From the NCBI GenBank assembly GCA_021647905.1, contig JAKITW010000016.1, positions 1-40,771 of the forward strand: a DNA stretch of 40,771 nucleotides. The letters are read 5' to 3'. The notes below the pieces were generated by a model. It saw only the letters and a program-made list of their open reading frames with translations, was not told the DNA's origin and made no database searches. Shown here piece by piece: positions 1 through 40,771 of the stretch; positions within the stretch are counted from its first letter, which is position 1; every line of letters begins with the position of its first letter. Source of the DNA: Desulfobacterales bacterium. GTDB lineage: Bacteria > Desulfobacterota > Desulfobulbia > Desulfobulbales > BM004. Position numbers and translations under genes: made by a program.

Positions 1-125
1 CCGAAGTTGTTTCAAATTCCGCTTTTGCCGTCACGGCCGCGGCTCAGGGTCCGCTACACCGTTCGGTATAAGAAAACCCCTTTCCCGGTCCAACCTCAAA
101 CGTACGGGGTTTACCGAAACCTTAC
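1..125 (-). repeat. 125-bp dispersed repeat, copy 1 (at left window edge)
   Basis: This is the reverse complement of the sequences at 16813-16937 and 40647-40771, with only one or two substitutions between any pair (for example at positions 16, 38 and 66 of this copy). Read on the minus strand it starts GTAAGGTTTCGGTAAACC, which can fold as a GGTTT/AAACC hairpin, and ends CTTCGG. The flanks differ at all copies right after the GTAAGG end, which fixes that boundary. The other boundary is the window edge. No coding potential is convincing. It lies downstream of rimM, where trmD would commonly follow. Confidence 0.9.
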
Positions 126-193
126 TCAGTCGCAAATAATCACGGTGCAATAACTATCGAATATCATTACCCCAAACCTGTAAGTGCTTACAG
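126..193. other. Short spacer with perfect inverted repeat 3' of rimM
   Basis: At 178-193 there is a perfect 7-bp inverted repeat, CTGTAAG-TG-CTTACAG, immediately after the rimM stop codon. It lacks a T-run on either side, so it is not a typical intrinsic terminator. Its GTAAG/CTTAC core resembles the ends of the inverted-repeat element at 14058-14368. Nothing else is recognisable. Confidence 0.5.
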
Positions 194-739
194 TCAGTCG
201 TTCATGTCGAGCAGCCCAGGAAGCGGCGTAATCACCAGGGTCTGTTGCCGGTCCCGGCTGAAACGGACCATCTCCTCCCGGAGCGGCACCAGATACTCCC
301 GGTCTCGGCCGCGGATCACCAGGATATCATGGGCCTTGGTATTGATAAGCCCGGTCACCGTGCCCAGTTCCCGCCCGTCCTCGGTTATTGCCAGAAATCC
401 CTGAACCTCATGTTGGTAAAACTTTCCGGGTTCCAATGGCGGCAGCTCGGCCCGGTTCACCCACACCTCCAGACCGGCCAGGGCCTCGGACTCGTTCCGG
501 CTGGTCACCCCGGCCAGGGCAAGGATCGCGTTCCGGTTCCGGCTTCTGCTGCCGAGCAGGGTAAATTCGCGGTGTTCACCGGTCTGCGGATGCCGGAGTA
601 TTATTCTGCTGTAGGACTTGAAATTATCCGGGCCGTGGATCAAGGAAGAAACCTTGAGTTCGCCCTTGATCCCCTGGGCCTTGAGCACCTTGCCCACCCG
701 CAGGTGGTCCGGCGGGCCGGTCCCACGTCCCCGGGTCAT
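194..739 (-). CDS. rimM: Ribosome maturation factor RimM
   Basis: 181 residues, close to the usual RimM length. RimM binds ribosomal protein S19 and helps assemble the head of the 30S subunit. The N-terminal half begins with the family pattern GKVLKAQGIKGELKV. The C-terminal half is a PRC-barrel (EVQGFLAI, GLINTKAHDILVI, YLVPLREEMV). I chose the ATG at 739, four bases after the khpA stop; a longer reading to 874 would overlap khpA and adds low-complexity Arg/Pro sequence. It is the last visible gene of the minus-strand run ffh-rpsP-khpA-rimM. In many bacteria trmD and rplS follow; here the 125-bp repeat and the window edge come first. Confidence 0.93.
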   Translation of the reverse strand: MTRGRGTGPPDHLRVGKVLKAQGIKGELKVSSLIHGPDNFKSYSRIILRHPQTGEHREFTLLGSRSRNRNAILALAGVTSRNESEALAGLEVWVNRAELPPLEPGKFYQHEVQGFLAITEDGRELGTVTGLINTKAHDILVIRGRDREYLVPLREEMVRFSRDRQQTLVITPLPGLLDMND

Positions 740-743
740 AACC

Positions 744-980
744 CTATTCCATGATCTCCAGCCGGGTCCGCTTGTTTCCGGCCCGGCCGGCCGCGGTCGC
801 GGCCAGCAACGAGCGCATGGCCCGGGCCGTCCGCCCCTGCTTGCCGATAACCTTTCCCAGGTCCTCCTTGGCAACGGTCAGTTCGACCAGGACCAGGTCC
901 TCCTGTTCCTTCTCATTGACCTGAACCGCCCCGGGCTGATCAACCAGAGCGGTGGCAATATAATCAATCAGTTCCTTCAT
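744..980 (-). CDS. khpA: KhpA-type KH-domain RNA-binding protein
   Basis: 78 residues, one KH domain. The RNA-binding GxxG loop lies in GKVIGKQGRTARAMRS, the typical KhpA signature. KhpA proteins (YlqC in older naming) are small RNA chaperones, often partnered with KhpB/Jag and linked to cell elongation in some Gram-positives. Its place between rpsP and rimM is the standard neighbourhood. It starts 17 bases after the rpsP stop and its own stop lies four bases before rimM, so the three are probably co-translated from one mRNA. Confidence 0.92.
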   Translation of the reverse strand: MKELIDYIATALVDQPGAVQVNEKEQEDLVLVELTVAKEDLGKVIGKQGRTARAMRSLLAATAAGRAGNKRTRLEIME

Positions 981-997
981 TGATTCTCCGCTGCGTC

Positions 998-1258
998 CTA
1001 TGCGGCCTCCACAGCCTCGGCCTTGCGATGTTTGCGGATCAGACTCTTTACCGTGGTGGTGGGAATGGCGCCCCTGGCCATCCAGGAATCGAGCTTCTCC
1101 CGGTTGAAAACCACCTCGGCCGGGTCCTTGAGCGGATCATAGGTGCCGACGATATCAAGGAACTTGCCGTCCCGTTTGGCCTCGACATCCGCGACCACGA
1201 TACGATAAAAGGGCATTTTCTTCCGGCCCAGCCTTGTTAACCTGATCTTTACTGACAT
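998..1258 (-). CDS. rpsP: 30S ribosomal protein S16
   Basis: 86 residues with the S16 start [24 protein letters not shown] and the conserved [13 protein letters not shown] and [13 protein letters not shown] segments. S16 is a 30S assembly protein. The start is supported by a full AGGAGGT ribosome-binding site about eight bases upstream on the minus strand, the strongest in this operon and fitting for a ribosomal protein. It is 78 bases downstream of ffh and directly upstream of khpA. Confidence 0.97.
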
Positions 1259-1336
1259 TCTTTCCGTGACCTCCTGATGGGGTTCTGCAATTGCATGGGA
1301 ATGGCGCCGGACAAAGTTACCGGCCCACCTTTTGTT

Positions 1337-2698
1337 TTATCTCCGTCGCGACAGGCCCTTGGGCAACTTGCGGCGCTTCCTGCCGCCGACCATGGCCCCG
1401 GCCTTGCCGCGGAACTTCTTCATCATCTTCAACATCTGGGCATAGCTCTTCAGGACCTTGTTCACGTCCTGCACCGCGGTGCCGCTGCCCTTGGCGATCC
1501 GCTGCCGCCGGCTGGCATTGATCATCTGGTAATGATTGCGCTCGCGCCGGGTCATCGAATTGATGATCGCCTCGATCCGCACCAGTTCCCGTTCGTCCGG
1601 CGCAGCCACGTCCTTCATCTGCTTGATCTTGTTCAGGCCGGGGATCATCCCCATGATCTGCTCCAGGGAGCCCATCTTCTTGATCTGGCCGATCTGGTCG
1701 CGAAAATCCTCAAGGGTAAAGGTGTTCTTGCGGATCTTCCTGGCAAGCTGCTCCGCCTTTTTCTTATCAACAACTGCTTCGGCCTTTTCGATCAGGGAGA
1801 GGATATCACCCATCCCCAGGATCCGGGAGGCCAGCCGGTCCGGGTGGAACACCTCCAGGGCCCCCAGATCCTCGCCCACCCCGACGAACTTGATCGGGCA
1901 GCGGGCCACCCGCTTGATTGACAGGGCCGCGCCGCCACGGGCATCACCCTCCATCTTGGTGAGAACCACGCCGGTAATATCCAGGTCCTCGTTGAACTTG
2001 GTCGCCACATTGACCGCATCCTGGCCGGTCATCGCATCGGCCACAAAGAGGATCTCGGCCGGCTGCAGGACAGCCTTGATCCGCCGCAGCTCTTCCATCA
2101 ACTCCTGGTCCAGGTGGAGACGGCCGGCGGTGTCGATGATCAGGGTATCGCATTTCACCGTTGCCGCCGCGGCCAGGGCCTCCCGGCAGATGGTCACCGG
2201 GTTGTCGCTGGCCCGGGAGGGGTGAACCCGGACCCCCAGCCGCTCGCCCAGCACCTGCAACTGATGAATAGCCGCCGGCCGATAGACATCGGCCGGGACC
2301 AGATAGGGGCTCCGGCCCTTGTCGACCAGAAACTTGGCCAGCTTGCCAGCGGTGGTGGTCTTGCCCGAGCCCTGAAGTCCGGCCAGCATCAGCACCACCG
2401 GCTGGCGGCCGTCCAGGCGCAGGGTTTCGGTCCGGCCGCCCAGGAGTTCGACCAGCTCCTCATGCACCACCTTGACCACCTGCTGGCCCGGCGACAAGCT
2501 GGCGGCAACCTCCCGGCCCACTGCCCGCCCGGCCACGGTATGGATAAACTCCTTAACCACCTTGAAGCTGACATCAGCCTCAAGCAGGGCCATCCGGACC
2601 TCGCCGAGCGCATCCTGGATATTCTCTTCAGTGAGCGTGCCGTGACCGCGCAGCTCCTTGAATACCTTTTGCAGCCGTTCCGTTAAATTCTCGAACAT
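1337..2698 (-). CDS. ffh: Signal recognition particle GTPase Ffh
   Basis: 453 residues, the usual size. Ffh binds 4.5S RNA and signal sequences of nascent membrane proteins and hands them to FtsY. An N domain (about 1-90) precedes the G domain with P-loop GLQGSGKTT at 107-115 and DTAGRLHLDQ. The Met-rich M domain follows, with GMIPGLNKIKQ and an Arg/Lys-rich end. I start at the ATG of MFENLTERLQ; upstream in-frame codons to 2770 encode Arg-rich sequence unlike the family. No strong ribosome-binding site is visible for this ATG, and eight T residues precede it in the mRNA. First gene of ffh-rpsP-khpA-rimM. Confidence 0.96.
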   Translation of the reverse strand: MFENLTERLQKVFKELRGHGTLTEENIQDALGEVRMALLEADVSFKVVKEFIHTVAGRAVGREVAASLSPGQQVVKVVHEELVELLGGRTETLRLDGRQPVVLMLAGLQGSGKTTTAGKLAKFLVDKGRSPYLVPADVYRPAAIHQLQVLGERLGVRVHPSRASDNPVTICREALAAAATVKCDTLIIDTAGRLHLDQELMEELRRIKAVLQPAEILFVADAMTGQDAVNVATKFNEDLDITGVVLTKMEGDARGGAALSIKRVARCPIKFVGVGEDLGALEVFHPDRLASRILGMGDILSLIEKAEAVVDKKKAEQLARKIRKNTFTLEDFRDQIGQIKKMGSLEQIMGMIPGLNKIKQMKDVAAPDERELVRIEAIINSMTRRERNHYQMINASRRQRIAKGSGTAVQDVNKVLKSYAQMLKMMKKFRGKAGAMVGGRKRRKLPKGLSRRR

Positions 2699-2928
2699 AA
2701 AAAAAACCGTATCCGTCGAAAACCAGGTTGATCGCCGCCTGCGAACTCGCTGCAAGCGCCCCTGGGGCATGAATTGTTTTCCACCGCAACCAGCGCCCGG
2801 ATCATGCCGTTTCCGTAACCGTTCGGCAGATTATTAGCGATTCTTCGACCTTGCTGAACAACTCCATTTCCACCGGCCATTGTGACCGGAAGGCAACCGG
2901 CCGGCCGGCACACCCTGAAAAACGGGGA
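2699..2928 (-). other. Long untranslated leader of ffh
   Basis: About 230 bases between the predicted promoter and the ffh ATG. No gene is convincing in it. It contains GTAACCGTTC at 2815-2824, the same ten bases that end both arms of the inverted-repeat element at 14058-14368, and the palindrome-rich CCGGCCGGCCGG at about 2898-2909. I recognise no known riboswitch or ribosomal-protein leader. Confidence 0.4.
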
Positions 2929-2957
2929 AGAATACCGGGATATAACCTGGATGTCAA
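2929..2957 (-). promoter_or_regulatory. Sigma70-type promoter of the ffh operon
   Basis: On the minus strand TTGACA (2957-2952) is followed after 17 bases by TATTCT (2934-2929), nearly consensus. Transcription would start near 2922, giving an ffh leader of roughly 220 nt that contains a GCCG/CGGC hairpin region around 2807-2828. It lies 40 bases downstream of the fabD stop, so ffh-rpsP-khpA-rimM can be transcribed independently of ileS-lspA-fabD. Confidence 0.7.
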
Positions 2958-2996
2958 GCCCATTCACCACCCCACCACGTTTCCCGGCGAGCGGTT

Positions 2997-3947
2997 TCAG
3001 CCCAGTTTTTCCAGGCAGGCGGCCAGGCCGGCCGGGCTGTCCACCTGCAGCCGCTGGTAGTTGTAATCCCGGGGCGCGATCTTTCGCAACAGCCCGCTCA
3101 AGACCGTCTTCGGCCCGACCTCGATAAAGATCCGCACCTGCCGGGTCACCAGGGAATTGATACTGTCGAACCAGCGCACCGGGCTGGCAATCTGCCGGGC
3201 CACGATATCGCGGATGGCCGCCGGGTCGGTCTCTTCGGCAGCCGTGACATTGAACAAAACCGGAACAGTCGGCCGGGCAAAGTTGATCCTGGCCATGGCA
3301 GCCCTGAAATCAGGGACCGCGTCCGCCACCAGGGGACTGTGGTTGGCCACGCTCACCTGGAGGGGAATAACCTTGGCGCCCTGTTCGGCGAACAGGGCCG
3401 CGGCCGCATCCAGGCCGGCAGGATCCCCGGAGATCACCACCTGTTTCTCGCTGTTATGATTGGCCGCGGTCACGATCCCGCGACCAGCCAGGCCGGCCAG
3501 GGCCCCGGTCACCTCGGCCATGGTCAATCCGAGCACGGCCCGCATCCCGCCGGGATGTTTCCGCCCTTCCCGCTCCATCAGCCGGCCCCGCACGGTGACC
3601 AGTTCCATGGTATCTTCAGGGGTCAGGATCCCGGCGGCGCAGAGGGCGCTGTACTCGCCGAGACTGTGACCGACAAAATAATCCGCCCGCACCCCGGCCC
3701 GGGCAAGGGCCTGCCAGCAGATGAGATTGGCCGCCGTGATCGCCGGCTGCAGATGCACGGACCGGGTCAGTTCGGACAGCGGTCCCTCCAGGCAGAGAGA
3801 GCGGAGCGGAAAACCGCTCACCGCCTCGGCCATGTCCATCAACTCCCCGGCCCGGGGATCGCTGTCCAGGAACTCCTTGACCATCCCGACGTACTGCGAG
3901 CCCTGGCCGGGAAACATCACCGCGATCTTTTTCCTCTCATTGCCCAT
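2997..3947 (-). CDS. fabD: Malonyl-CoA-acyl carrier protein transacylase
   Basis: 316 residues. FabD loads malonyl groups from CoA onto ACP for fatty-acid synthesis. The start has the family motif MFPGQGSQYVGM. The nucleophile lies in GHSLGEYSA (Ser95) and the catalytic His in VANHSPLV (His203), with QPAITAAN before the nucleophile elbow. It begins three bases after the lspA stop, so ileS-lspA-fabD reads as one operon. fabD is unusual in being separated here from the rest of the fab cluster (fabH, fabG, acpP, fabF are not in this window). Confidence 0.96.
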   Translation of the reverse strand: MGNERKKIAVMFPGQGSQYVGMVKEFLDSDPRAGELMDMAEAVSGFPLRSLCLEGPLSELTRSVHLQPAITAANLICWQALARAGVRADYFVGHSLGEYSALCAAGILTPEDTMELVTVRGRLMEREGRKHPGGMRAVLGLTMAEVTGALAGLAGRGIVTAANHNSEKQVVISGDPAGLDAAAALFAEQGAKVIPLQVSVANHSPLVADAVPDFRAAMARINFARPTVPVLFNVTAAEETDPAAIRDIVARQIASPVRWFDSINSLVTRQVRIFIEVGPKTVLSGLLRKIAPRDYNYQRLQVDSPAGLAACLEKLG

Positions 3948-3950
3948 GGG

Positions 3951-4475
3951 TCAATACTCCTCATCTGAAACCAGCCTGTCCGCCGGCTGTTGCTTGCCAT
4001 CGAGCCAGAATCCGACCAGAAAAAGGCCTACCCCGATGGTAATGGCGGAATCGGCCAGGTTAAAGGCGGGCCAGTGGTAATCCTTAATATGGAAGTCCAG
4101 AAAATCGGTCACCGCGCCGAAGCGGAGACGATCGATCAGATTGCCCATTGCCCCGCCGGCAATCAGGCCGACCGCATAGGCAAAGATCCGGCCCGAGGCC
4201 TTGAAATGGCGATAGGAAAAGATCATCACCCCCAGGGCGATTACGGCCACCACCACGAAAAACAGCTGCCGGGCCATGGTCTGCTCGCCGCTTAAAAGGC
4301 CAAAGGCCGCCCCGGTATTGCTCACCAGCACCAGGTTAAAGAACCCGGGGATCACGATCTTCACCTCAAAGGGCTGAAAGACCGCGTGTACCCACAGCTT
4401 GGTGAGTTGGTCGGCGACCACCACCAGCACTGCCAGAGCGAACACCGCGTAATCCGTTCGAGAGAGTTTCACCAT
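3951..4475 (-). CDS. lspA: Lipoprotein signal peptidase (SPase II)
   Basis: 174 residues with four membrane segments. LspA is the inner-membrane aspartyl protease that removes the signal peptide from diacylglyceryl-modified prolipoproteins. The two catalytic aspartates are in GNLIDRLRFG (Asp115) and FNLADSAI (Asp142); VVVADQLTK and NTGAAFG are further family motifs. It follows ileS by 21 bases and abuts fabD. The ileS-lspA pairing is widespread in bacteria. Confidence 0.97.
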   Translation of the reverse strand: MVKLSRTDYAVFALAVLVVVADQLTKLWVHAVFQPFEVKIVIPGFFNLVLVSNTGAAFGLLSGEQTMARQLFFVVVAVIALGVMIFSYRHFKASGRIFAYAVGLIAGGAMGNLIDRLRFGAVTDFLDFHIKDYHWPAFNLADSAITIGVGLFLVGFWLDGKQQPADRLVSDEEY

Positions 4476-4496
4476 GGCCAGGGCACGCTGTCCTTA

Positions 4497-7289
4497 TTAA
4501 TAATATTCCGTCACCACGGTAACGCAACGCTGGCAGAGCAGGGGGTGAACATCGTCCCGGCCCACTGTTTCCGAACGGATCCAGCAGCGCTCGCATTTCC
4601 CGCCGTTGGCCGGCCGGACCGCCACCGCAAGCCCGGGCAACTCCTCGCTTTGGCATGCATCCGGCCCGGCGCTCTCCACCCGGCGCAGGGAAGAGACAAT
4701 GGCAATCTCCTGGAGCAGGTCCCACTTGTCAGCCAGGAATCGATCCAGTTCACCGGTCACCGCCACCCGGACCTCGGCCTCCAGCGGATGGCCGATCACC
4801 TTGTCCCGACGCGCAAGCTCCAGGGCCTTGGTAATCTCGCCCCGGACCGCGAGCAGCCGCTTCCACTTGTCATCCAGTTCCTGGTCCAGGAACTGGTCGT
4901 TCTCCGGCGGGAACAGCGCGAAAAAGACCGTTTCCTCCCGGTCGGCCTGGGCCGGCAGGTGGTCCCAGACCTCGGCCGCGGTAAAGCTTGCAACCGGGGC
5001 CATCAAGCGAAGCAGGCCGTCAAGGATGGTATAGAGAACGGTCTGGGCGGACCGCCGGGCCACCGAGGCGGTGGGCGCGGTATAGAGCCGGTCCTTGATC
5101 ACGTCAAGATAAAAGGCGCTCATGGTCACCCCGCAGAACTGATGCAGGCCATGGAAGACCGGATGGAAATCAAACTGCTCATAGGCGGCGATCGCCTTGC
5201 GTTTCATCAGTTCAAACCGGTGCAGGGCCCAGCGATCGATCTCCTCCAGGTCCTGGCAGGCGACCCGGTCCCGGTCCGGTTCAAAGTCAGCCAGGTTGCC
5301 GAGCAGAAAACGGATGGTGTTCCTGATCTTGCGATAGGCGTCGGACAGCTGTTTCAGGATCTCGTCGGAGATCTTGATGTCGTCGCGGTAATCCTCGCTG
5401 GCCACCCACAGCCGCAGGATCTCGGCCCCGTACTTTTTAATCACCTCTTCCGGGGCAATGACATTGCCCACGCTCTTGGACATCTTCTTGCCCTGGCCGT
5501 CGACCACGAACCCGTGGGTAAGCACCCCCCGATAGGGCGGGATATTGCGGGTGCCAACCGCGGCCAGGAGCGAACTCTGAAACCAGCCGCGGTGCTGGTC
5601 GCTGCCCTCGAGGTAGAGATCGGCCGGCGCATCAAGCTCGGGTCGCTCCTCAAGCACCGCCGCATAGCTGACCCCGGAATCGAACCAGACATCGAGGATA
5701 TCCCGTTCCTGGACAAACTCGGCAGACCCGCACTGTTGGCACCGGGTATCCGGGCCGAGGAAGTCGATGGCATCGTGCCGGAACCAGGCATCCGCGCCCT
5801 CGGCGCGAAAGAGTCGGTCAATCCGGTCGATCACCGCCTGGTCGCGGAGCACTGCATTGCATTTTCTGCAGGTGAACACGGTCAGCGGCACCCCCCAGGC
5901 CCGCTGCCGGGACAGACACCAGTCGGGCCGGGACTCGACCATGCCATAGATCCGCTCCATCCCCCATCCCGGGGTCCAGGTCACCTCCTTGATCGCGGCC
6001 AGGGCCTTATTGCGAAGCCCGTTCTCCTCCATGGAGATGAACCATTGCTCCGTGGCCCGGAAAATCACCGGTTTCTTGCAGCGCCAGCAATGGGGATAGC
6101 TGTGACTGATCCCCTCCTCGTGCAGCAGCAGTCCCTTGTCGGCAAGGTCGTGGTTGATCCTGCGATTGGCCGCATGGATCTCCAGGCCGGCATAGGGGCC
6201 GGCCTCAACAGTGAAACAACCGCGGTCATCCACCGGCGACAGGATCGGCAGGTCGTACTTCAGTCCGCTCAGGTAATCGTCCCGGCCATGGCCGGGCGCG
6301 GTGTGGACACAACCCGAGCCCGCGTCCAGGGTCACATAGGGGGCAAGGATCAGGAGCGACTGCCGCGCCAGCAAGGGGTGATTGCACTTGCGCCCCTCGA
6401 TCAGGCCGGCGGAAAAGGTAGCCAGAACCTCGTACTCCTCGATACCGCACCGGGAACAGACCGCTGCCACCAGTTCCTCGGCCATCAACAGGACCTCGTC
6501 AGCCACTGCCACCGCGGCGTAGGGATACCCGGGATGCAGGGCCACGGCCAGGTTGGCGGGCAGGGTCCAGGGGGTGGTGGTCCAGATCAGGGCTGCGACC
6601 TTTTTTCCGGCCAGGGCCGGGATCACCTCACCCAGGTCGTCGGCCAGGGGGAATTTCACAAAGATCGAGGGCGAACCATGGTCATGGTACTCCACCTCGG
6701 CCTCGGCCAGGGCGGTCCGGCAGGAAGAACACCAGTAGACCGGCTTCTTGCTCCTGACCACGCTGCCGGACAGGAGAAAGCGGTTGAATTCCCGGGCAAT
6801 GGCCGCCTCGTAGCCATGGTTGATGGTGAGATAGGGATCGTCCCAGTCACCGAGGACCCCGAGCCGGCGGAACTCATTCTTCTGGATCTTGATCCATTTC
6901 CGGGCATATTTACGGCAGGCGTTGCGCACCCCCAGGATGCCGATTTCATGCTTCTTTTTTCCCAGTTCCTTGTCAACGTTATGCTCAATCGGCAGACCGT
7001 GGCAGTCCCAGCCCGGCACATAGGGGCAATTGAAGCCGGCCATCCGCTTGGACTTGAGAATAATATCCTTTAATATCTTGTTAAAGGCAGTGCCCAGATG
7101 AATGTTACCATTGGCATATGGCGGGCCGTCATGCAGGATATAGGCGGGCCGGCCGGCGGTATGCTCCTGGACCCTGGCGTACAGGTCTTCCTTTTCCCAG
7201 CGCGCCAGCAGCAACGGCTCCTTCTGGGGCAGGTTGGCCTTCATCTTGAACTTGGTCTGGGGCAGATTCAATGTTGCCCGGTAATCCAT
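4497..7289 (-). CDS. ileS: Isoleucyl-tRNA synthetase
   Basis: 930 residues, full length for the bacterial class I enzyme. The HIGH-type motif is HLGT in PYANGNIHLGTA (57-68) and the KMSKS loop is GKKMSKSVGN near residue 600. An editing CP1 domain lies between them (TTTPWTLPANLA). A C-terminal zinc finger is formed by CERCWIRSE and LLCQRC around 899-922. It starts ATG after GGGAG. First gene of ileS-lspA-fabD. The leader between it and cooC holds a strong stem-loop (7371-7407) that could affect its expression. Confidence 0.98.
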   Translation of the reverse strand: MDYRATLNLPQTKFKMKANLPQKEPLLLARWEKEDLYARVQEHTAGRPAYILHDGPPYANGNIHLGTAFNKILKDIILKSKRMAGFNCPYVPGWDCHGLPIEHNVDKELGKKKHEIGILGVRNACRKYARKWIKIQKNEFRRLGVLGDWDDPYLTINHGYEAAIAREFNRFLLSGSVVRSKKPVYWCSSCRTALAEAEVEYHDHGSPSIFVKFPLADDLGEVIPALAGKKVAALIWTTTPWTLPANLAVALHPGYPYAAVAVADEVLLMAEELVAAVCSRCGIEEYEVLATFSAGLIEGRKCNHPLLARQSLLILAPYVTLDAGSGCVHTAPGHGRDDYLSGLKYDLPILSPVDDRGCFTVEAGPYAGLEIHAANRRINHDLADKGLLLHEEGISHSYPHCWRCKKPVIFRATEQWFISMEENGLRNKALAAIKEVTWTPGWGMERIYGMVESRPDWCLSRQRAWGVPLTVFTCRKCNAVLRDQAVIDRIDRLFRAEGADAWFRHDAIDFLGPDTRCQQCGSAEFVQERDILDVWFDSGVSYAAVLEERPELDAPADLYLEGSDQHRGWFQSSLLAAVGTRNIPPYRGVLTHGFVVDGQGKKMSKSVGNVIAPEEVIKKYGAEILRLWVASEDYRDDIKISDEILKQLSDAYRKIRNTIRFLLGNLADFEPDRDRVACQDLEEIDRWALHRFELMKRKAIAAYEQFDFHPVFHGLHQFCGVTMSAFYLDVIKDRLYTAPTASVARRSAQTVLYTILDGLLRLMAPVASFTAAEVWDHLPAQADREETVFFALFPPENDQFLDQELDDKWKRLLAVRGEITKALELARRDKVIGHPLEAEVRVAVTGELDRFLADKWDLLQEIAIVSSLRRVESAGPDACQSEELPGLAVAVRPANGGKCERCWIRSETVGRDDVHPLLCQRCVTVVTEYY

Positions 7290-7526
7290 ATATATACTCT
7301 CCCGTTACCATCGCCCGGCAAGAAATATCCCGCCGGGGGAACACTGGTGGAATTCGCTTCCAAGGCCCGCGGACAGGCCGCCAGGAGGCAACGGCGGAGC
7401 CCTGTCCGGCCCGGAAATCACGGCAAAAAAACGCAGCCGCTAACCATACCAATTAGGCTGCAAGTTGCAAGGGTAAAGTTGCAGCCCGCCGGGGCGTGAA
7501 GCCGCAATGGACGCCGCTCTTTGCAT
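7290..7526. other. Divergent intergenic region ileS / cooC (ileS side)
   Basis: No gene is supported here. Two dyads stand out. At 7371-7407 a stem pairs GGACAGG with CCTGTCC and, inside it, CCGCC with GGCGG around a 10-nt loop. At 7456-7486 the arms GGCTGCAA and TTGCAGCC flank 15 bases that hold another GTTGCAA. The first lies in the ileS leader; the second is near the cooC promoter and might be an operator or an RNA hairpin. I see no clear promoter for ileS. Confidence 0.5.
7371..7407 (-). promoter_or_regulatory. Stem-loop in ileS leader
   Basis: The 7-bp arms GGACAGG (7371-7377) and CCTGTCC (7401-7407) enclose a 5-bp stem CCGCC/GGCGG (7378-7382 with 7393-7397), with a 10-nt loop and a 3-nt bulge on one side. 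There is no following T-run on the minus strand, so it is not an intrinsic terminator by itself. The function is unknown; regulation of ileS mRNA is a guess. Confidence 0.4.
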
Positions 7527-7555
7527 TTGACATCCTTCGGACCGGTCCCTATAGT
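7527..7555 (+). promoter_or_regulatory. Strong sigma70-type promoter upstream of cooC
   Basis: TTGACA (7527-7532), a 17-base spacer and TATAGT (7550-7555) make one of the best promoter matches in the window. Transcription should start near 7562, about 100 bases before the cooC ATG. Confidence 0.75.
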
Positions 7556-7568
7556 GAAAAGGATCAGG

Positions 7569-7627
7569 GGCCGGTGTCTGCCGGGGGTCCACCACGCGAC
7601 CCGGCCGGAACACCGGTCTGTTTTTTT
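7569..7627 (+). terminator. Intrinsic terminator / attenuator in the cooC leader
   Basis: Nine outer base pairs join 7569-7577 with 7110s-equivalent positions 7610-7618 (GCCGGTGT side with ACACCGGT side, one G-T pair). Inside, either 7585-7589 pairs with 7598-7602 or 7580-7584 with 7601-7605. After one TG step a run of seven T residues (7621-7627) follows. This is a textbook terminator placed only about 7 bases after the predicted start of transcription and 36 bases before cooC. It could be an attenuator of cooC or the 3' end of a short RNA of about 65 nt. Confidence 0.65.
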
Positions 7628-7663
7628 CAATTTCAGTATCCGTGGCACGGAAGGAGACACACC

Positions 7664-8422
7664 ATGTCCAAGGTCATAGCCATGGCCGGCAAGGGAGGGA
7701 CCGGCAAGACCACCCTTTCGGCCCTGCTCATCCATTACCTGCTCACCACCGAACAGACCCCGGTACTGGCGGTGGATGCGGATGCCAACGCCAACCTCAA
7801 CGAGTTGCTCAACCTTAAGGTGGAGATGACCCTGGGCCGGATTCGCCGGGAGCTTAAAAGCGAGATGCCGCCCAATATCACCCGGGACCAGTACATGGAG
7901 ATGAAAATCCACCAGGCCCTGGTGGAGGAACGCGGCTTTGACCTGCTTGTCATGGGCCAGCCCGACGGGCCGGGCTGCTACTGCGCCGCCAACCAGTACC
8001 TGGCCATGACCATGGACCGGCTGGCGGCAAATTACCGCTACATCCTGGTTGACAACGAGGCGGGGATGGAACACCTGAGCCGGATGAACATCAATGAGAT
8101 CGACGTGCTGCTCATTGTCTCCGACCCGTCGGCCCGGGGCATCCTCACCGCCCGGAGAATCGCCGAACTCACCGGTCCCCTGGGGCTGCGGATAAAAGAA
8201 CAGTACCTGGTGGTCAACCGGGCTCCGGAACCGATGCCGGCCGAACTCACCGCCAAGATCAAAGAGGCGGTGGCCGCGGCTGACATGGAACTTGCCGGAA
8301 CCCTGCCCGACAGCGCGGTCCTGGCCAGCCAGGAATTGAGCGGCAAGTCCTATCTTGCCCTGCCGACCGACGCCCCGGTGGTGGCTGCCGCCTTTGCCCT
8401 GTTCGAAAAAATTCTCAACTGA
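7664..8422 (+). CDS. cooC: CooC-type nickel-insertion ATPase (CO dehydrogenase maturation)
   Basis: 252 residues, a MinD/SIMIBI-class P-loop ATPase. The deviant Walker A is GKGGTGKTT at 9-17. The metal-binding CxC of CooC proteins is seen in GPGCYC (Cys105, Cys107), followed by DNEAGMEHLSR, where ordinary MinD proteins have DTPAG. Family members load nickel into the C-cluster of Ni-Fe CO dehydrogenase and dimerise through the CxC. The start at 7664 has GGAG seven bases upstream; longer readings lack this. No cooS or acetyl-CoA synthase gene is nearby, so the target enzyme must be encoded elsewhere. Close paralogues with other targets exist, so the substrate is inferred. Confidence 0.85.
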   Translation: MSKVIAMAGKGGTGKTTLSALLIHYLLTTEQTPVLAVDADANANLNELLNLKVEMTLGRIRRELKSEMPPNITRDQYMEMKIHQALVEERGFDLLVMGQPDGPGCYCAANQYLAMTMDRLAANYRYILVDNEAGMEHLSRMNINEIDVLLIVSDPSARGILTARRIAELTGPLGLRIKEQYLVVNRAPEPMPAELTAKIKEAVAAADMELAGTLPDSAVLASQELSGKSYLALPTDAPVVAAAFALFEKILN

Positions 8423-8585
8423 TCCGGACGGTTCCCATCGGTCCGGCCGTTGGAAAAGGTTGACAGATCCGCTGGTTCGTAATAGAGAAAACAGGTCGTC
8501 ATTCAGCATGGCCGGACCATATCGGCCGGCTTTTCACCCGGCAGCCGCCGGGAACGCCGCACTGCCCGAACATTCCGTGCATACC
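8423..8585 (+). other. Spacer cooC-ftsE with hairpins and a possible promoter
   Basis: CCGGAC (8424-8429) and GTCCGG (8441-8446) form a hairpin just after the cooC stop, without a T-run. TTGACA at 8460-8465 is followed by TAATAG after 14 bases, a poorly spaced promoter candidate. A second hairpin, GCCGG...CCGGC followed by TTTT, covers about 8512-8534. The stretch 8507-8523 matches the first 17 bases of the 96-bp dispersed repeat with one mismatch. Confidence 0.4.
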
Positions 8586-9287
8586 ATGAACAAAACAATG
8601 GTGGACCTGGTCAAGGTCACAAAGATTTATCCCCCGGATGTGGCGGCCCTTGAGGATGTCAGCCTGAGCGTGGCCCAAGGGGAGATGCTTTTTCTTACCG
8701 GGATGAGCGGGGCCGGAAAATCGACCCTGTTGAAGCTGATCTGCGGCATTGAGACACCCAACAAGGGGCTGATCGAGGTGATGGACCGGGACCTTGCCAA
8801 ACTCAAGCCCAGGGAGCTTCCCCGGCTGCGCCAGAAGGTGGGCATGGCCTACCAGGACTTCAAGCTGCTGCCGGACCGGACCGTGGCCCAGAATGTCGGC
8901 ATGGCCATGGAGGTCTCCTATGAGAACTACCGCAACATCCGCAGCCGGGTAAAGGAACTGCTCCGGCAACTTAACCTGGGGCATAAACACGATACCCTGG
9001 CTGACAAGCTTTCCCGCGGCGAGCAGCAGCGGGTGGCCATCGCCCGGGCCGTGGCCAACTTTCCGGCCCTGGTGCTGGCCGACGAGCCCACCGGCAATCT
9101 GGATGCCACCACCACTGAACTGGTGATGACCCTGCTCAGGCAGTACAACGATGCCGGCTGCACGATCATCATCGCCACCCACGATCAGTCTATCTACCGG
9201 AACAGCGACCATCGAGTGATCGAACTCAGCCTGGGACGGATCGTCGATCAACCGGCAGGGCCGCTCAATGCCCGGGAGTCGCGATGA
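8586..9287 (+). CDS. ftsE: Cell division ATP-binding protein FtsE
   Basis: 233 residues. FtsE is the ATPase of the FtsEX complex, which transmits ATP hydrolysis at the division site to periplasmic EnvC and thus to amidases. Walker A is GMSGAGKST (39-47), the ABC signature is LSRGEQQ (142-148), Walker B is VLADE (163-167), and [13 protein letters not shown] is the FtsE-type Q-loop. The start could be ATG 8586 or the in-frame ATG at 8598 (MVDLVKV); neither has a clear ribosome-binding site. It overlaps ftsX by four bases (ATGA), so translation is coupled. Confidence 0.96.
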
Positions 9288-10171
9288 AATTCCTGACCCA
9301 TGTCCTGACCCAGACCGGACGCAACCTGCAGAAGACCTGGGCCACCCAGTTGATGACCCTGCTCACCGTGAGTCTGTCGGTGCTGATATTCGCCTTCTTC
9401 TTCCTGATCTATACCAATGTGATCAAGGCCGGAGAGCGGCTGGGCGATCATCTCCGGCTCACCATCTATCTGGACGAGGAACCGGGCCCGGAGATGCGGG
9501 TCCTGTTGACAAAAAAAATCACCGACTTCAACGAGGTGGAGAAGATCAAGTTCACCTCCCGGGCCCAGGCCTTCAAGCGACTCTCCACTCAACTTGGCGA
9601 CGATCAGGAGGTGCTGGCCGACATGGACCCCTCCTTTCTGCCGCCCTCCATCGAGATTTACCCGAAAAAGGACCTCAACAGCCTGGCCCGGATCAAGGCG
9701 TTTTCCGACTATCTCGAAACCCTGCCGGGCGCCACCAAGGTCCAGTACGGGCATGGCTGGGTGGAGCGGTTTCACTATTTCACCAAGCTGGTCCGGGTCA
9801 TCGTCCTGTTGAGCGGGATTCTGCTGATCCTGACCACGACCTTCATGGTGGCCTACACCATCCGCCTGGCCGTGATGAACCGGCAGGCGGAGCTTGAGAT
9901 CCTCAGGCTGCTGGGGGCCACCAACAGCTATATCCGAGCCCCGTTCCTGCTGGAGGGGCTGCTCCAGGGGCTGCTCGGTTCGGCCCTGGGGATTTTCCTG
10001 CTGCTCATGCTCTTCCGCTGGATCAAGATGTTGTTTACCGGAGAAGGCTTTCTGAACCTGTTCGAATTTTCCTTTTTCCCGCCGCTCACCACCGGAATCA
10101 TTATGGCCGCGAGCATACTGCTCTGCACCGTGGGCAGCCTCTCGGCCATGCGGAAATTCATGCGCATATAA
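9284..10171 (+). CDS. ftsX: Cell division protein FtsX
   Basis: 295 residues, the membrane subunit of FtsEX. One membrane segment at about 22-45 is followed by a periplasmic domain of about 120 residues (containing LRLTIYLDEE and PSFLPPSIEIYPK), then three membrane segments, the usual FtsX topology. The NRQAELEILRLLGATNSYIRAP stretch is the conserved cytoplasmic coupling region of this permease family. It sits between ftsE (4-base overlap) and envC (next ATG two bases after its stop), the order expected for a functional FtsEX-EnvC module. Confidence 0.95.
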   Translation: MKFLTHVLTQTGRNLQKTWATQLMTLLTVSLSVLIFAFFFLIYTNVIKAGERLGDHLRLTIYLDEEPGPEMRVLLTKKITDFNEVEKIKFTSRAQAFKRLSTQLGDDQEVLADMDPSFLPPSIEIYPKKDLNSLARIKAFSDYLETLPGATKVQYGHGWVERFHYFTKLVRVIVLLSGILLILTTTFMVAYTIRLAVMNRQAELEILRLLGATNSYIRAPFLLEGLLQGLLGSALGIFLLLMLFRWIKMLFTGEGFLNLFEFSFFPPLTTGIIMAASILLCTVGSLSAMRKFMRI

Positions 10172-10172
10172 A

Positions 10173-11510
10173 ATGAACAACAACGCTTTCGGGAAATCGC
10201 AGCCCATTGGTACCCGGGCACCATCCAGCAAAGCAAAACAGGGCCGGAGATGTCGGCCGGCCCCCCTCCTTATGGCCGTGCTGCTGGCCGTAATTGTCTG
10301 CGCCTCCCCCCTGCCGATCGAGGCGACCGGGCCCCGGCTCGCCATTAAGCCGCCGCAGGCAGAGATCAAGGTCAACAATAAAAGAATCCAGCGACTGCAG
10401 GAAGGAATCATCGAGCAGAAGCTCAACATCCTTAACTCCCGGAAAAAGGAACGCGACGTTTTAAACGAACTGGCGGAAATCAACAACCGGTTGCTGAAAC
10501 AGCGGCAACGGTTGGCAAGGATCAAGCATGAATATATTATTCGGGAACAACAGTTGGACGCGGACCAAAAAAAACTGGTCCGGATAACCGTGGAACATGA
10601 AGCCTTCAAACCCCACGTGGAAAAACGGCTGGCCGCCTATTACCAGACCGGTACGGTCAGCATGGTGAATGTCCTGTTTTCCAGCCGCAGCCTGCCGGAT
10701 ATGCTCGACCTGCGGGAATCCTTTCGCCGCCTCCTGCAACATGACCGCAACGCCATAAGAAACTACCGGGCCACCGTTGCCGAACTGGAACAGACCCGCC
10801 GGGTCCATACCCGGGAACGGGAAAAGCTGATCGCGATAATGGAACAGGTCCGCCGGGAGGAACAGAGCCTGGCCGACACCCAGGCGGCCCGGCAAAGGCT
10901 GCTCAAACGAATCGGCACGGAAAAGGCTCTGTATCAACAGGCCGCGGCAGAGATCAAAAAGGCGGCCACCGAACTGGCCGACACCCTGCGGGAGCTGAGA
11001 ATGCGAGCCACCCCGGTGCTGGCCGCCGCCGCGCCGGCCCCTGTCCGACCCTTGGCGGCCAGGCCCGAAGCAACGGCAAACGACCGCTCCTTTGCCGGCC
11101 ACAAGGGCCGGCTCGCGCCGCCGGTGGCCGGCATTCTCCTGCCCCGCTCCCGCAGGAACAGTTCCGGCAAACTGGTCGAAACTCCGGGAATCGACATCCA
11201 GATCCCGGCCGGGACCCCGGTCAAGGCGATCTATGCCGGCCGGGTTATCACCTCGGCCCGGCTCAAGAACTATGGCAACCTGCTTATCATTGATCACGGC
11301 CACCAGTACTACTCGGTTATTTCCCGGGCCGCCCGGTTTTACAAGAAAGAGGGGCAGCTGGTAAAAAAAGGCGAGATTATCGGGCAGACCGGGCCGGACA
11401 CCGCCCGACCCGGCCATGGCCTGCATTTCGAACTGCGGCACGGCGTCAACCCTGTCGACCCCCTGGAATGGCTCAATACCTCCACCCTCACCGGACGGTC
11501 CTCTCGCTGA
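10173..11510 (+). CDS. envC: EnvC-like murein hydrolase activator
   Basis: 445 residues. An N-terminal hydrophobic stretch (LLMAVLLAVIVCASPLPIEA, about 29-48) is a signal peptide or anchor. A long coiled coil rich in Lys, Glu and Arg follows (about 65-280), then a LytM/M23 domain (about 310-440). The M23 metal ligands look degenerate: the first His-x3-Asp is ETPGID here, and the final HxH is GLH in GHGLHFEL. This matches EnvC, a non-hydrolytic activator of N-acetylmuramyl-L-alanine amidases that is gated by FtsEX. The adjacency to ftsX supports this strongly. Confidence 0.9.
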   Translation: MNNNAFGKSQPIGTRAPSSKAKQGRRCRPAPLLMAVLLAVIVCASPLPIEATGPRLAIKPPQAEIKVNNKRIQRLQEGIIEQKLNILNSRKKERDVLNELAEINNRLLKQRQRLARIKHEYIIREQQLDADQKKLVRITVEHEAFKPHVEKRLAAYYQTGTVSMVNVLFSSRSLPDMLDLRESFRRLLQHDRNAIRNYRATVAELEQTRRVHTREREKLIAIMEQVRREEQSLADTQAARQRLLKRIGTEKALYQQAAAEIKKAATELADTLRELRMRATPVLAAAAPAPVRPLAARPEATANDRSFAGHKGRLAPPVAGILLPRSRRNSSGKLVETPGIDIQIPAGTPVKAIYAGRVITSARLKNYGNLLIIDHGHQYYSVISRAARFYKKEGQLVKKGEIIGQTGPDTARPGHGLHFELRHGVNPVDPLEWLNTSTLTGRSSR

Positions 11511-11614
11511 CAATATTCTGTTGATAGGACAGCACCCGCCGTGCTAAGTATAGCGAAGTTACTGAGTTATTAGTTATGCCCCGGGTCACCGGCAAACCGA
11601 CAAAAGGATCCCCC

Positions 11615-12979
11615 ATGAACCGAAAAAGAAGTCTGAACGGCAGAAACACCCTGATATTGCTGGTTGCCTGCCTGTCCTTTCTCCTCCCCTCCCCGGCCGC
11701 TTCCGCCGAAAAAACCGGTAATCTTCAGGAGACCTACAAGAGCCTGGAGATCTTTTCCAACGTGTTGAGCGAAATCCAGAAGAACTATGTGGAAGAGGTC
11801 GACACCAAGGAGGTGATCAAGGGGGCGATCAATGGAATGCTGGCGGCCCTGGACCCCCATTCCTCCTTCATGTCTCCCGAGGATTTCAAAGAGATGCGGA
11901 TGGAGACCAAGGGCAGCTTCTCAGGGATCGGCATTGAAATCACCATGAAGGACGGGGTCCTGTCCGTGGTGTCCCCCATTGAGGGCACGCCCGCCTTTAA
12001 GGCCGGAATCAAGGCCGGTGACATGATTGTTAAAATCGAGGGTGAAACCACCAAGGGGATGACCCTGATGGATGCGGTAAAAAAACTGCGCGGCCCCAAG
12101 GGTACCGAGGTGACCATCTCGATCCTGCGCCGGAACTGGACCGATATCAAGGAGTTCACCCTGGTCCGGGACGTGATCCCCCTGCACAGCGTCAAGGCCA
12201 AGATGCTTGAGCCGGGCTTCGCCTATATCCGGATCACCAACTTCCAGGCCCAGACGGCCCGGGACCTGAAAAAGGAACTAAAGGACCTCACCGGTCAGGA
12301 GGATATCACTGGTCTTATTCTTGACCTGCGCAACAATCCCGGCGGGCTGCTCGACCAGTCGATCAAGGTGGCGGACTTTTTCCTTGAAAAAGGAATAATC
12401 GTTTCCACCCGCGGACGGCTGGAGGACCAGAACATGGAATACCGAGCCCACGCCGGGGGAGATAATTACCACTTCCCGCTGGTGGTCCTGGTCAACGGCG
12501 GTTCGGCAAGTGCTTCGGAAATCGTGGCCGGCGCCCTGCAGGACCAGCGCCGGGCCCTGATCCTCGGCACCCAGACCTTTGGCAAGGGCTCGGTACAGAC
12601 AATCGTGCCGATGAACGACGGCTCTGGACTGCGCCTGACCACGGCCCGCTATTATACCCCCGACGGCACCTCCATCCAGGCCAAGGGCATCACCCCGGAT
12701 ATCGTGGTTCCGTTCAAAACTCCGCCGACCGGTGACCAGGCTGAAGCCGGTCATGAAAACAGAAAAATTGTACGGGAAAAGGACCTGCGCCACCACCTGA
12801 AGAACGGCGACGAATCAAAGAAAACCGACCGGCAGGTGGTGGAAGAGAAAGGCGAAAAAAGCAACAAGGATGATCAGGCCGCTGAGATCAAAAAAGAGCT
12901 GGCCCGGGACAATCAGTTGAACACCGCCCTGCTCATCCTCAAGGGCCTGAACATGATGGACCGCGGAACAACGGAATAA
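11615..12979 (+). CDS. ctpA: C-terminal processing protease, S41 family
   Basis: 454 residues. Residues 1-31 form a signal peptide ending in PAASA, so the enzyme is periplasmic. A PDZ domain lies at about 90-175 (FSGIGIEITMKDG, IKAGDMIVKIEGE). The S41 protease domain holds the serine in NGGSASASE and the catalytic lysine in TFGKGSVQT. The C-terminal 90 residues are highly charged and unlike the core. I chose the ATG at 11615, which has AAAGGA seven bases upstream. CtpA/Prc enzymes trim envelope proteins and murein hydrolases; the location behind ftsEX-envC suggests a cell-wall role, which is inference. Confidence 0.95.
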   Translation: MNRKRSLNGRNTLILLVACLSFLLPSPAASAEKTGNLQETYKSLEIFSNVLSEIQKNYVEEVDTKEVIKGAINGMLAALDPHSSFMSPEDFKEMRMETKGSFSGIGIEITMKDGVLSVVSPIEGTPAFKAGIKAGDMIVKIEGETTKGMTLMDAVKKLRGPKGTEVTISILRRNWTDIKEFTLVRDVIPLHSVKAKMLEPGFAYIRITNFQAQTARDLKKELKDLTGQEDITGLILDLRNNPGGLLDQSIKVADFFLEKGIIVSTRGRLEDQNMEYRAHAGGDNYHFPLVVLVNGGSASASEIVAGALQDQRRALILGTQTFGKGSVQTIVPMNDGSGLRLTTARYYTPDGTSIQAKGITPDIVVPFKTPPTGDQAEAGHENRKIVREKDLRHHLKNGDESKKTDRQVVEEKGEKSNKDDQAAEIKKELARDNQLNTALLILKGLNMMDRGTTE

Positions 12980-13027
12980 CAGAGGGCGGTATCGGACTGA
13001 CAGGACATATCCGACCTATGACCTATG

Positions 13028-13044
13028 GCTCGCGTTTCGCGAGC
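13028..13044. repeat. Perfect hairpin between ctpA and era
   Basis: GCTCGCG-TTT-CGCGAGC is a perfect 7-bp stem with a three-base loop, located between the convergent genes ctpA and era. No T-run follows on either strand. It may be a REP-like element or a weak terminator. Confidence 0.6.
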
Positions 13045-13074
13045 GATGTTACTGGCCACTGCCTACCCTCCTCT

Positions 13075-13130
13075 GTCTTTTGTCCTCCGTCCTCTGTCTT
13101 CTGTCCTCTGTCCTCCGTCCTCTGTCCCTC
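13075..13130. repeat. Heptanucleotide tandem array (GTCCTCY)8
   Basis: Eight consecutive 7-base units begin at 13075, 13082 and so on to 13124; each starts with GTC and is otherwise pyrimidine-only, GTCCTCT or GTCCTCC being the commonest. The last unit runs into the era stop codon (13129-13131). On the minus strand the array is purine-rich. Such arrays are prone to length change. Confidence 0.9.
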
Positions 13131-14034
13131 AAAATCCCAGCTCTTTCAGAAACCGCATGTTCCGGCTCCAGTTCTTCCGGACCTTGACCCACAGCTTGAG
13201 CAACACCCGCTGGTCGAGCAGGGTTTCGATATCCGCCCGGGCAGTACTGCCGATCTTGCCGAGTTTGGTCCCCTTCCTGCCGATGATGATCGCCTTCTGG
13301 GAGCCCTTTTCCACATAGATGGTGGCATGGATGGTGACCAGGCCGCGCTGTTCGTCCTCCTTGAAACTGTCGACCAGCACTGCGGTGGAATAGGGCACCT
13401 CCTGCCCGGTGAGCAGAAAAATCTTTTCCCGGATGATCTCGGCGACAATGAACCGTTCGGTGCTGTCGGTGGGAATATCCTCGGGATAGAGGCGCGGCCC
13501 GGACGGCAGGAGGCGGATAATCTCCTTGACCAGAATATCGGTGCCGTTGTTGTTCAGGGCCGAGATGGGCACAATGGCGGCAAAAGGATATACCGCCTGG
13601 TACATCTTGATCAGGGGGAGGAGCTGCTCCTTGTCCAGCAGATCGATCTTGTTGAGTCCGAGGATCGCCGGCCGTTTGCTTCCGGCAAGATAGTTTATCG
13701 CCTTTTTCTGTTTTTCCGGGAGCGGCAGGGATACATCCGCTAAAAAGAGGATCACCTCCACCTCGGTCAGGGTGGACAGGGCGATCTTGACCATCTCCTC
13801 GTTCAAGGGCTGCCGGGCCTGGTGCAACCCCGGGGTGTCAAGCAGGATGATCTGGTATTCCGGAGCGTTCATGATCCCCAGAATCCGGTTGCGGGTGGTC
13901 TGGGGCTTGGGGGTGACAATGGATATCTTCTGCTCAAGCAGGGTATTCATCAGGGTGGACTTGCCCGCGTTGGGCGGCCCGACAATGGCCACCATCCCTG
14001 TCCTGCACTGCTGTTCGTTGTTCTCCGAATGCAT
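13129..14034 (-). CDS. era: GTPase Era
   Basis: 301 residues, full length. Era binds the 3' end of 16S rRNA and acts in late 30S assembly. G1 is GPPNAGKST, G3 is DTPGLHQ, G4 is LNKIDLLD and G5 is SALNNNG. The C-terminal KH domain contains IIGRKGTKLGKIGSTARADIE. It is transcribed toward ctpA and away from the RNase gene. Its 3' end coincides with the heptanucleotide array, and its leader begins next to the inverted-repeat element at 14058-14368. Confidence 0.97.
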   Translation of the reverse strand: MHSENNEQQCRTGMVAIVGPPNAGKSTLMNTLLEQKISIVTPKPQTTRNRILGIMNAPEYQIILLDTPGLHQARQPLNEEMVKIALSTLTEVEVILFLADVSLPLPEKQKKAINYLAGSKRPAILGLNKIDLLDKEQLLPLIKMYQAVYPFAAIVPISALNNNGTDILVKEIIRLLPSGPRLYPEDIPTDSTERFIVAEIIREKIFLLTGQEVPYSTAVLVDSFKEDEQRGLVTIHATIYVEKGSQKAIIIGRKGTKLGKIGSTARADIETLLDQRVLLKLWVKVRKNWSRNMRFLKELGF

Positions 14035-14057
14035 ATTCCCGCTCTGTTTGATTTTTT

Positions 14058-14368
14058 GTAACCGTTCACCGGGGGTACGGATTTACGGTAATCTCATGCC
14101 CGTAAGCGGTTACCAGTGGCTTAGATTCGTTCATTTGGGACTGCGAAGCATACTGGTGCTATTCGAGCAGGCCGAAATGGGCGAAGATGAGGTGCTGGTG
14201 AACGCTTACGATTTTTTTTCGGTTGCCCATCATACCCGATGTGGGGCCGGGCAGCAGTGTAAAAATGATGACAAATCACCAGAGACCTGGTAGATGATCC
14301 ATCTCCCGACGGTAAACGCTTACCGGCCGGTGGGTTCCGTAAATCTGTAGCCCCTGGGGAACGGTTAC
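14058..14368. mobile_element. 311-bp element with 57-bp terminal inverted repeats (MITE-like)
   Basis: The left arm 14058-14114 and the reverse complement of the right arm 14312-14368 align with about 80 percent identity and one gap. Both start GTAACCGTTC and end TTTACC or GTTACC. The core includes a further related motif, GTGAACGCTTACG, at about 14197-14209 followed by eight T residues. There is no transposase gene, so any mobility would be in trans. I see no obvious target-site duplication. It fills most of the spacer between the divergent genes era and the RNase gene. It could alternatively be a structured RNA or a composite of intergenic repeats. Confidence 0.55.
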
Positions 14369-14370
14369 TC

Positions 14371-14394
14371 CCGACGTACGGAGTTCGGGTTTTC
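14371..14394 (+). terminator. Possible intrinsic terminator before the RNase gene
   Basis: CCCGA and TCGGG arms around a 10-base loop are followed by TTTT. The stem is short. It would stop transcription leaving the inverted-repeat element before it enters the RNase gene. Confidence 0.35.
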
Positions 14395-14491
14395 TCCTGA
14401 AGATCACTACTTGCAGGTAACTGATCCCGGGGCAACCACCCAGTTGAAATTACAACGAAAAACCTGCACACTTGAAGAGCACGCCTGTCCC

Positions 14492-16489
14492 ATGAGTCTG
14501 CACGGAAAACTGATCGAATATCTTGCCGAGGGCCGGATTCTCTGCGCCCTGGTCCATGAAGATTCCGGAAAACGGTTACGGATCTTCAGCCAGAACGGCA
14601 GGGAACTCAATCTGCCCCACTCCCGGGTGATCCATCACTCCCGGACATCCTATCCCCTGACCCTCTCCCGGGAAGAGGAGATCGCGCTGCTCAAGGATGT
14701 TGCCGCCACCCGGCAGGCCCTGGCCGCGACCGTTGATCTGAAAGAGCTGTGGGAACTTGTTGTTGACGAGCCCACCAATGTCTTTACCGCCTCCTTCCTG
14801 GCCGGGCTCTCCTTTGGCCATGATCCCGACGACGACCATGGGGCCGCGGTTGTTCGCGGTGTCCTTGGCGACAAACTCTTTTTCAAATATAAACAGGGCA
14901 ATATCATCGCCCATCCCCCCGGGGTGGTGGAACAACTGCGCCAGCGCCGGGAAAAGGAAAAAGAGCAGGAAACCCTGCTGATTGACGGGGCACGGGAGCT
15001 GAAGCGGATATGGGCCGGCGACAGCCCCGGGGAATGGCCCGGGCAAAAAAAATACCTTGACCTGGTGCGGGACTATTATCTGCACGGTTCCGAGGTCCCG
15101 GAACACGCGCTGGCCCGGAATCTTTTAAAAAAAGCAGGCCTCACCGGGCCCCACGACGCCTTCCATCTGCTGGTCAAGGCCGATGTCTGGGACCAGGACG
15201 AAAATATCCCCCTGCTCCGTCAGGGACTTGAGGTGGACTTTGAGGCAGCGGCATTGGACCAGGCCGCGGCCATGGTCCCGCCCCCGGTCGAGGAGCTTCT
15301 TGCCGAGGGGCGCCAGGATCTCCGCGACCTGGAGCTGCTCACCGTTGACGGACCCGCCACCCGGGATTTTGACGATGCGCTCCACCTTGAAAAAAGGGGT
15401 AACGACTACCTGGTCGGCATCCATATCACCGACGTGGCCGCCCTGGTCAGGCCGGGGACCCCCCTTTTCGAGGCGGCCCGGACCCGGGTAACCTCGCTCT
15501 ACTTTCCCGACCGCCAGATCCCGATGCTGCCGTCCGGACTTTCGGAAGACCTCTGCAGCCTGCGGGCCGGCCAACCCCGCGCGGCGATGAGTTTCATGGT
15601 CCGGATCTCCGCAACCGGCGAAATCCTGGATTTCGATGTGAAGCCCAGCGTGGTAACAGTGAAACGACAGTTGCACTATGCTGAGGCCGACCGCCTGGTA
15701 GAGACGGATGAGACCCTGGCCGGGCTCCACCGGCTCGCCCGACAACTGCGGCGGCAACGACTGGAGGCCGGGGCCCTGCTTCTGCCCTTTCCGGACGTCA
15801 ACATCCGGATCACACCTGACAAGGAGATCGAGATCACCCTGGCCGAAGTCGATACCCCGGGCAGGATGCTGGTGGCCGAGTTCATGATCCTGGCCAACAC
15901 CCTGGGGGCCCAGTATATCGCCGAACGGGAGGCCCCGGGACTTTTCCGGTCACAGCCCCGGCCCCGCCAGCGGTTGGTCCAAGGGGAGGACAAGGACCTT
16001 TTCCTCAACACCCGGCAGCGGAAAAAACTCGCGCCAGGTTCCCTGTCAACCGTGCCCAGGGCGCACAGCGGTCTCGGGGTATCGCAATACACCACCCTCA
16101 CCTCTCCCATCCGCCGCCTGTTGGATCTGGTCATGCAGATTCAACTTCAACACCTGGCCATGGGCAAGGGGGTCTTCTTCTCCAAAAGCGAGATAAAGGA
16201 GTTCGTCCACATCATCCTCAACACCCAGACCAGGGTAAACGGGGTAAAGTTTCTCCGCCACCGCTATTGGCTGCTCAAGCACCTCGAATCACGCACAGGC
16301 GAGGCGTTCCCAGCCATCATCATTGACAAGGGACAGCGCCGCGCCCATATCCTGGTAAAGGATTTTCTCCTTGACGCGGATCTGCCCAATTCCCAGGTCG
16401 CCGCCTTTGCAGCCGGGGAAACCATCATGGTCCGGATCACCAAGGCCGATGCCCTGGCCAATGTTCTTGTACTGGAACCCACGCACTAA
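14492..16489 (+). CDS. RNase II-family 3'-5' exoribonuclease
   Basis: 665 residues. The RNB catalytic domain begins near residue 285 with DGPATRDFDDALH, which carries the metal-binding aspartates of RNase II/R enzymes. LRAGQPRAAMSFMVRI, AEFMILANTLGAQY and YTTLTSPIRRLLDLVMQ are further RNB motifs. The N-terminal 280 residues are helical and charged, and I do not recognise a cold-shock domain with certainty. A short C-terminal region (about 600-665) may be a reduced S1-like fold. I take the ATG at 14492 (MSLHGKLIEYL), although no clear ribosome-binding site is visible. The family degrades mRNA from the 3' end. I cannot tell rnb from rnr by eye. The 96-bp repeat begins on the last base of its stop codon. 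Confidence 0.88.
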   Translation: MSLHGKLIEYLAEGRILCALVHEDSGKRLRIFSQNGRELNLPHSRVIHHSRTSYPLTLSREEEIALLKDVAATRQALAATVDLKELWELVVDEPTNVFTASFLAGLSFGHDPDDDHGAAVVRGVLGDKLFFKYKQGNIIAHPPGVVEQLRQRREKEKEQETLLIDGARELKRIWAGDSPGEWPGQKKYLDLVRDYYLHGSEVPEHALARNLLKKAGLTGPHDAFHLLVKADVWDQDENIPLLRQGLEVDFEAAALDQAAAMVPPPVEELLAEGRQDLRDLELLTVDGPATRDFDDALHLEKRGNDYLVGIHITDVAALVRPGTPLFEAARTRVTSLYFPDRQIPMLPSGLSEDLCSLRAGQPRAAMSFMVRISATGEILDFDVKPSVVTVKRQLHYAEADRLVETDETLAGLHRLARQLRRQRLEAGALLLPFPDVNIRITPDKEIEITLAEVDTPGRMLVAEFMILANTLGAQYIAEREAPGLFRSQPRPRQRLVQGEDKDLFLNTRQRKKLAPGSLSTVPRAHSGLGVSQYTTLTSPIRRLLDLVMQIQLQHLAMGKGVFFSKSEIKEFVHIILNTQTRVNGVKFLRHRYWLLKHLESRTGEAFPAIIIDKGQRRAHILVKDFLLDADLPNSQVAAFAAGETIMVRITKADALANVLVLEPTH

Positions 16490-16584
16490 CCAGCATGGCT
16501 GGACCATGATTTTGGGTCCGCAGCCACAACAAACTATGAAAATATCCCCGGACAGCGAGTTTCGTCCGGCACGACTTTCATATA
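16489..16584 (+). repeat. 96-bp repeat, unit 1
   Basis: It starts with ACCAGCATGGCTGGACCA, whose CCAGC-ATG-GCTGG core is a perfect dyad, and ends with ACTTTCATATA. A second stem, CCGGAC/GTCCGG, lies in its right half, and GGACC/GGTCC arms lie in its left half. The first A is the last base of the RNase gene stop codon. It is identical to unit 2. Confidence 0.93.
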
Positions 16585-16680
16585 ACCAGCATGGCTGGAC
16601 CATGATTTTGGGTCCGCAGCCACAACAAACTATGAAAATATCCCCGGACAGCGAGTTTCGTCCGGCACGACTTTCATATA
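16585..16680 (+). repeat. 96-bp repeat, unit 2
   Basis: A perfect tandem copy of unit 1 with a period of 96 bases. Identity without a single difference suggests a recent duplication or gene conversion. Confidence 0.93.
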
Positions 16681-16736
16681 ACCCAGCATGGCTGGACCAT
16701 AACTTCTGGGCCGCGGCCACAATCAAACAATAAAAG
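16681..16736 (+). repeat. 96-bp repeat, divergent partial unit 3
   Basis: It begins ACCCAGCATGGCTGGACCAT, with one extra C, and stays alignable for about 50 bases before diverging. The right half with the CCGGAC/GTCCGG stem is absent. Confidence 0.75.
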
Positions 16737-16812
16737 ACGTCACTCCGGCATGGCAAGGCCGGCCTTTTCCCTGCCCCACTTTGCGCCCCGGCCTGGAACG
16801 CCCCCCTTCCCC

Positions 16813-16937
16813 GTAAGGTTTCGGTAAACCCCGTACGTTTGAGGTTGGACCGGGAAAGGGGTTTTCTTATACCGAACGGTGTAGCGGACCCTGAGCCGCA
16901 GCCGTGACGGCAAAAGCGGAAATTGAAACAACTTCGG
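16813..16937 (+). repeat. 125-bp dispersed repeat, copy 2
   Basis: A plus-strand copy of the element that also forms both window edges. It runs from GTAAGGTTTCGG to CTTCGG and differs from the others by one or two substitutions. It lies in the gene-free region between the RNase gene and mraZ. On both sides the sequence diverges from the other copies at once, which defines the unit as 125 bases. Confidence 0.93.
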
Positions 16938-17361
16938 CAGGATATGCTTATGGCTTCCGAATCGCCGCCGCGGCGAAGCGAGTTCCTGTTTGATAGCCTG
17001 GTTATGAACAGCCGGCCCTTCTCAATGGAGCGGCCGTTGGTAGAAGAAGACCCCTTTCCCGACAGGAGGGGGGGTACTGAATGTTTACCCTTCCCCCAAC
17101 ACCATCATGGCCGTAGCTCATTTAATTTATATCTCTTTCAGGAAAGCATATTTTCCGTTTCCGCCTGGCAAAAGATATCTGCAACCGTCCGTTTCAACCC
17201 CGCGCAACCATGCCCCCATTGACGGATGGCAGCAGCCACCTTTTCCAGCAACAGCCGCCCCTCCCCTTGCCCAGGGAAACAATACCATATATAGCAGTGC
17301 AACACGGGTGATGCCACCATATGTAGAGTGCATGCCCGGCACATAAAAAAAACAACTATTC
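16938..17361. other. Gene-free region upstream of mraZ
   Basis: More than 400 bases in which I support no gene. Short open frames exist in several frames, but none has a ribosome-binding site and a recognisable product together. Local features are CATATATAGCAG (around 17287) and a pyrimidine-rich stretch. Base composition is less GC-rich than in the neighbouring genes. Together with the repeats at 16489-16937 the whole gap between genes is 985 bases. Confidence 0.5.
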
Positions 17362-17386
17362 CCCGGGACATCGGCCCGGGTTTTTT
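17362..17386 (+). terminator. Intrinsic terminator upstream of the dcw promoter
   Basis: CCCGGG (17362-17367) and CCCGGG (17375-17380) pair around a seven-base loop and are followed by six T residues. It lies only a few bases before the mraZ promoter and would insulate the dcw cluster from upstream transcription. Confidence 0.7.
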
Positions 17387-17389
17387 CCC

Positions 17390-17416
17390 TTGACAGGAGC
17401 GGGCAGGTTCTATAAA
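17390..17416 (+). promoter_or_regulatory. Promoter of mraZ and the dcw cluster
   Basis: TTGACA (17390-17395) and TATAAA (17411-17416) are separated by 15 bases, slightly short. The predicted start of transcription is near 17423, directly at the beginning of the box array. Confidence 0.6.
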
Positions 17417-17420
17417 AAAA

Positions 17421-17474
17421 GGGGAACAAAGTGGTACAAAGTGGTGATAAAGGGAAATCCGGGGAGACAAAGGG
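17421..17474 (+). promoter_or_regulatory. MraZ box array overlapping start of transcription and RBS
   Basis: Six G-rich pentamers begin at 17421, 17431, 17441, 17451 (AGGGA), 17461 and 17471, exactly ten bases apart. Within them are two perfect AAAGTGG boxes (17428-17434 and 17438-17444) spaced by TAC, and two AAAGGG variants (17449-17454 and 17469-17474). MraZ proteins are known to bind tandem boxes upstream of their own gene: TGGGN spaced by 5 bases in Escherichia coli and AAAGTG[T/G] in mollicutes. The array lies between the promoter and the ATG and contains the likely ribosome-binding site GGGGAG, so binding should repress the cluster. Confidence 0.7.
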
Positions 17475-17948
17475 ATGGCCGACAGCGGGACTTCAACGGA
17501 AAACCGCTTCCGCAGCAGGTCCGAACACACCATTGACGGCAAGGGCAGGCTCAACATCCCGGCCCGTTTCCGGGAGGTACTGCACCGCCAATATGGCGAC
17601 AAGTTGATCATCACCAACTGGCATAAATGCCTCAAGGCCTATCCCGGCGAAGTATGGGAGGCAATCGAGGCCACCCTGCTCAACCAGGGCAAAAAACAGC
17701 CGGGCATGGTTGAATTTATTCGCTATGTCATCTCCGGGGTGACCGAATGTCCGGTGGACAAACAGGGCCGGATTCTGCTCCCCGCCACCCTGCGGGTTGA
17801 CTTTGCAATCAAACGGGAAGTGATGCTGAACGGCATGCTCGATCATTTTGAGATATGGAACAAGGCGGCCTGGGACACGGAAACCAAAAAGACCCGCGAA
17901 AACTTCCAGAATTTTGAAAGCAGTCTGTCCACCCTGGGTATTCTCTAA
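17475..17948 (+). CDS. mraZ: Transcriptional regulator MraZ
   Basis: 157 residues, full length. Two SpoVT/AbrB-like half-domains are marked by DGKGRLNIPARFR (21-33) and DKQGRILLPATLR (95-107), the DNA-contacting DxxGR motifs. MraZ forms ring-shaped oligomers and represses its own dcw promoter. The ATG is preceded by GGGGAG with eight bases of spacing and by the box array. It is the first gene of the dcw cluster. Confidence 0.97.
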   Translation: MADSGTSTENRFRSRSEHTIDGKGRLNIPARFREVLHRQYGDKLIITNWHKCLKAYPGEVWEAIEATLLNQGKKQPGMVEFIRYVISGVTECPVDKQGRILLPATLRVDFAIKREVMLNGMLDHFEIWNKAAWDTETKKTRENFQNFESSLSTLGIL

Positions 17949-18045
17949 AGGCTCTTAGCCACGGAATCCGGAGTCCCGCCCGCCCGCCGGCATGGCGGTT
18001 GCGAAAAAAGGCTTTTTTCCGACCAGCCACTGACTGGAAAAAGGG

Positions 18046-18981
18046 ATGCCCGTGAAACAGGCCCTGCACCCTGCCGAAATCCATCGTCCCGTTCTGCCGG
18101 AAGAGATAATCCGCTTCCTGGCCCCCCGGGACAAGGGGGTATATGTGGACGCCACCCTGGGACTTGGCGGACATACCGAACGGATCCTGGCCGGGTCGGC
18201 GCCCGCCGGCCGGGTGATCGCCTTTGACTGGGACCTCCGGGCGATTAATCTGGCCAGGGAGCGATTGGCGCCTTTCAGGGACCGGCTGACCTTTGTTCAT
18301 CGCAGTTATGCTGAAATCGAACCGGGCCTGGCCGAGGCCGGAGTGACCAGGGTTGACGGGATACTGCTCGACCTGGGTCTCTCATCCCTGCAGCTCGACT
18401 CCAGTGCCGAGGAGGTGGGCCGCGGTTTCAGCTTCCAGCGAGGAGAACCCCTCGATATGCGGATGGACCAGCGCACCACCCGGACCGCGGCCGAGTTGAT
18501 CAACAACGCAACCGAGCAGGAACTGGCGGATATCTTTTACTACTACGGCGAGGAGAAACAGGCCCGGCGGATTGCGGCCCATCTTGTCAAAGCGAGAAAG
18601 AAAAACCGGTTCGAAACCACGGACCAACTGGCGGAACTGGTGGCCCGGGCAATACCCAGACGTTTTCATCCCCACAGGATCCATGTTGCCACCCGGGTCT
18701 TCCAGGCCGTCAGGATCGCGGTCAACCAGGAGCTGGAGAACCTTGCCACCCTGTTGAAAAAAGCGCCGGCCCTGCTCAACCCGGGGGCCAGACTATGCAT
18801 CATCTCGTTTCACTCCCTGGAGGACCGCCTGGTAAAATGGGGGTTCCGCAACGACCCCTGCTGGGAGATCCTCACCCGGAAGCCGGTGCTTCCGGGCCGG
18901 GATGAGGCCCGGGACAATCCCCGCTCCAGGAGCGCCAAGCTGCGGGTCGCGGCGCTGCGACCAAGGAAGGAGGGACCATGA
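18046..18981 (+). CDS. rsmH: 16S rRNA (cytosine-1402-N4) methyltransferase
   Basis: 311 residues. RsmH methylates N4 of C1402 in 16S rRNA with S-adenosylmethionine. Motif I is DATLGLGGHTE (35-45); HRPVLPEEI is the N-terminal signature; DGILLDLGLSSLQLD and IISFHSLEDRLVK are conserved. The 97-base spacer after mraZ holds a GAAAAAAG/CTTTTTTC dyad (18002-18018). The ATG is preceded by AAAGGG, like that of mraZ. Its stop overlaps the ftsL start (ATGA). Confidence 0.97.
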   Translation: MPVKQALHPAEIHRPVLPEEIIRFLAPRDKGVYVDATLGLGGHTERILAGSAPAGRVIAFDWDLRAINLARERLAPFRDRLTFVHRSYAEIEPGLAEAGVTRVDGILLDLGLSSLQLDSSAEEVGRGFSFQRGEPLDMRMDQRTTRTAAELINNATEQELADIFYYYGEEKQARRIAAHLVKARKKNRFETTDQLAELVARAIPRRFHPHRIHVATRVFQAVRIAVNQELENLATLLKKAPALLNPGARLCIISFHSLEDRLVKWGFRNDPCWEILTRKPVLPGRDEARDNPRSRSAKLRVAALRPRKEGP

Positions 18982-19340
18982 TCAAGGATTATTCCGACCG
19001 CTGTCCGAACGGTTCCGGCAGGAACGGCCGCCGGCCCGGACAGATTATCGCCCGCCGGTCCCCGGCCGCGGCCGACGGCCGCCTGATGCTCAAGACCATC
19101 GGGGTGCTGGTGGTGCTCACCCTCGGCCTTGGTGTCGGATCAACGGTTTACTACGGGCTGCGGATCCGGAGCGCCCTTGATCAGATTGGCCACCAGGCAG
19201 AACTCAATACAAAACTTGTTACCCGCAACCGGGAACTCATCGCCCACCGGGACCGGCTGTTGACCCGGGAAAACATTGAAAAGGCGGCCGCCGGGCTGGG
19301 CCTCTTTCCGCCATCGCCCGGCCAGCTCCGCCGGCCATGA
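18978..19340 (+). CDS. ftsL: Cell division protein FtsL
   Basis: 120 residues. A basic cytoplasmic tail (about 1-36) is followed by one membrane segment (TIGVLVVLTLGLGVGSTVYYG, about 40-60) and a periplasmic coiled coil ending AAAGLGLFPPSPGQ, typical of FtsL. It overlaps rsmH by four bases and lies nine bases before ftsI, its usual place. FtsL works with FtsQ and FtsB to activate FtsWI in standard divisomes. Here its partner FtsI appears non-catalytic. The sequence is poorly conserved, as is normal for this family, so much of the assignment rests on position and topology. Confidence 0.85.
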   Translation: MIKDYSDRCPNGSGRNGRRPGQIIARRSPAAADGRLMLKTIGVLVVLTLGLGVGSTVYYGLRIRSALDQIGHQAELNTKLVTRNRELIAHRDRLLTRENIEKAAAGLGLFPPSPGQLRRP

Positions 19341-19349
19341 TGCAACGGG

Positions 19350-21242
19350 ATGAAAAAAACAAAACCTGACCCCAGACATCCACGCCAGAAGAGACATAAG
19401 CTACGGGGAGCAGTCGCCGGAACGGCGGCTTTTGTTGTTTTTTTGGCCCTGGCAATTGCCGGTCACGACAAGGGATTTGCCATCCCCTTCACCCTTTTCT
19501 CAAAAAACAATCCCCAGCCGGAAGCAGCCGTGCTTGAACTGCAACTGCCCGAGCAGGAACGGGGTAATATCTATGACCGGAACTACCGGTTGCTGGCCGG
19601 CAGTTACCGGACAACGGCCATCTATGCCCGGCCCCTGGAGATTGTTGACCTGGTCCTGGCAGCGGAAAAAATCGCCCCGCTGTTGGGATTGAGCGAAAAA
19701 GAGCTGCTCATCACCCTGAAGTCGGAGCGGGCCTTTGTCTGGCTCGGCCGCCGGATTTCGCCGGACATGGCAACGCGGATCGCGGCCCTTGACCTGGCCG
19801 GCATCTATCCGGTCGAGGAAATGAACCGCGTCTATCCCCATCGGACCGTGGCAGCCCATACCCTGGGGTTTGTCAGCAAGAACCAGGGGCTGGACGGGGT
19901 CGAGTTCTACTACGACACCCTTCTCCGCGGCGGCCGGCTCAAGGATCTCAAGTTGCCGCTCCGGCTGGAGCCCGCGGATATTGAGACCCTGGCGGACAAG
20001 GGCGGCCACCTGGTCCTTACCCTTGATCTTGAAAGCCAGAAAATACTCGAGGCGCGGTTGGCCAGCCTGATCGAAAAATCCGGGGCCCTAAGCGGCGCCG
20101 GACTGGTAATGGACCCGGAAACCGGGGCCATCCTGGCCATGGCCAGCCTGCCCGGCTTTGATCCCAACCGTTTCTGGGACTTCACCAGCAGACAGCGGCG
20201 CAACCGGACGCTGGAGGCCGCCTTTCCCCTGATTGCCGACAAGGTCAGGCCGGACCGGGACAGGGCCGCGGCCGGCAGGAACGCCCAGACCACGGCCACA
20301 AGACCGCTGTTACTCCTCCCGGCCGGGAAAAAAACAAGGCTCCGGCCGGGCCGGTCCCTCAGCCTGGAGATTGATAATCCCCTGTTTGAAATGGACCGCT
20401 ACTTTATCACCGCTCCTGTTTTCAGGGTAGACCTGCCCAGGGGCGCGGGCCTTTCCTCCGCCCCATCTCCTCCAACAGCCAGCAGCCGGCCCCTTGACCT
20501 CTCGCCGACAACGGCAAGTCCGTTGGAGCTGCTGAGCGCTTTTGTCTCCCTGGTCAACCAGGGGCAGGGGGTCACCCCCCACCTGCTGTCCGGAATCCTC
20601 GCGCCTGAAAGCAAACGGGTGCTGACCGCCCTCCCCCCCGGCCGGGCCGTTTCCCTGCTCGATCCGGCAACCAGGGAGAGGCTCTGGCAGGAAATGGCGG
20701 TCATCGGCACCCCGGGGCCTGATAATTCGCTCCTGTTCGAGGAACTTGATTCCAACCCCTCGGCCGGGCTGGCCCACGGCCTCCTCCTGGGGATCGCGCC
20801 ACAACAGAAACCCGAGCTGGCCCTGTTGCTTCTGGTGAACTTCGCCCGAGCCGACAAGACCTCCGGCGATTCGCTCAGATCATTGCTGGACCAGGCCGGC
20901 CGCGGGATCGTTCCCCGGCTGCTCAGCCGGGCCCGGGTCGCCCGGCCGGAACTGCCCCCTGATTTCTGGCGCCGGGATCAGCAACCGGTTCTTGATCTGG
21001 CCGGCCGGGCCGGGCGACCGGAACAGGAAGAACCAGGCCCGGGACCGGAAAAACAGCAGTTCACCATGCCGCTGGTAAACGGCAAGAGCCTGCGTTGCGG
21101 GCTGCAGGCCATCCAGGATATCGGGGCCCGGGTAAAGGTCATCGGCTCCGGACTGATCGTGGCCCAGCATCCCCGGGCCGGCGCCCTGATCAGCAAGGGA
21201 GAACTCTGTATCCTGAAACTCGAGGCCCGGGCAAGGGACTGA
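19350..21242 (+). CDS. ftsI: FtsI/PBP3-like protein lacking transpeptidase motifs, with PASTA domain
   Basis: 630 residues. Membrane anchor at about 20-38; pedestal signature RGNIYDRNYRLLA (71-83); HTLGFVSKNQGLDGVEFYYD (170-189); the start of the transpeptidase domain is recognisable in GLVMDPETGAILAMASLPGFDPNRFW (two parts, 251-276). The nucleophile segment, normally EPGSTFK after an NR-rich stretch, reads TLEAAFPLIADK (287-298) with no SxxK. Near the expected SxN position there is SLEIDN (338-343), not SxN. LELLSAFVSLVNQGQGVTPH (392-411) matches the family, but the KTG position reads LDSNPSAG (466-473). A PASTA-like domain follows at about 571-625. The frame is open throughout and the other frames do not restore the motifs. 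I infer a non-catalytic scaffold. Confidence 0.85.
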   Translation: MKKTKPDPRHPRQKRHKLRGAVAGTAAFVVFLALAIAGHDKGFAIPFTLFSKNNPQPEAAVLELQLPEQERGNIYDRNYRLLAGSYRTTAIYARPLEIVDLVLAAEKIAPLLGLSEKELLITLKSERAFVWLGRRISPDMATRIAALDLAGIYPVEEMNRVYPHRTVAAHTLGFVSKNQGLDGVEFYYDTLLRGGRLKDLKLPLRLEPADIETLADKGGHLVLTLDLESQKILEARLASLIEKSGALSGAGLVMDPETGAILAMASLPGFDPNRFWDFTSRQRRNRTLEAAFPLIADKVRPDRDRAAAGRNAQTTATRPLLLLPAGKKTRLRPGRSLSLEIDNPLFEMDRYFITAPVFRVDLPRGAGLSSAPSPPTASSRPLDLSPTTASPLELLSAFVSLVNQGQGVTPHLLSGILAPESKRVLTALPPGRAVSLLDPATRERLWQEMAVIGTPGPDNSLLFEELDSNPSAGLAHGLLLGIAPQQKPELALLLLVNFARADKTSGDSLRSLLDQAGRGIVPRLLSRARVARPELPPDFWRRDQQPVLDLAGRAGRPEQEEPGPGPEKQQFTMPLVNGKSLRCGLQAIQDIGARVKVIGSGLIVAQHPRAGALISKGELCILKLEARARD

Positions 21243-21247
21243 AACCA

Positions 21248-24200
21248 ATGGCCGCGACGATCAGCAAAAATCTGGGCCAGCTGCTGCGGGATCTGCGTCC
21301 GGATCTGGACCGGGAACAGCAGAAGATCGTTGTCACCGGGATCAGCGCGGATTCACGCGCTGTCGGGCCGGGCGATCTGTTTATCGCAACGGCCGGACAG
21401 ACCGTGGACAGCCACGACTATATCAGCGCTGCCATTGACCAGGGCTGCGCGGCAGTGGTGGTTGAAGCCGGCCGCCCTGTTCCGGAGCCGCTGGCCCGGA
21501 AGGGACCGCCCCTGGTAGAGGTTGCCGACAGCCGCGGCGCGGTTGCGCGGATCGCGGCCGCCTTTTACGGCCATCCGGCCCATGGAATGCGGATGATCGG
21601 GATCACCGGCACCAACGGCAAGACCACGGTCACCTACCTGGCTGAATCGATTATCCGGGCCAGGGGCGGCAGACCCGGGGTAATCGGCACCATCAACTAC
21701 CGCTATGACGACCGGGCCGGCAAGCAGATGCTGGTGCCGGCCCCGCTCACCACCCCGGAGCCGGTGTTCCTCCAGAAGCTGCTCCACCAGATGGCCGCGG
21801 CCGGAGTGACCCATCTGATCATGGAGACATCTTCCCATGGCCTGGCCCAGGGCAGGTTGGCTGGAATCTTTTTTGATATCGCGGTATTTACCAACCTGAG
21901 CCGCGACCACCTTGATTTTCACCGGGATATGGACGATTATTTTGCCAGCAAAAAACGACTGTTCCAGGAACAGCTGAAACCAAAAGGACGGGCGGTGATT
22001 GTCCAAGAAAAGGCCGCGACCTTGCCGGCCGAGGCCTGGGGCCGGAGGCTGGCCGCCGAACTCCCCGGCCGGCAACTGCTCACCTGCGGCCAGGACCCGG
22101 ACAATCTTATCCATCCCTTGCGCTTTGCCTGCGACCTCTCGGGAATCCGGGCCGAACTGGCCACCCCGCGCGGCCGGATCAAGATCCACTCCGCCCTGGT
22201 CGGAGAGTTCAATCTCAACAACATCCTGGCGGCAACGGGAATCGGCCTGGCCCTGGATATTGTTCCGGAAACCATTGCCCGGGGCCTTGATCAGGCCCGG
22301 ACCATACCCGGCCGGCTGGAACGGATCTACCCGGATCATCCCCTGAAAAGGGCGCCCACCGTGCTGGTCGACTTTGCCCATACCCCGGATGCGCTGGACA
22401 ACGTTCTCTCCGCCCTGAAACAACTCAAGCCGGAGCGGTTGTTCTGCGTCTTCGGCTGCGGCGGCGACCGGGACCCGGGCAAGCGGGAGTTGATGGGTGA
22501 AACAGCCGGTCTTCTTGCCGACGTGGTTATCGCCACCTCGGACAATCCGCGCTCCGAGGAACCGGCCGCAATCCTTGATGCGGTGCTCGCCGGGATCAAA
22601 CGTACCGGCAGAGCCCGGCTGCAGCCAGATACGCTCGACCTTCCAGGGGCCAGGGGGTATATGGTGATCGTCTCCCGCCGGCAGGCGATCCGTGTCGCCG
22701 TCTCCCATGCCGGACCGAACGACCTGGTCCTGGTCAGCGGCAAGGGCCATGAGACCTGCCAACTCCGCGGCAAGACCAGAAAATTCTTCAGCGACCGGAT
22801 CGAGGCGGAGAAACAGCTGGCCTGTCTGTACGGCCCCGGCCCGGCCTGGTCCCTTGAACAGGTGACCGCGGCCACCCGCGGCAGGGTCATGGGTAAAGAA
22901 AATCTGCACACCGACCGCTTTTCCGGGGTATCCACCGATACCCGCACCCTGCAACCCGGCAATCTGTTCGTGGGTCTGAACGGCCCTAATTTCATTGGCC
23001 GCGACTTTGCCGATACCGCGGTACAAAAGGGCGCCGCCGCCCTGCTCCTTGATCAACCGCCGGCCGGGCCGGCTGCCGCGTCCTCCTGGTCCGAGGTGCC
23101 GGTGATCCTGGTGGACGACACCCTGGAGGCCCTGGGCAACCTGGCCGCGGCCCACCGGGCCCGGCTCGGCAATTTAAAGGTCCTGGCCATCACCGGCAGT
23201 TCCGGCAAGACCACGGTCAAGGAGATGACCGCGGCCATCCTGGCCAGAACCCTGCCCACCCTGAAGAGCGAGGGTAACTTCAACAACCTGATCGGCCTGC
23301 CGCTCACCCTGCTCCAGGCCACGGCCGACCACCGGATCGCGGTGCTGGAGATGGGCATGAACCGGCCCGGCGAACTGGCCCGGCTGGCGGAGATCGCCGC
23401 ACCGGACTTAAGCTGCATCACCAATATCCAGGAGGCCCATCTTGCCGGGCTCGGCAGCATCAACGGGGTGGCCCGGGCCAAGGGCGAGCTTTTCGCGGGC
23501 AGTAAAAGCTCCGCCATCCTGGCGGTCAATCTTGACGACCAGCGGGTACGGAAACTGGCCCGGCCGCAGAAACAAAAAAAAATCACCTATGCGGCCACCC
23601 CGGCCGGCCGCAGATACAAACCACTGATCAGGGCCACCCGGATCAGCAACCTGGGCCAGGCCGGCACCGCCTTTACCCTGCATATCAGCGGCAAGCACCG
23701 CCGGGTCCGGCTGTCAAGCCCGGGCCGCCACAATGTCGGCAATGCGCTCGCCGCGGCAGCCCTGGCCCATGGCGCCGGAACATCCCTGCCGTCAATCGTT
23801 GCCGGACTGGAGAGCTACACCCCCCTTGCCAAGCGGGCCGAGATCGTCACCCTGCCGAACGGGATCAAGATAATCAACGACACCTACAACGCCAACCCCG
23901 CCTCCATGAACGCGGCCCTGCGCACCCTGCGGGACATCCGCCAACAGGGAAAAACCGTGGCCGTGCTCGGTGAGATGCTGGAACTGGGCAGATACAGTGA
24001 TGACGCCCACCGGACCCTCGGCACGGCCGCGGCAGAGCTGCCCTGCGACTTTGTCGCCGCAATCGGCGAACATGCCGGAATCCTGGTCAAAGCGGCCCGG
24101 AGCAAGGGAATGGCCGCGGACCAGGCCCGAAGTTTCAGCGATAAACAAAAATTATGCGCCTGGCTGGCCGGACTGATTACTGCCGGCAGGCTGACCAGCA

Positions 24201-24304
24201 ACGACTGGATCTTGATCAAGGGCTCCCGCGGCATGCGGATGGAAACCGTTATCAAAGAACTGCAGCAGTGTGGCTTGACCACACGGCAAAGGACCCTGAA
24301 CTGA
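21248..24304 (+). CDS. murEF: MurE-MurF fusion (UDP-MurNAc-tripeptide synthetase / D-Ala-D-Ala ligase)
   Basis: 1018 residues, two complete Mur ligases in one frame. MurE part (about 1-525): GTNGKTT at 121-127, METSSHGL, and DNPR at 432-435, the motif for meso-diaminopimelate, plus GKGHETCQL. MurF part (about 533-1018): GSSGKTT at 650-656, [26 protein letters not shown] and GSRGMRME. The linker is only about eight residues. The protein would add m-DAP to UDP-MurNAc-L-Ala-D-Glu and then D-Ala-D-Ala in the cytoplasm. It starts five bases after ftsI with AAGGGA upstream, and its stop overlaps the mraY start by one base. Confidence 0.95.
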
Positions 24305-25383
24305 TGCTCTACCACTTTCTCTATCCCCTAAGCACGGTGTTCAGCGGCTTTAACGTGTTCCGCTACATCACCTTCCGCAGCATCGGCGCGGCGGTGACCG
24401 CCTTTTTGATCATGCTTTTCCTGAGCCCCCGCTTCATCCGCTATCTCCGCCACCGTCAGCTCGGCCAGGTGGTCCGCAGCGATGGGCCGGAGACCCATTT
24501 CAACAAGCAGGGCATCCCCACCATGGGCGGCCTGCTGATCCTCTTCACCATTGTCAACTCCACCCTGCTCTGGGTCAATCTGGCCAACAGCTATGTCTGG
24601 CTTATTTTATTGATCACCCTCTGGTTCGGGGTGATCGGCGCAATGGACGATTTCCGCAAGATCAGCAGGAAGAACAGCCAGGGGCTGAGCGCCCGCAACA
24701 AGATGCTCCTGCAGATAAGCGGCGCCGCGGTGGTGGGCCTGTTTCTCTATACCCATCCGGGATTTGACAGCCGCTTAAGCTTTCCCTTTCTCAAAAACGT
24801 CAATCCCGACCTCGGGCTCTGGTACATCCCCTTTGCGATGCTGGTCATTGTCGGGGCCTCCAATGCGGTCAACCTCACCGACGGGCTGGACGGACTGGTA
24901 TCCGGGCCCACGGTGATCACCAGCAGCGTCTATGTTATCTTTGCCTACCTGGCCGGCCACGCGGTGTTGGCCGATTATCTGAATATCTCCGCCGTGCCCG
25001 GCGCCGGCGAGGTGGCGGTTTTCTGCAGTGCGATCACCGGCGCCTGCCTGGGCTTTCTCTGGTTCAACTGCCATCCGGCCCAGATCTTCATGGGCGACGT
25101 CGGCTCCCTGCCCCTGGGCGCGGCCCTGGGCACCGTGGCGGTGATCACCAAGCAGGAGATCCTGCTGGCCATTGTCGGCGGGGTCTTTGTAATGGAGGCC
25201 CTGTCGGTGATTCTCCAGGTCGGTTTTTTTAAACTCTCCGGCGGCAGACGGATCTTTCTGATGGCCCCGTTCCATCACCATTTTGAAAAAAAAGGCTGGG
25301 CTGAACCCAAGGTGGTGGTCCGCTTCTGGATCATCTCGATCATCCTCGGCCTGGTGGCCCTGGCAACCCTGAAACTGCGTTAG
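24304..25383 (+). CDS. mraY: Phospho-N-acetylmuramoyl-pentapeptide transferase
   Basis: 359 residues with about ten membrane segments. MraY moves phospho-MurNAc-pentapeptide to undecaprenyl phosphate, forming lipid I. Conserved stretches are GIPTMGG, the aspartate pair in [20 protein letters not shown] and the [13 protein letters not shown] loop with the HHH motif. The ATG at 24304 shares its A with the TGA of murEF, indicating translational coupling. Upstream in-frame codons inside murEF are ignored. Confidence 0.98.
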
Positions 25384-25398
25384 TTTTTTCAACAAAAC

Positions 25399-26808
25399 AT
25401 GACTGCTCGCAACCAATACATCACTGCCGACACTCACGTTCTGGTGGTGGGTCTGGGCAAATCCGGCCAGTCGGCCCTGAGTTTCTGCCGGACCCGCGGC
25501 GCCACGGTCTCGGTCTCCGAGTCCCGGCCCCGGGAAGAGCTGGACCAGGACCTGGTCAAGGGCCTGAAAAAAGAGGGCATCTACCTGGAGACCGGCGGCC
25601 ATACGCCGCAACTCTTTTCCTCGGTGGACCTGGTGCTGGTCAGCCCCGGAGTCTCCCTTGACATTGAACCGATCAGCGCGGCGCGCAAGGCCGGGATTCC
25701 AGTGGTCGGCGAACTGGCCATTGCCGCCCAGTACCTGAAGACACCGGTGGTGGCGGTTACCGGCACCAACGGCAAGACCACGGTCACCACCATGCTGGGC
25801 GACATATTTACCGCGTCGGGCAGGAAAACCTTTGTCGGCGGCAACATCGGCACCCCGCTGTTCGACTACCTGGCCGGCCCCCAGGAGGCCGACGTGGCAG
25901 TGGTCGAGGTGAGCAGTTTTCAACTGGACAGCGCGGGCGGCAAAAACGGCTTCCGGCCGGACACCGCCCTGCTTTTAAACATCAGCCCGGACCATCTTGA
26001 CCGCTACTCGACCTATTCCGCCTACGTTGCCTCCAAGTTCGGGATCTTTACTGCCCAACGGCGGTTTGACAGCGCGATCATGAACTGCGACGACCCGGAG
26101 ATCATGACCCGGGAACATCTGTGGCCGGCCAGCCGCCGCTTTTTCTTTGGCAGCAATCTGGCGGGAAGGGCCGGGGCCGCCATCCGCGGCGCCCGGGTCT
26201 GCCTGAGCGGCCTCGACGGACCGGACCGGGACCGGGACCGGGAAGAATGTTACGACCTTGCCGGCAGCCGGCTGGACCAGCCGCCCAACCTGCAAAACAG
26301 CGCGGCCGCCATCCTGGCGGCCAGGCTGATGGGTTGCCCGGCCAGGGGGATCCGCGAGGGACTGGCCCGGTTCAGCCCGCTGCCGCACCGGCTGACCCGG
26401 GTGGCGGAGATCAACGGAGTCAGTTATTACGACGATTCAAAGGCCACCAATATCGGCGCGGTCCATTCAGCGCTCGGTTCCATCCAACAGCCGGTGGTGC
26501 TGATTGCCGGCGGCCGGGACAAGGGCGGCGACTACAGCCTGTTGAACGACCTGGTCAGGACCAGGGTCAAGGGCCTGGTGCTGATCGGCGAGGCTGCCGA
26601 CAGCATGGCCCGCTGTTTCGCGGAACTGACCCGGGTGGAACGGGCAACCACCCTTGAGGAGGCGGTGCGGACCGCAACCGATCTGGCCGAACCCGGGGAC
26701 GCGGTACTGCTGTCGCCGGCCTGCGCCAGTTTCGACATGTTCACCAGCTACGGCCACCGCGGCGAGGTGTTCCGCCGGGCGGTGCATGCCTTGCCGGAAA
26801 AGGGGTAA
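25399..26808 (+). CDS. murD: UDP-N-acetylmuramoylalanine-D-glutamate ligase
   Basis: 469 residues. MurD adds D-glutamate to UDP-MurNAc-L-Ala. The N-terminal Rossmann domain starts VLVVGLGKSGQSAL; the ATP loop is GTNGKTT at 122-128; VVEVSSFQLDS, NISPDHLDRY and YDDSKATNIGA are family motifs. It lies 15 bases after mraY. In the common dcw order ftsW follows, but the next gene here is murG after only eight bases. Confidence 0.97.
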   Translation: MTARNQYITADTHVLVVGLGKSGQSALSFCRTRGATVSVSESRPREELDQDLVKGLKKEGIYLETGGHTPQLFSSVDLVLVSPGVSLDIEPISAARKAGIPVVGELAIAAQYLKTPVVAVTGTNGKTTVTTMLGDIFTASGRKTFVGGNIGTPLFDYLAGPQEADVAVVEVSSFQLDSAGGKNGFRPDTALLLNISPDHLDRYSTYSAYVASKFGIFTAQRRFDSAIMNCDDPEIMTREHLWPASRRFFFGSNLAGRAGAAIRGARVCLSGLDGPDRDRDREECYDLAGSRLDQPPNLQNSAAAILAARLMGCPARGIREGLARFSPLPHRLTRVAEINGVSYYDDSKATNIGAVHSALGSIQQPVVLIAGGRDKGGDYSLLNDLVRTRVKGLVLIGEAADSMARCFAELTRVERATTLEEAVRTATDLAEPGDAVLLSPACASFDMFTSYGHRGEVFRRAVHALPEKG

Positions 26809-26816
26809 GCAACCAT

Positions 26817-27926
26817 ATGGCCGACACACCGACATATAGAATAGTGATCACCGGCGGCGGCACCGGGGGCCACCTCTTTCCCGGAATCGCCCTGGGCCAG
26901 GCCTTGCTCCGCACCTATCCCGGCAGTTCGGTGCTCTTTGTCAGCACCGCACGGAGCATCGACAGGACGACCATGGACCGGCTGGGGCTGGACATTGCCA
27001 CCATCCGCTGCCGCGGTCTTAAGGGCGCTGGTTTTCTAGCCGGGATCCGCACCCTGATCGGACTGCCGCCAAGCATTGTTGCCGCGGCCCGGGTCCTGCT
27101 CCGGTTCAAGCCGGACCTGGTCTTCGGGGTGGGCGGTTATGTCACCGGACCGGTGGTGCTGGCGGCCCGGCTGCTGGGGATTCCGGCCTGCATCCATGAA
27201 CAGAATTCGATCCCCGGCCTTGCCAACCGGATGCTCGGCCGGATCGTTAAAAAAATATTCATCTCCCTGCCCGGCAGTGAACGCTTTTTCCCGGCTGCCA
27301 GGACCGTGCTTACCGGCAACCCGGTCCGCCGGGAGATCCTGGCCGCGGCTGAAAAATCCGCCACCGGTCCGGTGACAGACGAACAGACGAACAACACCCT
27401 CCTGGTCCTGGGCGGCAGCAAGGGGGCGCACCGGGTCAACACCCTGGTACTCGAGGCCCTGGCCGGCCTGATCGATGAGTTACCCGGAAATTTTAATCTC
27501 ATCCACCAGACCGGGGCCGATGATTATGAGATGGTGGTCAAGGGCTATGGACAGTTGGGGATCAAGGCCCGGGTGGCACCCTTTTTCCAGGACATGGCCG
27601 GAATATACTCCCTGGCCGATGTGGTAATCTCCCGGGCCGGGGCCACCACCCTGGCCGAGTTGATGGTGATGCGCAAGCCAACGATCCTGATCCCCTATCC
27701 CTTTGCCGCGGACAACCATCAGGAGGAAAACGGCCGCCTGGTCGTGGAAAACAAGGGCGCCAGGATGTTCCGGGAACAGGAGTTGAGCGGCGCCATCCTG
27801 GGACATGAACTGCTGACCCTGATCAGGGATTCCGGACTGCGGAGTCAACTGGCCGCAAATATCGGCCAACTGGCCCAGACCCGGGCAACCGAAAAAATCC
27901 TGGATGCATGCCTGGCCCTGGTGTAA
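26817..27926 (+). CDS. murG: UDP-GlcNAc:lipid I GlcNAc transferase
   Basis: 369 residues. MurG makes lipid II on the inner face of the membrane. The lipid-binding glycine loop [11 protein letters not shown] is near the N-terminus; [40 protein letters not shown] and [13 protein letters not shown] are conserved and cover the acceptor and UDP-GlcNAc sites. AGGGG in the murD stop region serves as a possible ribosome-binding site. No remnant of ftsW is present before it. Confidence 0.97.
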
Positions 27927-27943
27927 ACAACCGCGGGAAGATA

Positions 27944-29329
27944 ATGTACAAAAAAAGCAAAAAAATTCATTTCGTCGGTATCGGCGGCATCGGCATGAGC
28001 GGCATCGCCGAGGTGCTCCTCAACCTCGGCTACCAGGTAAGCGGCTCTGACATCAGGCTGAGCCCGATCACCGAGCGGCTCCGCCGGCTTGGCGGCCTGA
28101 TCAGGATCGGCCATGCGGCGAAAAATTTCCAGGACGCCGACGTGGTGGTCTATTCCTCGGCAATCAAGGAGGACAACCCGGAAATCGTCGCGGCCCGCGC
28201 CGCCCATGTGCCGGTGATCCCCCGGGCCGAGATGCTGGCCGAGCTGATGCGGCTGAAGAAGTTCGGGATCGCGGTGGCCGGCAGCCACGGCAAGACCACC
28301 ACCACCTCGATGGCGGGCTGGGTCATGGCCCATGCCGGCCTGGACCCCACGGTGATCATCGGCGGCCAGGTCAACATCCTGGGCGGCAGCAACGCCAAGC
28401 TCGGCCAGGGCGAATTTCTGGTGGCCGAGGCCGATGAGTCGGACGGCTCTTTTTTGAAACTCTCGCCGGTACTGGAGGTGGTCACCAATATCGATCTGGA
28501 ACACCTGGACCATTACCGGGACCTGGATCAGATCAAGTCCATCTTTCTGGAGTTCATCGACAAGATCCCCTTTTACGGCGCGGCAATCCTCTGCCTTGAC
28601 GATCCCCATGTCGCCTCGATCCTGCCCCGGATCGGCAAACGGATCATCACCTACGGCATGACCGGCCAGGCGGATATCCATGGCCGCGATCTCAGCACCG
28701 CAGGACTTAGTACCAGCTTCGAGGTCTGTCGCCGGGAAGAGCGCCTGGGGCGTATCACCCTGGCCATGGCCGGGACCCATAACGTGTATAACGCCCTGGC
28801 CGCCGTGACCCTGGGGCTGGAGCTGGATATTCCCTTTGCCACCATTGCCGAGGCCCTGACCGCCTTCTCCGGGGTGCAACGGCGGCAACAGATCAAGGGC
28901 GAGAGCAGGGGAATCCTGGTGGTCGATGATTACGGCCACCATCCCACCGAGATCCGGGCGACCCTGACCGCCCTGGGCGAGGCCTGGCCGGAGCGACGGC
29001 TGCTGGTGCTGTTCCAGCCCCATCGCTACAGCCGGACCCAGGCCCTGGCCGAGGAGTTTGCCACTGCCTTTCACCGGGCGGATATCCTCCTGCTCACCGA
29101 GATCTACGCTGCTGGCGAACAACCCATCCCCGGGGTCAGCGGGGCCGCCCTGCTGGCGGACATCAGGAAACATGGTCAGCGCCGGGCCTATCTTGCCGAA
29201 ACAACGGAATCGCTGATCGAGCAGACCCTGGCCCTGGCCCGGCCGGGTGATGTGATCCTTACCCTGGGGGCCGGCAACATCTGGCGGGTCGGCGAACAAT
29301 TGCTTAAAACGCTTACCAAAAAGAACTGA
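27944..29329 (+). CDS. murC: UDP-N-acetylmuramate-L-alanine ligase
   Basis: 461 residues. MurC adds the first L-alanine to UDP-MurNAc. [18 protein letters not shown] opens the nucleotide-binding domain, the P-loop is [11 protein letters not shown] near 112-122, and [22 protein letters not shown] and [14 protein letters not shown] are conserved. The ATG at 27944 has GGGAAG upstream and follows the murG stop by 17 bases; an earlier ATG inside murG is less likely. Confidence 0.97.
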
Positions 29330-29340
29330 AAGGATTGAGA

Positions 29341-30264
29341 GTGACGGAGTTGCAGGCACATGCCGGGGAATTGACCCGAATCTGGGACGGCGCCATCCAT
29401 TGGCACTGCCCCATGGCCCGCTTTTCCACCTTCCGGGTGGGCGGCCCGGCCGAGGCGGTGCTGATCGCCGAATCCAGGGCAGGGCTGATCCGGACGATCC
29501 CCTGGCTGAATCAAAAAAATATCCCCTGGCAGGTGATCGGCCGGGGCAGCAATATCCTGGTGCCGGACCAGGGGCTGGCCGGGGCGGTGATCATCCTCGG
29601 CGGCGAGCTGGCCATGGTGACCGCAAAACCCGCCGGCCGGCCGGCGATCCGGGCCGGGGCCGGGGCATCCCTGGCCAGTCTGGTCCGGCAGGCCGCTGAT
29701 TCCGGGCTCTGCGGCCTGGAATTCCTGGTGGGCATCCCGGGCAGTGTCGGCGGGGCACTGGTCATGAATGCCGGGGCCTGGGGGGATGAAATCGGGCCCC
29801 TGGTCCAATCGCTGACCTTCCTTGACCGGAGCGGAACAGCACGGATAATAACGCGGCCGGAACTTAATTTTTCCTACCGCCGCTGGGATGACCGCCAGGG
29901 CAAGCTGGTACTTGATTGCGATCTGGATCTCCGGCCCGGCAACTGCGAGGAGATCATGGCCCGCGGCCGGGAATACCTGGGGCGCCGAAAGGCGACACAG
30001 CCCTGCCATCAGGCCAGCGCCGGCTCTTTTTTCAAGAACCCCGAGGGCGATGCCGCCGGCAGGTTGATTGAGGCGGCCGGGCTCAAGGGATATGCAATCG
30101 GCGGGGCCATGGTCTCAAGGGAACACGCCAACTTCATCGTCAATACCGGGACAGCCACGGCCGGGGAGATCATCGCCCTGATGCAGGAGGTCCGGTCCCG
30201 GGTTCTGGACCGGTTCGGGATAACCCTGGAGCCGGAGGTACGGATCCTGGACAACCAGGCATAA
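29341..30264 (+). CDS. murB: UDP-N-acetylenolpyruvoylglucosamine reductase
   Basis: 307 residues. MurB reduces enolpyruvyl-UDP-GlcNAc to UDP-MurNAc with FAD and NADPH. FAD-binding signatures are FRVGGPAEAVL, GRGSNILVPD and GIPGSVGGALVMNAGA; the proton-donor serine lies in ASAGSFFKNP, and LEPEVRIL holds the catalytic Glu. I prefer GTG at 29341 because AAAGGA lies six bases upstream; a TTG at 29335 directly touches that site. ddl, often found next in the cluster, is absent here. Confidence 0.96.
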   Translation: MTELQAHAGELTRIWDGAIHWHCPMARFSTFRVGGPAEAVLIAESRAGLIRTIPWLNQKNIPWQVIGRGSNILVPDQGLAGAVIILGGELAMVTAKPAGRPAIRAGAGASLASLVRQAADSGLCGLEFLVGIPGSVGGALVMNAGAWGDEIGPLVQSLTFLDRSGTARIITRPELNFSYRRWDDRQGKLVLDCDLDLRPGNCEEIMARGREYLGRRKATQPCHQASAGSFFKNPEGDAAGRLIEAAGLKGYAIGGAMVSREHANFIVNTGTATAGEIIALMQEVRSRVLDRFGITLEPEVRILDNQA

Positions 30265-30273
30265 GGAGCATTG

Positions 30274-31116
30274 ATGCGCAGTATCACCTGTGCCGACAAA
30301 ATGCAGCACCTGCGACGGAACCGGAACCGGTCCCAACGCTGGTTTCCGGTTGTGAACGGCCGCACCCTGGCCAAGGGCGCCGGGATGGCCGGGCTGGTCA
30401 TCCTGCTCTGGCTGGGCGCAAACCTTGCCCATCAATGGATGTGCAGCTGGGATTTCTTCCGGATCACCACCATTGAGGTCAACGGCTGCAACAGAACAAC
30501 CGAGCAGGAAATCAAGGCCAAAAGCGGGGTGGATGTCCACTCCAACCTGATGGCCCTGAAACCGGCGCTGGTGGAAGAGGCCCTGGCCCAGCATCCCTGG
30601 ATCGACCAGGTCAAGATCAGCCGCGACTGGCCGAACCGGCTGCTGATCACGATCAAGGAAAAAGAGGTGGCCGCGATTATCAACCGCCGGGACGGACTCT
30701 TTTATATCGATCGCCGGGGCCGGGCCTTCTGGCCGGCTGCCGCTGCCAATGATCTCGATTTCCCGGTAATGACCGGCAATTTCAACGCACCCGGCCCGAT
30801 CCCGGCGACCCGGCTCAAGCAAGCGCTCCATTTTCTGGAACTGGCGCGCCGGAGCAGCAACTCTTTTTTGCAGGAGCAGAACATCTCCGAGATACACCTG
30901 AGCGAACAGAACGAGCTGGTCCTCTTCCTCCTGGGCCGGCCGTTTCCCATCTACCTGGGCCACGGCGGGATCAAGCAAGAATATTCCCGGCTGCTCTCGC
31001 TGTTGAAACAACTGTACCGGAGCAAGGAGTTCGCCTCCACCGCCTTCATCGACATGGGCTATATGCCGGACAAGGCGCTGGTGGGCAAGAACAATGGTAA
31101 CAAAAAACAGGGCTGA
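30274..31116 (+). CDS. ftsQ: Cell division protein FtsQ
   Basis: 280 residues. A basic cytoplasmic tail, one membrane segment (GMAGLVILLWLGANLAH, about 37-53), a POTRA domain (ITTIEVNGCNRTTEQEI to WPNRLLITIKEKE) and a beta domain follow in the usual order. AAGGAG stands five bases before the ATG at 30274; a TTG directly upstream of it is less well spaced. FtsQ is the periplasmic hub that with FtsL and FtsB recruits FtsW and FtsI. Its presence along with FtsL shows that the recruitment layer is kept although the catalytic pair is not seen here. Confidence 0.95.
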   Translation: MRSITCADKMQHLRRNRNRSQRWFPVVNGRTLAKGAGMAGLVILLWLGANLAHQWMCSWDFFRITTIEVNGCNRTTEQEIKAKSGVDVHSNLMALKPALVEEALAQHPWIDQVKISRDWPNRLLITIKEKEVAAIINRRDGLFYIDRRGRAFWPAAAANDLDFPVMTGNFNAPGPIPATRLKQALHFLELARRSSNSFLQEQNISEIHLSEQNELVLFLLGRPFPIYLGHGGIKQEYSRLLSLLKQLYRSKEFASTAFIDMGYMPDKALVGKNNGNKKQG

Positions 31117-31117
31117 T

Positions 31118-32350
31118 ATGGAGAAGGAACAGAGAGGAGAACTGATAGTCGGACTGGATATCGGCACCACCAAGATATGTACGGTGATCGGCGAGGTCTT
31201 TCCCGAACGGCTGGACATCCTCGGGATCGGCACCCACCCCTCGGCAGGAATGAAAAAGGGAATGGTGGTCAATATCGAAAGCACGGTGGATTCCATCCGC
31301 CGGGCGGTCGGCCAGGCCGAGGAGATGGCCGGCTGCGAGATCAACGCGGTCAGCATCGGCATTGCCGGCAGCCATATCAAGGGCTTTGCCAGCCCGGGAA
31401 TTGTCGGGATCAAGGGACGGCAGATCACCCAGGAGGATATCAACCGGGTGATCGACGCGGCCCGGGCGGTGAACATCTCCCACAACCAGGAGATCATCCA
31501 TGTCCTGCCCCAGGAGTTCATGGTCGACGACCATACCGGGATCCAGGACCCGCTGGGCATGACCGGGGTACGGCTGGTGACCAACGTCCACATCGTCACC
31601 GGCAACGCCACCGCGGTCCACAACCTGGTCATGTGCTGCAACCGGGCCGGCCTGCAGGTCTCGGGCATTGTCCTTGAATCCCTGGCCTCGGCCAGCGCGG
31701 TCCTGAGCCGGGAAGAGATGGACGTCGGGGTGGCGCTCCTTGATATCGGCGGCGGCACCTCGGACCTGGCGATCTTTGCCGACGGCACGATCAAGCATAT
31801 CTTTGAGCTGGGCCTGGGCGGCAACAATCTTACCAACGATCTGTCAGTGGGACTGCGCACCCCGGTCCGGGCGGCGGAGCGGCTCAAGAACCATTACGGC
31901 TCCGCCCTGACCTCGATGATCGACAAGGACGAGATCATCGAGGTGCCCACGGTGGGCGACCGGGCCGCCCGCAAACTGTCGCAGCGGATCATGGGCGAGA
32001 TCCTTGAACCGCGGATCGAGGAGATGTTGTTTCTGATCAACCAGGAGATCCTCGATTCCTCGTTCAAGGACCGGATCACCGCCGGGGTGGTGATCACCGG
32101 CGGCACTGCCAAGCTGGCCAACATCGTTGACCTGGCCGAGCAGATATTCGACCTGCCGGTGCGGATCGGCACCCCCCGGGAGCTGCGGGAGGCGCCTGAG
32201 GACATATACAGCCCGCAGCACGCAACCGGGGTCGGGCTGGTGCGCTACGCCAGCCAGAACGCCTCGGAGCACAGGTTCCGCAGCAAGGAGAAAGGGTCCA
32301 TGGGCCGATTCGCGGCCTGGGTCAAACGCGGTTTCCGCAACACATTATAG
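31118..32350 (+). CDS. ftsA: Cell division protein FtsA
   Basis: 410 residues, an actin-like ATPase that tethers FtsZ to the membrane. Phosphate 1 is LIVGLDIGTTKICTVIGE, phosphate 2 is DIGGGTSDLAIF, and the adenosine motif is VITGGTAKL. The last 17 residues (MGRFAAWVKRGFRNTL) form the expected amphipathic membrane-binding helix. I start at ATG 31118, two bases after the ftsQ stop, with AGGG upstream; an ATG at 31094 overlapping ftsQ is possible and would add eight residues. Confidence 0.96.
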   Translation: MEKEQRGELIVGLDIGTTKICTVIGEVFPERLDILGIGTHPSAGMKKGMVVNIESTVDSIRRAVGQAEEMAGCEINAVSIGIAGSHIKGFASPGIVGIKGRQITQEDINRVIDAARAVNISHNQEIIHVLPQEFMVDDHTGIQDPLGMTGVRLVTNVHIVTGNATAVHNLVMCCNRAGLQVSGIVLESLASASAVLSREEMDVGVALLDIGGGTSDLAIFADGTIKHIFELGLGGNNLTNDLSVGLRTPVRAAERLKNHYGSALTSMIDKDEIIEVPTVGDRAARKLSQRIMGEILEPRIEEMLFLINQEILDSSFKDRITAGVVITGGTAKLANIVDLAEQIFDLPVRIGTPRELREAPEDIYSPQHATGVGLVRYASQNASEHRFRSKEKGSMGRFAAWVKRGFRNTL

Positions 32351-32356
32351 AAAAAC

Positions 32357-32397
32357 GTCCGGTGCGGCCGGAGGGCGCCGGCAGGGCGCGGACTTTT
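32357..32397 (+). terminator. Possible attenuator between ftsA and ftsZ
   Basis: GTCCG (32357-32361) and CGGAC (32389-32393) close a GC-rich region that can fold further, and TTTT follows. It is short for a terminator. It might let ftsZ levels be tuned separately from ftsA, which is inference. Confidence 0.3.
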
Positions 32398-32428
32398 GAT
32401 AACACTCTAGACAAAGGGGGGCAAGAAC

Positions 32429-33616
32429 ATGTCTTTTCGTTTGGCAACCGATCCATTGGCCAGAATCAGGGTCATCGGGGTGGGCGGCGGCGGCGGCAAT
32501 GCCGTCAATACCATGGTGACCAACAAACTCCAGGGAGTGCAGTTCATCGCGGCCAACACCGATATCCAGGCCCTGGAGAACTCAAAGGCCGACGTCTGCC
32601 TGCAGCTGGGCCCGGGGATCACCCGGGGGTTGGGCGCGGGCGCGGACCCGGAAAAGGGCAAGGGCGCGGCCCTGGAAAGCACCGAGGAGATCAAAAAGGT
32701 GCTCAAGGGCGCGGACATGGTCTTTGTCACCGCCGGACTGGGCGGCGGCACCGGCACCGGCGGCGCGCCGGTGGTGGCCAAGATCAGCAAGGAGATGGGC
32801 GTGCTCACCGTGGCCGTGGTCACCAAGCCCTTCTTCTTTGAGGCCCGTTCCCGGATGCAGAAGGCGGAATCGGGCTGGGAAGAGCTGAAAAAACACGTGG
32901 ACACCATCATCACCATTCCCAACGACCGGCTGCTGGCGGTGATGCAGAAGGGCAGCAAGTTGATGGACATGATGAAAAAGGCGGACGACGTCCTGCTCCA
33001 GGCGGTCAAGGGCATCACCGACCTGATCACCCTGCCCGGCCATATCAATGTGGACTTTGCCGATCTGCGCGCGGTGATGCAGCAGGTGGGTCCGGCGATC
33101 ATGGGGGCCGGGGTGGCGGTGGGCGAGGACCGGGCCGTTGAGGCGGCCAAAAAGGCCATTGACAACCCGCTCCTGCAGGACGTGGGAATCGACGGCGCCA
33201 AGGGCGTGTTGATCAACATCTCGGCCAGTGAAGAGAGCCTGACCATGAACGAATTCATGGGTGCGGCCTCACTGGTCCAGGAAAAGGCCCATCTTGACGC
33301 CAATATCATCATCGGCGCCCTGTTCGACGAGTCCCTGGGCGACGAGCTGCGGGTAACCGTGATTGCCACTGGGATCAACTCCGCCGACGAGGCGGCCGCG
33401 GCCAAGCCGCTGATGACCCTGCGCCGCAAACCAAGGGCGGTTGAAGAGGAACCAGCGGAACCCGCGGCCGGAGAAGGCCGGCCGCGGGAGAGATCACGGC
33501 GGAGCATGCTTAATAACCGCGCCGGCAGCGGAACCCGGCGGTCCCTGCCGCTGCCCCATTTCCTTGACGAGGCGGAGTTGGAGACCCCGACCTACCTGCG
33601 CCAGGCCGCTGACTGA
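32429..33616 (+). CDS. ftsZ: Cell division protein FtsZ
   Basis: 395 residues. FtsZ is the tubulin-like GTPase of the division ring. GVGGGGGNAVNTM opens the GTP-binding domain, the tubulin signature is GLGGGTGTGGAPVVA, and the T7-loop is LPGHINVDFADLRAVM with the catalytic Asp. The C-terminal linker is short and charged, and the end ETPTYLRQAAD is the conserved peptide that binds FtsA. PFFFEARSRMQ replaces the usual PFxFEG, a mild oddity. It is the last dcw gene; the 96-bp repeat starts on the last base of its TGA. Confidence 0.98.
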   Translation: MSFRLATDPLARIRVIGVGGGGGNAVNTMVTNKLQGVQFIAANTDIQALENSKADVCLQLGPGITRGLGAGADPEKGKGAALESTEEIKKVLKGADMVFVTAGLGGGTGTGGAPVVAKISKEMGVLTVAVVTKPFFFEARSRMQKAESGWEELKKHVDTIITIPNDRLLAVMQKGSKLMDMMKKADDVLLQAVKGITDLITLPGHINVDFADLRAVMQQVGPAIMGAGVAVGEDRAVEAAKKAIDNPLLQDVGIDGAKGVLINISASEESLTMNEFMGAASLVQEKAHLDANIIIGALFDESLGDELRVTVIATGINSADEAAAAKPLMTLRRKPRAVEEEPAEPAAGEGRPRERSRRSMLNNRAGSGTRRSLPLPHFLDEAELETPTYLRQAAD

Positions 33617-33711
33617 CCAGCATGGCTGGACCAATTTTTTGCGCCCCAGCCGCAACCAGTAATAAAAATCTCCAGGGACAGCGAGCTTTGTCCAGGACCA
33701 CTTTCATATAA
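33616..33711 (+). repeat. 96-bp repeat, unit 4 (dispersed copy after ftsZ)
   Basis: It shares the first 18 bases ACCAGCATGGCTGGACCA and the end ACTTTCATAT with units 1 and 2, and about 70 percent of the interior. The GGAC/GTCC stem around AGCGAG is kept while its flanks differ, as expected of a conserved RNA or DNA fold. It begins on the last base of the ftsZ stop codon and ends seven bases before the next ATG. Confidence 0.9.
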
Positions 33712-33717
33712 AATAAG

Positions 33718-35478
33718 ATGAATCAGGACCCGCGCTTTGCCGGCCGGACCGGGCCGGAATTGCTGGCGGCCGAGACCGGCGGCTGGAAAAAGAAATGGAA
33801 AGACAAACTCCCGGTGGGGCTGATCTTTCCCAGCAGCTACCGGGTCGGCATGTCCAACCTGGGTTTCCAGCTGGTCCATGACCTGCTCAACCGCAATCCG
33901 GACATTGTTGCCGAGCGGATCTTTTTCCCGGACGGCAATGATCAACCCCGCTCAGTGGAATCGAACCGGTCGCCGGCCGACTTCCCCATCCTCTTCTGCT
34001 CGATAAGCTTTGAGCAGGACTACCCCAACCTGCTCAAGCTGCTGGCCATGGCCGGGATCCCCCCCCTGGCCGCGGACCGGACCGGGGATGGCGACGACCA
34101 GGGCCGCCCCTTTGCAGCGGGCCGGCCTCTGGTGATCGGCGGCGGGGTGGCCTGCTTCATGAACCCCGAGCCCCTGGCCCCATTTATCGACCTGTTTGTG
34201 CTGGGCGAGGCAGAACCGGTCCTGGGGCTGCTCATCGAAAAACTGCTCAGACCCCTTCAGGGGGTCGGCAGGCTGGAGTTGCTCCGGCAACTGGCCCTGG
34301 ACCTGCCGGGCTGCTACCCGCCGGCCCTGTACCGGATTGGTTACGACCGGAAAGGCGGATTTGCCGGTCATATCCCCGAACCCGGCCTGGACGCCCGGAT
34401 CCGCCGGGTGACCCTGGACGCCTGTCCCGATAAGGCGGGCCACTCCCGGATCCTCACCCCCAATGCCGAGTTTGCCGACCTGTACATGACCGAACTGGGT
34501 CGCGGCTGCAGCCGCGGCTGCCGTTTCTGCGCCGCCGGCTTCGTCTATCGGCCGCCCCGGCTCTGGCCGGCCGGGGCGATCATCTCCGCGCTGGAGCAGC
34601 GGCCCGCAACCGCCAACCGGGTCGGGCTGCTGGGCATGGAGATGGCCCGGCCGGAAGATCTGGCCTTGATTGCCGAAAATCTGCTCGCATCCGGCTGCGC
34701 CCTCTCCTTCTCCTCCCTGCGGGCCGACGTAATCAGCCCGCAACTGCTGGAACTCTTGGCCAAAAGCCGGCTTAAAAGCGCGGCCATTGCCCCGGACGGG
34801 GGCTCTGAACGATTGCGCCGGGTAATCAATAAAGGTATAACCGCTGATGAGGTGCTTGCCGCGGCCGAGTCACTGGTCAAGGCCGGGATCATCAACCTGA
34901 AGCTCTACTTCATGATCGGCCTGCCCACTGAAACCGAAGAGGACCTGGAAGAACTGGTCGCCCTGTGTCTGGCGATCAAACAACGGATCCTGGGCCATGG
35001 CCGCGCCCGGGGCCGGCTGAGCAATATGAGTCTGAGCGTCAACAGCTTCATCCCCAAGCCGTGGACCCCGTTCCAATACCACCCCTTTGCCAGGGTGAGC
35101 GTTTTGAAAAACAAGATAAAATTCCTGCGCAAACGGTTGGCCAACGAGCCCAACCTGACCATCAGCGCCGAACGGCCCGAGCGGACCCTGCTCCAGGCGG
35201 TCCTGGCCCGGGGCGACCGGCGGGTGGGCCGGGCCATGCTCCATTTGCCGGGCGGGACATGCACCTGGCAACAGGCATTAAAACGCGAGCGGCTGCTTGC
35301 CGCGGAGTATGTTTATCGAACCCGGGACCGGGACGAACCCTTGCCCTGGGAGATCGTTGACCAGGGGATCGACCGCAACTATCTCTGGCGCGAATACCAG
35401 CGAGGCCTGGCCGGCAAAACCACCCCGCCCTGCAACCCGGAAAAATGCCGCCGCTGCGGAGTATGCCATGACCAGTGA
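33718..35478 (+). CDS. Radical SAM protein with N-terminal B12-binding-like domain
   Basis: 586 residues. An N-terminal domain (about 1-220; VGLIFPSSYRVGMSNLGFQ, PLVIGGGVACFMNPEPL) resembles the cobalamin-binding region of YgiQ-like radical SAM proteins. The 4Fe-4S motif is CSRGCRFC (Cys264, Cys268, Cys271), of the CxxxCxxC type. The TIM-barrel region continues with SFSSLRADVI, SAAIAPDGGSERLRRVINKG and LKLYFMIGLPTETEEDL. The end has four clustered cysteines (Cys572, 577, 580, 583), perhaps another Fe-S or zinc site. The substrate is unknown. It resembles a conserved uncharacterised family. No clear ribosome-binding site is seen; its leader is the repeat. It overlaps the next gene by 11 bases. 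Confidence 0.85.
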   Translation: MNQDPRFAGRTGPELLAAETGGWKKKWKDKLPVGLIFPSSYRVGMSNLGFQLVHDLLNRNPDIVAERIFFPDGNDQPRSVESNRSPADFPILFCSISFEQDYPNLLKLLAMAGIPPLAADRTGDGDDQGRPFAAGRPLVIGGGVACFMNPEPLAPFIDLFVLGEAEPVLGLLIEKLLRPLQGVGRLELLRQLALDLPGCYPPALYRIGYDRKGGFAGHIPEPGLDARIRRVTLDACPDKAGHSRILTPNAEFADLYMTELGRGCSRGCRFCAAGFVYRPPRLWPAGAIISALEQRPATANRVGLLGMEMARPEDLALIAENLLASGCALSFSSLRADVISPQLLELLAKSRLKSAAIAPDGGSERLRRVINKGITADEVLAAAESLVKAGIINLKLYFMIGLPTETEEDLEELVALCLAIKQRILGHGRARGRLSNMSLSVNSFIPKPWTPFQYHPFARVSVLKNKIKFLRKRLANEPNLTISAERPERTLLQAVLARGDRRVGRAMLHLPGGTCTWQQALKRERLLAAEYVYRTRDRDEPLPWEIVDQGIDRNYLWREYQRGLAGKTTPPCNPEKCRRCGVCHDQ

Positions 35479-36916
35479 TGAAAAAAACAGCCGCAACCTC
35501 GACTCCAGGAAGATCGCCACCCTGCAGCCCTTCCGGCTGGTAAAGTTTTTCTCCTTTACCGCCCTGGCAATGATCCTGGCCGCCACCCTGGCCCTGTCCT
35601 GGGTGATCTCCAACAATGCCAAGAAAGTGCTGCTCGACCGGAGCGAGACCTATGCCCTGCTCCTGGCCGAAAACCTGAACAACCAGGTATTTGTCCGTTT
35701 CGTGGTGCCCACGGCGATCCGCTACGGCGAGATCGCCCTGAGCAACCCCGACCAGTTCAAACTGCTCGACAGCGTGGTCCGCACCACCACCCATGGTTTC
35801 AAGGTGGATTCGGTGACCATCTACGACTCCAACCGGAACATCATCTCCTACAGCACCATCGCCGACCTGGTCGGCAAGGAGGACATGGGCGGGGAGGAAT
35901 ACGAAAAGGCGCGCAAAGGGGAGAGCATCTCTGTCCTGCTCTCCACCGGCTCCCTGCTCAACCTGCTCCCCGGGGCCGGGCCGATCACCTGCAAGCTAAA
36001 GACCTATATCCCCTTTAAACGGGAATCGGACAAAGACCAGCAGGTCATCATGGGGGTGACCGAAATCGTCCTGGACCTGTCCGATGACCTGCTGGCGATC
36101 ATCCGGCTCCAGGGCACGATCATCAGTTCCTCCCTGGTGATCATGGCCGGACTGTTCGGCATGCTCTGGCTGGTGGTATCCCGGGCCGACCAGATTATCG
36201 AGGCCCGGGCCAGGGAACGGCGCCGGCTGGAGATCAAGCTCGACAACGCCGAGCGGCTGGCCGGGCTGGGCAAGATGGTCACCGCGGTGTCCCACGAGAT
36301 CAAGAACCCGCTGGGCATTGTCCGCAGCACCGCCGAGATTCTGGAACGCCGCTTGAAAAGCGTGTCCCCGGACAACCAGCACCTGGCCAAGATCATCATC
36401 GATGAAACCAGCCGGCTGGACGGGGTGGTGATGGAGTTTCTCGACTTTGCCCGGCCCCTGAGCCCGGAGTTCAAACCGGTTCAACTCAACGAGCTGCTGA
36501 CCAAGGCGCTCAGCTTCATGGAGCCGGAACTGAAAAAACAGGGGATCAGCGTCAAATGGCGGCTGGACAAGGAGCTGCCCACTGTTCAGGCAGACCCGAA
36601 CCAGCTCTACCGGGCCCTGCTCAACATCCTGATCAACGCGGTGCAGGCCATGCCCGGGGGCGGCGCAATCAGGCTGGCCACCAGAAAGACCCCGGGCCCA
36701 AACCACGCGGTGCGGATCAGTATCCGGGATTCCGGGATCGGGATCGGCAAGGAACGGCTTGCCAGGATCTTCCAGCCCTTCTACACCGACAAGACCCGCG
36801 GCACCGGCCTGGGGCTGGCCATTGTCAAGAACATCATTGACAGCCATAACGGCCGGATCACCGTGGAGAGCACCGAGGGCAACGGCACCGGCTTTACCAT
36901 CATCCTGCCGCAATAG
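35468..36916 (+). CDS. Membrane sensor histidine kinase
   Basis: 482 residues. Membrane segments at about 26-47 and 214-237 enclose a periplasmic sensor domain of about 165 residues. The cytoplasmic part has a dimerisation/phosphoacceptor H-box SHEIKNP (His276), N-box NILINA (386-391), G1 DSGIG (421-425) and G2 GTGLGL (445-450). The architecture resembles NtrB/ZraS-type kinases. The start at 35468 has GGAG six bases upstream and lies inside the 3' end of the radical SAM gene, so the two are probably translationally coupled. No response regulator follows; it may be an orphan kinase or its partner may lie elsewhere. Confidence 0.9.
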   Translation: MTSDEKNSRNLDSRKIATLQPFRLVKFFSFTALAMILAATLALSWVISNNAKKVLLDRSETYALLLAENLNNQVFVRFVVPTAIRYGEIALSNPDQFKLLDSVVRTTTHGFKVDSVTIYDSNRNIISYSTIADLVGKEDMGGEEYEKARKGESISVLLSTGSLLNLLPGAGPITCKLKTYIPFKRESDKDQQVIMGVTEIVLDLSDDLLAIIRLQGTIISSSLVIMAGLFGMLWLVVSRADQIIEARARERRRLEIKLDNAERLAGLGKMVTAVSHEIKNPLGIVRSTAEILERRLKSVSPDNQHLAKIIIDETSRLDGVVMEFLDFARPLSPEFKPVQLNELLTKALSFMEPELKKQGISVKWRLDKELPTVQADPNQLYRALLNILINAVQAMPGGGAIRLATRKTPGPNHAVRISIRDSGIGIGKERLARIFQPFYTDKTRGTGLGLAIVKNIIDSHNGRITVESTEGNGTGFTIILPQ

Positions 36917-36918
36917 GA

Positions 36919-36995
36919 GGTCAGCGGTCGGAGGTCGGGGGTCGGGGGTCGGGGGTCGGGGGTCGGGGGTCGGGGGTCGGGGGTCGGGGGTCGGG
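36919..36995 (+). repeat. Heptanucleotide tandem array (GGTCGGG)9-11
   Basis: Eleven 7-base units start at 36919 and repeat to 36989: nine perfect GGTCGGG, one GGTCGGA and one GGTCAGC at the left end. The array begins two bases after the kinase stop codon. Runs of five G separated by TC could form G-quadruplex structures on the plus strand. The array is likely variable in length between strains. Confidence 0.95.
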
Positions 36996-37231
36996 AAAAT
37001 ATTATATCATAATTGTCGGTCTCGCAACAACCCGCTCGACGGACGTGATTCGTCTTGTAACTTGTTGATTTTATTGGGTGGCATTTGAAGCCTTTCGGGT
37101 TGTTACGAGTTCATCATAATTAATGATAATGGGATTTTTTTCATTTCCGCCCTTTGCATCTGCGATTTTAGGCACTATATTAATAGGAATGATTGACAGA
37201 GAAGAAAAACCCTTAAAAAGGAGTTACCACC
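36996..37231 (+). other. AT-richer spacer with promoter of the Cys-rich gene
   Basis: After the heptamer array the composition becomes clearly AT-richer. An ATCAT-AATTA-ATGAT dyad sits at about 37112-37126. No gene is supported until the Cys-rich frame at 37232. Confidence 0.5.
37154..37181 (+). promoter_or_regulatory. Sigma70-type promoter of the Cys-rich mini-gene
   Basis: TTGCAT (37154-37159) and TATATT (37176-37181) are separated by 16 bases. It lies 50 bases before a good ribosome-binding site, and a terminator follows the gene, so the gene is probably a single-gene transcript. Confidence 0.55.
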
Positions 37232-37378
37232 ATGGCAGTATTCAAGTGTGAAAAATGTGGTGCCACCAAGGAAGGCCGGTGCAAACCAAAAAAATGCCCG
37301 GTCTGTGCCGAGAGCGGCTGCATGGCAAAACAGGAAGAAAAAAAATCATCCGGCTGCGGCTGCAGCTGCAAAAAATAA
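37232..37378 (+). CDS. 48-residue Cys-rich protein (RCKPKKCP type)
   Basis: 48 residues with nine cysteines: Cys6 and Cys9 (CEKC), Cys17, Cys22 and Cys25 (RCKPKKCPVC), Cys30, and Cys42, Cys44, Cys46 in the tail CGCSCKK. The first four to five suggest a rubredoxin-like or zinc-ribbon metal knuckle; the tail could bind metal as well. A GGAG lies eight bases before the ATG, there is a promoter upstream and a strong terminator downstream, so this is a real gene. Proteins with an RCKPxKCP core occur in anaerobic Desulfobacterota to my knowledge, but I know no established function. A redox or metal-handling role is a guess. Confidence 0.8.
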   Translation: MAVFKCEKCGATKEGRCKPKKCPVCAESGCMAKQEEKKSSGCGCSCKK

Positions 37379-37414
37379 GCAACACAGCTGATTCATCTGC
37401 AATTGAGCTGAGAA

Positions 37415-37447
37415 AACTCCCGTCCGGACGGACGGGAGTTTCGCATT
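37415..37447 (+). terminator. Strong intrinsic terminator after the Cys-rich gene
   Basis: Arms AACTCCCGTCCG (37415-37426) and CGGACGGGAGTT (37429-37440) are perfectly complementary over 12 bases, preceded by A residues and followed by T-rich TTTCGCATTTT-like sequence. It may work in both directions. Confidence 0.8.
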
Positions 37448-37673
37448 TTCCGACCCAGGCCACCACCCCCAGGGGCAGAGAGTAATTCGAGCAGCAGATC
37501 AATTTCCATGTTTTTCCCTTCACGACCGCGGCCCATGCGGCGTTCTCCCTATCGCCGGCAGATACCGGCGGCGCTGTTGAGCTTCGCGGCTCGCCCCAAC
37601 CGATCCACATAAAACCGTTGCATAACCTGCTTTCAGCAATTCGTATAACTTGAAAACAGAGGAGGGCATCCCT
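37448..37673. other. Spacer before the hybrid kinase
   Basis: No gene is supported. A hairpin CGCCGG/CCGGCG lies at 37553-37570. TTGCAT at 37618-37623 followed by TCGTAT after 17 bases is a weak promoter candidate. A minus-strand open frame crossing this spacer and the start of the kinase has no family features. Confidence 0.4.
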
Positions 37674-40598
37674 TTGAAAAAAACAGGCTTCAGAACTGAT
37701 CCCTGGCTTTGGTTTATTCTTGTGGCAGTGCTGGCAACCGGATTTATTGCCGGAGGCTACTGGTACGCCCGGCAACAGGTCCAACTGGTTCGCAACTCGA
37801 AATACCAGGAACTGAAATCCATTGCCCAGCTTAAAATCAATCAGATCGCCACCTGGCGCAATGAGTCCATCTTTGGCATTCAGGTCTATGCAACAAACCC
37901 TTTATTCAGGGAATCCGCTGCCCGGTGGCTGCAAGAAAATGAAAACAGCCGCCTGAAAGATCAGATCCTCAGCGGCTGGGAAGTAATCCGGGAACATGCC
38001 GGTTTTAAGAACATCGTTCTTGCCGGTCTGGATAGCAGCGTAAGATTATCGCTCGATCCCAACGTGGTCAAGTTGAGTCATTATGCAAAAGACATGGTTA
38101 ATAAAACAAGCTCCACGGAAGATATTATATTCAGCGATTTTTTCCGCTGCCCGGTCAGCGGCGCCATCTATATTGACGTGATGGCGCCGGTTTTCGACCC
38201 GGCCGGCCGGCCGGTTGCAGTGCTTATTCTGCGACTCGACCCGGCAAGAGACCTGTACCCGCTGATCAGGTTCTGGCCGACCCCGAGCCCCAGTTCGGAA
38301 ACAATGATCGTTGCCAAGGATGGAAGCCAGGTGCTGTTCCTGAACAAGTTGCGGCACGATCCTCAGCATGCCCTGACCAAGCGGTTGCCGCTGACCCGGT
38401 TAACCAGTCCGGCGGTCCAGTCGGTTTTAGGCCGGGAAGGTGTTTTCGAGGGCAGAGACTACCGCGGTGCAACCGTGGTGGCTGATATTTCTCCGGTGCC
38501 GGATACGCACTGGTACATGGTCACCAAGGTGGACAAAAGTGAGATTCTGGCCGCGACCCGTTATCACTCGTTTTTTATCGGCATGGTTGTTCTGCTTCTT
38601 TTATTGTTGACCGGCGCTGGCAGCGGATTTATTTACCGGCGCCAACGGGCGGAAGTCTACCGGCAATTATATGGCGCGGAAAAAGAGCGTAATGAGATCC
38701 TGGAGGAATTCCGGATCACCCTTTACAGCATCGGTGACGGCGTTATCTCAATGGATGCATCGGGCAGGATCCGTCACCTGAATCCGGTGGCCGAAAGGCT
38801 TACCGGCTGGAGTGAGGCCGAGGCGCGGGGCAGACCGCTGGGCGAGGTGTTCCACATTATCCATGAAAATACCCGCAAGGCATTGGTTGATCCGGGTGAA
38901 CGTGTTCTGCGGGAAGGAGGCATCGTCAAGCTGCCCGACGATGCCCTGTTAATAGCCCGTGACGGCACGGAACACCCGATTGCCGACAGCGCCGCGCCGA
39001 TAAACGGGGACCGGGACAGTCTGATAGGCATTGTCTTGGTTTTCAGTGACGTTACAGAGGAGCGGAAGGCCCGGCGGGCGCTGCGTGAAAGCGAAAAACG
39101 GTATCGTAATTTCTTTATGGAGGATATTACCGGTGTTTTCATTTCAACCCCTGAGGGAGAGCTGCTGGACTGCAACCCGGCATTTGCCCGGATCATGGGA
39201 CTCACCTCTGCGGAACAAGCCAATAAACTCGATATGACAACCCTGTTCTCCTCACCCGCGGCCAGCGATGACCTGTTAACCCGTCTCCGCCAGGAGAAAA
39301 AAGTGATCGATCATGAACTGGAAATGCGGCGCGTGGACGGAAAGACCATTCATGTGATTGAAAACGTCATTGGCAAATTTGACAACAGCGGCAATCTTGT
39401 TGAAATTCAGGGTTATCTGTTTGACATTACGGAACGGAAGAAACTGGAGCAGCAGCTCATGCAGGCCCAGAAGATGGAGGCCGTGGGCCGGCTGGCCGGC
39501 GGCGTGGCCCATGATTTCAACAACAAGCTCAGCGTGATCATGGGCTACAGCGAAATGGCGCTGGCCGAGATCCCCAAGCCGGGCGGCGCCTGGAACGATT
39601 ATCTCCAGGAAATTCTGAAGGCGGCGCAGCACTCCGCCGATCTCACCCGCCAGTTGCTGGCCTTTGCCCGAAAACAGATCATTGCCCCCAGGGTGCTTGA
39701 CCTGAACGACGCCGTAACGCAGATACTGAAGATGTTGCAGCGGCTTATCGGCGAGGATATTGATCTGGTCTGGCGGCCTGACGCCGATCTCTGTAAGGTG
39801 AGGATCGACCCGGCCCAGATCGACCAGATACTGGCAAATTTCCTGGTCAACGCCCGGGACGCCATCAGCGGGGTGGGCAGGGTTGTCATCAGAACAGAGA
39901 ATGTTGTCTTTGATGAATCCTATTGCGCCGATCATGCCGGATTCAGCCCCGGCGAATATGTTCTGCTGGAGGTAAGCGATAATGGTGACGGCATGGACAA
40001 GGAGACGCTGGCAAATATCTTCGAACCCTTCTTCACCACCAAGGAGCAGGGCAAGGGGACCGGCCTCGGCCTGGCCACCGTATATGGGATCGTAAAGCAG
40101 AATGAAGGCTTTATCAACGTCTACAGCGAGCCGGGACAAGGGACAACCTTCCGGATCTACCTGCCCCGGTTTGCCGACCAGGCTTCCTGTTCTCCGGCCG
40201 CTCCCGCTCCCGAAACGGTCCAACAGGGCACGGAAACCATTCTATTGGTGGAAGATGAGGAGGCGATTCTGAAAATGGCCAGACAGATGCTTGAAAGTCT
40301 GGGCTATACCGTACTGGCGGTCGGTACTCCGGTGGAAGCGCTACACCGGGTCGAGGCCTGTCCGGGCGAGATTCACCTGCTGATCACCGACATAGTGATG
40401 CCGGAAATGAACGGCCGCAACCTGGCCGACCAACTCGGTTCGATCAAGCCGGCGCTGAAATGTCTGTTCATGTCGGGATACACGGCCAATGCCATTGCCC
40501 ACAGCGGCATCCTGGATGAAGGCGTACACTTTATCCAGAAGCCGTTCTCGATCAAGGACCTCGCGGCCAAGGTACGCCAGGCGCTGGAATCTGAATAA
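37674..40598 (+). CDS. Hybrid sensor histidine kinase with two PAS domains and receiver
   Basis: 974 residues. Membrane segments at about 11-31 and 296-322 frame a large periplasmic sensor, probably Cache-like. PAS 1 ([19 protein letters not shown], about 342-460) and PAS 2 (about 470-590) precede HisKA with [14 protein letters not shown] (His613), an ATPase domain with NARDAI, DNGDGMD and [11 protein letters not shown], and a receiver with VEDEE and the phospho-acceptor in [11 protein letters not shown] (Asp906). I start at TTG 37674 because GGAGG stands eight bases upstream; a TTG at 37650 lacks this. Codon use is less GC-biased than in the dcw genes, which may indicate later acquisition. 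Confidence 0.9.
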
Positions 40599-40646
40599 AA
40601 TCGGAGATAATACAATAAGTTCCAGATATTGCATGGAAACAATTAC
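40599..40646. other. Spacer between kinase and terminal repeat
   Basis: Forty-eight AT-richer bases with no recognisable feature. Confidence 0.5.
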
Positions 40647-40771
40647 GTAAGGTTTCGGTAAACCCCGTACGTTTGAGGTTGGACCGGGAAAGGGGTTTTC
40701 TTATAGCGAACGGTGTAGCGGACCCTGAGCCGCAGCCGTGACGGCAAAAGCGGAATTTGAAACAACTTCGG
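40647..40771 (+). repeat. 125-bp dispersed repeat, copy 3 (at right window edge)
   Basis: A plus-strand copy, inverted relative to copy 1. It has TATAGCGAAC where the other two have TATACCGAAC. The window ends on the last base of the repeat unit, just as it starts on the corresponding base of copy 1. Confidence 0.92.

Follow-up and report, generated by a model that had tools for sequence, protein, structure and literature searches.

To our knowledge, septal wall synthesis was regarded as requiring FtsW and FtsI in all bacteria until the case of Clostridioides difficile. This species divides with the class A penicillin-binding protein (PBP) PBP1, while its one essential pair of a SEDS protein and a class B PBP (SEDS-bPBP) serves elongation (PMC10693644), and its PBP3 acts in division without catalysis (PMC12539705). 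In Bacillus subtilis, PBP2B has a structural role in division that is independent of catalysis (PMC5656894). Closer to the DNA considered here, a study of 2021 found ftsW absent from four Desulfobulbaceae, two of them cable bacteria and the other two Desulfobulbus species, counting FtsI as a working member of the divisome and leaving its active site unmentioned (PMC7873302). The division genes of those bacteria come from the same order, Desulfobulbales, as the window (the whole stretch of 40,771 nucleotides that we analyzed), and the absence of ftsW is common to both. Our literature search, of partial coverage, found no report of a dead FtsI active site; we therefore provisionally regard the loss described below as new, the absence of FtsW having been published already.

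The window holds a complete dcw cluster (mraZ, rsmH, ftsL-like, ftsI, fused murE-murF, mraY, murD, murG, murC, murB, ftsQ, ftsA and ftsZ), in which ftsI occupies the dcw position between rsmH/ftsL and murE. Its open reading frame is intact, with an ATG start, 630 amino acids and zero internal stops. Pfam detects PBP_dimer in the 630-aa protein (E 3e-13) and weakly PASTA (PF03793), and the transpeptidase model PF00905 is matched at the first 40 of its 299 positions only. A sequence-only reading of this DNA had proposed that the protein keeps its membrane anchor, RGNIYDR pedestal, transpeptidase start and PASTA domain, and all of these were found again by Pfam and in the structural model. The features of the protein and its surroundings are as follows.

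18978..19340, + strand: ftsL-like gene, 120 aa (position and one hydrophobic segment)
19350..21242, + strand: ftsI-derived gene lacking a catalytic site, 630 aa (homology and fold match to FtsI/SpoVD/PBP3)
19389..19469, + strand: N-terminal membrane helix, residues 14-40 (predicted helix)
19557..19919, + strand: pedestal/dimerisation domain, residues 70-190 (PF03717; pLDDT mostly >85)
19560-19580, + strand: RGNIYDR within the pedestal
20091..20225, + strand: opening strands of the transpeptidase domain, residues 248-292 (PF00905 positions 2-40; structure model)
20199..20243, + strand: SxxK-equivalent stretch RNRTLEAAFPLIADK, residues 284-298, without a Ser/Lys pair (alignment with active orthologues)
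20229..20387, + strand: region of the one-time active site and SxN, residues 294-346, predicted to be disordered (pLDDT <50)
20520..20942, + strand: C-terminal portion of the transpeptidase fold, residues 391-531 (model, fold match)
20730-20768, + strand: KTG-equivalent strand LLFEELDSNPSAG, residues 461-473 (alignment with active orthologues)
21063..21224, + strand: PASTA domain, residues 572-625 (weak PF03793; pLDDT >80; well conserved)
21248..24304, + strand: fused murE-murF gene (one ORF; start by inspection)
26809..26816, + strand: murD/murG gap of 8 bases, the usual place of ftsW, which is absent
30271..31116, + strand: ftsQ (POTRA_1 and FtsQ_DivIB_C)
31094..33616, + strand: ftsA and ftsZ (orthologues in relatives)

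The 120-aa ftsL-like protein has no Pfam or NCBIfam match, and an ORF that matches it occupies this position in genome G045, a member of the order. At the murE-murF site, ORFs of similar length (1045, 1091 and 982 aa) are found in G045, G110 and G225, and separate genes in group f26. The usual location of ftsW is between murD and murG.

The alignment with active orthologues of the same phylum shows what became of the catalytic center. At SxxK, RNRTLEAAFPLIADK of the window protein aligns to RNRAVADSFEPGSTLK of an active orthologue, so that EPGSTLK is replaced by FPLIADK, and the KTG strand reads LLFEELDSNPSAG. Neither SxxK nor KTG is present in register, and SxN is likewise absent in register, in agreement with the earlier claim that all three motifs are missing. 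The ancestry of these segments is plainer in less diverged relatives, where FEPGSTFKAFLAAAALEE-type sequences stand against PVYPGELALIFQQAAA. A DKTSG stretch from residue 502 was considered as a shifted KTG and rejected, since it is located beyond the final strand of the sheet (490-500). A frameshift or sequencing error that hides EPGSTFK, a possibility raised with the original claim, was rejected as well: the motifs occur in neither of the other two forward frames, and 136 further orthologues agree with the window. Judged from its sequence, the window FtsI is almost certainly catalytically dead.

Structural prediction, proposed earlier as a check, yielded an FtsI/PBP3 fold with a disordered active-site region. 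The AlphaFold2 model, built from 40 sequences (mean pLDDT 77), is confident for the pedestal and the transpeptidase sheet and falls below 50 at residues 294-346 and 367-386, and a second member of the order gave a similar outcome when modelled. The best fold matches are SpoVD and FtsI/PBP3 (Z about 31, residues 56-531); profile matches to FtsI chains span profile positions 16-522, and the match to FtsI and SpoVD structures is full length. The window protein is FtsI/PBP3 by descent, given its homology over the pedestal and transpeptidase domains and its position in the dcw cluster. It shares with FtsI/PBP3 and SpoVD the fold, the membrane helix, the pedestal and the dcw position, and with active homologues of its phylum the C-terminal PASTA domain. 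Unlike FtsI/PBP3 and SpoVD, however, it has no SxxK, SxN or KTG, and its genome has no FtsW partner. The predicted fold fits a loss of catalysis.

This loss extends far beyond the window. A match to the gene is present in all 146 surveyed genomes of the order (52 genera), nearly always at full length. We read 137 distinct orthologues of the order, spread over 48 genera and 13 families and drawn from this survey and an earlier search of relatives; partial matches were left unread in surveyed genera g5, g8, g13, g40 and g52 and in families f2 and f10. The alignment with FtsI from other Desulfobulbales, which the sequence-only reading had called for, gave a uniform answer: the catalytic set is missing from every one of the 137. 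Desulfurivibrio sp. AMeS2 and Desulfogranum japonicum are among the named members of the order that carry the dead form. KTG in register occurs in 0/137; in two sequences the Ser of SxxK is in place but not its Lys, in five the reverse holds, and the two residues never occur together; and four carry S or T plus N in the SxN columns, without SxxK or KTG. This pattern is beyond chance. Outside the order, the residues S, K, S, S, N, K, T and G are all present in each of 22 aligned active-type sequences, and three further active-type orthologues have the motifs by pattern, giving 25 in total from the rest of the phylum. The dead FtsI is neither a sequencing error nor a case of local decay.

Two lineages outside the order share the trait. 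In group f26, which represents its own class, a 643-aa FtsI without the motifs was found in 5/5 genomes examined, with YELGELA in place of the FEPGSTFK of active copies and no KTG. The closed, single-contig genome G225 (2.03 Mb) encodes a 538-aa FtsI of the same kind; there, murG comes after murD, and RodA, present once, adjoins an active PBP2. As far as the motifs tell, the trait is thus wider than first supposed, taking in the whole order as sampled and these two lineages. In a tree of the pedestal columns that includes G225, a branch with support 98/93 sets all sequences of the dead type apart; with pedestal and PASTA columns and without G225, they again fall on one side, weakly (84/36). 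Since dead copies evolve faster and the branch of G225 is long, we regard one catalytic loss in a common ancestor as likely, and no more than that. In other members of the phylum, namely G170, G198, G202 and G221 (L411, L412, L414 and L415), we observed one SEDS gene adjoining an active PBP2, and FtsI gave no strong match; these are possibly further losses of FtsWI.

Could the gene be a slowly decaying relic of little or no function? The old catalytic core is indeed poorly conserved and partly disordered, as such a relic would be, but the gene is found nearly always full length throughout the survey, its pedestal and PASTA domain are conserved, and dN/dS over the whole gene is 0.07-0.28 in comparable close pairs of dead copies, usually lowest in the pedestal. 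These values argue that selection keeps the gene, and together with its presence across the order they uphold the earlier proposal that it is retained and not decayed, for which dN/dS among close relatives had been named as a check. We therefore rejected a pseudogene, and consider a relic extremely improbable, decay being already contradicted by the selection data. Conservation scores for the dead set and active homologues are 0.51 and 0.56 in the pedestal, 0.58 and 0.52 in PASTA, and 0.36 and 0.64 in the old catalytic core; because taxonomic depth is unequal between the two sets, only the differences from domain to domain can be interpreted. Alternatively, the remodelled domain might have gained another enzymatic or ligand-binding activity, as retention of the transpeptidase sheet would allow. 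However, the old active-site region has no new conserved polar set, and most invariant positions fall within the pedestal, PASTA and the beginning of the transpeptidase domain, making this reading very unlikely.

FtsW, on which the sequence-only reading was silent, is missing as well. In the genome that contains the window (a draft, 98% complete), the sole SEDS gene is RodA, adjoining PBP2, and FtsW was not found. A SEDS gene is present in 144 of the 146 genomes of the order, nearly always just one, the extra rows being fragments or a split gene; a second SEDS gene is thus absent near-uniformly across these genomes. Most genomes outside the order have two SEDS genes, one of them a few kb downstream of ftsI. 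A check of 43 genomes for transpeptidases yielded a single strong class B PBP, located beside the SEDS gene, in 42 of them and none in the remaining one. The search for a second class B PBP in the window's own genome, another check suggested at the outset, returned PBP2 only, and a second FtsI or FtsW elsewhere was rejected on this genome and on the survey of the order. In the single-contig genome G021, RodA is seemingly split into two open frames (G021:C1:137697-138757).

With active FtsI and FtsW both missing, the order must make its division wall with another enzyme. The enzymes that carry transpeptidase motifs in the window's genome are PBP2 and two class A PBPs of 653 and about 1109 aa, which, as in the C. 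difficile divisome, combine glycosyltransferase (GT) and transpeptidase (TP) domains (motifs GSAMK/SNN/KTGT and GSAIK/SEN/KTGT). The larger, L003, has large insertions in its transpeptidase part, and G045 and G118 also gave matches to class A-like frames, 1139 and 1148 aa long.

Our explanation runs as follows. The D,D-transpeptidase activity of FtsI would have been lost in an ancestor of Desulfobulbales and related lineages, along with its glycosyltransferase partner FtsW, and the dead protein would have been kept as a non-catalytic component of the division complex. Its pedestal and PASTA domain may have kept their binding to peptidoglycan and to divisome partners (FtsQ, the FtsL-like protein), and it may position or gate another synthase. 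Septal peptidoglycan would then be made by a bifunctional class A PBP, for which the two above are candidates, leaving the single RodA-PBP2 pair for elongation in an arrangement like that of C. difficile. Taken as a whole, this picture of a divisome pseudoenzyme with a class A PBP as the most likely septal synthase seems to us fairly probable. Its parts differ in strength: by the precedents of B. subtilis and C. difficile, FtsI very probably has a non-catalytic divisome role as scaffold or regulator, and a class A PBP is somewhat probable as the main septal synthase, by analogy and from two draft genomes without the elongation cluster.

The first of these drafts, G045 (L345, L366, L397; 99% complete), has class A PBPs, whereas MreB, MreC, PBP2 and RodA are unmatched, a combination that favors class A PBPs as septal synthase. 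Its contigs with the genes that flank the elongation cluster in relatives continue without the cluster, arguing for a real absence, although gene order is not conserved there. The second, G110 (L343, L344; 2.0 Mb, 90% complete), has no PF00905 transpeptidase, SEDS or MreC match but does have ftsA, ftsZ and mur genes along with the dead FtsI; the absence of any PF00905 match is not explained by a class A PBP synthase, and the genome is possibly reduced or incomplete. An assembly gap behind the missing cluster is possible in both, and we estimate that about five of 146 such genomes would lack any one locus through incompleteness. These drafts bear also on a competing proposal, in which the dead FtsI is a scaffold and RodA-PBP2, the sole SEDS-bPBP pair, builds both septal and lateral peptidoglycan. 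It draws on SEDS proteins being limited to RodA and active class B PBPs to PBP2, and on septal synthesis being normally the work of SEDS-bPBP pairs. Against it stand G045 and G110, where SEDS and PBP2 are unmatched (gaps being possible), and C. difficile, whose single essential pair serves elongation while a class A PBP divides the cell (PMC10693644). We consider it rather unlikely.

The class A PBP reading makes the order resemble C. difficile in having one SEDS-bPBP pair, no functional FtsW/FtsI pair and a class B PBP whose role in division is independent of catalysis. The two differ in that the dcw synthases of C. difficile have sporulation roles and the non-catalytic role there was seen in mutants, whereas the present order is diderm and non-sporulating and its dcw FtsI is dead by nature. 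The B. subtilis PBP2B S309A variant likewise shows a catalytically dead class B PBP of the divisome supporting division, but it is a laboratory mutant, dependent on PBP3, and FtsW is present. It is tempting to speculate further that the order and at least two outside lineages divide without FtsW or active FtsI, the dead FtsI being indispensable as scaffold or gate of a class A PBP, and that this FtsWI-independent divisome of diderm bacteria had a single origin, predating the order and separate from the case of C. difficile; the chances of this fuller version appear evenly balanced.

A broad diderm group, kin of cable bacteria and Desulfobulbus, lacks FtsW and has an FtsI stripped of its chemistry, and nature would therefore have separated the structural and catalytic jobs of FtsI. 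The question of structure versus catalysis can now be put to the test in culturable members, Desulfobulbus and Desulfurivibrio among them, where FtsI-directed beta-lactams are predicted not to block division via FtsI. As a minor observation on the window itself, a 96-bp tandem array (2.6 copies, 94% matches) at 16487-16735 begins where an exoribonuclease-like ORF ends (stop 16489).
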